Source: Gimesia sp.
Lineage (GTDB): Bacteria; Planctomycetota; Planctomycetia; Planctomycetales; Planctomycetaceae
Length of the DNA: 64,000 nucleotides
NCBI RefSeq assembly: GCF_040219335.1
Contig: NZ_JAVJSQ010000010.1
Location: forward strand, 1 to 64,000
Reading direction: 5' to 3'
Below are positions 1 through 64,000 of the stretch, piece by piece (the stretch's first letter is position 1; every line of letters begins with the position of its first letter). Position numbers and translations under genes: made by a program. Below the pieces are notes generated by a model that saw only the letters and a list, made by a program, of their open reading frames with translations, was not told where the DNA came from and made no database searches.

Positions 1-863
1 AACACGACCACTACCGATGAAGATCCTTGCTGCATAATCGAACCAGGAATAGGCAAACCCACCGTGAGCGGAATGGCGCTAGCCACCGGTGATATATACA
101 ACGCGGTTAAAAATTACCGGCAGCTAGCGCCTTGCCGCTCAGTTTTGTGTGCTGGCTGATGTGCAGCTTTTCCTGTTGGTGCCGATCTGTAGGATGAGTG
201 CGCGCTCCTCTTGTATCAAGTGGGAAGTATCTTGACCAGTGCCGGTGGTGGGGGAGCGTGTTGCCGGTGCTGTTTTTTCACTCAGTCAATTCCTGAGAAA
301 GTTCGTCATGTGGAATCGAGATTATTTCGATCGGCACGCAGGCGTCAAGCAGAATCCGGGGAGTGAGATCGTTGTGAATTTCTTTGAGTTCACGGCGATT
401 GTGCTCCGAAGTGCTCTGAGTATGCTCCGAAATGCGTTGAAATTGTACGAGACAGATCGAACCGGTGCTGTCTGTTCCGGTGAAAAACGCCAAAAATCGA
501 CGGCGATTCAGGTGCTTTTACGTGACTTGTGTCGCGTGTTCCGGTGCACGCATCGTCCGCCTCGCACGCGAAGCACAATTGCGACACTTTACGATTCGGG
601 AAGTGCGAATCAAGGTCAGTCTGTTCAGGAAAGTGCAGGCGAAGTTCAGTGGAGTGGTTCGTCGATCACTGGTCGCAGGAGCTTGATTCAGGAATGGGCA
701 CCAGTCGCCGGTCGTGAATGTAGGAGTCTACTTGTGACTATCAGGCACGAACGTTTTCGCTTAGAGCGTGGCTCGCTGGGTGCACCGCTCGTAGTATTGC
801 TCTGTCAATTTCCTGCTCGCTGCGCACGGCCCGAATTGCATTCGGGCACACCCGGGAAAGTAA
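1..863. other. No supported gene in the left edge
   Basis: I see no convincing gene in this stretch. Open frames exist on both strands, but they overlap one another, lack ribosome binding sites and resemble no family I know. A long plus-strand open frame that starts here and runs on to 3196 is the antisense shadow of cstA. A short minus-strand frame near 278-493 has no recognisable domain. Confidence 0.5.
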
Positions 864-894
864 TTAACCGACGGGCGGAGCGTCCGTCGGTTAA
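864..894 (-). terminator. Hairpin terminator downstream of cstA
   Basis: A perfect 11-bp inverted repeat (TTAACCGACGG at 864-874 and its complement at 884-894, loop of 9) lies 26 bases past the cstA stop on the minus strand. The tract after the stem is only weakly T-rich (TTAATTACTTT), so termination may be partial. Confidence 0.7.
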
Positions 895-919
895 GCGGTT
901 TGTGCTGTACTGGTTACGC

Positions 920-2815
920 TCAGTTCGATCCGCCGGCGGAGGTGGTAGCGACCGCGGGGCGAATTGTGGAGAGTTCCGGCAGCTGTTCTTCGAGGTGCCC
1001 CTTGGACTTGGACCAGACGAGCAGGCCTTCGATCATCATCCAGACCTGGAGGCCGATGACAGCGACGCCGAAGAGGAACAGGTGTTGTTTTTCCGGGTTA
1101 AAGAACCAGCCGGTTTGGCCGTTGAACATGTTCCAGAGCATGGCCCAGGCGGGCATGATCAGCATGACGATCATGGGAACCAGGGCGAAGATGATGGGTT
1201 TGTTGCGACGACGGAGGTAGAAGACGATGACCATGAAGGCCAGGCCGGCAAGCAGCTGGTTGGTGGCACCGAAGAGAGGCCAGAGAATAAGACCGCCACT
1301 ACCGGGACCAGCGGTGGCGCTGGCGGGCATCATCGCGACCATACCACCCAGGGCGACCGCCAGTCCGGTGGCTGCATATTTGTTGGTAAGCGGTTTGATG
1401 TGTACGGTCGCCGCGAGTTCCTGGATGACGTATCGCTGCAGACGCGTAGCGGTGTCGAGTGTGGTGGCAGCGAAGCTGGCCACGAGAACGGCAATGATGC
1501 TGATGCCGAGTTTCATCGGGATGCCGATGGCACCCAGGAAGTTGGCACCGCCGTGAATGAAGGCACCGATTTTGTCTTTCAGGCCGAACGCGCCCCAGCC
1601 TTTGCTGGCGTCGTAACGGGTTTCCCAGGCAGCCAGTCCGGCCAGCTGGGTGTCGGTCCCTGTGGCGAGTGTGGGTTGATAGCTGTAGGCGGCTCCTTCT
1701 CCGACGCGGGTGAAATCACCCATGCCCACGCCGGCACAGCAGGCGAGGATCACGATGACGGCCAGGCCCCCTTCGAGGAGCATGGCACCGTAGCCGACGT
1801 ACTGGGCGTCCATTTCGGATTCGACCTGTTTACTGCTGGTACCGCTGCTGACCAGGCAGTGGAAACCACTGCAGGCACCGCAGGCGATGGTAATAAACAG
1901 GAAGGGCCAGATGGGTGGTGCATCAGCGGGGATGTTCGTGGCAACCGCGGGAGCAGACCCGACGAGGTCTGCTTTTCCGGTGGCACCGGCGACCAGGGCT
2001 CCGATGAGCAGCAGTCCCAGTGCGAGGACGAGCTGGTGGCTGTTGATGAAATCGCGCGGCTGGAGCAGCAGCCAGACCGGCATGACCGAGGCGACGGCAC
2101 AGTAAGCCAGCAGGACGAAGGTCCAGAGGATGACTGCGTTGGGAAACGGTCCCATGTCGGGGATGCCGAACAGTGTGGCGATATTGATGGGCCAGTAGTA
2201 GGCACCCATGTAGATCGAAGCGTAAACAATGACAAGCGCGACGAGCGAGGGGATGAGCAGTTCTGCATTCTGTTTATAGACCATCAGGCCGATGACGATG
2301 GCGATGGGCATGGTAATCCAGACGGGGATGACCGTCTCGGGATAAAGCGAGAAGATGATGGCAATCACCAGGCCGAAGATAGCAAGCACCACGGTCAAAG
2401 CGAGCAACAGGATCAGCAGGAACAGGATACGGGTGCGGGGGGCAATCAGTCTGCCGGCCACTTCACCGACGGTTTGTCCCCGGTTGCGAAGCGACACCAT
2501 CAGCGCGCCGAAGTCGTGGACGGCACCAACGAAAATAGATCCAAAGAGCACCCAGAGGAGTGCAGGCAGCCAGCCCCAGAAGACGGCGATCGCGGGACCA
2601 ACGATCGGTCCGGTGCCGGCGATGCTGGTGAAGTGGTGACCGAAGATGACTTCTTTTTTAGTAGGAACGAAGTCGATATCGTCACGCAGCTGTTTACTGG
2701 GAACTTCCGCATCTGCGTCGACGTTAAAGATTTTCTGGGAGAGCCACTTACCATAAGTGTGGTAAGCGATGATGTAACCGATAAAGGCTCCCGCAGCAAT
2801 CAACAGTGTGGCCAT
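920..2815 (-). CDS. cstA: Carbon starvation protein CstA family transporter
   Basis: This is a polytopic inner-membrane transporter of the CstA/BtsT family, which takes up pyruvate or peptides under carbon limitation. The family is recognised by the N-terminal hallmark at about residues 59-100 (HHFTSIAGTGPIVGPAIAVF, then a WGWLPALLWV...GAVHDF stretch) and by 14 or more hydrophobic segments over 631 residues, slightly shorter than the roughly 700-residue E. coli proteins. The ATG is preceded by GGAG about 10 bases upstream. It is transcribed alone, away from csrA, with its own hairpin terminator. CsrA represses cstA in E. coli; here csrA lies nearby on the opposite strand, but any regulatory link is inference. 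Confidence 0.95.
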   Translation of the reverse strand: MATLLIAAGAFIGYIIAYHTYGKWLSQKIFNVDADAEVPSKQLRDDIDFVPTKKEVIFGHHFTSIAGTGPIVGPAIAVFWGWLPALLWVLFGSIFVGAVHDFGALMVSLRNRGQTVGEVAGRLIAPRTRILFLLILLLALTVVLAIFGLVIAIIFSLYPETVIPVWITMPIAIVIGLMVYKQNAELLIPSLVALVIVYASIYMGAYYWPINIATLFGIPDMGPFPNAVILWTFVLLAYCAVASVMPVWLLLQPRDFINSHQLVLALGLLLIGALVAGATGKADLVGSAPAVATNIPADAPPIWPFLFITIACGACSGFHCLVSSGTSSKQVESEMDAQYVGYGAMLLEGGLAVIVILACCAGVGMGDFTRVGEGAAYSYQPTLATGTDTQLAGLAAWETRYDASKGWGAFGLKDKIGAFIHGGANFLGAIGIPMKLGISIIAVLVASFAATTLDTATRLQRYVIQELAATVHIKPLTNKYAATGLAVALGGMVAMMPASATAGPGSGGLILWPLFGATNQLLAGLAFMVIVFYLRRRNKPIIFALVPMIVMLIMPAWAMLWNMFNGQTGWFFNPEKQHLFLFGVAVIGLQVWMMIEGLLVWSKSKGHLEEQLPELSTIRPAVATTSAGGSN

Positions 2816-3443
2816 TGGTCATTTACTCCAGCGTTTGTCCCGAAAGTGGGGGTCAGGACCGGATTTGATCCGGAAGGTCTGCTTAATCAGAGGGTGAAAC
2901 ACGAGGCAGGTTCTGATTTTCGCCGCAGTAAATCAAGGTGGGATGCGATGTGCGTCAAATCAGAGCGCTACCTACAAGGTTATACATCTGCAGGGGAATT
3001 GGCAATTCAGATTAGCCCCTCGAGGTCCTGTTTATGTCCGTATGTGTGCAAAAATTCATCATTAATGACCAGCCGGGCGTCAAAATCGTTACAGGCGGTA
3101 CGGTTGGGCTATTCGGCAGAGCAGCATGCATCTTTTCTTAATGTGCTCATTTATCCTATCTTAAAAGGAATCTTCTGTGTGGAAAGGTCGATGTAGTTAG
3201 TACCCCCGCGGAACTCATTACTCAGATGCAGGGATGTGGGTCATTGCCGGATCGGGAGTTTTGTGCAGGAACCGCACGGTTCTCCAAGATGGAGTCCCTT
3301 CCGACCGGACTGAATTGTTTTTACTTACTTACGAAATGACAACAGGTGACAAGCTTTTAGTCAAATCGATAAGAGGTTTGTCGCCTCTTCAGATATCACC
3401 TCATTGGCCCAGAAATAATAGATCTACGGAAGGAGTTACTACG
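2816..3443. other. Divergent intergenic region cstA / csrA
   Basis: These 628 bases separate two divergent genes and should hold both promoters. The sequence is AT-richer near 3130-3440, just upstream of csrA. I see no open frame with a ribosome binding site and no recognisable RNA element. Confidence 0.5.
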
Positions 3444-3674
3444 ATGCTTGTATTGTCGAGACAACGCGACGAGAGCATCATCATCGGTGACAATATTGTC
3501 ATTACTATTGTCGATATCCGGGGTGATAAAGTACGGTTAGGAATCCAGGCCCCTACAGAAATTCCAGTACACCGTCAGGAAGTGTATGATGCGATTCAGC
3601 GTGAAAACGCGATGAAAGAAGCGGAAGCGCAGCGTACCCCATCTCAGTCGTCATCCAAAAATGCCAGCGAGTGA
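3444..3674 (+). CDS. csrA: Carbon storage regulator CsrA (RsmA)
   Basis: This small RNA-binding dimer controls translation by binding GGA motifs in mRNA leaders. The 76-residue product begins [20 protein letters not shown] and contains the conserved [11 protein letters not shown] and [13 protein letters not shown] blocks; the Arg in the second block belongs to the RNA-binding face. The longer in-frame extension upstream is not the real start, because AAGGAG lies 8 bases before this ATG and the family begins at MLVLSR. The Ser/Gln-rich tail after residue 60 is typical of planctomycete CsrA proteins. The gene stands alone and ends at a strong hairpin. Confidence 0.97.
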
Positions 3675-3745
3675 TCGGCTTTGAACAAAGACGTTCGCCA
3701 GGCGGATCAGGGATTGATTTCAATTAAAGACTAATTGAATACGCC

Positions 3746-3788
3746 ACAGGGGAAAGACTGATACGAAGTCAGTCTTTCCCCTGTTTTT
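3746..3788 (+). terminator. Strong rho-independent terminator of csrA
   Basis: A perfect 16-bp inverted repeat (3746-3761 pairing with 3769-3784, loop of 7) is followed by a T run. It ends csrA transcription. It abuts the stop codon of the convergent methyltransferase gene, so it may also slow transcription from that side. Confidence 0.93.
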
Positions 3789-4473
3789 ATGTTTGCGCAA
3801 GTCGATGTGAGACGGTCCAGTGCCGATCGGAAGTCAGCTGTGCCGCTTCAGGGGGCAGGCCGCAGGTCTGCAGCAGATCCTGAATTTCTGAGAGGGTGAG
3901 CGCGGCGTGCAGGGAGTCGGTCAGCATCTGACGCTGGTGCGGTGTGTCATTCGCGGCGTACTGTCTGACGAGCGATTCGAGATCGACCAGCGAGTTGGGT
4001 CGGGCAAGATCGCGGAGAAACAGGAAGCCACCCGGTTTGATCACGCGCAGCATTTCCTGCAGGATGGGCAAGGGATCCGCGATGTGATGAATCAGGCTGT
4101 TGGCGATGACGCCGTCCACGGAGCTATCCGGGCAGGGCAGCTGTCTGGCGTCAGCGAGTTCCAGTGAGATGCGGTCTGAGAGTTGAACGCTGCGCAGGTT
4201 GTCTGCGGCGACTTTCAGCATTTCGGTAGCGAGGTCGGCAGCGATGATCTGAATCTGCGCGCTACGCTGACAGATTTCTATGGGGATCAGCGCGGTCCCG
4301 GTGCCGGGATCGAGCAGTGTGAGCGGCTGCGAGCTATCTATTTCCGAACCTGCGATGAGCGCGAGGACTTCATCTGCGAAGCGCCGATTAACTTCGCGAT
4401 TGTCCATGGTGTTGTAGCCGAGGGCCTCTTCGCGGGTGTCCATGACTTCGGGTTCGAGTCGACGGGAAAGCAT
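3787..4473 (-). CDS. Class I SAM-dependent methyltransferase
   Basis: This is a 228-residue Rossmann-fold methyltransferase of the Methyltransf_11/25 type. Motif I reads LTLLDPGTGTALIPIEI (SAM binding), followed by the acidic IIAADLATEML and by ELADARQLPCPDSSVDGVIA, then the post-motif RVIKPGGFLFLRD. The start is placed at the ATG giving MLSRRLEPEVMD because GGAAGGAG stands 7 bases upstream; an open extension of 11 codons has no such site. The substrate is unknown; small molecules such as quinones are common for this group. It lies downstream of clpC on the same strand but is separated by a terminator. Confidence 0.85.
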   Translation of the reverse strand: MLSRRLEPEVMDTREEALGYNTMDNREVNRRFADEVLALIAGSEIDSSQPLTLLDPGTGTALIPIEICQRSAQIQIIAADLATEMLKVAADNLRSVQLSDRISLELADARQLPCPDSSVDGVIANSLIHHIADPLPILQEMLRVIKPGGFLFLRDLARPNSLVDLESLVRQYAANDTPHQRQMLTDSLHAALTLSEIQDLLQTCGLPPEAAQLTSDRHWTVSHRLAQT

Positions 4474-4508
4474 GGTCCAGCTCCTTCCGGTTGAATGCAG
4501 ATACAAAA

Positions 4509-4537
4509 AGAGCCCTCAACGTGATAGTGAGGGCTCT
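4509..4537 (-). terminator. Rho-independent terminator of clpC
   Basis: A 10-bp perfect inverted repeat (4509-4518 with 4528-4537) is followed on the minus strand by TTTTTGTAT. It lies 37 bases after the clpC stop. Confidence 0.9.
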
Positions 4538-4573
4538 GAAATTTTATCTTAAGCGTTACTCAGAGAGGAAAGT

Positions 4574-7111
4574 TTAACCTTCGCCTTCTGAAGAACCGCC
4601 TTCGCTGGAACCGACGGTTGCCAGCTCTTCGGTTTCGGCTTCGTAAGAACCTTCGAACTCGAGCCGTTTTTCATCGCCAACTTCAGCGACGGTAACAAGC
4701 ACTTTGTTCTTGCCTTCAAAGGCACCCCGCAGCAGCTCTTCTGCCAGCGGATCTTCGATGTAGCGTTCGACAGAACGACGCAGCGGACGTGCACCGTAGT
4801 CGAGTTCGCCCCCTTCGGAGCCTTTGTCGATGATGAACTCGCGGGTCTGGTCGGTCAGTTCCAGGACAACGCCCTGTTCCTTGAGACGTTTGCGAACCTT
4901 AGCCAGTTCGATATCGACGATCTGCTTGAGTTCTTCGCGGGTCAGTTTCCGGAAGACGACGACTTCGTCGAGACGTCCCAGGAATTCCGGTTTGAACTCT
5001 TTCTGCAGGTCGTGCATCAGATTTCGTTTCATGGCATCGTAGCTGGTGTCATCGTCGGCTTTACGGAACCCGAAGGCATCCCCGTGAGCCATACCCTGAG
5101 CACCGGCGTTGGTGGTCATGATGAGAACGACGTTTTTGAAGTCGACCTTGCGACCGAAGCTGTCGGTCAGGTGGCCTTCTTCCATGATCTGCAGAAGCAT
5201 ATTGAAGACGTCGGGGTGTGCTTTTTCGATTTCGTCAAGCAGCACGACTGCGTAGGGGCGACGCCGAATCTTTTCGGTCAGCTGACCCCCTTCTTCGAAA
5301 CCGACATATCCCGGAGGAGCACCGATCAGACGGCTGACGTTGTGCTTCTCCATGTATTCGCTCATGTCGATCTGAATCAGAGCGGTTTCGTCGCCGAACA
5401 TGAATTCAGCCAGCGTCTTGGCCAGCAGGGTTTTACCAACCCCGGTCGGACCGGAGAAGAGGAAGGCCCCCATCGGTCGTTTGGGATCTTTCAGACCACT
5501 GCGACTGCGTCGGACGGCCTTGGAAACCTGCTTGATGGCTTCGTCCTGGCTGATGACGCGTCTGTGCAGTTCGTCTTCCATGTTGAGCAGACGCACGGTG
5601 TCTTCGCTGGAGAGCCGGGTCAGTGGAACGCCGGTAATCTTGGCGACCACTTCGGCAACGACTTCTGCATCGACGACGCCGTCGACTTCTTTGGATTTTT
5701 CACGCCATTCCTGGGTCAGGGTCTCTTTCCGTTTCTTCAGCTTGTCAGCCTGATCACGCAGGTTGGCTGCCAGTTCGAAGTCCTGGTTAGCGACTGCTTC
5801 TTCCTTGGACTGGTTGAGGCGTTCTGATTCTTCTTCGAGTTCTTTGAGGTCGGGAGGCCGCACCATTGATTTCAGACGGATCCGGGCGCCGGCTTCGTCG
5901 ATCACATCGATGGCTTTATCAGGTAGACAACGACCGGTGATGTAACGCGAAGAGAGTTCGACTGCTTTTTCGAGCGCGTCGTCAGTAATCTGCACCTTGT
6001 GATGCTCTTCGTAGCGTTCCCGCAGACCACGCAAAATTTCGACGGTCTGTTCGTCTGTGGGAGGCTCGACCATTACGTTCTGGAAGCGACGTTCCAGGGC
6101 GCTGTCTTTCTCGATGTATTTACGATATTCGTCCAGGGTGGTAGCACCGATACACTGCAGTTCGCCACGACTCAGAGCAGGTTTCAGTACGTTAGAAGCG
6201 TCGATCGCTCCCTCTGCACCACCAGCGCCAACGAGGGTGTGCAACTCGTCGATGAACAGAATCGTGTTCTTGGCACGACGGACTTCGTTCATGACGGCTT
6301 TGATGCGTTCTTCGAACTGACCGCGGTACTTGGTACCGGCGACCATCATGGCGAGGTCGAGTACGACGATGCGACGATCGCGGAGCAGGTCCGGAACTTC
6401 GCCGTCGACGACCATCTGGGCGAACCCTTCGACGATCGCGGTTTTACCAACGCCTGCTTCACCCAGCAGAACGGGGTTGTTTTTCTGACGGCGGCAGAGG
6501 ATCTGAATGACGCGTTCGATTTCCTTAGAACGACCGATGACCGGATCGAGCTTCTTCTGCTTGGCCAGTTCGGTCAGGTCGCGACCAAAGCTGTCCAGAG
6601 CGGGGGTCTTGCTCTTGCCGGCTTTCTGGCTGCCGGTACCGGGAGTCCGTTCGCCAGCCTCACCCCCTTCCAGGCCGTGGCCCAGCAGGTTGAGAACTTC
6701 TTCGCGGACTTCTTCCAGTTTCAGACCCAGGTTCATCAGGACCTGAGCGGCGACGCCGTCCTGTTCACGCAGCAGGCCGAGCAGCAGGTGCTCTGTACCT
6801 ACGTAGTTGTGATTCAGGTTGCGGGCCTCTTCCATCGCGTATTCGATGACCTTCTTGGCGCGGGGCGTCTGGGGGAGTTTGCCCATGGTGACCATGTCTG
6901 GTCCGGACTGGACAATCTTCTCAACTTCCAGACGGATCTTGCGCAGATCCACATCGAGATTTTTCAATACATTGGCTGCGACTCCTGAGCCTTCCTTGAC
7001 TAAACCCAGAAGGATATGTTCGGTCCCGATATATTCGTGATTGAACCGCTGGGCCTCCTGATTGGCCAGCTGCATCACCTTTCGAGCTCGATCTGTAAAC
7101 CGCTCGTACAT
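4574..7111 (-). CDS. clpC: ATP-dependent Clp protease ATPase subunit ClpC
   Basis: This Hsp100 unfoldase feeds proteins to ClpP in the cytoplasm. The order of domains is two Clp_N repeats (residues 1-145), AAA+ domain 1 with Walker A GEAGVGKT near residue 218 and Walker [10 protein letters not shown], a UVR/middle domain rich in charged residues near 420-470, AAA+ domain 2 with GPTGVGKT near 553, and the C-terminal D2-small domain. At 845 residues it matches ClpC rather than ClpB, which has a longer coiled coil, or ClpA. An AGGAGA site precedes the ATG. The tail is unusually rich in Glu, Gly and Ser. No CIRCE or CtsR box was recognised upstream. Confidence 0.97.
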
Positions 7112-7719
7112 AACTCGTTTCTCCTATGGCCCAGTACCATTGCGGGCGCTGTTGGATGAACACTGACTCCCCTGACTGGAAACCGGCGGGTTCAGTCGCA
7201 GGGAGCATTTCTCCCAAACTATAATGCTAATTCGATTGTTTCTTGTCTTTTAAAATTCAAAAACGCTGTTTATTTAACCCGAACGGCGTTAAACAACAAA
7301 CAACGCACTGAATGGATTCGTTGCTGACAGTGATTCAGGAATGGTTCCCAGAGAATAATACGTCACTCACAAAAAAACGTCGAGGAATTTCCCCAAACTA
7401 CTGTCAGTTCATCATAGGAAGTAACTGAATAATCACAACTTACTAAAATAAGCTGTCTATCTTAACACGTCGTCTTTCAGCGGGTGTCACATTGGAAATA
7501 CCCCCTCTCTTCCCTGATGAGGGTTAACGGAGTTTTTCATCGTACGAAACCTGCAAAATCCGCAAATTCGACAGGCCCGGTAAAGTTAATTCTAGTACCC
7601 ATACCCAAATGTAGCAAGATAAGCATTCAATCGGTTAAGCTAAATAAGTTACGATTGCCTGTCGGGACGTCTTTCGAAGTCTACTTACCTCTCCCGTTTT
7701 GAGAAAATACCTGAGACCG
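7112..7719. other. Divergent intergenic region clpC / thiamine fusion gene
   Basis: These 608 bases lie between divergent genes and are A+T-rich from about 7210 to 7460, as expected for promoters. I looked for a TPP riboswitch ahead of the thiamine gene and did not find its conserved core. A single GCGGGTGTC (7480-7488) matches the motif dispersed at 26.9-31.1 kb, but one copy here may be chance. Confidence 0.45.
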
Positions 7720-9282
7720 ATGCAACATTTACTTACCGCCGGCGCACAGCGTGCCCTGGCGCTGGCAGAACTGATCGCCAATAATTCAAATGATCAGGTA
7801 ACGAATCCCCGGCATCTGCTGGCGGCTCTGGCGCATGAAGAGTCCCGGGCTGCCGAGATTCTGCAGTCGCATGGAATCGAGCAAAGCCAGATATTGCAGG
7901 AATTTAAGCTGACTCTGCCGGACTCAGAGGCCAAATCCGATCTGTTCGCGACAGAAGTTCCTCTGGAACTCTCCCAGGCCCTGTTTCGGTTTCCTCAGTT
8001 AAAGGATGTTCTTAATCGAGCGCTGGAACAGGCCAGTCAGACCAGTCTGCCGGTCGAAATCGGCAGCGAGCATCTGTTGTGGGGCGTCTTGAAGACCGAA
8101 GGACCTCACACGGATTGGCTGGTGAATCAGGGGGCCATTTCTTCGGATTCGCTGGCAGCCTCATTTCCGGGCGAACATCAGCAGGCAGGCGATCCGATCG
8201 ATGTCGATTTCGCTTTTCGCACGGTTCCCGCGACTGTCAGCGATCAGACGAATACATTCCGTACCATCGATGCCGCCGCGAATCGTCTGCGGGAAGGACT
8301 GCGGGTGGTGGAAGACTTTCTGCGGTTTACGCTGGACGATGCGCATCTGACGCGATTGCTGAAAACCACCCGGCATCAGTTGACTGAAGCCCTGCAGTTC
8401 ATCGGCCAGGAATCCCTGATCGCCAGCCGCGACACGCTCAATGATGTGGGAACCGCGATCAGCTCGACCTCCGAGTTTGACCGCCCTTCCCTGGAACATC
8501 TGGTTCAGGCCAACCTCAAGCGGGTGCAGGAAGCAGCGCGAACGCTGGAGGAGTTTGGGAAACTGATCTCCGTAGAGGCAGCCGCTATCTTTAAACAGAT
8601 GCGGTACTCACTCTATACTCTGGAAAAGAGCGTGCTGACCAGTGTCTCGAGCCAACACCGGCTTGAGGACTGTCAACTCTATCTGCTGGCGACAGAATCG
8701 ATGTGCCATCATGGTTGCGGACCTGCAATTCGTGAGGCTGTCGCAGCCGGTGTCCGCATCGTGCAGATCCGCGAAAAAGAAATGTCAGATCGTCAACTGC
8801 TCGAACATGGCAGGCGGGCCCGGGAATGGACGCGGGAAGCAGGAGCCATTCTGATCATGAATGACCGTCCGGACCTTGCAGTTGCGATAGACGCCGATGG
8901 CGTGCATGTGGGACAGGACGAACTGCCGGTGCGTGAAGTCAGACAGATCGTCGGCTCCCGTCGCCTGATTGGTGTCTCGACGCATAATATCGAACAGGCA
9001 CGACAGGCCGTGCTGGATGGAGCCGACTATATTGGCGTCGGTCCCACCTTTACCACGGCTACGAAACAATTTGCTGAAGAAGAATATGCGGGACTGGATT
9101 TCGTAAAGCAGGTTGCTGCCGAGATCACCCTGCCCTGGTTTGCGATCGGCGGCATCAACGCAGAGAACCTTCCGGAAGTTCTGCAGGCCGGAGCGACGCG
9201 TGTTGCTGTCAGTGGTGTGATCTGCAGGCATGAGCAGCCGGGGCAGATCACGCGAGATTTATTAGACCAGTTTACCCATTGA
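7720..9282 (+). CDS. thiE: Clp_N-like / ThiD2 / ThiE trifunctional fusion (thiamine phosphate synthase)
   Basis: The 520-residue protein has three parts. Residues 1-145 resemble two ClpC N-terminal repeats (LLTAGAQRALALAELIANN and a second block SEHLLWGVLKTEG). Residues 177-307 match ThiD2, a kinase that makes HMP diphosphate from HMP phosphate (NRLREGLRVVEDFLRF, RVQEAARTLEEFGKL). Residues 320-517 are ThiE, which joins HMP-PP with thiazole phosphate: QIREKEMSD, NDRPDLAVAIDADGVHVGQ, YIGVGPTFTTATK and AIGGINAEN are all present. The ATG start is preferred to an upstream TTG because MQHLLTAG aligns with ClpC starts. ThiD2-ThiE fusion is known; the added Clp_N part is the odd feature. Confidence 0.9.
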   Translation: MQHLLTAGAQRALALAELIANNSNDQVTNPRHLLAALAHEESRAAEILQSHGIEQSQILQEFKLTLPDSEAKSDLFATEVPLELSQALFRFPQLKDVLNRALEQASQTSLPVEIGSEHLLWGVLKTEGPHTDWLVNQGAISSDSLAASFPGEHQQAGDPIDVDFAFRTVPATVSDQTNTFRTIDAAANRLREGLRVVEDFLRFTLDDAHLTRLLKTTRHQLTEALQFIGQESLIASRDTLNDVGTAISSTSEFDRPSLEHLVQANLKRVQEAARTLEEFGKLISVEAAAIFKQMRYSLYTLEKSVLTSVSSQHRLEDCQLYLLATESMCHHGCGPAIREAVAAGVRIVQIREKEMSDRQLLEHGRRAREWTREAGAILIMNDRPDLAVAIDADGVHVGQDELPVREVRQIVGSRRLIGVSTHNIEQARQAVLDGADYIGVGPTFTTATKQFAEEEYAGLDFVKQVAAEITLPWFAIGGINAENLPEVLQAGATRVAVSGVICRHEQPGQITRDLLDQFTH

Positions 9283-9309
9283 TTATTCTGTGAAAGCACA
9301 AAGCTGAAG

Positions 9310-10398
9310 ATGACGTCTGAAACGAAAATAAAACCGGTCAGCCTGGGGCCTTACCAGCTCAAATCTCCCCTGTGTCAGGCGGCATTGAGTGGCTACAGCG
9401 ATTATCCGATGCGGGTGATTGCGGCGCGACTGGGGGCGGCTTATACACTCTGTGAAGTGATGATTGACCGCTTGATTAATCAGACACGTCAGGGGAAACA
9501 GCTTTCAATGATGTACTGTCATCCGGATGAATATCCGGTGGGCGGACAGTTGATGGGCTCCGAACCGGAAGAGTTCGGGCCGGCGGCACAGAAACTCGTT
9601 GACGCCGGCTTTCATGTGATTGATATTAATTTTGGCTGCCCGGTGAAAAAAGTAATGAGCCGCTGTCGGGGTGGCTATCATCTGGGACAGCCTGAAGTGG
9701 CGCTCGAAATTATCTCCCGGGTCCGGGATACCGTTCCCGACTCGATTCCGGTGACGCTCAAAATGCGACGCGGCATCGATGACAGTTCTAAATCGGAAGA
9801 AAACTTCTTTCGCATCTTTGAAGGTGCCTATGCGCGGGGACTGGCGGCGATCACCGTGCATGGCCGCACGGTCGAACAAAAATATGTGGGCTCCAGCAAG
9901 TGGGAATTTCTCAGACAGGTCAAGCAACAGGCGGGCGACAGAATAGTGGTGGGGAGTGGCGATCTCTTCTCTCCCCAGGCCTGCCTGGACATGCTCCGTG
10001 TGACTGGAGTAGACGGCGTTTCGATTGCCCGGGGGGCCATCGGGAATCCCTGGATCTTTCAACAGACCGAACGCCTGCTGCGGGGGGAATCGATTACGCC
10101 TCCCGATGTCCATGAACAACGGACCGTGATCGCAGAGCATTTTGCACTCGCCCGTGAATTCTACGGCGAGAAAAAAGTCTGCAACACGTTGCGCAAGTTT
10201 GGCATCTTCTATTCAGAGCTGCATCCGCAGCGCAAAGCAGTTCGCGATGCGTTTATCGCCGTCAAAACCTCAGACCAGTGGCTGGCGGTTCTGGAACAAT
10301 GGTATCAAAACAATGCACCGGGTTGCTTTCCCCCGGTCGAAGCGCCAAACCCGCTTTCGCTTGAGGCGGCTGCTGCAGCCAGTGATGAGACGCACTGA
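9310..10398 (+). CDS. tRNA-dihydrouridine synthase (Dus family)
   Basis: This FMN-dependent enzyme reduces uridines in the tRNA D-loop. The 362-residue TIM-barrel protein starts PVSLGPYQLKSPLCQAALSG. It carries the catalytic-cysteine motif INFGCPVKKV near residue 115, the substrate/FMN-lining LKMRRGIDD, the ITVHGRT motif and the phosphate-binding VSIARGAIGNPWIF. It is closest in feel to DusB, but which uridine it modifies cannot be told. It begins 27 bases after the thiamine gene and is probably co-transcribed with it. The Ala-rich C-terminus is an extension. Confidence 0.93.
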   Translation: MTSETKIKPVSLGPYQLKSPLCQAALSGYSDYPMRVIAARLGAAYTLCEVMIDRLINQTRQGKQLSMMYCHPDEYPVGGQLMGSEPEEFGPAAQKLVDAGFHVIDINFGCPVKKVMSRCRGGYHLGQPEVALEIISRVRDTVPDSIPVTLKMRRGIDDSSKSEENFFRIFEGAYARGLAAITVHGRTVEQKYVGSSKWEFLRQVKQQAGDRIVVGSGDLFSPQACLDMLRVTGVDGVSIARGAIGNPWIFQQTERLLRGESITPPDVHEQRTVIAEHFALAREFYGEKKVCNTLRKFGIFYSELHPQRKAVRDAFIAVKTSDQWLAVLEQWYQNNAPGCFPPVEAPNPLSLEAAAAASDETH

Positions 10399-10682
10399 TC
10401 CAGGGCACGCCGGCAGGCTGCTTGAACGCAGCGACCTTCCATAAATGATCCCGTTTTGATTGTTCGGGTATTGATGCCTGGGACGAAAGGGGCGATTGTC
10501 TGGGTTGGACTCGGATGTCTGACAAATCGGACTGGCGGGTCGAAATATGAGGTGTTCCACTCAGAATTCTTTTGACTGTCTCTGAAGTGGATCTAGATTT
10601 TAACAACTCTATTTCCCTCATATGACAATCATTTTGTGCTTCGAAATGATTGTGGTTGCACGACTTGAAGGCCCCTCACTCA

Positions 10683-13649
10683 ATGTCTTATGAGTTAACC
10701 ACGAATACGATCTGGGTATTAATCTGTACCAGCCTGGTTTTTCTGATGCAGGCAGGTTTCTGTTGCCTGGAGTCAGGACTGTCACGCTCGAAAAACAGTA
10801 TTAATGTTGCGACCAAGAATGTCGTCGATTTCTTTATCGGATCGTTCCTGTTCTGGCTCTTTGGTTACGGACTCATGTTTGGCGAGTCCTTTCAGGGTCT
10901 GATCGGAACGACCGGTTTCGCCTTTGCTGATAACAGCACCACTCACTGGGCAACCGTCGTCTTTCTGTTCCAACTTGTGTTCTGCAGTACCGCGATGACG
11001 ATCTCTTCGGGCGCGGTCGCAGAGCGGATGCGATTTCGCTCCTATGTGATTCTGGCTTGTGCCATTGGTGCGGTCGCCTATCCTGTGTTCGGTCACTGGG
11101 CCTGGGCACGGGATGCAGCAGGTGCTCCAGCAGGCTGGCTGGGAAAACTCGGTTTCATGGACTTTGCGGGTTCCAGTGTCGTGCATTCCGTCGGAGCCTG
11201 GTCTGCGCTGGCAGCAGTGTTGATACTGGGACCACGCACGGGACGCTTTGGCGCGGGCGCTGATAAATCCCGCTTCTCAGCAAGTAACCTGCCCCTGGCG
11301 GCACTTGGATTTTTGATTCTGTGGTTTGGCTGGTTTGGTTTTAACGGCGGGAGCACGCTGGCATTAAACGGACAGGTTCCCTCTATCATATTAAATACGA
11401 TTCTGGCCGGAATCGCAGGGGGGGGCTTTGCGCTTCTCTGGGAAATGTTCTCATCTAAACAAATTTCAGTAGAAAATATCTTCAACGGATCACTGGCAGG
11501 GCTGGTGGCTGTGACGGCGGGTTGTAACGTTATTTCTTATCCCAGCGCGATTCTGATTGGCTTGATCGCCGGCGCGGTCATGCTGGGAGCAACGTATCTG
11601 CTCGAAAAATGCATGCGAGTGGATGATGTCGTGGGAGCGATTCCCGTGCATGGATTCGCGGGTGTCTGGGGGACCCTGGCTGTCGCCCTCTTTGCTGAAA
11701 TGCAGCACGTACCGCACGGTATCACACGCATGTACCTCTTGGGGATTCAGGCTCTGGGGGCGGCTGTCTGCTTCGTCTGGAGCTTCGGTTTTATCTGGGC
11801 TTGTATGTGGACGCTGAATCGCTTTCTACCGATCCGGGTTTCCGCGGGTGACGAAAAAATTGGTCTCAACGTGGCCGAACATGGTGCTTCTACCGAACTG
11901 CACAGTCTGCTGGAAACAATGATCGCCCACGAAAAGGGGGACAACTCCTCCCGGGCCGAGGTCGACGATTTTACCGAAGCCGGGATTGTGGGATATCAAT
12001 ACAACCGTGTGCTGGACGCCCAGGAAGTCCTGTTATCGGATGTCAAAGACCGAGAGCTGCGTTACCGCTCGATCATGGACAACGTGATGGATGCCATCAT
12101 CACGATTAACCTGGAAGGCAGAATCGAAGAATTCAACCTGGGAGCGGAGCACCTGTTTGGCTATCTGAATCACGAGGTGATCGGGCAGAACATCAACCTG
12201 CTGATTCCGCCCCTGCACCAGAATCTGCAGCACAAATACTCCGAAGGAGACTTGAACCCGCAACTGGTTCGCGCGATCGGTTCGCGACAGGAAATCGTGG
12301 CTCAGCGACAGGATGGATCAACGTTCCCCGCCGAACTGGCGGTGAGTTCGGTTGTACTGGCGGACCGGGAAATCTTCACCGGAATTATCCAGGACATCAG
12401 CGAACGCAAAGAATACGAACGCTCATTGAACGAAGCACGGAAACGGGCCGAGGCTGCCAGTGATGCCAAGAGTGAATTCCTGGCCAATATGAGTCATGAA
12501 ATCCGCACTCCGATGACGGCCATTCTGGGGTTCACTGATATCCTGCTCGGTAATCTGAAAGAGAAAGAAGACATCGAGGCAGCTCACATTGTCAAACGCA
12601 ATGGTGAGTATCTGATCGGCGTGATCAATGACATTCTGGACCTCTCCAAGATCGAAGCCCGCAAGATCGAACTCGAGCAGGTGCGGGTCAATATTCAAGA
12701 GATCGTGCGGGACATTGTTGCTCTGATGCAGGTCAAGGCTGACTTGAAGCAGCTCAAACTGCAGATTGAATTTGAGAATCCGATTCCGGAAACAATCGTC
12801 ACCGATCCAACGCGACTGCGTCAGGTGTTGATCAATCTGCTGGGAAATGCGATCAAATTCACCGAGACCGGTTACGTAAAACTCCGCATCCAGACCATCA
12901 ACCTGGAAGACTCCTGTGCGCAACTCCAATTCGACGTCATTGATACAGGCATCGGCATCTCGGAAGCAGCACTCTCCCAGATTTATCAACCGTTTACACA
13001 GGCCGACAATTCAACGACCCGGAAATATGGCGGCACCGGTCTGGGGCTGGCCATTTCCAAACGCCTGGTCGAAATGCTGGGTGGACATATCCAGGTCTTG
13101 AGTAAAGTCGGCGTGGGAAGTACCTTCACCATCACCGTCAATACCGGCTCTCTCGAAGGAGTGCGACTATTGAAACTGGATGAAAGTTCCTTCCGCAAAG
13201 CTGCAGAGGAACAGAACCAGGAGCATCCTATTGAGTCTGGTCGTAGTGTTTCCTCCCAGCGTGTACTGATCGTGGAAGACGGCCTCGACAATCAGCGACT
13301 GATCTCGTTTCTGCTGAAGAAAGAGGGCATGGAAGTCGAACTGGCAGATAATGGAAAGCTTGGTTCCGAACAGGCACTGGCTGCCCAGGAAGCCGGGCAG
13401 CCCTATGATTTCGTGCTGATGGATATGCAGATGCCGGTCATGGATGGTTACACGGCCACCCGCAAACTCAGAGAGGCGGGCTATAAGCGTCCGATTATCG
13501 CACTGACGGCCCACGCGATGAAAAACGATATGGAAAAATGTCTGAACGCTGGCTGTGATGCGTACGCGACGAAGCCGGTGAATAAACAGAAGCTGCTGGA
13601 GACCATCTCACATCTGGCAGAGCCGCAGGCATCAGAACCGGCAGACTGA
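10683..13649 (+). CDS. Ammonium transporter-like sensor hybrid histidine kinase (Amt-PAS-HK-REC)
   Basis: A 988-residue membrane protein joins an 11-helix Amt domain (residues 1-400) to signalling modules. The Amt twin histidines appear in [12 protein letters not shown] (about 165) and [11 protein letters not shown] (about 320). A PAS domain (455-580) follows, then HisKA with [10 protein letters not shown] (phosphorylated His near 603), HATPase with [18 protein letters not shown] and [10 protein letters not shown], and a C-terminal receiver whose Asp lies in [12 protein letters not shown] (about 911). It probably senses ammonium and starts a phosphorelay; no partner phosphotransfer gene is adjacent. 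The ATG at SYELTTN is chosen over an upstream TTG because GAAGG precedes it and it starts helix 1 cleanly. Confidence 0.93.
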
Positions 13650-13652
13650 GTT

Positions 13653-14543
13653 TCACGACCAGAACTGACGATCCAGAGTGCGGTAGTTGATAGCTTCGCT
13701 GACATGAGCTGCAGTAATCTGATCGCTCTGGTCGAGATCTGCAATCGTGCGACTGATGCGTAAAATTTTATCGTGTGCCCGGGCAGACAGGCCCATCTCC
13801 TCCATCGCAGTTTTCAACAGGCCCTCAGCATCCGAGGCCAGCTGGCTAAATTTCCTCAACTGGCGGGGTGTCATTCGACCGTTATGCGACGTCTTTTCAT
13901 TTGCGAAGCGGCGCGCCTGAATCTCACGGGCCGCCGACACCTGCTCACGCATGGTCTGACTGTTGGTGCCTGAAGTCTGGTTGGACAGTTCACGAAAGGG
14001 GACCGGGGGAACTTCGATGTGAATATCGATTCGATCCAGCAGCGGTCCACTGATTTTCGAAAGATAGCGTTCGATCTGCATCGGATTGCAGGAACATTTT
14101 CGTCTCGGATCAGACAGGTAGCCGCAGGGGCAGGGATTCATCGCGGAGATCAGCATCACGTTTGCAGGAAACGTAACGCTGCCGATCGCACGGGAGATGG
14201 TGACTTCCCCACCCTCTAAAGGCTGTCGTAATACTTCCAGTGTGCGGCGATTGAATTCGGGCAGCTCGTCCAGAAACAGCAGACCGTTATGCGCCAGACT
14301 GATTTCACCCGGTGCGGGAGTGGAACCCCCTCCCACCAGGCCGGCTTCACTGATGGTGTGGTGGGGCGTACGGAACTGGCGCAACATCACCAGCGACTGG
14401 TCTCGCGAGAGACGCCCCATCGCACTGTAGATCCGCGTCGTTTCCAGACTCTCTTCCTGGGACAGACGCGGCAGGATTGTGCTGATCCGCGAAGCGAGCA
14501 GTGTCTTGCCGGTCCCGGGCGAACCGATCATCAACAGATGATG
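13653..14543 (-). pseudogene. comM: comM (YifB) Mg-chelatase-like AAA+ gene, 5' half missing
   Basis: ComM is a hexameric helicase that helps branch migration during natural transformation. Only the C-terminal roughly 297 of about 500 residues remain: Walker A IGSPGTGKTLLA, Walker B LLFLDELPEF, the zinc-like cluster MNPCPCGYLSDPRRKC, sensor regions and the C-terminal QFWS. Upstream, similarity ends at HHLLMIG and the frame runs into a stop within about 15 codons of unrelated AT-rich sequence. The N-terminal Lon-like domain is absent from this window. The break is interpreted as insertion of the island to the right; comM is a known island target, for example for AbaR islands in Acinetobacter. 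Confidence 0.88.
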
Positions 14544-14985
14544 TAAATAAACCCTGCAATGGAATTGTTTGATTTTTCAATTAAAAACAAACGTATTTCA
14601 TAGGGTTTTATCTATACAGAGTCATTAGGTGGAAAAATATTTTCATCTGTTACACTACCTACAACCTCGTTCTATCCACAAGTGCAAACCCTCTCAAAAA
14701 CCCCCAATTCCTCTCTACACAAATCTCAAAAAGTCCGGTTTTGGGATCTCTTTAATCCAGACAGAATGAGCAGCTTCAAATGCCCCCCCTTCATCAGGAG
14801 TCGCTCTCAGCGGCAAATCTTGGGGAGCAACATTTGGGACAATTTCGGAACACAAAGGGAAATTATAAAACCTGTGCAGCATTGAGTTGTTCAGGTTTTT
14901 CCATTTGGGGCATGGTCTACTGCCGCTATAATGCGGTTCACCTGTTCTATGCCTCAATGAAGATTAGATATCTGAAAGATGAACA
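14544..14985. other. Left boundary of the island, inverted repeats, no gene
   Basis: The sequence changes sharply here from GC-rich comM coding to AT-rich non-coding DNA. Two nested imperfect inverted repeats lie just inside the break: TAAACCCT at 14548 facing AGGGTTT at 14602-14608, and GTTTGATTTTT (14567-14577) facing AAAAACAAAC (14583-14592). They could be recombinase binding arms of an attachment site, but no integrase gene adjoins and the other end is outside the window. I see no supported gene in the remaining bases. Confidence 0.5.
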
Positions 14986-15282
14986 ATGAAAAAAGAACTG
15001 CAAGAGGTCTTTAATTTAGCTGAATCGACTTGGCTTAACCCCAACTTAAAAAGTGTTGAAGACGAAACGCTACGTGCAAGCATTACATGTCTATCGTTTA
15101 GCGTTATGGCATTGTGTCAAGAGGTAGAGAGTTTGAGGTATCAGCTTAGTGAAGATGATCAGGAAGAAACGGGAGAACATAAACAGAACGAAAGTTTTCA
15201 GAGGGTAAGGTTTGAGGCTGCCAGAAACAAGATGAGAGAAGATGGTGCTTTTCAAATAGGCACTCAGCCTGAACCCCAGTGA
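14986..15282 (+). CDS. Small hypothetical protein
   Basis: A 98-residue, charged protein of unknown function begins MKKELQEVFNLAESTW and has a predicted helix near residues 28-55 (a coiled-coil-like run ending EVESLRYQLSEDD). There is no signal peptide or membrane segment. The ribosome site is weak (GAAAGATGAAC). A rho-independent terminator follows directly, which supports it being a real transcription unit. Confidence 0.5.
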   Translation: MKKELQEVFNLAESTWLNPNLKSVEDETLRASITCLSFSVMALCQEVESLRYQLSEDDQEETGEHKQNESFQRVRFEAARNKMREDGAFQIGTQPEPQ

Positions 15283-15298
15283 AAAAAAGCTCAATTGC

Positions 15299-15330
15299 AA
15301 AAAGCTCTCAGACAGATTGAGGGCTTTTTA
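15299..15330 (+). terminator. Rho-independent terminator
   Basis: AAAGCTCTCA (15301-15310) pairs with TGAGGGCTTT (15318-15327), one G-T pair, followed by TTTA. It ends the preceding small gene. Confidence 0.8.
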
Positions 15331-15444
15331 TTCTCCAACTCATTCCCGTGTTGACACGGTTTGGGTCAGCCTTACCCTCTCTGGGAATTCAGGCAGAAAC
15401 AGTCTCTGCCTACTTATTATTTCCTGATTTAGGGGGCAAAACAC

Positions 15445-15678
15445 ATGCAAAGAAAAAAGTTAGATTACAGGGATACGATTGATATCAAGTATCGGATTCA
15501 CAAATTCCTGATTGAGTTATTCAGACCAGTGAACTTTGCAAAAGTTGAGATATCAAAAATCAATATCCTGAGTCAAAGCAGTAAATCAGTCAGATATAAC
15601 TATGTCTGCACTTTTGATGAGGTTGAATTCGCTTCTGATGATGTTGATATTGATTTGATTGACTTAGAACAATATTGA
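15445..15678 (+). CDS. Small hypothetical protein
   Basis: A 77-residue protein with a basic N-terminal half and an acidic tail (EFASDDVDIDLIDLEQY). No known domain is recognised. A run of AGGGGG lies about 9 bases before the ATG. It converges on the next gene and shares a hairpin terminator with it. Confidence 0.5.
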   Translation: MQRKKLDYRDTIDIKYRIHKFLIELFRPVNFAKVEISKINILSQSSKSVRYNYVCTFDEVEFASDDVDIDLIDLEQY

Positions 15679-15687
15679 ACCAATCAG

Positions 15688-15717
15688 CAGGAACGCTAGA
15701 AAAATCTAGCGTTCCTG
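15688..15717. terminator. Bidirectional hairpin terminator between convergent genes
   Basis: A perfect 13-bp stem (CAGGAACGCTAGA at 15688-15700 with its complement at 15705-15717) closes over a four-base AAAA loop. It overlaps the last codons of the minus-strand gene and serves both flanking genes. Confidence 0.8.
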
Positions 15718-16053
15718 TGTTTCTAAGTATTCAATAAATTCTTTCATGGTCGTTCTGGGATGCAAGCCAGATGATGTAACGTCAAAAGCTATATGAGTTA
15801 CATCATGACTGCCCTCAATTCTTGATTGTTCCATGAGTCGAAGTTGCCCGATCAAAGATTCTTGGTCAGGAATCGTATGCACTTTAACTTCGATTGATTC
15901 TAAGTTGTGATACTTTTGCTTATAGAACTTTTCAACCAAATCTTTGTCAGTCAATAAATTAAAGCATCGATCTCCATTGCACGTTGTTATGCAATATCCG
16001 GTCTTTCCTAATGGAAAGTAACAAGGGTAAGTAATCATAAATTCATCACTCAT
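15706..16053 (-). CDS. Hypothetical protein
   Basis: A 115-residue soluble protein with a Cys pair in the N-terminal third (YCITTCNGDRCFNLLTD) and no motif I recognise. AGGAGA lies 7 bases upstream of the ATG, which supports expression. It shares a terminator with the convergent small gene. Confidence 0.55.
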   Translation of the reverse strand: MSDEFMITYPCYFPLGKTGYCITTCNGDRCFNLLTDKDLVEKFYKQKYHNLESIEVKVHTIPDQESLIGQLRLMEQSRIEGSHDVTHIAFDVTSSGLHPRTTMKEFIEYLETQER

Positions 16054-16207
16054 TTTTCATTCTCCTAAAGATAGAAGCACCTAACCATATCAGAATGAAA
16101 AAGATTCTATGTGTATGCACGAGTACGGCAAGTACTATCTAGGCACTTGATTGTTTTTCTAGTGCCCCTTCTCTTACCAGATCGATAATCTCTCTTTTTG
16201 TGAATCA

Positions 16208-16930
16208 TCAGATATTTTGCTTATCATATTCACGAGCATTTCCATAAGTGAAATGCTGAATCTGATTATCATCGATGTGAAGAATAATTTCATTGTTCCA
16301 CATCACATTGTCATTAGTCTCAAATGACATGTCAATTTTTTGTTTTGATGGTTCATTTTCAGGATACCATACATCAATCTCAACAACTTCATTTTTATCT
16401 ATAAAACCAAGCTCCTGAAGGTTCATTTTAATGCCAAGTGGAATTTCATCTCTGAGCTGAATGAATTTTGCGTCACTGATTTCGTTCCCAACATTTTCTA
16501 TAACAAGAATTACTTTGATAAAACCTTCTTTTGTCTCCCCTGATTCTCTTCCACTGTCCATCTGCAAAAATTTAGGTAGGACATCGTTTCGATATCTGCG
16601 TTCTTCTCTTCTTGCGGCAGCTTTGATGAATTCTTGGTTGATGTTGTTTTGTTGATGTTGTCGTTTCAAATCTACGCGTTGTTCCCAAAGTGTAAATGCG
16701 ACTGCAACAAAGGCTAAGCCAGAAAAAATGCTGTTTAATGCACCATACATATCACCAAATTGACCTCTTGCTGCCATGCTGCAATAAGAGCTAGATAAAA
16801 AGAAATAGTTACCTATTGCAAATCCTATCACTCCAAAAAGTCCAAGCCAAAATATACATATTGGAGGTGAATTAATTTCTGTGTTGTTGGGATTATCTTC
16901 GTTTAATGATTCATCTTTCTTTTCTGACAT
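16208..16930 (-). CDS. Two-helix membrane protein of unknown function
   Basis: A 240-residue protein has two transmembrane segments (about residues 24-46 and 65-85) linked by GQFGDMYGALNSIFSGLAF, a signature shared by many uncharacterised bacterial accessory membrane proteins. A charged helix follows and then a beta-rich cytoplasmic domain (about 115-225). GGAG lies 12 bases before the start. A similar layout of membrane helices followed by a beta-rich domain is seen in the gene at 35979-36521, but they are not clearly related. No function can be given. Confidence 0.6.
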   Translation of the reverse strand: MSEKKDESLNEDNPNNTEINSPPICIFWLGLFGVIGFAIGNYFFLSSSYCSMAARGQFGDMYGALNSIFSGLAFVAVAFTLWEQRVDLKRQHQQNNINQEFIKAAARREERRYRNDVLPKFLQMDSGRESGETKEGFIKVILVIENVGNEISDAKFIQLRDEIPLGIKMNLQELGFIDKNEVVEIDVWYPENEPSKQKIDMSFETNDNVMWNNEIILHIDDNQIQHFTYGNAREYDKQNI

Positions 16931-17296
16931 ACTAGATTGCTCCTGAATATGGATCTGGATTTTTATTCAGTATGCCAAGTTCAAAACAGAAAACAATCTA
17001 ATGAGTCATTTTCGTTACGGCCCTTCACTTACAAAATGGTAAGAGTAAGGCTGCTTTAATATTGATATGGCAAAGCTTCTTTCATACCAAACCACTATTT
17101 ACTCCAGACCGGGATGTTAATCCGGGACATAATTTTCAACTCATTGGAGTGGATTGTAGTATCACACGACTGTACTATATGTGCAGTAGCTTCGTCTCAG
17201 TCGAAGCCCAACTTACAAAGTTTAAAGGAGAATTTTAGCGGCCTTTTGAGGCCATATTTTGACAATTTGAAATGACGTTAAGTCAACATTCTGTTT

Positions 17297-17426
17297 CCAG
17301 ATAAATCGCCAACCTGAGCTTAATCGCTCTTGAACTAACGAGACAGAGATTGGCCGGCGTCCCCTTTATGGGGGCGTTCGGACGCATGATCTCTGTTCGT
17401 TAGTGCCCTTTGGCGAGGGTATCTGG
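17297..17426 (+). other. Large multi-stem inverted-repeat element (candidate structured RNA)
   Basis: In the 600-base gap between divergent genes lies a nested fold. The outer stem is CCAGATA (17297-17303) with TATCTGG (17420-17426), then TCGCCAA (17306-17312) with TTGGCGA (17410-17416), then CTAACGAGACAGAGAT (17335-17350) with ATCTCTGTTCGTTAG (17389-17403), one bulge. Inside is CGTCCCC/GGGGGCG closed by a short loop, next to a GCGT-TCGG-ACGC hairpin. It ends about 105 bases before the start of the next plus-strand gene. It could be a leader RNA, a regulator-binding palindrome or the end of a small mobile element. Confidence 0.6.
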
Positions 17427-17531
17427 AGCGGATGCATTGTGTGCTTCGTTCGCTCCCACCTTTTTGTCGCCACTGACACCCAGAAGTTGCTGAGCGTAAC
17501 TAACCGCACTGCAATTTAAAAAGGGCTAACG

Positions 17532-18458
17532 ATGGCGACAAATAATCCCACCTACCAAGAACTCGCACGCATCCGAGCAGCCAGCGAAAACAATCTCGCT
17601 TTTCAAACGATCCAGACTGGCGTTCTGACAAGTCTGAACGGAGTCATGGGCTCTATTCACTCCGAAATGGCAGAAGTTCGTCAACTCCATGCTGAGGGAT
17701 TGGCCGCCCAACAGGAACTCTTGCAACGCGAAGCCCTTCAAGATCGCATTGAAGAGTTTCTCTACCAAGCCGAGAAACTCGTCGAAAAGTGTTTCTGCCG
17801 GGACACGGACATCCCCTACTCTTCCCGATATTTTCTACTCCAAGGTCTGATTCACTCAATCCATAATGATGGGATCTCCACAGCGATCATCAAAGGTCGT
17901 GAAAACAAAAAAGCCTTTGATAATGTCGTTGCCAAGATCAATAAGATGCTCTCCAAGTTGAGCGAAATTGCAGAAGTGAAAGAGGCAATTGAATGGGCGG
18001 AGAAGGAGAATCGACGTGCTCTTGCTGAGAGAAAGCGTGCGAATAAGGAGCGTCAAAGACAACAGGAGTTGCTGAAAAAGTACAATGCCAAAGTTGTCGA
18101 ACTCAAGAAGGAACAGAAACCTCCCTTGAATTTCGGGATCTGGTATTCCAATCGGCTCAGGAATTTCAGGGAGATTCCAGTTCTTGGGTTCTTATTCGTC
18201 TTTCCTCCGACCAGCCTAATGCTACAGGTCATAGCTTGGGCGATGTATGGTTTTTTCTGGATTCCAATCGCGTATGCATTATCTGCTGCATACGACAAAA
18301 AACAGATCGAGAAATACAACAAAGCAATCGACGAGAAAATCGAAAGGCTAAATGAAACTGCCCGGAAGCATGGACTAGATCCAGATGGAATAATTCTCGA
18401 TTTTGATGATTCTGAACCGCCTCTTGGAATTGCGTATGATGGTGAGGTGCACTCATGA
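17532..18458 (+). CDS. Coiled-coil membrane protein, unknown function
   Basis: The 308-residue protein is mostly helical. Residues 1-75 and 130-200 look like coiled coils (NRRALAERKRANKERQRQQE); a hydrophobic hairpin at about 213-255 would cross the membrane twice; a short coil and an acidic tail (LDFDDSEPP) follow. The start has AGGG upstream. Its TGA overlaps the ATG of the next gene by four bases, so the two are translationally coupled. No known family is recognised. Confidence 0.65.
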   Translation: MATNNPTYQELARIRAASENNLAFQTIQTGVLTSLNGVMGSIHSEMAEVRQLHAEGLAAQQELLQREALQDRIEEFLYQAEKLVEKCFCRDTDIPYSSRYFLLQGLIHSIHNDGISTAIIKGRENKKAFDNVVAKINKMLSKLSEIAEVKEAIEWAEKENRRALAERKRANKERQRQQELLKKYNAKVVELKKEQKPPLNFGIWYSNRLRNFREIPVLGFLFVFPPTSLMLQVIAWAMYGFFWIPIAYALSAAYDKKQIEKYNKAIDEKIERLNETARKHGLDPDGIILDFDDSEPPLGIAYDGEVHS

Positions 18459-19000
18459 GCGGACAGCCTCGCACTTCTAAATTGATGATTCTCGGTCGCA
18501 TCGGAGCACTGGGAGCGTCTCTTGGGACGACGTTTTTCTACCTGCTTACTGCTTTAGGATTAAGCGTTGCTATTTCTCCAATCTGGACTGGAGCGGTTTT
18601 TGGCATCGGTGTATTCGTCTTCGTGATGTGGGCAATCATCCGTTTTATAGGATGGTTGCTCGCTGGTGATGATCCAGCCTACCAGCAATACATTGCTGAG
18701 GGCGGTGATCCATATTTCGATGGGCTGCCGCCTCCCTTCAATAATGATTCATGGACTCAACGTATTGGTGGCCTAAGAGAACCTGTCACAGATTTTGTCC
18801 CGCCTGACCATTGGCAGTATCAATGCCAGAGATGTGGTGCTCGCGTCGAACACGAAATCGATGTGTGCTGGAACTGCGGGAATGGAAATGACACCCAACA
18901 GTGTCACGGATGTGGCTTGTTGGTGAGAGAGCCTTCATTCGGAGCTTTTGAAACCACAGGTGTGATTTGTCCCCAGTGCAATTCTTTAATTAGAGCATAA
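18455..19000 (+). CDS. Membrane protein with C-terminal double zinc ribbon
   Basis: A 181-residue protein has two transmembrane helices (about 20-45 and 48-72) and a cytoplasmic C-terminus with four CxxC pairs: CQRC, CWNC, CHGC and CPQC, from residue 124 onward. This spacing indicates two rubredoxin-like zinc ribbons. It overlaps the upstream coiled-coil membrane gene (ATGA), which suggests a shared complex. Function unknown; the ribbons may bind protein or nucleic acid. Confidence 0.65.
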   Translation: MSGQPRTSKLMILGRIGALGASLGTTFFYLLTALGLSVAISPIWTGAVFGIGVFVFVMWAIIRFIGWLLAGDDPAYQQYIAEGGDPYFDGLPPPFNNDSWTQRIGGLREPVTDFVPPDHWQYQCQRCGARVEHEIDVCWNCGNGNDTQQCHGCGLLVREPSFGAFETTGVICPQCNSLIRA

Positions 19001-19021
19001 CCCCTTTCAAAGGAGACAATA

Positions 19022-20098
19022 ATGTTTCGATTTCACTTATCAGTTTTTGCGTTCTTGATGATGTTCTTCGCAGCCACTTCAATTCAAGCTGCGGAGAAAA
19101 CCATCGACGGCAAGATCAAATCTGTCGATGCGACTAAACGCACAATATCGGTGATCGACAAAGATAAAACACTGGATCTCGAACTCAGTAAAAACACAAA
19201 GATTACAGCGAAGGACAAACCATTAAATGTAAGTTCATTGCAGTCAGGACAGTCCATCAGACTGAAATATCATGATGGGTTGGGGATTGTCCTTGAAATC
19301 GATGTATTGTCACCAATCCCAAAGAAACCAGAACTGGTTTTGTTGAGCGAACTGGACACAAATGGAGAGGAAAGCAACCCTTGGGTATCCAGCGATGGCA
19401 TGACAATTTTTTATACGGTAAAAGAACTATCCCAACAAACAAGATGGATTTGGACTGCCAAAAGAAAAGATGCGGAGTCTCTGTTCGAGAATCCAAAGCG
19501 ACTGATTCCGGCGATGGACTTTACAGTTTCCGATGATGGACTTGAAATGATTCTGTTTCTGAATAGAGGGCTTTATCAGACAACCAGAGATACAGTCGAG
19601 GACAACTTCAAGCGTCCATCGAGAATCGCTTCTGCTGTTATCAATAATGGATTCTTGGCAGGGCCTTGTCTTTCCTCAGATGGCCTCACTTTGTACTGCG
19701 ACAGTATGCGAAAAGGGGTAGGACCGCAGATTCAGGTCATGTCACGAAAAACCAAATCTTCAAACTGGAATAAACCTGAGCCTCTGCAATTAACTCCCAT
19801 CGGCAAAATGAAATATCCATACATCTCACGCGATGGAAAGTACCTGTTCTGCACCGGCAAAGATATTTCTCAAGGATCAAATATCATCATACATTCTGGG
19901 AAAGATGATGATGGTGGGTTTCATAGTGCTAGTGTGTTGAACATTGATGGAATTACGCTGCGTGGGATATTTCCTCGATATGTCGAGGCAACAAAGGAAT
20001 TGTTTTTTGCTGGTGAGCCAGAAAATGGAAATGGTGAATTGAAGTTGATGGTGTTGAAGAATTTCGATCCTGAGAAAGTGATTCCCGGTTTGAAGTGA
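19022..20098 (+). CDS. Secreted PD40-type beta-propeller protein (copy 1)
   Basis: A signal peptide ends near residue 23 (ATSIQAAEK). Residues 25-95 form a small beta domain (IDGKIKSVDATKRTISVID), and the rest carries PD40/WD40-like propeller blades with repeated xSxDGxxxxF motifs (VSSDGMTIFY, SDDGLEMILF, SSDGLTLYCD, SRDGKYLFC). AAGGAG lies 6 bases before the ATG. It probably acts in the periplasm; the substrate is unknown. The next gene is a diverged tandem paralogue, and the propeller part also resembles the middle of the protein at 45816-48581. Confidence 0.75.
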   Translation: MFRFHLSVFAFLMMFFAATSIQAAEKTIDGKIKSVDATKRTISVIDKDKTLDLELSKNTKITAKDKPLNVSSLQSGQSIRLKYHDGLGIVLEIDVLSPIPKKPELVLLSELDTNGEESNPWVSSDGMTIFYTVKELSQQTRWIWTAKRKDAESLFENPKRLIPAMDFTVSDDGLEMILFLNRGLYQTTRDTVEDNFKRPSRIASAVINNGFLAGPCLSSDGLTLYCDSMRKGVGPQIQVMSRKTKSSNWNKPEPLQLTPIGKMKYPYISRDGKYLFCTGKDISQGSNIIIHSGKDDDGGFHSASVLNIDGITLRGIFPRYVEATKELFFAGEPENGNGELKLMVLKNFDPEKVIPGLK

Positions 20099-20156
20099 TG
20101 ACCACTGCTAGTGAATTCACTGATTCAAATATTACTCATAATTAAAGGTAAAAAGA

Positions 20157-21239
20157 ATGTACCGCATTATGACCATAACATGCTTTGCCATGATCTTGTT
20201 TCTGGCAACAAGTATTGCTCAAGCAGAAGTTGTTTCGATTGAAGCAACCGTTAAATCAGTTGATCCTCAAAACAACAAAATCACAGTCGAACGAAAAGGG
20301 AAAACCACAGAGTTTGATGTCAGTAAGAACTCAGACCTCTCTAAACTCAAAGCCGGTCAGAAAGTCACACTGAGTTACCATCTTGATCTGGAAACCGTGT
20401 TGAAAATCGAATCACCGGAAGTTAAATCGGATTCTAAATCTCCTGAACTCATCGTTCTCCAAGAACTCGATGCAGAAGGTTTTGAGGGTAACCCAGTTCT
20501 CACGAAAGATGGTCTCACGATATTCTGGAACATCAAAGGTCCATCAGATTCCTTGAAATGGGTCTGGACAGCGACTCGGAAAGATCAGAATTCTTTATTT
20601 GAGAACAAAAAGAAGTTGATTCCAGCAGCAGATTTTACAGTTACATCTGATGGTCTTGAAATCATCATGTTGCAAAACAATGGTTCTCTGGCCAGTGCTA
20701 CCAGAGATGATCTCGAAAGTAATTTCAGCAGACCGAAAACAATAACTGAGCTAAATAAGAAGTATGGTTTCATTGCAGCTCCGACTATTTCTCCTGACGC
20801 CCTGACTTTGTATTACGGACGCATAGTGAAAGGTAAAGGAATTCAGTTTCATTATTCCACTCGCTCGACTAAGAGCGGTAAATGGAGTTCCCCCAGACCA
20901 CTGCAGTTGCCTCCAAGTGGCTATAAAATGCGTTTCATGACTCTATCTTCTGACGATAAATATCTGTTTTGTAATGCCATGGATGCAGAAGAAGGGAAAC
21001 CAAATCTGCTGATTTATTCGAGGGGAACTCCACAGGATCGGTTTGAATATCTTGGAGTTGTGGACTCTGAGGAATTGAAGGTGAATGCGTCCAAGGGTGG
21101 TGCATTTGCCCGATACCTGCCGGACTCAAATGAGCTGTTCTATGCTGGCACGATTGATGATAGTGGCGACCGAAAATTGTTGTTGATCAAGAATTATCGC
21201 CGGAGACGATGGTCGAAAGAGTTGGGGAATAGTATTTGA
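20157..21239 (+). CDS. Secreted PD40-type beta-propeller protein (copy 2)
   Basis: This 360-residue paralogue of the preceding gene has the same layout: signal peptide ending near TSIAQAEVV, an N-terminal beta domain with VKSVDPQNNKITV, and propeller blades (LTKDGLTIFW, VTSDGLEIIM, ISPDALTLYY, LSSDDKYLFC). It lies 58 bases after its sister, so the pair is a tandem duplication and likely one operon. No catalytic motif is visible. Confidence 0.75.
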   Translation: MYRIMTITCFAMILFLATSIAQAEVVSIEATVKSVDPQNNKITVERKGKTTEFDVSKNSDLSKLKAGQKVTLSYHLDLETVLKIESPEVKSDSKSPELIVLQELDAEGFEGNPVLTKDGLTIFWNIKGPSDSLKWVWTATRKDQNSLFENKKKLIPAADFTVTSDGLEIIMLQNNGSLASATRDDLESNFSRPKTITELNKKYGFIAAPTISPDALTLYYGRIVKGKGIQFHYSTRSTKSGKWSSPRPLQLPPSGYKMRFMTLSSDDKYLFCNAMDAEEGKPNLLIYSRGTPQDRFEYLGVVDSEELKVNASKGGAFARYLPDSNELFYAGTIDDSGDRKLLLIKNYRRRRWSKELGNSI

Positions 21240-21366
21240 GAGCCTACTGCTCCCGCTCGTCAATTCGTCTAGGCGATTATTCTTCAATGTATCCTTGGAA
21301 AATATCTAAACGCCAGACCGATCGGTTCTAGTGGGGAGTATGGTCTGCCTCAATATTTTCACCGCC

Positions 21367-21699
21367 TTACTGTATTATTGGTCGAGGTCCAAACAAGATA
21401 AGTGACGCTCCTCCCAAACAGATGATGGCACCTATAACATCCCAACGATCTGGAGTTTGCGATTCTATCACCCACAACCAGATTAGTGAAGAAGCAACAT
21501 AGACCCCTCCATATGCAGCATAGGATCGACCAGCAAAGTCTGACTCTGCTCTTGAAAGTAATAAAGCAAAAACGATCAGTGAAATTGTTCCCAGAACTGT
21601 CCATAACACAGAACGGCTCATTCTCAGCCATGCCCAAAACGCAAAACAGCCTGCGATCTCAAAAAATGCCGTGACCAAAAACAGAATTATCGTCTTCAT
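21367..21699 (-). CDS. ynfA: YnfA family (UPF0060) small membrane protein
   Basis: The 110-residue protein has four transmembrane helices and the family signature SYAAYGGVYVASSLIWLW, followed by DRWDVIGAIICLGGASLILF. YnfA resembles small multidrug resistance pumps and has been linked to efflux of cationic compounds. It lies 48 bases after the remnant of merA on the same strand, so it was probably the last gene of the mercury operon. It is full length and looks intact although the upstream genes are decaying. Confidence 0.88.
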   Translation of the reverse strand: MKTIILFLVTAFFEIAGCFAFWAWLRMSRSVLWTVLGTISLIVFALLLSRAESDFAGRSYAAYGGVYVASSLIWLWVIESQTPDRWDVIGAIICLGGASLILFGPRPIIQ

Positions 21700-21746
21700 A
21701 TCGATCGTTCTCTAATGATTTGAATGCTTTCTCGAAGTTTACGAAA

Positions 21747-22148
21747 CTATTTCGCACAGCAGGAGAGTTTGGTGGGATCTTTGAACTTCGAGATGCAACG
21801 ATCTTGAGAGCCTCGGCCATCGTGGGATACAGATGAAGTAGGTCGATAAAGTGGTAGATCGTCGCACGAAACTGCAACGCCGCCGTCGCTTCGAGATTGA
21901 CTTCTCCTGCATCGACGGCAACCATCGACACTCCTAGCACTTCATGCGTATTGGCGTCGGCCACCATTTTGGTGATGCCTTTTGTGTCTCGAATGGCTCC
22001 GGCACGAGGTACATGCGACATAAAGATCGTATTGTACCAGCACTGATGGCCTGCGACAATCGCTTCTTCTTCCGTCATGCCGAACAACAGTGACTTGTGA
22101 ATCGGTGAAGATACAGCGGGAATCATCCGATAATCATCAGACCGTAAG
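21747..22148 (-). pseudogene. merA: merA remnant (mercuric reductase C-terminal domain), frameshifted
   Basis: The stretch encodes the dimerisation domain of mercuric reductase: GMTEEEAIVAG, the SHVPRAGAIRDTKGITKMV block, then HEVLGVSMVAVDAGEV and HLYPTMAEALKIV. Near 21810 the frame slips, and the canonical C-terminus with the vicinal cysteines (KFKDPTKLSCCAK, stop at 21747) reads in a different frame. The FAD and NADPH domains with the active-site CxxxxC are deleted upstream. An in-frame read-through runs on to 21659, overlapping ynfA, but is not native. This locus cannot reduce Hg(II). Confidence 0.85.
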
Positions 22149-23513
22149 TCATCGGAGAGTGAGTATCTGGCAGCGATCCCATTCTTCGCAGGCCATACCT
22201 TCGATATTCAATACTGTTTGAAGCAGTGGCTCGTTCAGGTAATTGCTTGACTGTTCGTCGTCACCATCGATGGATGGTGGTGGTGCCGTAATGGTGTGAT
22301 CGCTTGCTTCGGATGTCTCTTCCGTGCTGAGAAGTTTCCCGCTGTATCCAGCCTTCTTCAAGGCTGCCAGAATTTCTTTCTTGGGGATTGGGCTGCCCGG
22401 TTCCACACCGATAGCAGCTTGTCTTTTTTCATAGCTGATTTCTACGGCCACCACACCGGGTACCTGACGGATCGCTTGAGCAACCGTCGTAGCACAGCCC
22501 TCGCAGGCCATGCCTTCGATCTGAAAGACTGCTCGATGCATATTCTCGGTCACGGCGGAATTATTGCCGGTGCCGAATAATAAGCCGACGTAGCTGGGGA
22601 AGAACAGGAAGGCGACCGCCAACACCGTCACGCCCCACAGCATCACCTTGTTCAAGGACATCATGTTGAAACGACGTTTGTCTGTCGGGGTACAGCAGTC
22701 CTCTGCCTCCGTAGTTTCCGTGGGACAGCAGCCGTGTCCCGTTCCCGCAGCAAACTTCTTGGAACGGTAGGTAAAATAGAATGCCGAGCCAAGAAATCCA
22801 ATCGTTACAACTATGAACAGCGGGCGATATGTTTCCAGTGTGGCTGCAATTCTGGCCCCAGATACGCCCACTGCCAGCAGAAGTAGTGGGAGCCAGCAAC
22901 ATGCCGATGCCATGATCGCCGAGAAGACCGTGCCGATCTGGGCGAACTTCTCGACACGTCCGGTCGATGGTTTCACTATTGATGTAGGCGTCATGTTTGA
23001 GCCATTCATTTCTAATTCCTTCTGAGCGATCCGAATACCTTTGGACACGCTTCCCAGACAACAGTAACCACTGGGGTTGGAAGTTTCGCAGTGGCAGCCG
23101 GGTTCTTTCATTTTGGCCCGGATGTCTTCCAGAGCATCAGAATGTTCCTTCGTACGCAGTTCTTCCTTGATACTGGCGACCGAATGGCCGAAACAATAAC
23201 ACAGGGGCCGTTCGCCGCTGGTTTCCTTCACACCGACAGGAACATTGAGTTGTGACTTCGTAAAACTGATGTCGCCTGTTTCGGAGAAGTAAACCACATC
23301 GCAATCGGATGAATCGCAATACCGCCAGCCGGTGTCCTCAGTGAGGGACGTGCATCCACTGTGGGAATCGCAGCACGAACGATCGTTACTGACGATCTTG
23401 GTAGCGAACGGATCCTTGAGCAACGCTCGCAAAGTCACCGGTGATACCCGCTTCGCTTTCTTATTGCAGGACGGGCAATGAAGTCGTTTATCCGTCGTTG
23501 TTTCTGCGGTCAT
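22149..23513 (-). CDS. merT: CopZ-like / MerT / HMA fusion, mercuric ion uptake protein, 3' end truncated
   Basis: The 454-residue protein opens with a Cys-rich CopZ-N-like domain (residues 10-165, CPSC, CCDSHSGC, LCYCFGHS, CHCETSNPSGYCC), which in CopZ binds zinc and a [2Fe-2S] cluster. A MerT-like part (190-315) carries the paired cysteines ASACCWLPLLLLAVGVSGAR in the membrane. A heavy-metal domain (EGMACEGCATTV) follows. A second such domain starts (NIEGMACE) but breaks into an unrelated tail of about 11 residues, marking the deletion that also removed most of merA. AAAGGTG precedes the ATG. The divergent merR and its operator should control it. Confidence 0.8.
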   Translation of the reverse strand: MTAETTTDKRLHCPSCNKKAKRVSPVTLRALLKDPFATKIVSNDRSCCDSHSGCTSLTEDTGWRYCDSSDCDVVYFSETGDISFTKSQLNVPVGVKETSGERPLCYCFGHSVASIKEELRTKEHSDALEDIRAKMKEPGCHCETSNPSGYCCLGSVSKGIRIAQKELEMNGSNMTPTSIVKPSTGRVEKFAQIGTVFSAIMASACCWLPLLLLAVGVSGARIAATLETYRPLFIVVTIGFLGSAFYFTYRSKKFAAGTGHGCCPTETTEAEDCCTPTDKRRFNMMSLNKVMLWGVTVLAVAFLFFPSYVGLLFGTGNNSAVTENMHRAVFQIEGMACEGCATTVAQAIRQVPGVVAVEISYEKRQAAIGVEPGSPIPKKEILAALKKAGYSGKLLSTEETSEASDHTITAPPPSIDGDDEQSSNYLNEPLLQTVLNIEGMACEEWDRCQILTLR

Positions 23514-23575
23514 CGAATCACCTTTCCGTAGAAGTCATGATGCAAGAACTCTTGTCGAATCTTCGTTCTACGCCT

Positions 23576-23607
23576 ATTATCGACGTTGTACCTAAGTGCA
23601 AGGTCAA
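23576..23607 (-). promoter_or_regulatory. MerR-type over-spaced promoter and operator of the mer operon
   Basis: On the minus strand a TTGACC -35 box (23602-23607) and a GATAAT -10 box (23576-23581) are 20 bases apart, too long for unaided sigma-70 polymerase. Between them sits the dyad TTGTAC-CTAA-GTGCAA (23586-23601). Such spacing is what MerR proteins untwist on binding Hg(II). It drives the merT fusion and faces the divergent merR. Confidence 0.75.
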
Positions 23608-23684
23608 GCTGATTTGAGGATAATATTTTAAGTTTCGTCTTTGGGGACGCAAATACTCACAAGCAGATAGTTTTCGGAGCAGCA

Positions 23685-24098
23685 ATGGCAAGACAGTTCA
23701 CGATCAGCCAAGTGGCGAAATCCGCTAAACTTCCCACGACAACCGTGCGTTACTACGAGCGGGTCGGACTGGTCGAGCCCGACGACCGCAGTGCTGGCAA
23801 TTACCGGCTGTACAGCGAAGAGTCATTACGGAAACTGAAATTCATCCGGGCGGCTCAAGCCGTCGGATTCACACTCGATGACATCAAGGCTTTGCTTGAC
23901 AGGCCCGACGATCAGAATTCAGCCTGTAAGGACGTGCAGCGTCTGATTGAAAAGCGTCTTTCCGACATCAAACAGAAATTGAAGGATTTGCGACACGTTC
24001 AGCGTGTGCTGCAAACAAGTCTCAACCAATGTCGAGAGTTTCAATCAGTCGAGTGTTGTCACGTTCTCAAAACATTAGAAGCAGCAGCGAAGAAGTAG
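23685..24098 (+). CDS. merR: Mercuric resistance regulator MerR
   Basis: The 137-residue protein has the winged-helix TTVRYYERVGL and YRLYSEESLRKLKFIRAAQA, a dimerisation helix, and three metal-binding cysteine positions (SACKDV, LNQCREFQSVECC) with the spacing of classical Hg(II)-sensing MerR. It represses and then, with Hg(II), activates the divergent promoter. The gene looks intact although its target operon has lost merA. A hairpin follows. Confidence 0.9.
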   Translation: MARQFTISQVAKSAKLPTTTVRYYERVGLVEPDDRSAGNYRLYSEESLRKLKFIRAAQAVGFTLDDIKALLDRPDDQNSACKDVQRLIEKRLSDIKQKLKDLRHVQRVLQTSLNQCREFQSVECCHVLKTLEAAAKK

Positions 24099-24101
24099 AA
24101 A

Positions 24102-24136
24102 ACGCCCGTCGAAGAACTAACTTCTTTGACGGGCGT
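24102..24136. terminator. Bidirectional terminator between merR and the convergent small-gene operon
   Basis: ACGCCCGTC (24102-24110) pairs with GACGGGCGT (24128-24136), with AAGAA/TTCTT continuing inside. It lies between two convergent units and can serve both. Confidence 0.85.
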
Positions 24137-24158
24137 GTGCTCAGCTAAGTTTATTGGC

Positions 24159-24329
24159 TTACTTGAGCGGACAACACTTGGAACAGGGAAGTTCCTCACC
24201 CGTGACCGGGCAAACGAAACTGCCTTCAATGCTTGATGTGTCTGGGTTAGTCTGTACGCCGGCGTAAACCCAGCCTCCCACAGCCAGCGGTAACGCCAGC
24301 ATAGTTGCCCAAATCCAGTTCTTACGCAT
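24159..24329 (-). CDS. Tiny exported Cys-rich protein
   Basis: The 56-residue product starts MRKNWIWATMLALPLAVGGW, a signal peptide or membrane anchor, and ends with CPVTGEELPCSKCCPLK, a compact four-cysteine metal-binding tail. AAGGAG is 7 bases before this ATG, which decides it over an upstream in-frame start. It is the last gene of the second merR operon, so a role in binding a thiophilic metal outside the membrane is likely. Confidence 0.7.
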   Translation of the reverse strand: MRKNWIWATMLALPLAVGGWVYAGVQTNPDTSSIEGSFVCPVTGEELPCSKCCPLK

Positions 24330-24406
24330 GATAATCTCCTTTACTTGAGTACGTTCAGTCATTTAACAGGCGACATACCTGCTCACAGACTGAACAAGAT
24401 AGTTTT

Positions 24407-24556
24407 TCATCCCTCGACTCGGACCATCTCCTTACCGCAGCAACAGTGAGGATTTTCATTGCCGCCGCAATCAGGAGCAGCCCCCTGAGTCACTTTGATT
24501 TCGCAACCGCACTTCGAGTCGGGACAGCGGTACTTTTCACCTTTCTTGAGTGGCAT
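24407..24556 (-). CDS. Small metallothionein-like Cys-rich protein
   Basis: A 49-residue cytoplasmic protein holds eight cysteines: CPDSKCGCEI, DCGGNENPHCCCGKEM. The start is chosen because AAGGAG lies just upstream; a longer in-frame extension has no ribosome site. The pattern resembles small metal-buffering proteins found beside mer genes; which metal it binds is not shown. It sits between merR2 and the exported Cys-rich gene. Confidence 0.7.
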   Translation of the reverse strand: MPLKKGEKYRCPDSKCGCEIKVTQGAAPDCGGNENPHCCCGKEMVRVEG

Positions 24557-24687
24557 GATTGTCTCCTTTCCAGAAGGATACTGCCGGTGTTGAGGCAGGC
24601 GACACACCTGACTCACACACGAGTCGGAATCTGTTCTAGGCTTCCATCACAGGCTGATACCCGTGGTCAAAAGAATGGAAGTATCCG

Positions 24688-25098
24688 TTATTTTCTTTGC
24701 TTGGAATCAAGAGCATCAAGAATCGAACATTCACTGATTGAACCTCGACCACTGCATTCGCTGGTCAATTTCTTCAATGCCCTCTTAATTCGTTTGAGTG
24801 TGCGAATCTTTTCGTCGATGTCTGTGATCTTTGCTTCGGTTCGGCTTTTTATGTCGGCACAACTTGTTGTTACATCAAGCCGCAGAGACATCAGTTCTTT
24901 AATTTCAGTGAGCGTGAAACCGAGTTCTTTGGCCCGCCTGATAAACTGCAAACGGGCAATTGTTTGGTCATCGAATTGGCGATAACCGGAAGACGACCGG
25001 TCAGGCTTAGGGATTAATCCTTCCCGTTCATAAAACCGCACAGTTTCGACGCCGACACCAGAACGTTCCGCAACCTGACCAATCGTGAGTGATTTCAT
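24688..25098 (-). CDS. MerR-family metal-responsive regulator (second copy)
   Basis: The 136-residue protein starts MKSLTIGQVAERSGVGVETV, with GGAAG upstream; an 11-codon extension lacks a site. It has VRFYEREGLIPKPDRSSSGY and Cys at TSCADIK and ECSGRGSISEC, the three-cysteine spacing of Hg(II)-type MerR. Unlike merR1 it is transcribed with its own targets from an over-spaced promoter, so it is probably autoregulated. Confidence 0.87.
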   Translation of the reverse strand: MKSLTIGQVAERSGVGVETVRFYEREGLIPKPDRSSSGYRQFDDQTIARLQFIRRAKELGFTLTEIKELMSLRLDVTTSCADIKSRTEAKITDIDEKIRTLKRIKRALKKLTSECSGRGSISECSILDALDSKQRK

Positions 25099-25122
25099 GT
25101 TGAATCTTCCTTTCATTGCCCC

Positions 25123-25154
25123 ATCATACACCTTGCACCATACTACAGGGTCAA
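25123..25154 (-). promoter_or_regulatory. MerR-type over-spaced promoter of the second merR operon
   Basis: On the minus strand TTGACC (25149-25154) and TATGAT (25123-25128) are 20 bases apart; the spacer begins CTGTAGTATGG, close to the CTNTAGTNNC pattern of PbrR/CadR/MerR-type operators. It lies 25 bases upstream of merR2. Confidence 0.72.
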
Positions 25155-25682
25155 GTCTTGTTATTTGAAATTCAGGAAGAACCCCATTTTTTATAGTTCC
25201 TACCGAAGCGAGAGCGTAGAACGTTACTCACTGGGATCGATACCAACGATCTCATTTCCAGTAATGATTACAGATGCTTCAAGCAAATGGTAAAGAGACG
25301 TTATCTGGAAAACGGGAGTCATTGATCAGCCAGAAAACTCTTAGGATTGATGAAATTTTCCTGTCGCCGGTATTTATAAGACGCCGCTTGTTTAATAGTT
25401 TTCAAGATTATTTCCCCAGAATCAGCCTGCCAGAAAATCCAATTTTTGTTACCAACTTTCCATAGACGATTCTTTGTCCCATGAAGGTCATATAAAACCC
25501 ATAGGGGGTTTAGTCCATTATAAGCCCCCTCCGGGGGTAACTTTATTACATAAACTACCCCACAATTCGCTTAAACATTTTTTGCAACACAAGTGCCTCT
25601 GCTAAAACTCAATCGCTAAATGATCATCAATGAATCTACTGATATTATACGAGGTGTCTGATTTGTTTTAGATTCTTGATCT
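25155..25682. other. Non-coding gap with a G/C-tract inverted repeat
   Basis: No gene is supported here. Near 25503-25537 an AGGGGG tract faces CCCCCT, followed at once by a CCCCC-TCC-GGGGG hairpin, in otherwise AT-rich sequence. This may be a terminator or a recombination site linked to the recombinase gene to the right. The region marks the change from mercury genes to mobile-element cargo. Confidence 0.45.
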
Positions 25683-26258
25683 TTATGCTTTCAGATAACG
25701 AAGAACAGTTCGCTTACTCGTTCCCAATGCTGTGGCAATCTCTTCAATCTTTAGGCCACGAGATCTGAGTTCCTGTGCTCGCTCCGGTTTTGCTTTATAC
25801 GTCCCTTTCTTTCTTCCAGTGTAGACTCCTTTCTTCTTAGCCACTTCGATGCCCGCCTGCTGTCGCTCCTGACGGTATTCCAGCTCGATTTCGGCAAGCC
25901 CGAGCATCACGGCAGCGATCATCCTTCCAACCGCCCCATTCAGTTCGATCATCTGGGTAATCACAACCACTTTGATTCCTCGTTCACACCAGTCAGCCAG
26001 CAAAGTCACACCATCTTTCAAGCGGCGTGACAGGCGGTCCAGCTTCCAACACACAACTGTTTTGATCTTGCCATTAAAGATATCTGCCTGTAACCGCTCG
26101 AACTCAGGACGCTTCAAGGTCTTTCCACTCTCGTGATCGATGTACCACTCGATCTGTTTCTCATCATAACCATTGGCAGCAATCCATTTCTTGATCTCCG
26201 CCTCTTGGCTGTCTGTCTTTTGTTTGCTGGTACTACAGCGACAATAGCAGGCGATCAT
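25683..26258 (-). CDS. Serine recombinase (resolvase/invertase family)
   Basis: The 191-residue protein carries the resolvase N-terminal catalytic domain (YCRCSTSKQKTDSQ, with the nucleophilic Ser in CST; CWKLDRLSRRLKDGVTLL; arginines of the active site present) and a short helix-turn-helix C-terminus (RSRGLKIEEIATALGTSKRT). It probably resolves or inverts DNA of the mobile element it belongs to. AAGGA precedes the start. It is the only recombinase in the window and is too short for a large serine integrase. Confidence 0.9.
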   Translation of the reverse strand: MIACYCRCSTSKQKTDSQEAEIKKWIAANGYDEKQIEWYIDHESGKTLKRPEFERLQADIFNGKIKTVVCWKLDRLSRRLKDGVTLLADWCERGIKVVVITQMIELNGAVGRMIAAVMLGLAEIELEYRQERQQAGIEVAKKKGVYTGRKKGTYKAKPERAQELRSRGLKIEEIATALGTSKRTVLRYLKA

Positions 26259-26556
26259 GAGAAATATCCTTGAGATAGATTAATGACAAATGGATTACAG
26301 CCATTTTGGCACTCAATGAATAAACGGGAAGTCCTACAAAATAAGGCGTTCCAGAGTTCTGAAATGAAACAACTCTAATTGTCATTCTGACAAGTTGAGT
26401 TTGGATGTCTTCATCTCAGCATCGCATCTGACGGCAGACGCCTTTTCCATAGTAGGTTCTCTTGGAAGAACGAGGGGCTTGAGTTTTATTATGACCCGGA
26501 ATTTAGGTCTGCGTTTTTTGTTCATAACATTCAGATCTCCAGCATATATTGAGAAG

Positions 26557-26588
26557 GTGTCCGGGAGTCATGGAGGACTCCCGGACAC
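26557..26588 (-). terminator. Strong hairpin, probable terminator
   Basis: A perfect 13-bp stem (GTGTCCGGGAGTC at 26557-26569 with its complement at 26576-26588) lies 10 bases past the stop of the minus-strand gene that follows. There is no clear T run. Confidence 0.65.
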
Positions 26589-26598
26589 AAGAAGTAGA

Positions 26599-26850
26599 TC
26601 ACTCAGGCTCAAAACTGAAATAGAACCGGGGGCTGTGCTGAAATTTAAGCGTGCCCCGAATTCCATCACATTTTCTTTTTGCCAGCACGAAGGGGGATAG
26701 AAAAGATTCGACAGAAAATTCCTGCTGCAGTTCACTGGTATTCCAGACCTGCCCGTGCTTCGCTTCGAGGTACTCTCTGCTCCCCTCAACAGCATTAATG
26801 CTTTGAGTCATCACCCGACGGATGGTTTCTGCTTCTGTGCGATCAGTCAT
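26599..26850 (-). CDS. Small conserved hypothetical protein
   Basis: An 83-residue soluble protein with the end pattern VWNTSELQQEFSVESFLSPF, CDGIRGTLKFQHSPRFYF. I recognise this pattern as a small family common in planctomycete genomes and mobile elements, but its function is unknown. AGGAG lies 7 bases before the ATG. Confidence 0.65.
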   Translation of the reverse strand: MTDRTEAETIRRVMTQSINAVEGSREYLEAKHGQVWNTSELQQEFSVESFLSPFVLAKRKCDGIRGTLKFQHSPRFYFSFEPE

Positions 26851-26888
26851 CTAAAACTCCTGAAAAAGTGAATAATGTTTGTTACAGA

Positions 26889-27332
26889 TCACTTGCGGGT
26901 GTCATTGGGTGAGACTTTGAGACTTATTTTTCGCCTCTTTTCCAGTCTTTCCTGATGGCGGAATCTCACTTCCTGTCTCCAGTCTGGATGACCTCCGTAT
27001 TGTTCGATTGGCACGAGATCGAGATACTTTATCGGGCAGGAGTAATAGTAGGGATGCTCAGCCTCCTGCATATCTTTATAACCCCAGTCCCCGGCATGAC
27101 AGCGAATCAAGTCGCACGTGATCCAGCGTTGAGTCCTTTCAACCTGCTTCCCATCCCTCTCAAAAGTTCGTTCCCATACCGCCCATAGCACGCCACTAAA
27201 CCTGCCGCCCCGGAAGCAATGAGCGAGACAATTAGATTTAACAAGAACACTATTGCTCTCACCCTCCCATGATCTTGTTCGCTGTTGAATGAGTTCTTTT
27301 CTTGAAACGCCTGTCGGATAGGTCCACCCCAT
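26889..27332 (-). CDS. DUF6927-type mobile-element protein
   Basis: The 147-residue protein starts MGWTYPTGVSRKELIQQRT and continues with LAHCFRGGRFSGVLWAVWE, RWITCDLIRC, DWGYKDMQEAEHPYYYSCP. This is a family seen often on plasmids and phages with no assigned function. AGGGGAGA precedes the start. The last codons (NDTRK) carry one exact copy of the dispersed TTGCGGGTGTC motif. Confidence 0.75.
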   Translation of the reverse strand: MGWTYPTGVSRKELIQQRTRSWEGESNSVLVKSNCLAHCFRGGRFSGVLWAVWERTFERDGKQVERTQRWITCDLIRCHAGDWGYKDMQEAEHPYYYSCPIKYLDLVPIEQYGGHPDWRQEVRFRHQERLEKRRKISLKVSPNDTRK

Positions 27333-27351
27333 AAAATGATCTCCCCTTAAA

Positions 27352-27393
27352 AGAAAAAAACTGATGCAAGAATCGCAGTGATTCTTGCATCAG
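27352..27393 (-). terminator. Rho-independent terminator
   Basis: A perfect 14-bp stem (27361-27374 with 27380-27393, loop GCAGT) is followed on the minus strand by a run of T. It ends transcription of the small acidic gene to its right; the DUF6927 gene begins 20 bases further on. Confidence 0.85.
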
Positions 27394-27426
27394 TCTTGTG
27401 GGTGTCTGATTTCTGGAACTTAGAGA

Positions 27427-27618
27427 TTAGAATTCGTCGTAGCCGAAGTAGCCGAAATATTCATCGGCTTGTTCAAAATCTTCGAGTTCCTGCTGTTCAA
27501 GAATCTCGTCCCAAGGTTCGTCATACGGATATTCTTCGTCGTACTTTTGGGCGAACTCATCAGCCGCTTGTTCATCCAGAATGTCGCCATAGTTGCCGTT
27601 CAAATGATCGTCCATCAT
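27427..27618 (-). CDS. Small very acidic protein
   Basis: A 63-residue protein is dominated by Asp, Glu and Tyr (EYPYDEPWDEILEQQELEDF). The start is set at the ATG preceded by GGGGAGA; an upstream TTG frame is not favoured. Such DNA-mimic-like composition is seen in anti-restriction proteins, but no homology supports that. It follows the next gene after a short gap and is probably co-transcribed. Confidence 0.5.
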   Translation of the reverse strand: MMDDHLNGNYGDILDEQAADEFAQKYDEEYPYDEPWDEILEQQELEDFEQADEYFGYFGYDEF

Positions 27619-27674
27619 GTTTATCTCCCCAAAGAATATTGATGTTGAGTACGCTTCGATTGAGAGTGTCGATT

Positions 27675-27962
27675 TCAATATTCTTCTGGCAGTAGAATTG
27701 TTGTGGCACTGCGATCAGCTTCGGTAATTACCCAGATCTTTGTGCGGTCTTTCAGGTGATAGACACTAAAAATGCGGTCGCCAAATTTAAGGGCTTGTTC
27801 ATTGGTCTGGCGATCCTCATCACAAAGCTCAGACCAGTCTCCATGTTGATGTCGCTCGAAATATTCAAGCGGTGACTGATTGTTTCTTTGCAGTGCATCA
27901 AGAGCACCATGCGTGGCGACGGTTCGACCGAGCTGAAAGAGCGGTTTACTTTTCTGGATCAT
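27675..27962 (-). CDS. Conserved plasmid/ICE-type hypothetical protein
   Basis: The 95-residue protein matches a widespread plasmid and integrative-element family: LFQLGRTVATHGALDAL, QSPLEYFERHQHGDWSELC, DRIFSVYHLKDRTKIWVITE, ADRSATTILLPEEY. Its function is unknown. AAGGG lies about 6 bases upstream of the ATG. A degenerate copy of the dispersed motif lies about 50 bases upstream. Confidence 0.75.
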   Translation of the reverse strand: MIQKSKPLFQLGRTVATHGALDALQRNNQSPLEYFERHQHGDWSELCDEDRQTNEQALKFGDRIFSVYHLKDRTKIWVITEADRSATTILLPEEY

Positions 27963-28117
27963 TCTGTTCCCTTCAAAATATGATTGTTGGTTTCTTGGAC
28001 AATCACCTGATGGGTGTCGGAATTTCCTCGAAAAAGAATTTTCTTGTCTTACTTAATCTTATTTGGGAGAATCTGGACAACAGTTAATTCATTATTTGAG
28101 AACAGAAAGAGCACACC

Positions 28118-28774
28118 ATGGACCAGCAGTCCCCTATCGATATCAGAAATTCGATTTATGCAGACTTTGGAGATGGCAGATTAAAGATTGTGTGGAACGG
28201 AGATGTTCATGGTCACATTCATCAGGGAGATCATGGCCTACAGGTCGTATTCGCTTCGGACTGTCGCCAATACATTGAGCTGTCAGGGAAACAGTATCAC
28301 CTGAGACAATTTCATTTTCATCACCCCAGTGAGCACTGGGTGGATGGGAATCAGCATACGATGGAATTACACGTAGTGCATCAAAACTCTCATGATGGAT
28401 CACTGGCTGTGATTGGAATCTTTATTGAGCCCGGTAAAACAAAAGATCCTTTGCACTCACTATTCAACCAGATCGCCTCTCTCACCTCTACTGGATCAAG
28501 TAATGGGCCTGATTATCATGTCTCTTTTAATCCACAAGACTTCTTACCCAGTGATTGGGAAAAGCATTACAGGTATGAAGGGTCGCTGACAACGCCACCT
28601 TATAGTGAAAATGTCAGTTGGGTGGTCATCAAAAACCCATTCGAAATGAACAAAACAAAGCTGGCAAAGATGCTGGAACTATTCAAAGCAGAGGCCCGTT
28701 TTCCGCACCCACTGAATCGGAGATATGTTTTATCCACATTCAAAGATGACGAAAAACCCAAGGGAAAGAAGTAA
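28118..28774 (+). CDS. Alpha-class carbonic anhydrase without signal peptide
   Basis: This zinc enzyme interconverts CO2 and bicarbonate. QSPIDI is at the N-terminus; the three zinc histidines are in QFHFHHPSEHW and MELHVVH; YEGSLTTPPYSENVSW holds the gatekeeper Thr. Alpha-class enzymes in bacteria are normally exported, yet this 218-residue protein begins at MDQQSPIDI with no signal peptide and so should stay in the cytoplasm. It is the only plus-strand gene in a block of minus-strand mobile-element genes. Confidence 0.9.
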   Translation: MDQQSPIDIRNSIYADFGDGRLKIVWNGDVHGHIHQGDHGLQVVFASDCRQYIELSGKQYHLRQFHFHHPSEHWVDGNQHTMELHVVHQNSHDGSLAVIGIFIEPGKTKDPLHSLFNQIASLTSTGSSNGPDYHVSFNPQDFLPSDWEKHYRYEGSLTTPPYSENVSWVVIKNPFEMNKTKLAKMLELFKAEARFPHPLNRRYVLSTFKDDEKPKGKK

Positions 28775-28801
28775 CTGTTGCGAATGATCATTCTCAGGGT
28801 A

Positions 28802-29110
28802 TCAGATGGGGATAACCGCATACTGAACCGTTTCGCCATTAGCCATCTTTTGGCTGGCCAAAAAGGCATTGGCTTCTCTGCTTGGTGTCATCCTGCACAA
28901 ACTGGAAATCTTACTGGCGAAGCAGATCGTGACTGGATGATTGTTGAGTTCATTCCCTGACATACCTGTTTTTCGCATTGCCTTGAGGTGTCGATGGAAA
29001 GCCCCAGCAACAGCGATCATATTGACCGCATCTTGAACTGCGATGGCATCGCTGGCAGCTTTCATGAGGCACTCATTATTGCCGTCTGATGTGGCTATAT
29101 GTGGTTTCAT
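28802..29110 (-). CDS. Conserved mobile-element hypothetical protein
   Basis: A 102-residue protein with DAIAVQDAVNMIAVAGAFHR and NNHPVTICFASKISSLCRM resembles a family common on plasmids and integrative elements, function unknown. AAGGAG lies 6 bases before this ATG. An in-frame GTG at 29161 would add 17 residues and would overlap the upstream gene's stop region; it might be a coupled leader instead. Confidence 0.65.
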   Translation of the reverse strand: MKPHIATSDGNNECLMKAASDAIAVQDAVNMIAVAGAFHRHLKAMRKTGMSGNELNNHPVTICFASKISSLCRMTPSREANAFLASQKMANGETVQYAVIPI

Positions 29111-29157
29111 TATATGCTCCTTGCTGGATGTCTGTGGTAACAGGAAGATGGCAGGTG

Positions 29158-30051
29158 TCACTCAGCATCTTCCAGCATTTTCAGATATCGTTGACGAGCT
29201 CTAAAAAAACTCGCACGACTTTTTCCCGTCGTATTGCAAAAGAAAGTCTGTTGATCAGACGGGGATTCAGGATGCTTCTCCATCGCTTGTTTGATGACTT
29301 TTGCATCTGCGGATTTATTATCGAGTCGTTTTGTGGCGACCTGTTTTCTTCCAAGCGACATGAGCTGACTTTTGATTAATGGTCGCCAATCTATGCCCTC
29401 CTCCCGAGCATATTTCAGCTTTCGCAGACTTGGCCCAAGAAGCCTCAACGACAACTGACGGTCTTCTGCATTTGCGTCGATGTAGTCGATGACCGATTCA
29501 CATTCAGCTGGTGTCACACCATGAAAGCCCTGCGAAGAGAGATTTCTCATCATCTCAATTACTTCGCCGTTTGTGGCACTTAATTCGAACTGATCGCATC
29601 GAGACAAGACAGCTTTGAAAGCGTCGTTTTTGGGGATTACGTTGGCAGCAAAGACGCATCGAGACGTAAATTCAAAACTGGATGGAAGGTCGCTGAGCTG
29701 TGAGCTCCCATATGTCACAATGCGAGGATTTCCCCACAATGCAGACCTCAATAAGCCCAAATGCGGCATTGAAGAATACATGCTGTCTACATCATCAAAA
29801 AACAGAACGGCATCATCACGATGTTGAAACAGTGTTCCGTACAGAGCGAGGGGCGTTATGTGGGAATTAATGATGATGGGATCAACGCCATGTTCATCAA
29901 GCACTTGGAGAATTGTTCGACTTTTTCCGAGTCCACCTTGACTGCCAAATACGAACAACGCATGACTCATTTTCTTTGCCAGTAAACGAACATGGTGAGC
30001 CAAGAGCTCCTGTTTTTTCTCAAGAGATGTCATTGTAGTAGGTGTATCCAT
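29158..30051 (-). CDS. P-loop ATPase of a mobile element
   Basis: The 297-residue protein has Walker A FGSQGGLGKS, Walker B AVLFFDDVDSM and a sensor-like SRCVFAANVIP, so it is an AAA-type ATPase. A basic C-terminal part (RKQVATKRLDNKSADAKVIK) may bind DNA. Family members accompany plasmid or phage cargo. AAAGGAA precedes the start. A long hairpin flanked by two copies of the dispersed motif stands in its leader. Confidence 0.75.
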   Translation of the reverse strand: MDTPTTMTSLEKKQELLAHHVRLLAKKMSHALFVFGSQGGLGKSRTILQVLDEHGVDPIIINSHITPLALYGTLFQHRDDAVLFFDDVDSMYSSMPHLGLLRSALWGNPRIVTYGSSQLSDLPSSFEFTSRCVFAANVIPKNDAFKAVLSRCDQFELSATNGEVIEMMRNLSSQGFHGVTPAECESVIDYIDANAEDRQLSLRLLGPSLRKLKYAREEGIDWRPLIKSQLMSLGRKQVATKRLDNKSADAKVIKQAMEKHPESPSDQQTFFCNTTGKSRASFFRARQRYLKMLEDAE

Positions 30052-30090
30052 TTTCTATTCCTTTCACTTTAACTACGGGTGTCATAAAGA

Positions 30091-30181
30091 AGTGATCGCC
30101 GCCCTGATCCAGCACTGACAGTGGTCTTCAATTCAATCGAAAAACCACTGAGATCTGTAATGATCAGTGACGGCGATCACT
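30091..30181 (-). other. Structured leader or intergenic hairpin upstream of the ATPase gene
   Basis: AGTGATCGCCG (30091-30101) pairs perfectly with CGGCGATCACT (30171-30181). Inside, CTGATC (30104-30109) faces GATCAG (30162-30167) and CAGTGGT (30119-30125) faces ACCACTG (30144-30150). The element fills the gap between ardC and the ATPase gene and is bounded on each side by a GGGTGTC motif in the same orientation. Confidence 0.6.
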
Positions 30182-30194
30182 CCAATTGCGGGTG

Positions 30195-31085
30195 TCAGCC
30201 AGCGACTTCGACAGGCTTTTTGCTGAATGACATGATGTAGTCAGCAGCCTTAGAGGCTTGTGAAGAAGCTTGAAAGATGAATGACGAATCCTGCTTCATT
30301 TTTTGAAGCCAGCTATTTAGATACGCATGATGGTTTTCGTCATTGGTGGGAATTCCAAGTTCAGAACACAGATAGCACGCTCCGATCTCCGCGATTAATT
30401 CTCCCAGAGCGTAGCCATTACCTTCACGATCCCAATTGAGACGGTCGGAATTCTCAGTCCAATGAACGTACTCATGAAACAGCACTTGATAATAGCTTGT
30501 TCCTGAAAACTGATCACGATTTGGAACTTGGATATAGTCTTGTGCGAGATCGTAAAAAGCTTGGTTGCCTCCATGGCGAATGTCAGCTTCGGTAGCTTCG
30601 ATCAGGGCGTCTGCTTCTTCATAAGCAACGCTCTCTGAATTGCGGGTGTCATTACCGTGACCGACACGTAGATAGTCCAAATGATCGCCTTCAATCTGGT
30701 CGATGCAGAAGACGGTATAGGTCTTGAGTAGGAAATAGGTCTCTTCTTCGTCATGATCTTTCCTCTTGGTGACGGCTTTGCAGAACACAATCTTAGTTCC
30801 CCAATGGCCGCTGGGTACATGCGATGGTCGCCGCATGACTTTGCCACCGAGGTCCTGCCATTGTTTAAACGTCCCCCAGTGGCGAGACTGGAAGCCATGT
30901 CTCTCACTGGCAAGCCCTAAAAGCAAAGGGTTAACGCCGGTATATAAATCACCTGACACAACGTTCTTCGGCATCCCAGTTCGATGAAAAATCCAAGGAC
31001 GCCTCCACGGCGGGAGTGAATCACTCTCCAGAGCGGTAATGATTTGATTTGTAATTTCTTCGCGGATCTTTTGATTGCGTGACAC
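30195..31085 (-). CDS. ardC: Antirestriction protein ArdC
   Basis: ArdC protects incoming conjugative DNA. Residues 1-125 are the ssDNA-binding ArdC-N domain (LPPWRRPWIFHRTGMPKNVV, GVNPLLL). Residues 150-290 are the zinc metallopeptidase-like domain with HEYVHWTENSDRL (HExxH) and EIGACYLCSELGI. The start is GTG, chosen for AAGGAG 7 bases upstream. At 296 residues it is full length. It is a hallmark of leading regions of conjugative elements, though no transfer genes are in the window. Confidence 0.92.
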   Translation of the reverse strand: MSRNQKIREEITNQIITALESDSLPPWRRPWIFHRTGMPKNVVSGDLYTGVNPLLLGLASERHGFQSRHWGTFKQWQDLGGKVMRRPSHVPSGHWGTKIVFCKAVTKRKDHDEEETYFLLKTYTVFCIDQIEGDHLDYLRVGHGNDTRNSESVAYEEADALIEATEADIRHGGNQAFYDLAQDYIQVPNRDQFSGTSYYQVLFHEYVHWTENSDRLNWDREGNGYALGELIAEIGACYLCSELGIPTNDENHHAYLNSWLQKMKQDSSFIFQASSQASKAADYIMSFSKKPVEVAG

Positions 31086-31134
31086 TGGCCGTCTCCTTAG
31101 TGAGGTTGATTAGACGGCATACTTTGCGGGTGTC

Positions 31135-31536
31135 GCTGAGAATTGTGGGGCGTTCTCTGATTATCTCGTGAGATATGAGATGGGGAAAATGAGACTGGTT
31201 TAAGCCCAAAGTGTACGCAGCTAAAAAGCCTTGTATAACAGTCATTTATTGCGATTTGCTTGAGGGCTGTGGTAAGAGAGTCTCAAATTTCAATGCGATC
31301 GACAAATCAGAATACCTGTAGGTAGAAAAAAATCTATTCTTGTGCATTTGATATTGTGACAACAAGTATTGGCATTTGGTACACTAGCCATCTTGAGGTC
31401 AGGTTTCGCCTAAATGAATTAGACGGCATGGATGCTAGTAGGCACATATTAGAATTTCGTCTTCTATAAAAGTCATTAAGCCGAAAAGTTAAACGATCAA
31501 GAACACGTTTTAAAAGATTGTAGATAGAGAGTTGTG
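31135..31536. other. Gap between ardC and the Roco gene
   Basis: About 400 AT-rich bases separate divergent genes. The promoters of both are expected here. No small gene, hairpin or repeat beyond the dispersed motif at its left edge is convincing. Confidence 0.45.
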
Positions 31537-34500
31537 ATGGAAAACTGGGTACTACCAACGATTCAACGGGCTAAAGAAGAGGGTTGGACTTTTCTCGATC
31601 TTGGTAATTCTGGAATTACAGAACTTCCTTTGGAACTATCTGAGGTGGAGTCTTTAAAAGGACTTAACCTCGGTGAATATTTTTGGCATGAGCAAAAGAA
31701 TTCATGGATTGGGACTCGTTATAATGGTTCTACTAATAACCTTTCTGAAGTACCAATTGAGATAAGTAAATTACAGAATTTGGACACTCTCATTCTGACT
31801 GCGAACATACAACTCACAAATGACGGATTGATGCATCTGGAGGATCTAAAAAACTTGAAGCGACTAGATCTACAGAGGTGCGATCAAATTACGGACGAGG
31901 GATTGAAGCACCTGCAAGATCTGAAATATTTAGAGTGGCTTGATCTAAGTGGTTGCAATAAACTCACGGACGACGGATTGAAATATCTGCAGAATCTGAA
32001 GAACCTAGAGTATCTCATTTTGAGAGGTTGCAATCAAATCACATATAACGGATTGAGGAATCAGCAGAATCTGAAAAACTTGAAGCGACTCGATTTCATG
32101 AGATACGATCAATCCATCAATGATGGATTGAAGTTTATTCAAGATCTAAAATACTTAGAGTGGCTTGATCTCCGGAGTTGCTTTGATATTACAGACGAGG
32201 GACTGAAGCACCTGCAAGATCTGAAAAATTTAGAGCGGCTTGATCTAAGTGGTTGCAATAAACTCACGGACGACGGATTGAAATATCTGCAGAATTTGAA
32301 AAACTTAGAGTGTCTTGATCTAAGTGGTTGCTTTCATGTCACGGACGGAGGACTGAAGTACCTGCAGAATTTGAAATATTTAGAGCGACTCAATTTGAGG
32401 GGGGGCAATCGACTTACGGACTTCGGATTGAAATATCTGCAGAATCTGAAAAACTTGAAGCGTCTCGAACTGAGAGATTGCTATCAACTCACGGATCGCG
32501 GATTGCAGTATCTGCAGGATCTGAAAAGCCTAGAGTGGCTTGATCATAGTGGTTGCTATGAACTCACAGATGATGGACTGAAGTACCTGCAGAGCCTGAA
32601 AAACTTAGAGTTGCTAGATCTAAGTGAATGCTCTGGAGTTGCAGCTGACGGGTTGAAGTATTTGCGGAATCTGAAAAACTTAAAGTGTCTTGATCTGCGG
32701 GATTGCTATCAACTCACGAATGACGGTCTGAAGTATCTGCAAGAGCTGAAAAATTTAGAGTTCCTCGATTTGAGTGGATGTAATCAGCTCACAAATGACG
32801 GGCTAAAGTATCTGCTAGATCTGAAAAACTTAAAGAGTCTTTATTTAGTTGGGACTTCGATTTCGATTCCATCGGAAGTATTGGGGTCTAAGAATCCTCA
32901 ACAGATCTTTGAATGGTTAAATAACGAGGATAAACAACCTCTTCAAGCCTTCAAGTTACTATTAGTTGGTATGGGGAGAGTTGGCAAGACTCATCTCAGA
33001 AAACGTTTGACGAAAGACCCGGAACGCACCAACCACAACGAACCAGAGACTCATGAAATTGTAAGCATTCCACATGAATGGCCAACAAAAGGTGATTCCA
33101 ATTTCGAAATGCTACTTTGTGATTTCGGGGGACAGGGGTTAATGCATCACACGCATCGGTTTTACCTTGGAGCAGAGCATTGTTTTTATCTGCTTGTTAT
33201 TCGTGCCGACTGGCCCCCAGAAAAAAACAGGCTTGATTACTGGCTTCGCACGATTGCATTGCACAGCGATGCAGGTACGAAAGGCAAGTCGCCTGTACTG
33301 ATTCTGATCACCCAAACCGACCGAGTGGATTTAGCCAAACAGGACGTCAAATTACATAAAAGCACTGGATACAACGATTGGGATCCAGAGGCAATTCTAA
33401 AAAATTATGACCGATTGCTAGAAGATCTCAAACGAGTGTCTGCCCCTGAGTGCAAGCACTACGGGGCAAACGTAGTAGGTACTATTGGTGGGCTAGGATA
33501 CGACAGTGAACTTTCTCTTGACGATCAGCAATTCAAGAATCAACTTCGTGAAAGAAACTACGACGCTATACAGCAACTCAAGAAAATGATCAGCCAGAAC
33601 ATCACAGAGATTCCGGGAACATCTGATGGATATCCGCCTAATTTCTTTAACTTAAAAAAATGGATTACGGAAGAGTTCAAAAGAGGTGTTCCCTACTTTG
33701 ACTACAAAAAAAACAATGCCTTTCGAATGCTGTGTGAAGCAGAATCAATTCCTGAAAATGATGGAAAAAGGAATTCTGTAGGAGTATTGATTGATAGTAG
33801 AACTCTCTATCTACAGATTCTGAGAAATCTTGGACTAATTTACTTTGTAGGGGACTTGCCCTATACCCAGCAAACCTTTTTCACGGAAGCAAAGCAATGG
33901 GTTTTTAACCCGAAATGGCTGAACGAACCTGTCTATCACCGTCTGTTATGGGGAACAGAAGAAATACACCAGACAGGTTGGCTTACACTTGATCAATTCA
34001 AGTCATTGTTAAGTAGCCCCAGAACAGAAGGCTCCCCTACACCAGACCAGAAAAAACAATACGAAGAACATGAACGAAATGCTATCTGCCAATTACTCGC
34101 TACAATGCGAGTAATTCATTATAAGCAAGATGAGGATGGATTCCTTATACCCGATCTACTGAAATCAACTGATCATCCAGAACGAGTCGTTTCAGGTCTC
34201 GATAATATCGATGCACCTTTTACAATCTCTTATGAGTATCTTCCTGAACGCATTTTCTTTACATTTCTCGCTCGCCAATATCCTCACATTCCAGTTGAGG
34301 ATAGAAAAGATAATTGTTTCAGAAATACGATACGTTTTTGGTATGAGCATCCACATGATGTAAACAAGAAGATAGAAGTGGCTGCTGTTTACGAACCATA
34401 CGCGGATCAAAGTTATCAGCCTCGGATTGTGTTTTATATTGGTGATTCCGATCCCGATGTAATCAGGGACTGTCGGAGGGATTTAGAAAAAGACCTCAGA

Positions 34501-35178
34501 GCCTGTTACGACAAAGAGCACTGGAATGAGCGTGATAAATTAATTCAAAACGTAAACGGCTTTGAAAGCATGGTGCCTTCTGCAGCACCGAGAGTAGCTC
34601 CACCTGCGAAACGTAGTTCAGATCAATCTAATGAAAACGAAATTTGTTTTGGTGATTTCCGGTACGATACAGAGACAGGAAGAATCTATAAAAATAATGT
34701 TTTCAAACTACAAATAAAACGAAGTACGCTTTCAGGGATTTTGCTTCGGGCCTGTCTCGAAGAAATGAAAAAGAAAGATTACGATTCATTAAAGGATGGT
34801 CTTTTCAAAAATAGTATAAACCCAGCGAAGCTAGAAAAATATGGATATTTTTATTCCAAGTGCAACGACTGTATAAAAAATAGAGACACAAGATGCGGGA
34901 AAGATTTTAAAGCGAAAGTGAAAAAGACCAACCCAGTCACTGGCAAAGAGCATGAAGTGGTAAAGATCTACGATTCTTGTGAAGAGTATTACTCGGCACA
35001 TCCTAATAAACTGATCAGCGTCAAAAGTTCTCGACTCAATTCTCTTAATAAAAAGCTTGAGAAGCTAAAGAAAGACGGAGTTGAGTTTACTATCGAGCAG
35101 CTTCAAAATGAAAATCTCTTGGAAATCGTCCTGAAACCAACGAATGGTCTCAGCGAAAAACAAAATATTGCTGAATAA
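31537..35178 (+). CDS. LRR-Roc-COR protein (bacterial Roco GTPase)
   Basis: The 1213-residue protein starts with a short LRR pair, then 14 near-perfect 25-residue leucine-rich repeats of the cysteine-containing type (LKNLxxLDLSGCxxLTDDGL) at residues 79-428. A Roc GTPase follows: G1 GMGRVGKTHL (about 478), G3 CDFGGQGLMHH, G4 ITQTDRVD. A COR dimerisation domain (about 700-960) starts near PPNFFNLKKW. The C-terminal 200 residues contain FGDFRYDTETGRIYKNN, weakly like a winged helix, and a Cys cluster (CNDCIKNRDTRCG). Roco proteins dimerise and signal on nucleotide turnover; here a sensor or effector role in defence is inferred only from context. ATG chosen over the adjacent GTG. Confidence 0.9.
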   Translation: MENWVLPTIQRAKEEGWTFLDLGNSGITELPLELSEVESLKGLNLGEYFWHEQKNSWIGTRYNGSTNNLSEVPIEISKLQNLDTLILTANIQLTNDGLMHLEDLKNLKRLDLQRCDQITDEGLKHLQDLKYLEWLDLSGCNKLTDDGLKYLQNLKNLEYLILRGCNQITYNGLRNQQNLKNLKRLDFMRYDQSINDGLKFIQDLKYLEWLDLRSCFDITDEGLKHLQDLKNLERLDLSGCNKLTDDGLKYLQNLKNLECLDLSGCFHVTDGGLKYLQNLKYLERLNLRGGNRLTDFGLKYLQNLKNLKRLELRDCYQLTDRGLQYLQDLKSLEWLDHSGCYELTDDGLKYLQSLKNLELLDLSECSGVAADGLKYLRNLKNLKCLDLRDCYQLTNDGLKYLQELKNLEFLDLSGCNQLTNDGLKYLLDLKNLKSLYLVGTSISIPSEVLGSKNPQQIFEWLNNEDKQPLQAFKLLLVGMGRVGKTHLRKRLTKDPERTNHNEPETHEIVSIPHEWPTKGDSNFEMLLCDFGGQGLMHHTHRFYLGAEHCFYLLVIRADWPPEKNRLDYWLRTIALHSDAGTKGKSPVLILITQTDRVDLAKQDVKLHKSTGYNDWDPEAILKNYDRLLEDLKRVSAPECKHYGANVVGTIGGLGYDSELSLDDQQFKNQLRERNYDAIQQLKKMISQNITEIPGTSDGYPPNFFNLKKWITEEFKRGVPYFDYKKNNAFRMLCEAESIPENDGKRNSVGVLIDSRTLYLQILRNLGLIYFVGDLPYTQQTFFTEAKQWVFNPKWLNEPVYHRLLWGTEEIHQTGWLTLDQFKSLLSSPRTEGSPTPDQKKQYEEHERNAICQLLATMRVIHYKQDEDGFLIPDLLKSTDHPERVVSGLDNIDAPFTISYEYLPERIFFTFLARQYPHIPVEDRKDNCFRNTIRFWYEHPHDVNKKIEVAAVYEPYADQSYQPRIVFYIGDSDPDVIRDCRRDLEKDLRACYDKEHWNERDKLIQNVNGFESMVPSAAPRVAPPAKRSSDQSNENEICFGDFRYDTETGRIYKNNVFKLQIKRSTLSGILLRACLEEMKKKDYDSLKDGLFKNSINPAKLEKYGYFYSKCNDCIKNRDTRCGKDFKAKVKKTNPVTGKEHEVVKIYDSCEEYYSAHPNKLISVKSSRLNSLNKKLEKLKKDGVEFTIEQLQNENLLEIVLKPTNGLSEKQNIAE

Positions 35179-35402
35179 AAATGCTGACGCCCCCCCTGTT
35201 GGCTTATCCCTATTGAGATAAAATGCTTACGTGCCACCGTCTCATTGTTATACTGAGATTTGATTCAAATTCTGACGCAAAACTGACGCATAAATGACTA
35301 GGAATTAATTTCCGTTCATATCGCTGACTCTCTCCTGACCACTACCCATTACAACCGCTTCCAGTAAGTTTTTCTAACTTTAAAACTTTTGGAGGTGTGA
35401 AG

Positions 35403-35846
35403 ATGAAACGTTTAATCAAAGAGTCAACGGTTCGTATCGTCAAGAGAGTCAGCGATGTTCTTCGAACAGCATTTCTCTTTTCTGTTCAGCAGTGTCGTAA
35501 ATTAGATCAAAGGGTATTTGTTGATTCTTTTTTACGAATATTGGAGCTGCTCTGTCTCTTCGGAGGTATTTATCAATTAATTAGTAATATGCTCCCATGT
35601 TTGTTTATCGAATGTGGACAACAGGCTGTCTATGTAGCAGCTATGAATCCAATTTCGATATTCATATTTTTGAGTGTGTTACTCCAGAGATTATTTTCTC
35701 CTTTGAATGCAGATTCGATATTCATGCATGAGAAGGATGAGAAAAATTCAGAGGTTGAGAAACCAGCCACTCCAATAGAATATGATGACTACGACAGGTT
35801 GCAGTTGGACATGATGACAGATGACGGGGGGCCTACTGTTGACTAA
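35403..35846 (+). CDS. Small membrane protein next to the Roco gene
   Basis: The 147-residue protein has two hydrophobic segments (about residues 43-65 and 73-98, ending ISIFIFLSVLLQRLF) and an acidic cytoplasmic tail. GGAGG lies 7 bases before the ATG. It follows the Roco gene after 224 bases and ends at a terminator; no promoter is obvious between them, so co-expression is possible. No family is recognised. Confidence 0.6.
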   Translation: MKRLIKESTVRIVKRVSDVLRTAFLFSVQQCRKLDQRVFVDSFLRILELLCLFGGIYQLISNMLPCLFIECGQQAVYVAAMNPISIFIFLSVLLQRLFSPLNADSIFMHEKDEKNSEVEKPATPIEYDDYDRLQLDMMTDDGGPTVD

Positions 35847-35871
35847 CACTTAATCTCTTGCGGAAAAATAT

Positions 35872-35912
35872 AAAAAGCTGTGCCAGTGGCCTTCACTGAG
35901 TACAGCTTTTTT
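35872..35912 (+). terminator. Rho-independent terminator
   Basis: AAAAAGCTGT (35872-35881) pairs with ACAGCTTTTTT (35902-35912) with an inner CAGTG/CACTG stem; the T run is part of the right arm. It ends the Roco / membrane-protein unit. Confidence 0.85.
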
Positions 35913-35978
35913 ATTTTCCCAATCAGAGTTGCTCAATGACTCCTTAACCAACTATTTCTACTATAAAAGAAAAATTAA

Positions 35979-36521
35979 TCAGGGTATCTCAGGGTCAAAT
36001 TCATTGAGGAGTGAGCGAACCTTATTTATCACCTGCCCGTTTGGAATATGATGTATTTCGCCACCATCTGAGAATATTTTAATATAAAGTGACTCTGGGT
36101 TTTCTCGGAATCCAAGTCTAAACTGCATCACATTTTGAGAATTCAGGAGTAATCGAAAAGTTTCAGCGTCGCCATGGGGTTCGAGAATACGAACTTGATC
36201 AGGGTCAGTTTGTTTTTGCATTAGGATATCTAGTTCCTGTCCCCCAAGCATGTAAAATAAACGTGCGTTTTTTACAAATACTCGTCTTCTACCGATATTT
36301 GTTAATATGAGTTTTAAACCCCTAGGCTCATCGATAACGGAAAGTTGACTTTTCAGTTTTTGTAAACCAGCATGCCAATATATATAAATCCCCCACAATA
36401 AAGTAACTACTGCTGTTAAAGCTCCAATAATTGGTATCCATACCTCTGTCCAATCCGCTTTCTCTCCTTTGTCAGCTATCTCCTTGATCACCTCTTCTGC
36501 GATCAGTAGAAAACTATACAT
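35979..36521 (-). CDS. Membrane-anchored hypothetical protein
   Basis: A 180-residue protein has one clear transmembrane helix (about residues 28-49, WIPIIGALTAVVTLLWGIYI) and a cytoplasmic beta-rich domain. AAGGAA precedes the ATG. It is convergent with the Roco unit. Function unknown. Confidence 0.55.
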   Translation of the reverse strand: MYSFLLIAEEVIKEIADKGEKADWTEVWIPIIGALTAVVTLLWGIYIYWHAGLQKLKSQLSVIDEPRGLKLILTNIGRRRVFVKNARLFYMLGGQELDILMQKQTDPDQVRILEPHGDAETFRLLLNSQNVMQFRLGFRENPESLYIKIFSDGGEIHHIPNGQVINKVRSLLNEFDPEIP

Positions 36522-36592
36522 GATGATTTCCTTTCAGCTCATTGGTGATACATCAGAAATAAAAATTTATTATCCCTACAGCTCTTTAACTT

Positions 36593-37393
36593 CTAGTTGT
36601 CCTTCACAATCCTCTGATACCCCTTCGAACTCAACCGAAGATACTGAACCGAATCCAACTTCATCCGCTTCAAACAATCTGACAAATCGTGCCCTCCCCC
36701 AAGAACAATCACTTTGATCCCCTGCCCCTTCAATAAGATCTTGATCATTTCATCTTCCCGTTTCTCTTCTGCCTTTTCATCTATTTGAATCTTGCCATCT
36801 TTTCCAACTGGATTTGCAGCTTCAAAAGCCTCAGCATTTTCGAGAGGCAAGACTGACTTTAACTGTCGATTTATCAATAACTGAGCAGGAGCTCCCATCT
36901 GCAGCAAATCTCGCCGATACTGCTCTTTAAAGAACAGATCAAAAGTACCATCACCTTCTGGAACTTCGAATTCCCGAAGCGTTTTTATGAAGCTGTTGAA
37001 AGCACTCAGATTCTTCTCTGTTAGCCCTTCCATATATACTGATCGAACTTTGTGGTGCTTGATCAGATATCTCAGGATCTGTTTCTGTTCTTTCTGAACC
37101 GACTCCACATCATTTAGAAATTCAAGATACCGCTTATCGATTTCGGCCTCTGATAATTTGCCATCTGATAAATCTGAAAGGTCAGCGGCAAAATCTTCCT
37201 TGGACACATAGTGCCAATTCAGCAGATGAATGACGATCTGTTTTGGCTTGGGTTTTGTTGGTTTAGATGTGACTGAATAGACGCTGGGGAGTTTGCGGAG
37301 TTGGGTGATGAGGTTGGGATCATCGCAAAAGGATGCAGATGCTGGGAGGTGCAGGCATAAGAAGATGGAGGCACAGTGAGCTAATTTGAGCAT
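36593..37393 (-). CDS. Secreted protein, possibly TraB/ChaN-like
   Basis: A 266-residue exported protein has a signal peptide (MLKLAHCASIFLCLHLPASA). Blocks IVIHLLNWHYVSKEDFAADL, RSVYMEGLTEKN and VIVLGGGHDLSDCLKRM recall the TraB/EreA/ChaN fold, in which Glu and His residues line an active site, but the match is only by eye. The ATG is favoured over an upstream GTG because it yields a clean signal peptide. A Lys/Glu-rich insert lies near residues 205-225. Confidence 0.5.
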   Translation of the reverse strand: MLKLAHCASIFLCLHLPASASFCDDPNLITQLRKLPSVYSVTSKPTKPKPKQIVIHLLNWHYVSKEDFAADLSDLSDGKLSEAEIDKRYLEFLNDVESVQKEQKQILRYLIKHHKVRSVYMEGLTEKNLSAFNSFIKTLREFEVPEGDGTFDLFFKEQYRRDLLQMGAPAQLLINRQLKSVLPLENAEAFEAANPVGKDGKIQIDEKAEEKREDEMIKILLKGQGIKVIVLGGGHDLSDCLKRMKLDSVQYLRLSSKGYQRIVKDN

Positions 37394-37423
37394 GGCTGAA
37401 TGGATCACTTGAATTAAATAATG

Positions 37424-37452
37424 AGCCGTCTGTGTGCCTGCTCCAGACGGCT
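37424..37452 (-). terminator. Hairpin terminator
   Basis: AGCCGTCTG (37424-37432) pairs with CAGACGGCT (37444-37452). It follows the stop of the response-regulator gene on the minus strand; the T run is weak. Confidence 0.65.
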
Positions 37453-37506
37453 GTCATTGTACCTTATTTTGTTTTAGATGACATCTCTGTTTTTATTCAT
37501 CCGTCT

Positions 37507-38205
37507 TTAATTTCTCTCACTTTCTAACTCTGTGTTTGGATCAATTATCACACTCGAATTCAACTGGCTTTCAAGAAGCTCTAATTTCGTTTTCTGTTTT
37601 GCCAGTTCAACAATGTTGTCGACTCCAAGCTTCTCCAACAACGTCTTCCGACGCATTGAAATTGTTCGTTCCGATACATCAAGAGAATGAGCTATTTTCT
37701 TATTCGCATGTCCTTCCAGTAAAAGGTCCATGACAATCTTTTCTTCCTCAGATAATGTTGCCATTTTCTTTTCGGTTTCATCAAGCCATTTTCGAGCTAT
37801 GTAATTATCCGAATCGTGTTTGATAGCGGCAATGATATTGTCCCAGAGATCCTGTTCTGGATAAGGCTTGGAAAGAACCGACAAGGCTCCTGCGGAAATT
37901 GCATCAACAGTAAGCGGTACTTCCAAAAAACCGGAAACTAGAATCGCTGGAGCATGATACCCAGATACCTTCAACTGTTTGATAAGCTCCAGACCGTTCA
38001 TGCCTAGCAGCCGTAAATCTGTGAAGATGCAACCACAGATATCGGGATCAGTCTGATCTAAAAATGATTCAGCCGATTCAAATGAATTGGATGTGAATCC
38101 CATACATTCAACCAAGCTTTCAACTGAGGATCGAACGGACTCATCATCATCTATAATATAAACACACGGATTATAATCCGGTGGTAATCCAAGTTTGTTT
38201 CTCAT
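37507..38205 (-). CDS. FixJ/NarL-type response regulator
   Basis: The 232-residue protein has a receiver domain (VYIIDDDESVRSSVE, phospho-acceptor Asp in CIFTDLRLLGMNG, Lys in VLSKPYPEQDL) and a LuxR-type helix-turn-helix (LSEEEKIVMDLLLEGHANKK, DVSERTISMRRKTLLEKLGV). It is an orphan: no histidine kinase lies nearby. A partial copy of the dispersed motif (TTGCGGGTATG, 38224) is 20 bases upstream. Confidence 0.9.
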   Translation of the reverse strand: MRNKLGLPPDYNPCVYIIDDDESVRSSVESLVECMGFTSNSFESAESFLDQTDPDICGCIFTDLRLLGMNGLELIKQLKVSGYHAPAILVSGFLEVPLTVDAISAGALSVLSKPYPEQDLWDNIIAAIKHDSDNYIARKWLDETEKKMATLSEEEKIVMDLLLEGHANKKIAHSLDVSERTISMRRKTLLEKLGVDNIVELAKQKTKLELLESQLNSSVIIDPNTELESERN

Positions 38206-38539
38206 GCTCGTAGACTCACTTCATTGCGGGTATGTTTTTATACGATGGCCCTTTCGATTGAAGAAATATGGTGTTAAATAAGTGCTTTTCTAGTGGGTGC
38301 CAGTTTGTGTTGTCATACATTTCTATATCAGAAGTATAACACGCTCATTTGTATTGATTTCATGAAAAAAACATCAGAGAACAAAGATGTGTTCTCTGAT
38401 GTTATGGATCTATGAACTGACGACTTGGATCATTCAGGTTTTTATGTACGGGCTAAATTATGGACTAAGAAATCTAAAAGTTGATTTTCCATAACCCGAA
38501 GTGAATGAGGTAAACAAATACCACCATTCATTTACCTCC
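38206..38539. other. Non-coding gap holding a terminator
   Basis: No gene is supported. Besides the promoter region of the response regulator, it contains the strong terminator at 38364-38403 listed separately. Confidence 0.5.
38364..38403 (-). terminator. Rho-independent terminator
   Basis: A perfect 14-bp stem (AACATCAGAGAACA at 38370-38383 with its complement at 38390-38403) is followed on the minus strand by a T run (the AAAAAA at 38364-38370 on plus). It ends the two-gene unit at 38540-39246. Confidence 0.88.
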
Positions 38540-38848
38540 TTATTTCTTCGAGCTGTGATTTCTTTTTCTTTCTTTAAGTTTGGAGATGAGCATTTTTTCA
38601 ACACGTACAAACTCCTTGGGGCTTTGAGCAAATTCGCTTTCTGCCTCTTTGATGAATTCCTTTTTTTGCGAATTCGTTAGCCCAAGCGATTTGTGGGTAT
38701 CTTTCCAGAAGGTCTCTGCCACCCTTCTTCCAGCCATCTTCATTGCGGCAGGTAAGAGCCGCTTTGCTTCTTTCTTGAAATCTGCCTCCGTGTTTAGATT
38801 GTCGTAGTCGATTCCTTCCAGATCAAATTCGAGTTTTTTATCTGGCAT
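38540..38848 (-). CDS. Small charged hypothetical protein
   Basis: The 102-residue helical protein begins MPDKKLEFDLEGIDYDN and ends in a basic tail (KLKERKRNHSSKK). GAGG lies 5 bases before this ATG; an upstream TTG frame overlapping the previous gene is not favoured. Unknown function; co-transcribed with the gene upstream. Confidence 0.55.
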   Translation of the reverse strand: MPDKKLEFDLEGIDYDNLNTEADFKKEAKRLLPAAMKMAGRRVAETFWKDTHKSLGLTNSQKKEFIKEAESEFAQSPKEFVRVEKMLISKLKERKRNHSSKK

Positions 38849-38874
38849 GGTTTCCTCGATTGCAGGGAGAATTG

Positions 38875-39246
38875 TCAAACACGAATGCTTTGGACCCCAG
38901 TTCTTATAGCCTGCTCCATTTTTTCTTTCGCCTCAGTATGATCTTGTGGCTCGACAACCCAATGATCAAAAACATAGCCTTTTATATTCGCCATACCTTC
39001 TGAGACAAATACATCACATACGATGCACTCGTAAACATTAAAGTCTTCATCAGAAATTGTGATGGTATGACCTTCTTGTGCTAATACATTTGCAGACAGA
39101 ATGAATGTGTCAGGCAGCACTCGTCCCCGAGAGAAAGCATCACCACCACGAGATGGTTTTCGGAACGCTTTGCTCAGTCCTTTCTGTATTTCGAAAGTGT
39201 GTATCAGCACCAGAGTATTATCGTCCGTGATATAGAAGTATTGCAT
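38875..39246 (-). CDS. Hypothetical protein
   Basis: A 123-residue beta-rich protein (MQYFYITDDNTLVLIHTFEI) with no recognised domain. GGAGG lies upstream of the ATG. First gene of a two-gene unit closed by a strong terminator. Confidence 0.55.
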   Translation of the reverse strand: MQYFYITDDNTLVLIHTFEIQKGLSKAFRKPSRGGDAFSRGRVLPDTFILSANVLAQEGHTITISDEDFNVYECIVCDVFVSEGMANIKGYVFDHWVVEPQDHTEAKEKMEQAIRTGVQSIRV

Positions 39247-39779
39247 ATTGTTCTACCTCCATATTAGATAATCGTTATTGAGCAAAATTACTGTCAAAAA
39301 GAACTTATCCAGCTATTGTGTGGCTCAGATTATGAGACTTTTTGTTGGAGATAAATCTGTCGTGAATTGTAAGCCTGACGCATTGAGGCATTCTGTGATC
39401 GATCCACAGATTCAGCAATGATTGTTGCTATGCTTTTTGTGCCCCAATCCTGTCACACTTTCAATCCGAAAACAAAATGAGCATTTGGTGCAATTTCATG
39501 AAGTGGTACTTTCGATTATTGGTTGAATATACGACCTGTTCAACCTCTCAAAATGACATTCGATTCAGATATCACAAACTATTACCGGACACATCAACAA
39601 ATCAAATATTCATACTTTTATGATTTATCCAAACGACCAACTGATTCGTCACCTTAAAGTATGTGACCGGCGGTTTTTATGACATTGGCATCCATGTGGG
39701 CAACAGATTAGACCTAGCCTTCGATCAAAGAGGGTAATGAACTAAAATTACCGATGAGTTTTCAGGGAGGCAAAAGTCA
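39247..39779. other. Divergent non-coding region
   Basis: These 533 AT-rich bases lie between divergent genes. I see no open frame with a ribosome site and no stable hairpin; presumably promoters only. Confidence 0.45.
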
Positions 39780-40406
39780 ATGACAAGTAAACAGACACCA
39801 GAAGAACTCATTCAGGAAATCTATGTAGATGGAGTCCAGTCACAGTCAGGAATTCGATCCATCGAAGAACTGTCTCTACATGGCGAAAAAGGGATAGATG
39901 CCATGATATTCGCATTAGAATATCCACCAACCACCTCACTTTCCTCACATGACTTGGTGGATGCGATCTCAGAAATATTCTGGGCACTGGCAAGGGACAA
40001 TTCAGATCACCTGATCGATGCAATGCTTGAGGGAAGACTCGGCAAAACTTGGTGTTATTCGGCACTTGGAAATGCAACAAGTGAGCGATCAATAGATGTT
40101 TTGATTAATGGGTTGTCCGAGCAAGAATCAATGTTGCGATGGCTGTGTGTTGAAGCCTTGATTCAGCGAAAACACAAACGAACGATTGGTCCGTTAGTGG
40201 AAAGACTTAAAGATCGATCTGAATTGGTAAAGTCTTCCATCGTAACTGCGATGAAAGATCATGAATGGTTACGCTGTCCTGACGCTCTCCCACCGCTCCA
40301 GAAAATCAGGGAAAATAAATCCTTCACCAAGAACAGTCCCGGAACTTGGAAATGTGCAGGTGAGGTTATTGATCTGATCTCTGCGGAAAATGTTGACAAG
40401 AAGTAG
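39780..40406 (+). CDS. HEAT-repeat protein
   Basis: The 208-residue all-helical protein shows HEAT/PBS-lyase-like repeats (SERSIDVLINGLSEQESMLR, WLCVEALIQRKHKRTIGPLV, RLKDRSELVKSSIVTAM). Such proteins are adaptors. GGGAGG precedes the ATG. No partner is evident. Confidence 0.65.
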   Translation: MTSKQTPEELIQEIYVDGVQSQSGIRSIEELSLHGEKGIDAMIFALEYPPTTSLSSHDLVDAISEIFWALARDNSDHLIDAMLEGRLGKTWCYSALGNATSERSIDVLINGLSEQESMLRWLCVEALIQRKHKRTIGPLVERLKDRSELVKSSIVTAMKDHEWLRCPDALPPLQKIRENKSFTKNSPGTWKCAGEVIDLISAENVDKK

Positions 40407-40468
40407 TATGTATTTTATTCGTTGTTTACAGTAGATGAAGAAACTCACTTTACGGTGTATAGTGAGAC

Positions 40469-41449
40469 ATGGCAATGCGTAAGACTACCAATAATTTGTA
40501 CGATCCTCGCCACGATGGGCAGGCCATTCGCCTCAGCGACTTGCAGGTCAGCGGCAAGGCGTTCGATCCAGCCCGGACAAACTATTTCACGATCTATCTG
40601 ATCGAGAGCGGTTCGGGGACGGCGTGGGCTGACGCTTCTCAGTTTGCATTTGGTGCGAGTTCTCTTCTGTTTTTCGTCCCGTATCAACACATCCGTATCA
40701 TCCCCGACTCGCCGGTTCAAGGGAAAGTGATTCAGTTCCATGCCAACTTCCTCTGTGTTGAAACCTTTCATGCCGAGGTTGGGTGTAGCGGCATACTGTT
40801 CAACGACCCCTACGGCATTCCAGTCGTTCAACTGGACGAAGATGTCAAAATCAAGGTGCTAAGCCTGATTGACGATCTGCGGAGGGAACAGACAGAGCGG
40901 GCTCTTGCATTCAGTGAGGTAATGCTGGCCCATCTCAAGGTGCTGCTTATTCTTGCCACACGGCTCAAATCCTCGGACACAGTTCTCTGCGGTCCCACGA
41001 CACACGATCCTCAACACCCTGTCCTGATCGAACTCAGAGAATTGATTGAGAAAAACTATCACATTCTGCATTCCCCCTCAGATTATGCCAAACTGCTCCA
41101 TGTCACTCCCAAGACACTGGGGCGGATCGTGCGGGAGAATCTCGGTACCACGCCGACCGAACTGATCCGTGCCCGCATTCTAACCCATACCAAGTGGCAA
41201 TTGCTGCACACCCTGAAGCCGGTGAAGGAGGTTGCAAAGGAGGTCGGGTACAGCGACGAACTCTACTTCAGTCGCCTGTTCAAGAAAGCCACGGGCTATT
41301 CCCCCACGTTCTTTCGTGAATTCGAGACGGAAATCCGAGGCGGAAGCAATCTGTCCATGCTTTCGTCCCATGCGTCCATTCTCGATTCCGATGCAGTTGT
41401 CGATAATGACTCTCAGACGAAAAAGAAATCGAAACCGACCGGGGTGTGA
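40469..41449 (+). CDS. AraC-family regulator, RclR-like by context
   Basis: The 326-residue protein has an N-terminal cupin sensor domain (FTIYLIESGSGTAWADASQF) and a C-terminal double helix-turn-helix (LLHVTPKTLGRIVRENLG, VKEVAKEVGYSDELYFSRLF). Cysteines at FLCVETF and VGCSG could be redox-sensing. It lies 36 bases before a DUF417 gene like rclC; in E. coli RclR is the HOCl-sensing AraC regulator of rclABC. The pair is GC-richer than its surroundings, so it was probably acquired separately. Confidence 0.85.
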   Translation: MAMRKTTNNLYDPRHDGQAIRLSDLQVSGKAFDPARTNYFTIYLIESGSGTAWADASQFAFGASSLLFFVPYQHIRIIPDSPVQGKVIQFHANFLCVETFHAEVGCSGILFNDPYGIPVVQLDEDVKIKVLSLIDDLRREQTERALAFSEVMLAHLKVLLILATRLKSSDTVLCGPTTHDPQHPVLIELRELIEKNYHILHSPSDYAKLLHVTPKTLGRIVRENLGTTPTELIRARILTHTKWQLLHTLKPVKEVAKEVGYSDELYFSRLFKKATGYSPTFFREFETEIRGGSNLSMLSSHASILDSDAVVDNDSQTKKKSKPTGV

Positions 41450-41485
41450 AAAACTCTCGGTCTTTCCAACGAGAGGAGTATCGGC

Positions 41486-42055
41486 ATGGTGAAGTTGTTT
41501 GAACTGGCGGCCCGGATGGACAAAGTGGGTGTGGCCGTGACTCGAGTGGGGTTGATCGTGGTGCTGCTGTGGATCGGCGGGTTGAAGGCGTTTCCGTACG
41601 AAGCAGATGGGATTGTTCCTTTCGTCGCCAACAGCCCCTTCATGAGTTTCTTCTTCGCCGATGGCGACAATTACAAAGCCCATATGAACCCGGAAGGTGT
41701 GCTGAACACGGAGAACCGTGCGTGGCACGAAGCAAACCACACCTACGAATTTTCCTACGGACTCGGAGCGGTGATCGTGCTTTACGGACTGTTGCTCTGC
41801 CTGCATCCGTGGCTGCCACAAGCGGCGACCGTGGGGAGCTTTCTGGTGTTCGTGATGTCAATAGTCACCTTATCATTTCTCATCACGACACCCGAGTCTT
41901 GGGTGCCCAACCTTGGAGATGCCCAGCACGGGTTCCCCTATCTCAGCGGTAGAGGTCGGCTCGTCATTAAGGATGCTATCATGATGGGAGCGGCGTTGGT
42001 TACGATGGCGGATTCTGCGAAGGCGTACCTGCGAAAGCGGGCTTCTTCACAATAA
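41486..42055 (+). CDS. rclC: DUF417 (YkgB/RclC) inner-membrane protein
   Basis: The 189-residue protein has four transmembrane segments and the DUF417 signatures LLWIGGLKAFPYEADGI, FVANSPFMSFFF and TLSFLITTPESW. RclC belongs to the reactive-chlorine resistance system. GAGGAG lies 8 bases before the ATG. It directly follows an AraC-type regulator; rclA and rclB are absent. Confidence 0.88.
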   Translation: MVKLFELAARMDKVGVAVTRVGLIVVLLWIGGLKAFPYEADGIVPFVANSPFMSFFFADGDNYKAHMNPEGVLNTENRAWHEANHTYEFSYGLGAVIVLYGLLLCLHPWLPQAATVGSFLVFVMSIVTLSFLITTPESWVPNLGDAQHGFPYLSGRGRLVIKDAIMMGAALVTMADSAKAYLRKRASSQ

Positions 42056-42182
42056 TGACAATTTCGACCACCAATATAATTCCGGTATTACCTTTACTGG
42101 CGAATAGGAATGGTACAACTCGCTTGCGAAGCCCGAAACATACTCATAATCATCCTGTTCAGAGGATAAAAGAACATGATTT

Positions 42183-42223
42183 AAACGACGACAGCCATCA
42201 GTAACTGTTTATGGTGGTCGTTT
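42183..42223 (+). terminator. Possible terminator after rclC
   Basis: AAACGAC (42183-42189) pairs with GTCGTTT (42217-42223) and CCAT (42195-42198) with ATGG (42211-42214). The stem is interrupted, so confidence is moderate. Confidence 0.5.
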
Positions 42224-42331
42224 CCTTGGTTTTGTCCATATTTCTGTATAGACTAATTTCCTGTGGTTGAGCAGACTGAACCCGTTGTGTCAGACGATCC
42301 ACAAAGACTTTTTTTATGAATCGGATTGAAG

Positions 42332-42529
42332 ATGGCAGAAGGTACAATTAAGAGACTGACGGACAAAGGTTTTGGCTTTATCGACACGGGGAGCGGCAAG
42401 GACCTATTCTTCCACTCGTCAAACGTCGAAGGGGTAAGCTACGATGATCTCTATGAAGGACAACGAGTATCGTTCACCGAAGGACGTGGGCAGAAGGGGC
42501 CGATGGCGGAGAACGTCAAGCCGGTCTAA
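42332..42529 (+). CDS. Cold-shock domain protein (CspA family)
   Basis: The 65-residue protein is a single OB-fold with RNP1 KGFGFIDT and RNP2 DLFFHSS. It binds single-stranded RNA or [12 protein letters not shown] is the normal family start. A perfect hairpin terminator follows within 25 bases, so it is monocistronic. Confidence 0.95.
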
Positions 42530-42553
42530 ACATTGAAAACGATTCAGGAAACC

Positions 42554-42585
42554 AAGAAGCCGACGCAATTCGTCGGCTTCTTGTA
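42554..42585 (+). terminator. Rho-independent terminator of the cold-shock gene
   Basis: A perfect 12-bp stem (AAGAAGCCGACG at 42554-42565 with its complement at 42571-42582, loop CAATT), with TTGTATT at and just after the end of the stem. Confidence 0.88.
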
Positions 42586-42666
42586 TTGAACATGCCCTTG
42601 TCCTGAAAGCCGATCACACCACCAACTCCAGTTCTTCAAACATGATCTTGATATTGGCGAACCACC

Positions 42667-43476
42667 ATGATCTTCCGCCTCTCCCAAAAACTCAATCAGA
42701 AAATCAAAACAGGTATGTTAGAAGCCCTTCCCTTACACCAGAACCCATTTGCTGACTGGTCGTGTCACATTTTCCCAGCAAATCGCCGTCAGTACATTTT
42801 GCTGAGTAATACCAAATCACTTTATTCCTGCGTGATGCCAGCTAAAGGTGTTACAAATCAGCACCGGTTCGCTGAAAATGCTTTGAACTGTATCAGGGAT
42901 TTTACAGCCGATGACGCTAATCAATGGGCGTACAGGGCATTCATTTCTCCAGAAATTGGAAAAGCTCAGTTTGCTAAAGCGTTGAATCGATCCGTAACAA
43001 GCTCAATGAATCAATTAGTAGATTGTGCTCAAGGATTGCTGACTGAATGTCAGATGTCACCTCATGAAGTGGGCTTTAAGCTGAATGATTTTCTGTTGTC
43101 ATCTATTGCTGAGAAAAAGTCAGATGGATATGGCAGACCAGAAGATGCGTTTCGGAGAATGGCGGAATCGAGGAAAATAGAAATAGCTGAATCAGATCTG
43201 AAAGAAGATGATGCAGCGGACAATCCCACAATATGGTTTATTTATATTCTCAGATGTGCAGATGAATCATTTTATACTGGCATCACTACTGATTTGAACC
43301 GGAGGTATGAGCAGCACAACGCTGGTACTGCTTCACGCTATACCCGTAGTCGTCTTCCAGTCAGTATGGTGTATCATGAAATTCAAGCCAACCGAAGTTT
43401 AGCTTTAAAGCGTGAACTGGAAATCAAGGCGATGTCACGCAAGTTGAAAGAAGAGCTGATTGAATCTGTGAAGTGA
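42667..43476 (+). CDS. DUF6933 - GIY-YIG nuclease fusion
   Basis: Residues 1-165 match DUF6933 (MIFRLSQKLNQKI, LHQNPFADWSCHIF, NRRQYILLSNTKSLYSCVMP, ANQWAYRAFISPEIG). Residues 190-269 are a GIY-YIG domain of the YhbQ/UPF0213 type (FIYILRCADESFYTGITTDL, RRYEQHNAGTASRYTRSR, and a Glu in ALKRELEIK). The nuclease part keeps the Tyr, Arg and Glu residues of the fold. The join is unusual; a defence or mobile-element role is inferred from context. Confidence 0.8.
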   Translation: MIFRLSQKLNQKIKTGMLEALPLHQNPFADWSCHIFPANRRQYILLSNTKSLYSCVMPAKGVTNQHRFAENALNCIRDFTADDANQWAYRAFISPEIGKAQFAKALNRSVTSSMNQLVDCAQGLLTECQMSPHEVGFKLNDFLLSSIAEKKSDGYGRPEDAFRRMAESRKIEIAESDLKEDDAADNPTIWFIYILRCADESFYTGITTDLNRRYEQHNAGTASRYTRSRLPVSMVYHEIQANRSLALKRELEIKAMSRKLKEELIESVK

Positions 43477-43557
43477 GGCTTTTTAAATCTATGGAAGACA
43501 AGACAATTGAGTATTTGAGCAATGAGATCATCTGGTTTGATTTGAAATATTGCATTT

Positions 43558-45003
43558 CTAATATGAAATCTTGCAATCGGGTATTGATACCTTCAATTTC
43601 ATCACCCCCTCTTTCGTGACATTTGTTTTTGTCAAATCCAATTTGGTCAGTCTTGTCAGCCCATTAAGATGTAGAAGTCCTGCATCTGTGACGTTGGTGT
43701 ATGAAAGGTCCAATGCCGTCAGTTTGGTCAGTTCTTTAAGATATTCAAGTCCTGCGTCTTTGATATCGTAGTTGAACCCAAGGTGCAATTCGGTCAAATT
43801 TGACAGTCCTTTGAGATGAACGAATCCTACATCGGTGATGTTGGTTCCATACAGACTCAATGTGGTCAGTTTGGACAGTTCTTCAAGATGCACGAGTCCT
43901 ACGTCACTAATGTGACTGGGTGAAAGTTTCAATATCGTCAGGTTCGGCATCTCTTTTAGATGCACAAGTCCTGCGTCACTAATGTTGGTGTCCTTAAGGT
44001 TCAATGTCGTCAGATTTGTTAACCTTTTCAGATGCTCAAGTCCTGCGTCAGTGATGTCGCTACCTGAAATGTGCAATGTGGTTAGCCCCTTCAGATGCAC
44101 AAGTCCTGCGTCACTAATGTTGGTGTCTTTAAGGTCCAATGTAGTGAGATTGGTCAACTTTTCAAGATGCTCCAGTCCTGCATCAGTGATGTCGCTACCT
44201 GAAATGTGCAATGTGGTCAGCCCCTTGAGGTGCAGAAGTCCCTTATCACTGATATTGGTGCCTTTGAGGTTCAAGTTGGTCAGGTTGGGCAACTCTTGAA
44301 GAGTCACAAGTCCCGCATTAGTAATCTTGGTGCTATCAAGGTTCAATGCAGTTACATCGGTCAACCCTTTTAGATGCACAAGTCCTGCGTCACTGATGTT
44401 GCAGCGTGCAAGTTCCAATGTCTTCAGATTTGACAGTCCTTTCAAATGCATAATTCCTGTGTTTGTGATCTTGTTGCCGGTAAGATTCAATGTGGTTAGA
44501 TTGGTTAACCCTTTAAGATGCTCCAGTCCTGCATCACTGATTCTGGTAGCAGAAATGTCTAATGTCGTGAGATTGTGAAGTTCCTTGAGATTCTGAAGTC
44601 CTGCATCTGTAATGTCGGTGTATACAAGGTGTAATGCGGTCAGATTTGTCAGCCCTTTAAGACGTTCAAGACCTGCGTCACTGACTTTGGTATAATCAAG
44701 ATTCAATCTGGCCAGTTTGGTTAGCTCTTTAAGATGAACGAGTCCTGCGTCACTGGTCTCACTAAAAGAATGATCGACCTGAATAACATTACCCGTGTCA
44801 TCAAGAGTAATTATTCCACCAAATGACTTGATCGCTTCGATTGCCTTATACTCAGAATCGATATCAGACTCTGGCTTGGTGGTAGAACCTGATTTGATCG
44901 GAGAGTCCGTGTTGGTGACAGTTTCCATACTGGTAGCAGGTTCATCCGTGTTACCACAACCACTGCACAACAGAAGAAAAATGAAAGTGTTGACAATCTT
45001 CAT
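43558..45003 (-). CDS. Leucine-rich-repeat lipoprotein
   Basis: The 481-residue protein has a lipobox (FLLLCSGCG), a low-complexity Ser/Thr linker, then about 16 leucine-rich repeats of 23-24 residues (LKGLTNLTTLNLTGNKITN). Two adjacent blocks repeat TTLHISGSDITDAGLEHL almost exactly, with a shortened repeat unit, showing a recent internal duplication. It should sit on the membrane surface and bind proteins. Planctomycetes carry many such genes. Confidence 0.85.
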   Translation of the reverse strand: MKIVNTFIFLLLCSGCGNTDEPATSMETVTNTDSPIKSGSTTKPESDIDSEYKAIEAIKSFGGIITLDDTGNVIQVDHSFSETSDAGLVHLKELTKLARLNLDYTKVSDAGLERLKGLTNLTALHLVYTDITDAGLQNLKELHNLTTLDISATRISDAGLEHLKGLTNLTTLNLTGNKITNTGIMHLKGLSNLKTLELARCNISDAGLVHLKGLTDVTALNLDSTKITNAGLVTLQELPNLTNLNLKGTNISDKGLLHLKGLTTLHISGSDITDAGLEHLEKLTNLTTLDLKDTNISDAGLVHLKGLTTLHISGSDITDAGLEHLKRLTNLTTLNLKDTNISDAGLVHLKEMPNLTILKLSPSHISDVGLVHLEELSKLTTLSLYGTNITDVGFVHLKGLSNLTELHLGFNYDIKDAGLEYLKELTKLTALDLSYTNVTDAGLLHLNGLTRLTKLDLTKTNVTKEGVMKLKVSIPDCKISY

Positions 45004-45082
45004 AGCATATCGTTCTTGTGAAAAATGAGATGGACCGAATACAGAAGCTTTTGCTCAATTATGTAAATCGCACACCGTTTAG

Positions 45083-45736
45083 TTAATTGCTTTTTATAAA
45101 ACTAGCCTTCCCCCCCCCACATCTTCCACATGCTTTTCCATCATTAGGCCCACATAACCGCCCACGCTTTGTGTTCTTGAAATACTCACAGTTTTCGTTG
45201 TGTCGCACATTGGACGAGGTGTTCAACCAAAACATTGTAGCGGGTGTATTATTTGGTTTTCTCTTTCTGGCTCTATATTCCCACGGAGGCAGTGGATTGG
45301 CATCAGTCCAGAGACCACGCTTCGCCTTGCGTGCTCTTAACTCTAATTCAGCCAGACGTTTCTCATCATTATATTTTTTGTAATGCCATGCCCAGCCATC
45401 TTCAATCATTTTTGCATTGGCGTCTACGTCTCCCACCATGATGATAACGAGTGTACGACCATAGCGATCCTCTCCCGTCTTCTTGACCGTCACGGTTTTG
45501 CCGAAGACCATCTTTGACAATGCTTGCTTGGATTTTGTCCCGAAGCTCTGACTCGATTCTGGTGCATCAATTCCTTCCAGCCTCACTTTGACTGTCTGGC
45601 GGTTGACCAGAACCTTGATGGTATCACCGTCAGTGACTCCAATGACTTTTCCAGTGAGAGTGCTGACAACCTTTGGTGGTGCCGCAAGGACGATTCCAAC
45701 GATGAGCAGAGTCACGATGGCTGTGAGGTAACGCAT
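45083..45736 (-). CDS. Secreted thermonuclease-like (SNase) protein
   Basis: A signal peptide (MRYLTAIVTLLIVGIVLAAP) precedes an SNase domain with TGKVIGVTDGDTIKVLVN, VRLEGIDAPESSQSFG and the catalytic Glu/Arg in KTGEDRYGRTLV. A Cys/Gly-rich C-terminus (CEYFKNTKRGRLCG, ACGRCGGG) is common in planctomycete members and may bind zinc. It cleaves DNA or RNA outside the cytoplasm. MRYL is chosen as start since it begins the signal peptide. Confidence 0.88.
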   Translation of the reverse strand: MRYLTAIVTLLIVGIVLAAPPKVVSTLTGKVIGVTDGDTIKVLVNRQTVKVRLEGIDAPESSQSFGTKSKQALSKMVFGKTVTVKKTGEDRYGRTLVIIMVGDVDANAKMIEDGWAWHYKKYNDEKRLAELELRARKAKRGLWTDANPLPPWEYRARKRKPNNTPATMFWLNTSSNVRHNENCEYFKNTKRGRLCGPNDGKACGRCGGGKASFIKSN

Positions 45737-45815
45737 ATTTAATAGCAACCGTTGAAGGAATAAAGCCGTTTAATGGAGGAAGTATGCCGTAGATTTCGCT
45801 CTAGCCCTTAGTGAG

Positions 45816-48581
45816 TCAGTCGAGCTGTTGGATCTGAATGTTTCGGAACCTTGCAGTACCTGCTTTATCTGTCATCAGACCAATACTTCCTTTTCTTAGG
45901 ACAATGGGGGCCTTTGATATCACCTCTACCCCATTCATTTGAACCGATACTTTTCCATTACTTACCTGAATTTTTAACTGATTCCATTCGTTTGCTCCCT
46001 TATAAGAAACACTATTGGGTGCTACCCTATTAAAAATAGCACCACATAACTTTTCCGGTTCAAATGATTTCCCGATTTTCTCTAATTTTTTTGAACTCTC
46101 TGCAACGATGGCATCGTCAATCAGTTGAACTTCATCGCCATTAGCGAGCAGAACACCAGAATTACCTTTATCTGATAGTCGAAATTCCAAATCGAGTTCA
46201 AATTCACGGAATTCGTTTATCGTCATTAGGTTTTTTCCGGGAATCGTATTGATAATTGTTCCGTTACGGACCTCCCAACCCGGAACGACTTTCCAACCTT
46301 TTAGGGTCTCGCCATCAAAAAGTGAAATCTGCTTTCCACCAGACGGTTCGAAATTATCAGCCATATTTTTCTGAGACGGAACGAGTGTATGAGCACGCTG
46401 ATATGTTACGCATACAGCATTAGGTACTTCTTTGGTGTTGAATGTTTTGGGGCGTTGATTATTGGAAGTTCCCTCCATACTAGCCGTGTAGCAAAACCGC
46501 ATCACATCAGTTTCGATTTCATATATACCTCGCAAAACAATAGATCTATTACCTAATCTGCCTGACAGATTTACTGCACTAGGTTTCTGATTTGGCAAAT
46601 ACTCTACGCTCCCGGATATTTCTTTATTTGACCATGTGAGATGGAATTGATCATCTTTCACATAAAGAGTCTTCCCCATGATTTGGATCTCTTTTTCTGT
46701 CAGTGATTTTCCAGCATTTTCCTCAGCAACAGCGATCCAGTTTCCATTCAGTGATAGAGGTGTTTGCTCGTTCATTCTTTGAGAAGAATCTGCAGTGGCC
46801 AAAGGGATGTTCCTGATTTCATTGGAAATCTTCCTGAATTTGTTTTTATCTCCAAAAGCGATGATTGTTAACTCAGGGCCATCAATAGCAATAGTGACAC
46901 TCTCACTGCCGAGATTACCGCTCAGAATATTATCATTTAATTTGCAACTCACTGTTTTACCATCAGCCAAAGTCACAGCGTAGATCGAATCTGCAAGCTT
47001 TTCTATGGTTACTTTATGGAGACCTCCATCATGGGAATATGTCCCATTTAGGTGAACCAACACTGATTTCTTTAAATCGCTTTTACCTTTGAAAAAGTTT
47101 TCAATACTGATGCTGAAAATTCCCTCGCTTTCTCTACTCCCGGAAAGTGGAGCAGAGAAAAATAATTCCTTCGTGGACGAGCAGTATCTTGGGAATCTGC
47201 CAATCAACGTTTTGTCTCCAATTTTGATTGGAGTATTAGACTTCGAGAATAACGGATCATTCACTGATTCTCGTGATATCTTGATCATTTCACCAAATGC
47301 TCCGTTGCTGGTATTTGTGCGATTGGTGAGGAATAGAGATAAGCCATCTGACGTTACAAAAGGAGTTGTTGACGGTATGGGATTGGGATAGGGGAGAATG
47401 CGATGCTTTGAATTTATGTCCCATTTTGAAGATCTGTTTTTGCGTGTAACAACCCAATGTCCTTTTTGGTTTTCATTTATACCATAACAGGACATATATA
47501 ATGACAGACCGTCTGGGGAAAGACATGGAGCCATTACGACTCCCATGTCTCGAAGTTCCCGAATCTCAATTGGTGCGGTAAATCTATCCTGAGTAGAGTT
47601 CCGATTTGTGAAGAATAGCCGTCGCCCCAGATCTTTGTTTCCAATCTTCATTTGGCGACTTAGGACCATACTCAAGCCATCTTGAGTAACAGTTGGCATA
47701 AAGCCTTCGAAGAGACGTGCTTGATTTCCGAAAGCTTCACTGGTGTTTTTACGATGAGCCTGCCAAATAGAATCACCTCTCGTCCAGTAGATTGAAAGAC
47801 CATCTTGAGAGATCCATGGGGCAAAATTAGGGGGATCACCATTCAATTCATTGTGGACGATTAATTGAGGTTCAGATGGCGAATCATTTTCAACAATATC
47901 GACCTTGTCTTCTGGTTCAGGATTAGCATTCGAAGGGGCTTGGTCAGTTTGGCCTGAGTCTACAACAGGCTCTGGTATCTCCTGCATAGCTACTGAGGAG
48001 GCTTCAACTTGCTTCTCAGGTTCTTTCTTATCTGAAACCGTTTCTGTGTTTTCTTGATGTGCGACTTCGATATTAGTTTCTTTTTCAGAGCCTGTTAGTT
48101 TATGCCACGGCAACCAGAATGATGCAGCCGCCATACCAAAGAAGGCAACTGCCAATATAGCAACGATTCCGGCATACTCCCGAAAAAAAACACCTCCTTC
48201 ACCAACTGAACGTCCACCTTTCGATGAAATTGAAGATGGAGATACATTGGGATCGATCTGACGATTCTTTCTTCGTTTTTTGAAGAGATGAACTTTGCGG
48301 TCATATTCCCTACGAAGTTCAGGGCTTACGAGCGTGATTTCTGCTTCATCAATCTGGCTGATGAGTTTGTTGGCATGATTATTGTATTTAGTTCCCAAAA
48401 ACTGTTCGACATGCGATTTCTGTCGCTTCGCAGCAGATCTGATTACTCCTAGATCATCTTCGTCCAGAGATATACCTAACAATTCATAATGAGTAGGAGG
48501 GCATTTCTTTTCTGGAATACCCAGCCATTTATGATAAGGATTGAAATTGTGCGATTCGGTATTAGATCGTTTCTTACTCAA
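45816..48581 (-). CDS. DnaJ-like / transmembrane / PD40-propeller / 3-keto-glycoside hydrolase protein
   Basis: The 921-residue protein starts at a TTG with AGGG upstream. Residues 15-90 show the planctomycete DnaJ-like leader (YHKWLGIPEKKCPPTHYELL). A transmembrane helix is near 135-157, then a Glu/Ser-rich linker, a PD40-type propeller (250-500: ISQDGLSIYW, LSPDGLSLYM, TSDGLSLFL), a second beta region and a C-terminal DUF1080 domain (about 745-920: ISLFDGETLKGWKV, FEVELRLS-like block, WNQLKIQV). The DUF1080 fold cleaves 3-keto-glycosides. It faces the cell exterior beyond the helix. The propeller resembles the genes at 19022-21239. Confidence 0.8.
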   Translation of the reverse strand: MSKKRSNTESHNFNPYHKWLGIPEKKCPPTHYELLGISLDEDDLGVIRSAAKRQKSHVEQFLGTKYNNHANKLISQIDEAEITLVSPELRREYDRKVHLFKKRRKNRQIDPNVSPSSISSKGGRSVGEGGVFFREYAGIVAILAVAFFGMAAASFWLPWHKLTGSEKETNIEVAHQENTETVSDKKEPEKQVEASSVAMQEIPEPVVDSGQTDQAPSNANPEPEDKVDIVENDSPSEPQLIVHNELNGDPPNFAPWISQDGLSIYWTRGDSIWQAHRKNTSEAFGNQARLFEGFMPTVTQDGLSMVLSRQMKIGNKDLGRRLFFTNRNSTQDRFTAPIEIRELRDMGVVMAPCLSPDGLSLYMSCYGINENQKGHWVVTRKNRSSKWDINSKHRILPYPNPIPSTTPFVTSDGLSLFLTNRTNTSNGAFGEMIKISRESVNDPLFSKSNTPIKIGDKTLIGRFPRYCSSTKELFFSAPLSGSRESEGIFSISIENFFKGKSDLKKSVLVHLNGTYSHDGGLHKVTIEKLADSIYAVTLADGKTVSCKLNDNILSGNLGSESVTIAIDGPELTIIAFGDKNKFRKISNEIRNIPLATADSSQRMNEQTPLSLNGNWIAVAEENAGKSLTEKEIQIMGKTLYVKDDQFHLTWSNKEISGSVEYLPNQKPSAVNLSGRLGNRSIVLRGIYEIETDVMRFCYTASMEGTSNNQRPKTFNTKEVPNAVCVTYQRAHTLVPSQKNMADNFEPSGGKQISLFDGETLKGWKVVPGWEVRNGTIINTIPGKNLMTINEFREFELDLEFRLSDKGNSGVLLANGDEVQLIDDAIVAESSKKLEKIGKSFEPEKLCGAIFNRVAPNSVSYKGANEWNQLKIQVSNGKVSVQMNGVEVISKAPIVLRKGSIGLMTDKAGTARFRNIQIQQLD

Positions 48582-48699
48582 GATAGTGGCCCTTAATAAA
48601 TCAAGAATAACGATATGCCTGAATCAATGTACCACATTTGGGGCACAAAATGCCAGTGGGCTTAAAAAGCTCTAAATAAAGGTTCTCGCTCAATAGTTC

Positions 48700-49075
48700 C
48701 ACAACCTATTGATTCGAGATATCCTTTTTAGGTCCAGCTTTTCCCCAAGTAGATACTGCCATTCCCAAAAAACAATCGCCAAGACAGCTAGAAGTGCAGT
48801 ATATTCTCGAAAGAAGCCGCTCACTTCATTAATTGATGGAGTTCCACTAGCGGAAAAGTGAGTAGGAGCGACATTAAGATCTACCTGACGATTCTTACAT
48901 CGCTTTTCGAAGAGATGAACTTTACTGTCATATTACTGGCGAAGCTCTGGGCTGAGTAATGTGATCTCAGCTTCATCAATCTGACTGATCGGTATCTTTG
49001 AGAAATTGTTGAACACAGTGCCAAGGAATTATTCAACATGTGACCGTCCGCGATCAGCAGCTGATTTAATTTCTC
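48700..49075 (-). pseudogene. Degenerate copy of the DnaJ-like/propeller gene N-terminus
   Basis: This stretch aligns by eye with 48090-48430 of the intact gene: matching blocks include TTCGAAGAGATGAACTTT, the CTTCATCAATCTGACTGAT run and CGATTCTTACATCG. It covers roughly residues 45-165, the end of the DnaJ-like part through the transmembrane helix. An in-frame TAA replaces a Glu codon near 48935, and both ends are missing. Confidence 0.8.
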
Positions 49076-49080
49076 ACGCT

Positions 49081-49157
49081 CAACCGTCCTGAATCATCTT
49101 TGCGTTGGCGGCTAGGTCAAGGATGAGTAGAGTCACGATGGTTGTGATGTATCGCAT
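49081..49157 (-). pseudogene. Degenerate fragment of the thermonuclease gene
   Basis: The first codons and signal peptide region (GATGAGTAGAGTCACGATGG, near 45700-45736 in the intact gene) are joined directly to a piece matching 45402-45436 (GAATCATCTTTGCGTTGGCG). The central nuclease domain is deleted. Together with the adjacent fragment it is the scar of an older duplication. Confidence 0.75.
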
Positions 49158-49166
49158 ACCATTTCC

Positions 49167-50036
49167 TTATAGTGTAGCCCGATAAAGAACAGGATCGAGA
49201 TTGCAAAGACTTCTGAGCGATCCATTCAGGATGAAGATCCGTGGTGATCTTCCAAAATCAAATACCCGATAAAGATGAAATTGATCAGGAATGTCTTCCG
49301 AACAGAGAAGTTCATTCTGTGTCAAAAAGAATGGGAAGTATTTCCCAAGACCGGTAGATTTCACTTCCAACATTCTTTCTGAATCTGTCTGCTCATCGAA
49401 CGAAAGAATATCAAAACCCAAACCATCGCCATATTCTTTAGATGCCCACACGACTTTCTGAGCTAGATCATCTCTACCAGCCAGTTTCAGTCTATGTTGT
49501 TCCAATTCGAAAACGAACTTCTCGCCAAGACTACCAAGCTTGCGATTCACTGCATCACGTTCTGCGAAATTGATTCTCTTATCCTTCCGGGAAAGCCAAG
49601 GCTTAACGGATGGTTTAGGGGAAATGATTTTATCTGGTGGAGCTTCGATAATGTTTTTAATTTTAGAAGATTCTATCTTCTTAGGTTGTGTTGGATTCAG
49701 AACTGGTGAAGTATCGAAAAGTTTCACCAACTGTGGGTTATTGTTTAAATACTCCTCAACACTCTCTGCTAGAAGCTTCTGATAATTGCCCCGTGGTTTA
49801 TAACCATCGATGTACGGCAATCCCTGTTCGACCAGAACAGCACTAATATTTTGGTGTTTGAATTCAACTGAGCCTTTCGAACGATCTGATAGCTGAGGAA
49901 TCAGTAGGTTTCTATGCTCTGTTTTATCGTATGACCAATTCTGTATCTCTGCAAAGAGCATCGCAAAATAATCATTGATGATGAGCTGGACTTCTTTTTC
50001 AGACCATTTTTGTTTGGGTTTGGGAGTGTCGGGCAT
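49167..50036 (-). CDS. DUF3883 (NO VEIN C-terminal) nuclease-like protein
   Basis: The 289-residue protein has an N-terminal helical part (KWSEKEVQLIINDYFAML, later a Pro/Lys linker) and a C-terminal DUF3883 domain (LGSLGEKFVFELEQHRL, DGLGFDILSFDEQ, ERMLEVKSTG, FFLTQNELLCSEDI). The Asp...ExK arrangement is that of a PD-(D/E)XK nuclease fold. Its ATG overlaps the stop of the methyltransferase gene by one base (TGATG), so the two are co-translated. It could be the restriction half of a modification-restriction pair. Confidence 0.82.
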   Translation of the reverse strand: MPDTPKPKQKWSEKEVQLIINDYFAMLFAEIQNWSYDKTEHRNLLIPQLSDRSKGSVEFKHQNISAVLVEQGLPYIDGYKPRGNYQKLLAESVEEYLNNNPQLVKLFDTSPVLNPTQPKKIESSKIKNIIEAPPDKIISPKPSVKPWLSRKDKRINFAERDAVNRKLGSLGEKFVFELEQHRLKLAGRDDLAQKVVWASKEYGDGLGFDILSFDEQTDSERMLEVKSTGLGKYFPFFLTQNELLCSEDIPDQFHLYRVFDFGRSPRIFILNGSLRSLCNLDPVLYRATL

Positions 50037-51301
50037 CAGCTACTCTCCAATCTCGAATAACCAATCTCAACGCACTCAGCATCGATATCACATCCCACGA
50101 ACATTCTCCCATTTCGACGACAGGCTACAGCCGTTGTGAAACTGCCAGCCATACAATCGCATACGAGATTTTTAGGCTCAGAAAAATATTGGACCAGCAT
50201 CTCAACCTCAGTTTCATGTTGCTGCCAGTCATGAAGTGATTTGTCCTTCCCCTGAACCAGCGACACATCTGACCAACGTTTCTTTTTCTTCCATTTTCCT
50301 TTTGAAAAAATCAAGATCGGTTTCCATTGGCTCGCAATCTGGAGCGGATGAATCATGTTAGAATCGCCACTCCAGATTGAGGCCATCTGCCATCGGTACG
50401 TAAGGTGTTCTCCCAGACGCTCCAGCACCTCTGGTAGATGATATTGGCCGCTGTAGGTTACTAGCAGACCACCGGGTTTTAAGACCCTATCACAGAACTC
50501 ACTCAGTTCGGAAAGTTGTGGAAGGAATTCTTTATTGTATGGAAAGTCGGTCAGCACGAGAGAAACACTATTTGGTTTTAGTTTTGCCTGTTTCTCAAGA
50601 TTCTGAAACCGACAATTATACAGTCGAATGTCCTTAGTAGATGATGGCTTAACAACGCTGTTGATGTTCCGTGCGAGTGATTTAACGTTTCGTCTGGCTC
50701 GTCTTTGTGCTGAGATCGTGTCGAGAATTCTCCCATTTTCAGAAGGCAAATCTGAAATTACTGACCGAGCAATTTCTAATTCTTTTGGGGTATTCGCGAT
50801 GATCTGATTGTAACGTGCACTACGATGCTTACCGTCCTTACCCCTTAGCTTTTTCAACTCTGGAATTTCCAAAGTTGAGACCAATTTTCGACGTACTACT
50901 TGAACTGTTTTTACATCGGCCCCAATGATTTCCGCCAACCAATTATTGGCGATGTCAGGTGTGCGTTTGAGTTCTTGTTTGATCAACTCACGTTTTTGAG
51001 CTGATGTTAAGTGCCTACGCTTAACATTGACACTCAAGGCATATTGCCACTTCTCTTCCTCGCTTAGGCCACCAATGACTTGGACTGGGTAATTCTTGAT
51101 TTTCAGTTCTCTTAACGCTCGCTCGCGTTGATGTCCATCAAGTGTAATCCCATCTTCATCTTGGACAATCGGGTATTGCAGACCATTCTCAGCGATATCA
51201 GCTTTCAGAAGATCGAATTCATCTGGCGAAAGATCAGGCATTGGCTGGTATTTCGGGGTGCCATTTCTCTTAATGCTGGATTTGGATTTCTTCTTCGCCA
51301 T
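50036..51301 (-). CDS. ParB-domain DNA methyltransferase
   Basis: Residues 20-200 are a ParB-like part (LLKADIAENGLQYPIVQDED, ITLDGHQRERALRELKIKNY, then a helix-turn-helix region WLAEIIGADVKTVQVVRRKL). Residues 245-421 are a beta-class N4/N6 methyltransferase with motif IV as TDFPYNKEF and motif I as DCMAGSFTTAVA, both departing from the usual DPPY and DPFxGxGTT. ParB-MTases are common on phages and integrative elements. It is coupled to the DUF3883 gene. The ATG is favoured over an upstream GTG. Confidence 0.85.
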   Translation of the reverse strand: MAKKKSKSSIKRNGTPKYQPMPDLSPDEFDLLKADIAENGLQYPIVQDEDGITLDGHQRERALRELKIKNYPVQVIGGLSEEEKWQYALSVNVKRRHLTSAQKRELIKQELKRTPDIANNWLAEIIGADVKTVQVVRRKLVSTLEIPELKKLRGKDGKHRSARYNQIIANTPKELEIARSVISDLPSENGRILDTISAQRRARRNVKSLARNINSVVKPSSTKDIRLYNCRFQNLEKQAKLKPNSVSLVLTDFPYNKEFLPQLSELSEFCDRVLKPGGLLVTYSGQYHLPEVLERLGEHLTYRWQMASIWSGDSNMIHPLQIASQWKPILIFSKGKWKKKKRWSDVSLVQGKDKSLHDWQQHETEVEMLVQYFSEPKNLVCDCMAGSFTTAVACRRNGRMFVGCDIDAECVEIGYSRLESS

Positions 51302-51330
51302 GTTCAATCTCACTGAACTTTATGACAACT

Positions 51331-52242
51331 TCATTTTTTCTTGGCACGATAGGAAGGCTTAAGATTACGACACAGTTGTTCTAACTGGTGGGCGATCTGT
51401 TGCATCTCGGTAGCACTAAGAGTGATATGATTATTCACAAAGAAGCGATTGGGCTTCGTAGGATTGATGACAGTAACTAAGCCACGTCCAATGCGTTCTT
51501 TGATAAACCATCCGGGGAGTGCAAGAATCGGTTGTACTTTGACTTGATTGCCAATTGCTGATGTTAAATGTTTTGAAAGCCAATTAGATTCTGCTTCCAG
51601 TTGGTTATGAGGGATCGGATGCTCATAGTCAGGAAATCGTAAGACATTGTTCTGGTAATCAACGATTAGTTCTGCTCTGCCGTCACCGTGTTTTGGTTTG
51701 CCTCGCATTTTAGTGTTGATTGAAAATACTCCGCTTGGACTCACCACCACATGATCTATATTTCCATAAGGAAATTGGATGTCATGAAATACTCTACAGC
51801 CATCAAGCATTAATTGGTTTAGTTCTTCCCCTGTAAACATCTCGCCTTGTAAGCCAAGGGCATATTTTTTCTTTTCGTCTAAGGTCTTTGAAAGTCGATA
51901 ACCCAAAAATCCCACAACTCCCATCCCCATGGCGAATGATATCGCAGTACGAAGGGCCGACTCCGGCTCACCTCCAAAATATGATTCACTTAGATGAAAT
52001 GAATAGAGAAGAATCGGTGCTCCCAGCATGAACATCAAATAGAGTGTGACCTCATCACCCAGTTCATTTACTTTTAATTGGAGCGAATAACCGGGGGGCC
52101 TCATTAGATCTTGGGTTAGTGGGGATTCTCGATAATGCCTGTTTTGCTTTCGAAGCCAGCAATAAATAATGGCAACTGCTACCCCCATACTAAGAATTGA
52201 AAGTAGTAAGGGAATTAGAATTAATGAAAAGTCCGCCCACAT
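51331..52242 (-). CDS. Membrane protein with NERD nuclease-related domain
   Basis: The 303-residue protein has transmembrane helices near residues 8-30, 65-85 and 95-115. A NERD domain (120-240) follows: ALGLQGEMFTGEELNQLM, GCRVFHDIQFPYGNIDHVVV, SPSGVFSINTK. The acidic and Lys residues fit a PD-(D/E)XK-like fold. It lies 29 bases upstream of the ParB-MTase start on the same strand, so the three genes probably form one operon. Confidence 0.8.
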   Translation of the reverse strand: MWADFSLILIPLLLSILSMGVAVAIIYCWLRKQNRHYRESPLTQDLMRPPGYSLQLKVNELGDEVTLYLMFMLGAPILLYSFHLSESYFGGEPESALRTAISFAMGMGVVGFLGYRLSKTLDEKKKYALGLQGEMFTGEELNQLMLDGCRVFHDIQFPYGNIDHVVVSPSGVFSINTKMRGKPKHGDGRAELIVDYQNNVLRFPDYEHPIPHNQLEAESNWLSKHLTSAIGNQVKVQPILALPGWFIKERIGRGLVTVINPTKPNRFFVNNHITLSATEMQQIAHQLEQLCRNLKPSYRAKKK

Positions 52243-52523
52243 CTCTTTATGACCGTTTTTCTACCTGATCAGAGTTCAAGAATGTCCTTTAAACCGTCTA
52301 AATCCACATGGGCTCAATTATTGAACATAATTGCATCATATGGTACTCTGGTAACAAATGATATATGCCTTTTATAGAGAATTTATTATCACAAAACATA
52401 CCACCTATCTCCAATTAAAATATGATCTTAGGTTGCTAAGGCTCAAGGTATTAGATTGGGTTCTTGATTCAAATCTTCGTAATAGAATTTACAATTTTCT
52501 TAGGAATAATAGTTAACCCAAAA

Positions 52524-54049
<1,526 letters not shown>

Positions 54050-54053
<4 letters not shown>

Positions 54054-54637
54054 TTAAAGAGCTTCGCACATACGGAATTGAAGAACTGCCGACCGGCTGG
54101 ACAGTAGAGCATGTCGGTGAGTTTGCTCAGATTGGAACAGGTGGGCGGGATACCCAAGACAAAGTGCCTGACGGGAAGTATCCGTTTTACGTTCGTTCGC
54201 AAACGGTGGAGAGGATAAACAGTTATTCATACGACGGAGTAGCCGTGCTGACTGCTGGAGACGGAGTTGGAACAGGAAAAGTCTTTCACTTTGTCGAAGG
54301 TCGCTTCGACTTTCATCAGCGTGTTTACAAGGTCAGTGATTTCGCCGAACACGTCTGGCCCCGCTATTTCTACGAGTTTTTCCGCAGACACTTCATTCGT
54401 CAGGTTGTCCGCTATACCGCTAAAACATCTGTCGATTCAGTACGAATGGAGATGATTTCAAAGATGGCTATCCCATTACCACCACTGTCAACTCAGAAGA
54501 AGATTGCGTCTTTGCTTCAAACCTATGATGAAGAAATTGAGTTGCTCGCCCAGCGAACCCAATTGTTAAAGAAACGGAAACTCGGCCTTGCTCAGCAGTT
54601 GTTAACCGGAAAACTAGAACCAGTGAGCGTGGAGTGA
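54050..54637 (+). CDS. hsdS: Type I specificity subunit HsdS, half-length
   Basis: HsdS chooses the DNA target. This product is only 195 residues with one target-recognition domain (PTGWTVEHVGEFAQIGTGG to YTAKTSVDSVRMEMISKM) and one conserved coiled-coil spacer (PPLSTQKKIASLLQTYDEEI, LLKKRKLGLAQQLLTGKL), about half the usual 400. It probably dimerises to read a symmetric split site. The GTG start overlaps the hsdM stop and has AAGGAG 8 bases upstream; an in-frame ATG at 54029 lacks a site. Confidence 0.9.
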
Positions 54638-54641
54638 CGTA

Positions 54642-57600
54642 ATGGCTGTCTCAGAATTCCTTGAAGATTTGGTTTCGCACCTGCCTGCGTTACAGCTTTT
54701 GCAACAGATCGGCTACCAGTATCTCACACCGACTGAGGCACTCGATCTCCGGGGCGGCAAACGCAACCGAGTCATATTGGAATCAATTCTGCTCGATCAA
54801 CTCCGCAAATTGAACCAGATCAATTTCAAGGGCCAGACACACGACTTCACTGAATCCAATCTCAAGAACGCCGTCGATGCTCTGACCAACATTCCCTTTG
54901 ATGGGTTGGTGAAAACCAACGAGCAGGTGTTCGATCTACTGACATTGGGTAAGGCTCAAGAACAGACAATCGACGGAAACAAGCGGAGTTATACTCTCCA
55001 GTACATCGATTGGGAGCATCCCGAGAACAATGTCTATCACATAGCCGATGAGTTCGAAGTTGAGCGAACTGCCTCCCACGAATTGCGGCGTCCTGACATC
55101 GTGTTGTTCGTAAACGGGATTCCGTTGGCTGTGATCGAGTGCAAGCGACCTGATGAACATGATGCCGTTGAGGTCGGAATCAGCCAGCATCTTCGTAATC
55201 AGCGACAGGGCGAGATTCCCGGTTTGTTCGTTTATTCCCAACTACTCGGTTCGATCTGCCAGAATGCAGGCAAATATGCTACAGCCGGAACTCCCAAAAA
55301 GTTTTGGTCTACGTGGAAAGAAGAGTATGCTGGCGATCTTGATGTAAAGCTGGCAAAGCTGATCAATACTCCACTTTCTCAGGAACAGCTTGGTCGACTG
55401 TTCGAAAGCCGTAAACCATTGATTGTCTCCAAGATGAGGGAGACTCTGGCTGCTGGAGAGAGATTCCCTTCACCGCAAGACCGATTGCTCTACTGTCTGT
55501 TCCGGCCCGAACGACTGCTGGAGATGACGCTACGGTACATTGTCTTTGATAAGAATCAAAAGAAGGTTGCTCGTTACCAGCAGTATTTTGCGATTGGCGA
55601 GACACTGGGCCGTGTCACTAAAACAAAGGGTGATGAACAGAGACCGGGCGGAGTGATCTGGCACACGACGGGATCTGGAAAATCTTTAACGATGGTGATG
55701 CTGGCAAAGGCGTTGTCGATGGAACCATCGATAAGGAATCCAAAAGTTGTAATCGTCACGGACCGAGTGGATCTTGATCGACAAATCTGGAAGACGTTTC
55801 TCGCCTGCCGTAAATCGGTTGAGAGAGCAAACAGCGGGAAGCATCTAGTGGGACTGGTGTCACAGGGCAAAGCCGACATCATCACCACGATCATCGACAA
55901 GTTCGAAACTGCGGCGTCTTCCCATGAGCTAAAAGACGAGAGCAATAATGTCTTTGTTCTGGTGGATGAAAGTCATCGTAGCCAATACGGACTGGCCCAT
56001 GCCAAGATGAAACAGGTTTTTCCCAACGCCTGTTACATCGGATTCACCGGCACACCATTGCTCAAGAAGGAAAAAAGTACCGCCACAAAATTTGGCGGTT
56101 TTATTCATTCTTACCCGATGCGAAAGGCTGTCGAAGATAAGGCGGTCACTCCAATTCTATACGAAGGGCGGATGTCAGAACTTCATGGTGACCAGAAAGC
56201 CATTGATAAGTGGTTCGACAGAATCACCAAAGATTTATCTGATGAACAAAAAGCTGATCTCAAAAAGAAGTTCCGTCGGGAAGAGGAACTAACGAAGACC
56301 TCCGAACGGTTGTATGAAATTGCTTTCGATCTGCTGACTCATTTCTGCGAAAACTACAAAGGAACGAAGTTCAAGGGCCAGTTTGCGGTCAGCAGCAAAG
56401 CGATGGCCCTGAAATACCATCAGTTATTTGAAGAAATCGGGAAGGAATACCCAGACAGGAAGGTTTCGTCTCGTGTGATTATTTCGCCACCAGACACACG
56501 GGAGGACAATGAGACCATCGAAGAAGAAGATGTGCCGGAAATTCAGCAGTTCTGGAAAGAGATGATGGATGAATTCGGTTCGGAGAAGAAGTACCTCGAA
56601 CGAACTATTGACGACTTCGAAAATAAACCGACCCCAGAAATCATCATCTGTGTGGATAAACTCCTGACTGGTTTCGATGCCCCATGCAACACAGTTCTTT
56701 ATATCGATAAGCGACTGCGAGATCACAATATTCTCCAAGCCATCGCTCGTGTGAACCGCCTGTTTGACGGAAAAGACTTTGGCTTGGTCGTTGATTATCG
56801 GGGGATTTTCGGGGCACTGGATGAAGCCGTAAAGCAGTACGACTCTTTGAGTGGATTTGATGAGGAAGATCTTGAGGGTACATTCACAAACATCGACGAA
56901 GAAATCTCCAACCTGAAAGAACGACACACAAATGTATGGTCTGTCTTTAAAGGAGTCCAGAATAGACAGGACTTGGAGGCAATGCAGCAGCATCTTCGAC
57001 CCGAAGATGTGAGGCAGGATTTCTACGATGCCTTAAATGAATTCTCAAAAACGCTCCAACTGGCGATGTCATCAGCTAAATTCCATGAGGATACCCCAAA
57101 GGAAATTGTTCAGAATTATCTGAGTGACATGAAGTATTTCCGAAATTTGCGGGCAGCCGTCAAGCAGCGGTACAACGAGTCCATTGATTACAAAGAATAT
57201 GAAGACCAGATTCGGAACATGGTCGATAAATATATCGGTGCCGATGAAGTCAAACGCATTGCCGAGCCAGTCAATATCTTTGAAGTGGATAACTTAGACG
57301 AAGAATTAGAAGGAATTGATGGCACGGCTGCTAAGGCGGATTACATTGCTTCAAGGGTCAAGAAGACCTGCCACGAGAAAATGGAAGAAGATCCGGTTCT
57401 TTACCAGAGGCTATCAGAAGTCATCGATGAGGCGATACAGGAATACATCGAAATACGAATGAGTGAGGAAGCCTACTTCCAGAAAATGTTCGATGTATGG
57501 AATGAAGCAAAGGATCAAGGTTCCTCTAATGTTCCAGCAGAACTGCGAAGTGATCCAGAAGCCAAAGCATATTTCCGGTTGTTTCAGGATGGATTTGAGA

Positions 57601-57857
57601 AATCTGTTGGCGAAGGCAGAGACGATCTGGCTGGAATCGCTGCTGAAACAGCGTTAAAAGCCAAGAAGATCATTGATGAAAAGAAAATTCGTGACTGGAC
57701 CGATAACCGGGATGTTGAAAACGCTATTCTGAATGATCTTGATGATCTGATGTTTGCCGCAAAAGGTCGCTACGATTTGCCCCTGACCGGTGATGACATC
57801 GATGAAATTCTTGACGGTATCATTCGAGTAGCCAAACGGCGGGAGGTTCAGAAATGA
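54642..57857 (+). CDS. hsdR: Type I restriction endonuclease HsdR
   Basis: The 1071-residue motor-nuclease has an N-terminal PD-(D/E)XK nuclease (RRPDIVLFVNGIPLAVIECKR near 148-168), a superfamily 2 helicase (Walker A WHTTGSGKSLTM near 340, Walker B LVDESHRSQYG near 440, GFTGTPLL) and the C-terminal helical part that binds HsdM. It is full length with no visible lesion. It starts 5 bases after hsdS and has GGAG upstream. Confidence 0.96.
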   Translation: MAVSEFLEDLVSHLPALQLLQQIGYQYLTPTEALDLRGGKRNRVILESILLDQLRKLNQINFKGQTHDFTESNLKNAVDALTNIPFDGLVKTNEQVFDLLTLGKAQEQTIDGNKRSYTLQYIDWEHPENNVYHIADEFEVERTASHELRRPDIVLFVNGIPLAVIECKRPDEHDAVEVGISQHLRNQRQGEIPGLFVYSQLLGSICQNAGKYATAGTPKKFWSTWKEEYAGDLDVKLAKLINTPLSQEQLGRLFESRKPLIVSKMRETLAAGERFPSPQDRLLYCLFRPERLLEMTLRYIVFDKNQKKVARYQQYFAIGETLGRVTKTKGDEQRPGGVIWHTTGSGKSLTMVMLAKALSMEPSIRNPKVVIVTDRVDLDRQIWKTFLACRKSVERANSGKHLVGLVSQGKADIITTIIDKFETAASSHELKDESNNVFVLVDESHRSQYGLAHAKMKQVFPNACYIGFTGTPLLKKEKSTATKFGGFIHSYPMRKAVEDKAVTPILYEGRMSELHGDQKAIDKWFDRITKDLSDEQKADLKKKFRREEELTKTSERLYEIAFDLLTHFCENYKGTKFKGQFAVSSKAMALKYHQLFEEIGKEYPDRKVSSRVIISPPDTREDNETIEEEDVPEIQQFWKEMMDEFGSEKKYLERTIDDFENKPTPEIIICVDKLLTGFDAPCNTVLYIDKRLRDHNILQAIARVNRLFDGKDFGLVVDYRGIFGALDEAVKQYDSLSGFDEEDLEGTFTNIDEEISNLKERHTNVWSVFKGVQNRQDLEAMQQHLRPEDVRQDFYDALNEFSKTLQLAMSSAKFHEDTPKEIVQNYLSDMKYFRNLRAAVKQRYNESIDYKEYEDQIRNMVDKYIGADEVKRIAEPVNIFEVDNLDEELEGIDGTAAKADYIASRVKKTCHEKMEEDPVLYQRLSEVIDEAIQEYIEIRMSEEAYFQKMFDVWNEAKDQGSSNVPAELRSDPEAKAYFRLFQDGFEKSVGEGRDDLAGIAAETALKAKKIIDEKKIRDWTDNRDVENAILNDLDDLMFAAKGRYDLPLTGDDIDEILDGIIRVAKRREVQK

Positions 57858-58597
57858 CTCCCCGGAACGGAAACACCACCCTACAACCACGGCGACTGGC
57901 AATCCAGTATGGTCGTAAGAAGATCAATTACGATCTTTCTTATTCATCTCGCAAAACATTAGCAATCGACGTTCATCCAGATCTGTCGGTTGTTGTAACT
58001 GCTCCGAAAGATACTGCTGATTCTGCTGTGAAAGAAAAGATGCAGAAACGAGCGTCTTGGATCATTAAACAACAGAGATTCTTTGAAAACTATCTCCCAA
58101 CCATTCCTCCCCGTCGATATGTCAGTGGTGAGTCACATCGATATCTGGGGAGGCAGTACCGTCTACGTGTCCATAAGGGAGATGAAGACACTGTGAAAAT
58201 GGCACGGGGCCAGATCAATGTCTACCTCACCAATCCAAAAGACAAAATCCGCATCAAGCCTCTTGTGGTTAACTGGTTCCGCCAGCGTTCTGAGATCGTA
58301 TTTCGGGAAATATTTGAATCAGTGGTGGCTAAAGCCGTTCGGTATGGGATTGAAGCCGATGACTTCGAGATCCGGCGAATGAGAAATCGCTGGGGTAGTT
58401 GTACGAGAGAAGGTCGAATTCTGTTAAATCCAGACCTGATCATTGCCCCCAAAATGTGCATTGAATATGTAATCGTTCATGAACTCTGCCACCTTCAAGA
58501 ATATAACCATAGTCCAAAATTCTACCGATTACTGAAAAAGAACATGCCGGACTGGGAACAGCGAAGAGAGCGGTTGAATGCTTGTGTGGTGAATTAA
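57854..58597 (+). CDS. YgjP/WLM-type zinc metallopeptidase in the RM operon
   Basis: The 247-residue protein belongs to the YgjP/DUF45 family: EIRRMRNRWGSCTREGRILL, VIVHELCHLQEYNHSPKFY (HExxH with the third ligand His). Its ATG overlaps the hsdR stop (ATGA), with GGGAGG upstream, so it is part of the type I operon. This family is repeatedly found attached to type I systems; whether it processes a restriction subunit is unknown. Confidence 0.88.
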   Translation: MTPRNGNTTLQPRRLAIQYGRKKINYDLSYSSRKTLAIDVHPDLSVVVTAPKDTADSAVKEKMQKRASWIIKQQRFFENYLPTIPPRRYVSGESHRYLGRQYRLRVHKGDEDTVKMARGQINVYLTNPKDKIRIKPLVVNWFRQRSEIVFREIFESVVAKAVRYGIEADDFEIRRMRNRWGSCTREGRILLNPDLIIAPKMCIEYVIVHELCHLQEYNHSPKFYRLLKKNMPDWEQRRERLNACVVN

Positions 58598-58622
58598 CCA
58601 GTCATACGAAGGAATTATTTCT

Positions 58623-61274
58623 GTGACATCGACTACAGATGAATACGAAATCAAAGGCAAAGATTCAGAGGGTAAAGGTATCTTTACCGATGAGGGATTT
58701 ATCGTGAAGAAGGGCTCGATAGCACGGCGAGAAATTGTTCCTTCTGCACAAGACACTGTCCCACCAGTTCACCAGCGTCTCATTACTGAGGGTGTGCTAG
58801 AGGAACAAGGTGATAATCTTCTTTTTGTCAAAGATCATTTGTTTAATTCCCCCAGTGGGGCTGCCGCCGCTATTCTAGGCCGTTCGGCAAACGGTTGGAA
58901 AGAATGGAAGCGAGCTGATGGGCAATCATTGAGTGAGGTCAAACGAATTACAAGAGACAATACAACTCCACTTCTTTATGAAGCGAGTCGTAAACAGATC
59001 ATCGAACGTCACCGACAACTTGAAGACGAAGGAAAACTTAGAACCAATCAGCAGCTTGATAAAGAGTACGCACTATTTAGTGAACGATTTGGTCCGTCGG
59101 TCTTACAAGGGCTCGATGGTGAGGTACTTTTGAACTTAATTCACGATCACAGTGATCGTGACAGCCTCGTTTACTGGCTCGAATTCAAAAACGATGAGGA
59201 ATTTGAAACCCGAAGGTTTGGCAGTATTGCTGGTGGGAGTGCACTGAAATTTCGAATCTTTCGTCGAAAAGAAACTGGAAATTGGCAAGCAGGAAGCAAA
59301 CAGGGAAATCGTCCAGAAGACATCTCGATTGAAGAAGCAATCGTTTATGCTCGTATTCATCGTGATCAGCTAATCAAGGGGTGCGAACTGCTCAATGAAT
59401 TGCCCATAAATGCAACGGACGACGATTATGCAGAGTTTCAAGACCAGATGGACGAGTATGCCCCAGACGTGAGTCGTTTGGCATGGGGGCATAAGTATTT
59501 CAGCCTATTATTTCCTGATAAGCTCGACGATTATCATCGCCCTGATTATCAACACTTTCATCTCTTGAAATTACTTCAATTACCCCCGGAAGGCACAGGT
59601 AGGTATATCTGTGGTGGACGTTTTGTTGCTGCTGCCAACGAAGTCGGTCTCAGTATGAATCATTTAACATCCACATTGAACGCTGTTCACGGTAGATTTC
59701 ATCGCTATTGGCGGATCGGTACAACATCAGGAACGACTGGGACAAGTTACTGGCAGATGATGCGTGAGCGTAGCTGTGTGGCTGTGGGGTGGCCAAAGCT
59801 GGGCGACCTTTCTTGGGTTGAAGCCAAGAAGGAGTCACGTCAGCAATTAAAAGAACTCATAGAAGAAAAATATCCGAGTCATCATACAAAAGTAGGACGT
59901 GAGTGCTCTCAATTTGTTCAGTTTGCCGCTGAGATTGCAGAGGGCGATATTGTTTTAGCGGCTAATGGGATGAAAATTCTTGGGATAGGTCGCGTAGTAG
60001 GGGAATACGAATTCGAAGCTGAATTCGATTTTCCCCACCAGAGAAAAGTTGAGTGGCTGTCCGTTGATGAATGGCAGATGCCTGAATCTAGTGAGGGACT
60101 ACGATCAACAGTTCGTGAACTTCGAAAGTTTAATGATAACCTTTTGCAAATAGAACTTATAATTTATCAAGCCAAGCTAAGAAGCAGAAGTGGAGTTGAG
60201 GAAGCTCCACCAAAAAAGACAATTCGTCTTTCAGGGATTCCCGGTCGCATACAGTCTGTCTTGGATCGAAAAGGCCAAATAATTCTTTATGGTCCTCCCG
60301 GAACTGGAAAAACTTATTGGGCTGAAAAGACTGCGAACGACCTTGCCGCAATCTCTTCCTTTGGAAAGCTATTCGAATCACTCAGCGAGACTGAAAGAAA
60401 GTCCGTTATTGGTGATGGTCAGGAATCTGGACTGGTACGTCTTTGCTGCTTCCATCCTGCCTATGGATACGAAGATTTTATTGAGGGATATCGCCCCGAG
60501 ACCATTAATGGACAGGTTTCCTTTAAACTTAGAGATGGGGTGTTTAAGAAAATGTGTCGGGATGCCACTGACTCTCCCGGACAAAAATTCTATCTGATTG
60601 TAGATGAAATCAATCGAGGTGATATTCCACGAATTTTCGGTGAGCTGCTCACCACAATGGAAAAAGATAAACGTGGCAAGAGAATTGCTTTACCTGTCAG
60701 TCAAGAAATATTTTCCGTGCCTCGCAATGTATTCCTGATAGGCACCATGAACACAGCAGATCGGTCGATTTCGCTGCTCGACGCAGCTCTTCGTCGCAGG
60801 TTCGGCTTTGTCGAGATGATGCCCGATGGGAGAGTTCTCAAAGACTCTTCTGTTTCAGGAATCCCTTTAAGAGCATGGTTTGATGCCCTTAATACTCGAA
60901 TTCGGGAACATGTTGGTCGTGATGCTAGAAACCTCCAGATTGGACACTCTTATTTAATGCAAGGAGGTAGTCCTCTCAAAGACTTTGCATCCTTCAAGCG
61001 TGCCATTCGAGATGACATCATTCCCCTGCTTGAAGAATATTGCTACGAGGACTACACAACACTCGCCACAATTCTTGGAGATCAGCTTGTAGATTCCATG
61101 GAACAACGAATCTGTTCTGATTTGTTTGACGACGGCCAAGAGAGCGACCTCATTCAAGCACTTTTGTCACCCTGCCCTGAAATCTCTACATCTTCCGAAG
61201 CGGTGTCTTCGGAGGAATCTACATATGATTCAGAAGTAGATGAAGACGAGGATGGGATAATAGATGATGAGTAA
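58623..61274 (+). CDS. mcrB: McrB-like GTPase/ATPase with DUF4357 and EVE-like domains
   Basis: The 883-residue protein starts at GTG with AAGGAA upstream. Residues 60-105 match DUF4357 (SGAAAAILGRSANGWKEWK). Residues 355-490 look like an EVE/ASCH-type modified-base reader (YWQMMRERSCVAVGWPKLGD, GDIVLAANGMKILGIGRVVG). The AAA+ motor has Walker A LYGPPGTGKT (about 557), Walker B FYLIVDEINRGDI and the McrB signature GTMNTADRSISLLDAALRRR (about 706). McrB recognises modified DNA and drives McrC. The layered N-terminus suggests a modification-dependent system with its own specificity. Confidence 0.9.
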   Translation: MTSTTDEYEIKGKDSEGKGIFTDEGFIVKKGSIARREIVPSAQDTVPPVHQRLITEGVLEEQGDNLLFVKDHLFNSPSGAAAAILGRSANGWKEWKRADGQSLSEVKRITRDNTTPLLYEASRKQIIERHRQLEDEGKLRTNQQLDKEYALFSERFGPSVLQGLDGEVLLNLIHDHSDRDSLVYWLEFKNDEEFETRRFGSIAGGSALKFRIFRRKETGNWQAGSKQGNRPEDISIEEAIVYARIHRDQLIKGCELLNELPINATDDDYAEFQDQMDEYAPDVSRLAWGHKYFSLLFPDKLDDYHRPDYQHFHLLKLLQLPPEGTGRYICGGRFVAAANEVGLSMNHLTSTLNAVHGRFHRYWRIGTTSGTTGTSYWQMMRERSCVAVGWPKLGDLSWVEAKKESRQQLKELIEEKYPSHHTKVGRECSQFVQFAAEIAEGDIVLAANGMKILGIGRVVGEYEFEAEFDFPHQRKVEWLSVDEWQMPESSEGLRSTVRELRKFNDNLLQIELIIYQAKLRSRSGVEEAPPKKTIRLSGIPGRIQSVLDRKGQIILYGPPGTGKTYWAEKTANDLAAISSFGKLFESLSETERKSVIGDGQESGLVRLCCFHPAYGYEDFIEGYRPETINGQVSFKLRDGVFKKMCRDATDSPGQKFYLIVDEINRGDIPRIFGELLTTMEKDKRGKRIALPVSQEIFSVPRNVFLIGTMNTADRSISLLDAALRRRFGFVEMMPDGRVLKDSSVSGIPLRAWFDALNTRIREHVGRDARNLQIGHSYLMQGGSPLKDFASFKRAIRDDIIPLLEEYCYEDYTTLATILGDQLVDSMEQRICSDLFDDGQESDLIQALLSPCPEISTSSEAVSSEESTYDSEVDEDEDGIIDDE

Positions 61275-62583
61275 AGATGTCGTTTCAATATCTCTATCTG
61301 AATGGGAAACTCAATCACCTGCGATAAGTACGGATTTGGTCGGTTCATTTCTGGACAGTTCCCCCAGTAGTCAGCGAGTGGTCGATGCCTTAAATAGAAG
61401 TCGAATGTTACGACTCACTGAATTGAAAAATGGGACAGAGGTCTCATCTTTTTCTCACGTTGGACGAGTCCGTATTGGCGACTTGAACATCACAATCCTT
61501 CCAAAATTGAAGACGGCTTCTCTACTAAGATTACTTCGCTACGCCTACGGGTTTCGGCGTCTGGAATTGTTCAACGATTCCACTCACCTATTTGACCAGT
61601 GCGGCTTTGAAGACCTACTAATCAGTCAGCTAAACGCCGAGGGGCAGGAGCTTATTTCCCGAGGGCTACAAAAAACATATCTTCGGCAAGATGAGCGACT
61701 GGCTTCCCCCCGAGGACGAATCAATATCGATCGTTTAGCTTTAGACATCGGAACAGCCACTGCTACGCTCCCATGTCAGCATTTTCCACGAATTGAAGAC
61801 ACTCTTCTAAATCGTGTCTTGCTGGCCGGATTGAGGCTTGCAGGATCAATCGCAAGTCTTCTTGATCTACGGCGTGAGTCGAGACGCTTGGCATCATTGA
61901 TGGAAGAACAAGTGTCACGAATCAATCTTGATGCTACAGTCCTAAATCAAGCTGTCACAAGACTAACTCGCCTTTCGACTTCATATACCCCGGCTTTATC
62001 GATCATACGTCTTTTGGTCGAATCTCAAGGGATTGTTTTAGAAGGCCATACTTTAAAGACCACCTTGCCGGGATTCCTGTTCGATATGAATTTGTTCTTT
62101 CAAGCTCTTCTATCCCGATTCCTAAAAGAGAATTTGGTGGATCATACTATTCAGGATGAACACGGGCTAAAAGGGATGATGCGATACAATCCTAAATACA
62201 ATCCACAAAGTAAGCAGTCCCCTACCCCTCGACCAGACTATGCGATCATGCGACAAGGGAAGCTAGTGTCATTATTGGATGCTAAATATCGAGATCTTTG
62301 GGAAAAGTCACTCCCACGTGAGATGCTTTATCAGCTAGTTGTATATGCGATTAGTAATCGGCAGCAATTACAGAGTAGTATTCTGTATCCAACAGAAAAT
62401 CTGCACGCAAAGGAAGCAAGGATTAATGTTTCTGATCCTGTTTACGGTAAACACCTTGGTCAAGTGTGTTTGAGGCCGGTCAATCTAACTCAAATCGAAG
62501 AGCTGGTATCTTCTAGTACGGCTGTAGCTCGAAGAGAGCGAGAGAAGCTGGCAAAACGATTGGCATTTGGAGCAGGTACTTAA
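61264..62583 (+). CDS. mcrC: McrC-like restriction nuclease subunit
   Basis: The 439-residue protein has the McrC core (VGRVRIGDLNITILPKLKTA) and a PD-(D/E)XK centre (RPDYAIMRQGKLVSLLDAKY). It overlaps mcrB by 11 bases. With McrB it would cut DNA carrying modified bases. Full length and intact. Confidence 0.92.
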   Translation: MMSKDVVSISLSEWETQSPAISTDLVGSFLDSSPSSQRVVDALNRSRMLRLTELKNGTEVSSFSHVGRVRIGDLNITILPKLKTASLLRLLRYAYGFRRLELFNDSTHLFDQCGFEDLLISQLNAEGQELISRGLQKTYLRQDERLASPRGRINIDRLALDIGTATATLPCQHFPRIEDTLLNRVLLAGLRLAGSIASLLDLRRESRRLASLMEEQVSRINLDATVLNQAVTRLTRLSTSYTPALSIIRLLVESQGIVLEGHTLKTTLPGFLFDMNLFFQALLSRFLKENLVDHTIQDEHGLKGMMRYNPKYNPQSKQSPTPRPDYAIMRQGKLVSLLDAKYRDLWEKSLPREMLYQLVVYAISNRQQLQSSILYPTENLHAKEARINVSDPVYGKHLGQVCLRPVNLTQIEELVSSSTAVARREREKLAKRLAFGAGT

Positions 62584-62678
62584 ATTGCTATCGAATTATG
62601 GGAATACGGAATGCCAAAGTGTCAATTTTAAGTTGCCGTTGAGTTGCAAATAATATAGAAGCATGAGAAAGCAATTAC

Positions 62679-63476
62679 ATGAGTTTTCATTTCGGAATAC
62701 CTAATAATTCTAAATCTATACAAAATGTAATAAGTCATTACAAAAGATCGGAGTTTTATTCAATCACCCGTTCTACCATTCCACTGCTGTCCTTACTCGC
62801 TCACGATCAAGACACCTTTGACTCCTTGATTTCTGAAATTGAATTTTCTTCTAACTATCATACCTACCTTGAATATACTATTTCTCCGAGACTAGGTAGA
62901 GGGAAGGCCTCCCATACAGATGCTATGTTGATAGCTGGGAACTCGTCACTCGCCATTGAAGCAAAATGGACAGAGGAAATGTATCCGACTGTGAGCGATT
63001 GGATAAAGCAGGGAATAAATAAACAGAACAGAATAGATGTGTTAAATGGATGGCTGACTTGTTTTAACCAACATCTTGGAGAACCATTTGATCCCGATGA
63101 TTTCCTCACTTCTATTTATCAGATGATCCATAGAGCTGCATCGGCGGTCGAAGCAGGTAAAAAACCATCCATTGCTTACTTCTTATTCAAAATGAAATCG
63201 CTCACCAAAGGAGCAACGACTGATGAGATCTCCAAGAAACTCAAGGAATTATGGAATCTCTTAGGTAAACCGAATTCTCTTAACTTCTATGTTGCAGAAA
63301 TTGAAATAGAGCCAACCGATCTTTATGAGAGTTTGCAGGTGGATGCATCCTCTAAGTGTAAGGAAGAGATTTCCGAAACTATCATTGATGCACTCCAAGG
63401 TAATGATGCTCTTTTTAAATATATACCGCGTCCCGTTATCAAAATAGATGATTCTGACCGGGAGGGAGAGTTTTGA
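62679..63476 (+). CDS. PD-(D/E)XK-like hypothetical protein of the defence island
   Basis: The 265-residue protein carries TDAMLIAGNSSLAIEAKWTE, an Asp...ExK arrangement typical of PD-(D/E)XK nucleases, preceded by a Glu in TYLEYTISPRLGRGK. The helical remainder (VLNGWLTCFNQHL, QMIHRAASAVEAGKKPS) has no recognised domain. It starts 95 bases after mcrC and its stop overlaps the start of the next gene. It may form a small two-gene nuclease module. Confidence 0.65.
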   Translation: MSFHFGIPNNSKSIQNVISHYKRSEFYSITRSTIPLLSLLAHDQDTFDSLISEIEFSSNYHTYLEYTISPRLGRGKASHTDAMLIAGNSSLAIEAKWTEEMYPTVSDWIKQGINKQNRIDVLNGWLTCFNQHLGEPFDPDDFLTSIYQMIHRAASAVEAGKKPSIAYFLFKMKSLTKGATTDEISKKLKELWNLLGKPNSLNFYVAEIEIEPTDLYESLQVDASSKCKEEISETIIDALQGNDALFKYIPRPVIKIDDSDREGEF

Positions 63477-64000
63477 GGATTTACGGACTAGATTTCACAA
63501 GTTCTCCCCAAAAAAACAAGCCACTAACCCTCGTGAAATGTACGTTGATAGATTCTTTACTCACAATCGAAAACTTCCATGAATTCGGATCAGATTCTCA
63601 GTCCCCATTTGAAGACTATGGCGATTGGATCAATAGCCGTGGAGAGAAATGGAATGAAAGGGAGTGGATTGCAGGAATAGATTTTCCATTTGGCATGCCC
63701 CAGCTTGCAATAGCCTATTTTGGATGGGCCGATGATTTATCAAAATGTTCTTGGGAGGATTATGTTAAAAAAATCTATATTGCTCATCCGACGTTCTCTA
63801 AATTTTGTAAAGAGGTTACAGACTGGACCTATCCAAATGAGATGAGTGAGGCAGGGAATCCGGTCAAAGTGCAGGCGAAGCGAATCACGGACCAAGTATC
63901 TCGCTCTCAAAGTCCGATGAAGGTGAAGGACAATCCATACCCCGGGGCCATGTTCTACATGGGCTGTAAAGAATTAGTCGAAGCGGATATCTCAATCCCG
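63473..64000 (+). CDS. DUF429-like protein, runs off the right end
   Basis: An open frame of at least 176 codons starts at TTG with GGGAGG a few bases upstream, overlaps the preceding stop (TTGA), and has no stop before the window ends. The sequence IYGLDFTSSP near the start and WIAGIDFPFGMP near residue 80 recall DUF429, an RNase H-like fold with paired Asp residues. The reading frame is unbroken. Identification rests on these two blocks only. Confidence 0.6.
   Translation, partial: MRIYGLDFTSSPQKNKPLTLVKCTLIDSLLTIENFHEFGSDSQSPFEDYGDWINSRGEKWNEREWIAGIDFPFGMPQLAIAYFGWADDLSKCSWEDYVKKIYIAHPTFSKFCKEVTDWTYPNEMSEAGNPVKVQAKRITDQVSRSQSPMKVKDNPYPGAMFYMGCKELVEADISIP

Follow-up and report, generated by a model that had tools for sequence, protein, structure and literature searches.

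The 11-mer GACACCCGCAA, dispersed in one orientation through a block of mobile genes in Gimesia sp., was confirmed as a real motif that marks an ArdC-led integrative element. Comparison of related elements suggests, tentatively and with slightly less than an even chance of being right, that it may be the recognition box of a regulon-wide control module, acting on the sense strand and recognised by a factor that the element itself encodes.

Motif copies in the window and the genome

Exact copies of GACACCCGCAA were located at positions 26893, 30186, 30640 and 31124 of the window (the whole stretch of 64,000 nucleotides that was analysed), all on the minus strand and within 4.3 kb, as the preliminary description had reported. 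Its opinion that they were beyond chance was borne out, as exact copies averaged 0.00 in 100 dinucleotide-shuffled versions of the window. The whole genome (7,934,201 bases; 7.93 Mb) contained 7 exact copies, 4 of them in the block and the other 3 inside long open frames. The motif was far from even along the chromosome and its core was retained in related elements, so neither of the two outcomes that the preliminary description had named as refuting it was observed.

Twenty-five matches with up to two mismatches to the 11-mer were present in the window (14.1 expected, sd 3.8; 0 shuffles reached 25), figures with which two looser matches noted earlier outside the block, at 38224 and 7480, are compatible as chance occurrences. 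Among the close variants previously listed, 27396 showed one mismatch and 29149 and 30073 two each; 28008 was not within two mismatches of the 11-mer, but contained a GACACCC core. The conserved unit was the hexamer GACACC, followed by a tail that differed from element to element, and more core copies than first listed were found: 27660 (GACACT), 26561, and in-gene cores ending at 29515, 28992 and 28889. A tRNA search found 0 tRNA genes, and no Rfam family reached gathering level in the window, with two sub-threshold matches in the block (E 0.006 and 0.078).

The features of the element are summarized in Table 1. The ATPase and p144 leaders departed from the usual leader spacing. For the noncoding stretch between the two boxes downstream of ardC, 50 pairs were predicted, 0 of them with changes on both sides, and no Rfam family matched. 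The motif copy inside ardC, a possible special site, fell within the variable linker of several elements, but the amino acids there vary and L036 has no such copy.

Table 1. Features of the ArdC-led element, in window coordinates. Lengths in nt for leaders are distances from box to start codon.
Feature	Position	Strand	Details
ArdC leader	31086-31134	-	Box GACACCCGCAA 31124-31134; hairpin CCGTC...GACGG over SD; GTG start 31085; 49 nt; MFE -11.6, z -2.3
ArdC-like gene	30195-31085	-	Two Pfam domains, ArdcN (aa 5-126) then MPTase-PolyVal zincin (aa 156-276)
In-gene 11-mer copy	30640-30650	-	Variable linker between both ArdC domains
Box across ArdC stop	30186-30196	-	TGA 30195-30197; opens conserved noncoding stretch
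Structured noncoding stretch between two boxes	30084-30185	-	About 100 nt; conserved in L028-L031
ATPase leader	30052-30083	-	Box GACACCCGTAG; 32 nt to start, without hairpin; exception to 50-nt rule
AAA-type ATPase gene	29158-30051	-	Walker motifs read by eye; no Pfam/NCBIfam match
In-gene core GACACC, ATPase gene	29510-29515	-	Core scan
p102 leader	29111-29159	-	Box GACACCTGCCA over ATPase stop; 49 nt to ATG
p102 gene	28802-29110	-	102 aa; in-gene cores 28987-28992 and 28884-28889
Carbonic anhydrase gene	28118-28774	+	Opposite strand within block; matched in L029 and L030, without match in L028 and L031
p95 leader	27963-28018	-	Box GACACCCATCA; hairpin GGTGATTGT...ACAATCAT; 56 nt; MFE -13.2, z -2.7
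p95 gene	27675-27962	-	Plasmid-associated small protein family
Acidic p71 leader	27619-27670	-	Box GACACTCTCAA; 52 nt
Small acidic protein gene, p71 family	27427-27618	-	63 aa here
p144 leader	27333-27406	-	Box GACACCCACAA, then long hairpin and T-run; 74 nt
p144-family gene	26889-27332	-	147 aa
p81 leader	26851-26903	-	Box GACACCCGCAA 26893-26903; 53 nt
p81 gene	26599-26850	-	83 aa; best co-occurring family with motif
Core GACACC	26556-26561	-	End of inverted repeat downstream of p81; core scan
Serine recombinase gene	25683-26258	-	Presumed element end; Pfam

Leader architecture

Twenty-one motif-bearing ArdC-led elements were compared (ArdC is in every one by construction of the set). Of their 310 core copies, 125 were placed 44-58 nt upstream of a start codon, against 11.8 expected, with a peak at 50-53 nt; many of the elements are related, so these and the other counts are not independent. 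The leaders followed one order: first an unpaired box (core and element-specific tail), with YGT at +17, then a stretch poor in G and rich in A/C, in many cases a hairpin peculiar to the gene, and finally SD and start codon. Copies had previously been described as lying ahead of minus-strand starts or over stop codons; many of them do open such composite leaders, a layout that the preliminary description had not seen.

The 5' arm of each leader paired with the 3' half of the same leader. The mean duplex energy was -8.55, compared with -6.91 after permutation of the halves within elements (reached in 0 of 5000 permutations, and in 1 of 5000 for the non-redundant set), and the box itself stayed unpaired (z -0.9). 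Self-complementarity was absent from 266 control leaders (744/2000), and was not significant in the GGCAA group, four elements forming one of three groups (445/2000). Pairing covered the SD in 86 of 96 leaders and in 88 of 135 controls, G content at -33 to -14 was 8.8% vs. 21.7% in 134 controls, and fold z was -1.02 vs. -0.20. G-U exceeded A-C in the helices (26:12; 0.43 expected; p 0.0015), which would suit a single-stranded molecule of the sense strand; for the non-redundant set the excess fell short of significance (15:8, p 0.12). Only YGT was conserved beyond the box, without a second conserved block at promoter spacing, and TANNNT was depleted (8 of 96 leaders vs. 17.0, sd 3.4, in shuffles). 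Tandem clustering of the iteron or partition type was not observed, the median gap between cores being 347 nt.

Cores inside open reading frames

Bare cores were also abundant on the sense strand of ORFs (115 in the 21 elements, where about 39 were expected), and this enrichment held in all three frames. For 17 elements, the element's own core was enriched in the forward direction (91 vs. 30.0) and avoided in reverse (1 vs. 12.9), whereas the cores of other elements in the same ORFs were not enriched in either (30 vs. 40.4 and 25 vs. 34.0, respectively); 227 host ORFs were flat for GACACC (62 vs. 60.5 and 54 vs. 62.5). The two in-gene copies from which the preliminary description had argued that a simple promoter box is insufficient are part of this sense-strand enrichment and antisense avoidance. 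Sites were spaced more evenly than randomly placed ones would be (dispersion sum 22.94; 28.95, sd 1.35, for random positions).

YGT accompanied 1% of in-ORF cores vs. 50% of leaders, and in-ORF cores also had no G-poor stretch and little self-pairing (91/3000), so the copies in leaders and in ORFs may serve separate functions. That the reverse motif is avoided on the element's own strand would be accounted for more readily by a reader of DNA.

Related elements and the candidate reader

The layout was common to all 21 elements, but the boxes differed, with one main variant per element. Elements of a single genome had different boxes (L029 and L036 in genome G012; L031, L039 and L040 in G011; L030 and L042 in G005), and recognition of the box is therefore probably element-encoded. 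The motif had been proposed to bind an element-encoded regulator, partition protein or relaxase. Its concentration in the element, its recurrence in relatives and its single variant per element are consistent with the regulator; the other two proposals found no such support, as a Pfam relaxase or partition family was present in 0 of 10 window ORFs scanned and a ParB-like family in only 1 of the 21 elements.

Outside this set, none of the proteobacterial ArdC loci (80 kept of 179 relatives) scored above 10, and 3 of 80 ArdC loci on viral contigs scored above 20, with unrelated 7-mers of only 3 copies each at -50. Other planctomycete ArdC loci, two sets of 27 and 4 that were all re-examined with 6- and 7-mers, had no clear box; L085, with GGACCG 9 times vs. 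2.1, is a doubtful case, as is L100/L044. A gene-strand 7-mer scan of five plasmid loci that carry a p95 relative (out of 181 records) detected no start-linked box; the 7-mers of L068, for which position was examined, formed a true iteron-like array, unlike the dispersed box. A partly loose full-text literature search found no planctomycete papers on such a motif.

The p81 family was present in 16 of 21 motif loci, in 0 of 16 ArdC loci of planctomycetes that had been classed as motif-less and in 0 of 23 proteobacterial ArdC loci, and also in L100 (same contig as L044), a locus first put in the motif-less class but of doubtful status. It was absent from L033, L035, L037, L076 and L086, of which L037 and L086 stop at contig ends. 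In L028, p81 had diverged to 69%, yet the window-type motif was kept. By this co-occurrence, p81 would be the best candidate for the element-encoded reader. A fold search with p95 and p81 models against the PDB gave no match at E <= 0.001, the best for p95 being a weak one to a RelE-type toxin (E 0.05). Two other candidates were rejected: ATPaseA, present in 12 of 21 elements and only 46% identical in L028, which keeps the box; and the recombinase, whose history does not match that of the box (the window and L029 share the recombinase type of L034, whose box differs, and L028, L030 and L031 carry the window box with other recombinases).

Alternative explanations

A sense-strand control site fits the data better than a promoter, a target of antisense RNA, a recombination site or a relaxase site. 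A polar roadblock like a stoperator, in which an element repressor would bind the double-stranded core, halt RNA polymerase one way and silence the integrated element, is unlikely. It would account for the single orientation with transcription, the many sites per element, the element-specific consensus and the even spacing of intergenic and in-gene sites, agrees with cluster A phages as described in the available text of PMC6550527, and antisense avoidance would suit a reader of DNA. It has, however, no need of gene-specific hairpins with unpaired boxes or of a fixed distance to the start codon, and no DNA-binding gene was common to the elements (AlpA-type HTH in 8 of 21). The position about 50 nt upstream of starts, the fixed spacing of box and YGT and the antisense avoidance would also be expected if each gene had a promoter, with the box as a -35-like element, YGT as part of the -10 and an activator or specificity factor supplied by the element; reversed copies would then drive antisense transcription and be avoided for that reason. 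We consider this improbable given the lack of a second conserved block at promoter spacing, the depletion of TANNNT, one copy just 32 nt from a start, a terminator-like hairpin within one leader, and self-pairing that spans the would-be start site. A host sigma-70-type promoter was rejected, there being no -10 hexamer at fixed spacing and a depletion of TANNNT.

Marks on the transferred single DNA strand, where the core would tile the strand for a single-strand binder like ArdC or for priming, would suit the strand-specific tiling and the presence of ArdC in all elements (itself due to how the set was built), but many copies are tied to start codons, the proteobacterial ArdC loci scanned show no such motif and nothing in this reading calls for the reverse motif to be avoided, making it very improbable. 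An element-encoded antisense RNA pairing with the boxes would allow box and reader to change together easily; it is very unlikely. No second box-complementary sequence was found on either strand of L030, L031, L032, L039 and L042 or on the gene strand of L034 (G-U pairs and one mismatch allowed; short or GC-rich consensuses, in L033, L035 and L040, were uninformative). Scattered matches (1 or 2) occurred in the window, L028, L029, L036 and L038. In integron attC sites, a palindrome has a conserved box at one end and its complement at the other, unlike the box described here, which is unpaired (z -0.9) and has few or no complementary boxes. Hardly any weight can be given to a cassette boundary or recombination site at which genes are shuffled between copies as in integrons: the box is near many gene boundaries, and the carbonic anhydrase gene lies between two boxes in the window, L029 and L030 and is unmatched in L028 and L031, but cores are enriched inside ORFs in three frames, the recombinase does not track the box and a complementary partner box is missing. 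Antisense avoidance, together with hexamers such as ACACC, which may resemble type III methylation sites, could point to sites of an asymmetric restriction system held in one orientation to escape cutting. Such escape calls for avoiding one orientation, not for threefold enrichment of the other or placement 50 nt before starts, and is exceedingly improbable as an explanation.

Comparison with known systems

The nearest known systems would be mycobacteriophage stoperators, SAS/ESAS repeats and the ArdC establishment regulons of pLS20-family plasmids. According to the portions available of PMC6550527, stoperators of cluster A mycobacteriophages (see also, in part, PMC9283540) are asymmetric, number 20-30 per genome, lie mostly in one orientation with transcription and have a subcluster-specific consensus read by the phage's own repressor. 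The box is likewise asymmetric, in one orientation relative to transcription and element-specific in consensus; it differs in belonging to small planctomycete integrative elements, in which any repressor would be putative, and in its composite hairpin leaders about 50 nt before starts and bare cores enriched in ORFs. The SAS/ESAS of cluster K mycobacteriophages are, in the sections consulted of PMC3203893, 13-bp asymmetric repeats of unknown function (11-19 copies, nearly all in one orientation and tied to translation starts, about half with inverted repeats), SAS lying at the translation initiation site and ESAS being a conserved sequence upstream of it. In contrast, the box peaks at 50-53 nt upstream and not at the start or SD, the inverted repeats are gene-specific and follow the box, on its other side, and the core recurs in ORFs.

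In pLS20-family plasmids, ArdC-headed entry genes are under common upstream regulatory sequences, as the accessible part of PMC8708921 describes: EGeRS1, structured, 420-750 bp, just upstream of the RBS and one per operon; and EGeRS2, promoters flanked by Reg operators. Putative upstream regulatory sequences are similarly shared here by ardC and other entry genes, but as a module of about 50 nt before many single genes, of another length than EGeRS, and no Reg was noticed. Frpo single-strand promoters of plasmid leading regions, in the excerpts of PMC11541004, are structured sequences upstream of entry genes, with candidates sought via -35, -10 and UP elements; the leaders resemble them in structure and position, but have no recognisable -35, -10 or UP elements.

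Proposed mechanism and significance

The genes of the ArdC-led element are similar to those that conjugative plasmids use for establishment (entry phase); many have their own leader of about 50 nt, and extra bare cores lie in ORFs. In the sense-strand control module that we favour, a putative element-encoded factor, most likely a protein, would read the core on the sense strand, in nascent RNA or mRNA or on the exposed non-template strand, and would gate the whole gene set, hairpin and SD being the output at many leaders. In related elements, box and factor would have diverged jointly, and two of them could share a cell without interfering with each other. A fuller version, which we hold to be doubtful, is that of a private sense-strand code: a polar word tiled through leaders and coding sequence and kept off the antisense strand, by which a putative RNA-binding factor of the element would tell its own messages from those of the host or rival elements, gating translation via the leader hairpins, with word and reader co-diverging as in immunity groups.

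Polar dispersed control sites with element-specific words were previously known from a few mycobacteriophage clusters, and their apparent counterparts are now described in integrative elements of another phylum, where they are linked to start codons and, beyond synonymous expectation, also occur in coding sequence. The many natural variants of the word make the question of which protein reads it directly testable. The arrangement points to a possible general strategy by which mobile elements control all their genes jointly and are insulated from relatives in the same cell.

Element architecture and sample

The four exact copies of an 11-mer that the preliminary description had reported in this block were all recovered, on a single strand, where shuffling led us to expect no copy. 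Genome-wide (7.93 Mb), the 11-mer occurred 7 times: 4 copies inside 4.3 kb of the window and the remaining 3 within long open frames. On the gene strand it reads GACACCCGCAA, and its stable part is GACACC. The block, bounded by an ArdC-like gene and a serine recombinase gene with an ATPase-like gene and small genes between them, lies on the minus strand except for one inserted carbonic anhydrase gene.

ArdC relatives were present in 21 of 59 related genomes. The element set consisted of 16 mapped elements plus five loci from a named genome collection (L075, L076, L077, L086 and L087), 21 in total; apart from L075, L077 and L086, whose titles give no phylum, these belonged to named planctomycetes or the window's class. 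Two gene orders were seen among the 16 mapped elements: ArdC, ATPaseA (an AAA-type ATPase), small genes and, usually, a serine recombinase; and ArdC, p205, a RuvB-like protein, an AlpA-like HTH protein, a tyrosine integrase and small genes. Heavy-metal-type domains, read from translations only, also lay near the recombinase end of the window element.

Features of the window and of compared loci (L numbers)
Locus	Position	Strand	Feature
Window	23685-24098	+	MerR-like regulator ORF near recombinase end (read from translation only)
Window	24688-25131	-	MerR-like regulator ORF near recombinase end (read from translation only)
Window	25683-26258	-	Serine recombinase gene, one end of block
Window	26531-26600	+	Sub-threshold Rfam match (Chlorobi-1 RNA, E 0.006) spanning inverted repeat downstream of p81
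Window	28118-28774	+	Carbonic anhydrase gene of eukaryotic type, inserted opposite-strand; L029 and L030 have a match, L028 and L031 have none
Window	30084-30185	-	ArdC-to-ATPase gap: noncoding, conserved, highly structured, box on each side; matches no Rfam family
Window	30195-31085	-	ArdC-like gene, other end of block
Window	31534-35178	+	1214-aa leucine-rich-repeat protein with Roc GTPase domain, adjoining element; L031 element likewise adjoined by a related protein
L065	1-4200		Ser/Gly-rich repeat protein; imitates a strand-biased word in k-mer scans
L068	524-865		pSINAC03, Singulisphaera acidiphila: CGGCACTTTGRG x10, mostly 21-22 bp apart, iteron-like
L076	9867-20611		GGACACC, about half within ORFs; densest case among loci seen

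One main word per element

Each element carried one main word on its gene strand: GACACCC(GCAA) in the window and L028-L031, ACACCCGCAA in L032, GGACACCGGCAA in L034, L036, L038 and L039, GACACC with GCCGG-like tails in L033, GACACCT in L035 and L037, AGGCACCCCCTAGT in L042, CGGACC in L040, L041 (also TGGACC) and L086, ACACCCGCT in L087, CGGACAC in L075 and L077, and GGACACC in the 20.9-kb locus L076 (46 forward vs. 4 reverse). Co-resident elements had different words in three genomes, G005, G012 and G011 (the last from the window's genus); the copies therefore change jointly within an element. Orthologous genes in other elements carried other words, and together these patterns point to a factor recognizing the word (the reader) that would be encoded by the element.

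Position and leader structure

Across the 21 elements, 125 of 310 core copies sat 44-58 nt upstream of a start codon with a Shine-Dalgarno sequence (11.8 expected from the share of positions that qualify), and box-to-start distances peaked at 50-53 nt. The signal was weakest in L076 (7 of 45 copies vs. 2.1 expected). The box frequently overlapped the stop codon of the preceding gene; ArdC is the first gene, yet its box stands at the same distance. Two kinds of leader broke this spacing: that of the ATPase gene, at 31-33 nt, and that of p144, at 72-74 nt.

Ninety-six leaders from 16 elements, their length fixed by a filter placing the box 44-60 nt upstream of the start, were anchored on the box and showed the core and a tail specific to each element, then YGT (+17 to +19) and a stretch poor in G and rich in A and C (G content at -33 to -14, 8.8% vs. 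21.7% in 134 control genes). Folding z-scores were -1.02 for leaders and -0.20 for controls. The complementarity of the 5' arm to its own leader's 3' half was reached by none of 5000 permuted-half sets (1 of 5000 permutations for the 47 non-redundant leaders), the box itself remaining unpaired, and 266 control leaders gave no such signal (744 of 2000 permutations). By group, no permutation out of 2000 reached the self-pairing of the 26 window-group leaders or that of the 28 leaders with the second architecture, but 445 of 2000 did so for the 25 GGCAA-group leaders, where the signal was not significant; the hairpin is thus common, not universal. The Shine-Dalgarno was paired in 86 of 96 leaders vs. 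88 of 135 controls. G-U oppositions in helices exceeded A-C ones (26 vs. 12, p 0.0015), the pattern expected of a structured sense-strand molecule; in non-redundant leaders the counts were 15 vs. 8 (p 0.12).

Copies inside coding sequence

Against synonymous-codon shuffles, the own core occurred 115 times within ORFs (about 39.1 expected), in excess in 21/21 elements (p < 0.05 in 15) and in all three frames, with 2 reverse copies; since the elements are related, these counts and those below are non-independent trials. In the ORFs of 17 elements, the own core was found 91 times forward (30.0 expected) and once in reverse (12.9 expected), and other elements' words 30 (40.4 expected) and 25 times (34.0 expected), respectively. 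Host genes (227 ORFs, 284,232 nt) showed no such bias for GACACC (forward 62 vs. 60.5, reverse 54 vs. 62.5 expected). In-ORF copies kept the core without the YGT box (1% vs. 50% in leaders) or the G-poor stretch. Pooled copies were more evenly spaced than when non-leader copies, a class including some leaders missed by the distance filter, were randomly placed.

Candidate readers and interpretation

ArdC was present in 21/21 motif loci by construction of the set, p95 in 18, p81 in 16, ATPaseA in 12, and RuvB-like and AlpA proteins in 8 each. None of the 16 planctomycete ArdC loci called motif-less had p81, and neither did any of 23 proteobacterial ArdC loci, a subset of those collected. One of the 16, L044, is only tentatively motif-less, being extended by L100, where p81 is present and GACACC stands at 11:3. 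p95 occurred in 6 of the 16. Structure prediction gave p81 a mean pLDDT of 78, with helices and a four-stranded sheet, and p95 one of 91.7; neither model matched a PDB entry at E <= 0.001. In the elements whose box was informative for the search, no antisense RNA that could act as reader was found, with 1 or 2 scattered complements of the box in the window, L028, L029, L036 and L038.

Our tentative reading is that the reader recognizes the transcriptional sense strand, with RNA as the simplest case; this is favoured by the fixed start distance, the gene-specific hairpins with an unpaired box, the G-U tolerance and the sense-strand enrichment. A reader that binds double-stranded DNA, of the kind known from mycobacteriophage stoperators, accounts better for why the reverse word is avoided; we consider this second reading rather unlikely. 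As far as the available texts describe them, stoperators (PMC6550527) and SAS/ESAS (PMC3203893) share polarity, multiplicity and group-specific words with these elements, but differ from them in position, hairpins and in-ORF tiling. In the full-text library searched, no publication describing a motif of this kind in planctomycetes turned up.

The presence of ArdC and the ardC-headed establishment regulons of pLS20-family plasmids, in the available text of PMC8708921, suggest by analogy that the element genes would act on entry into a new host.
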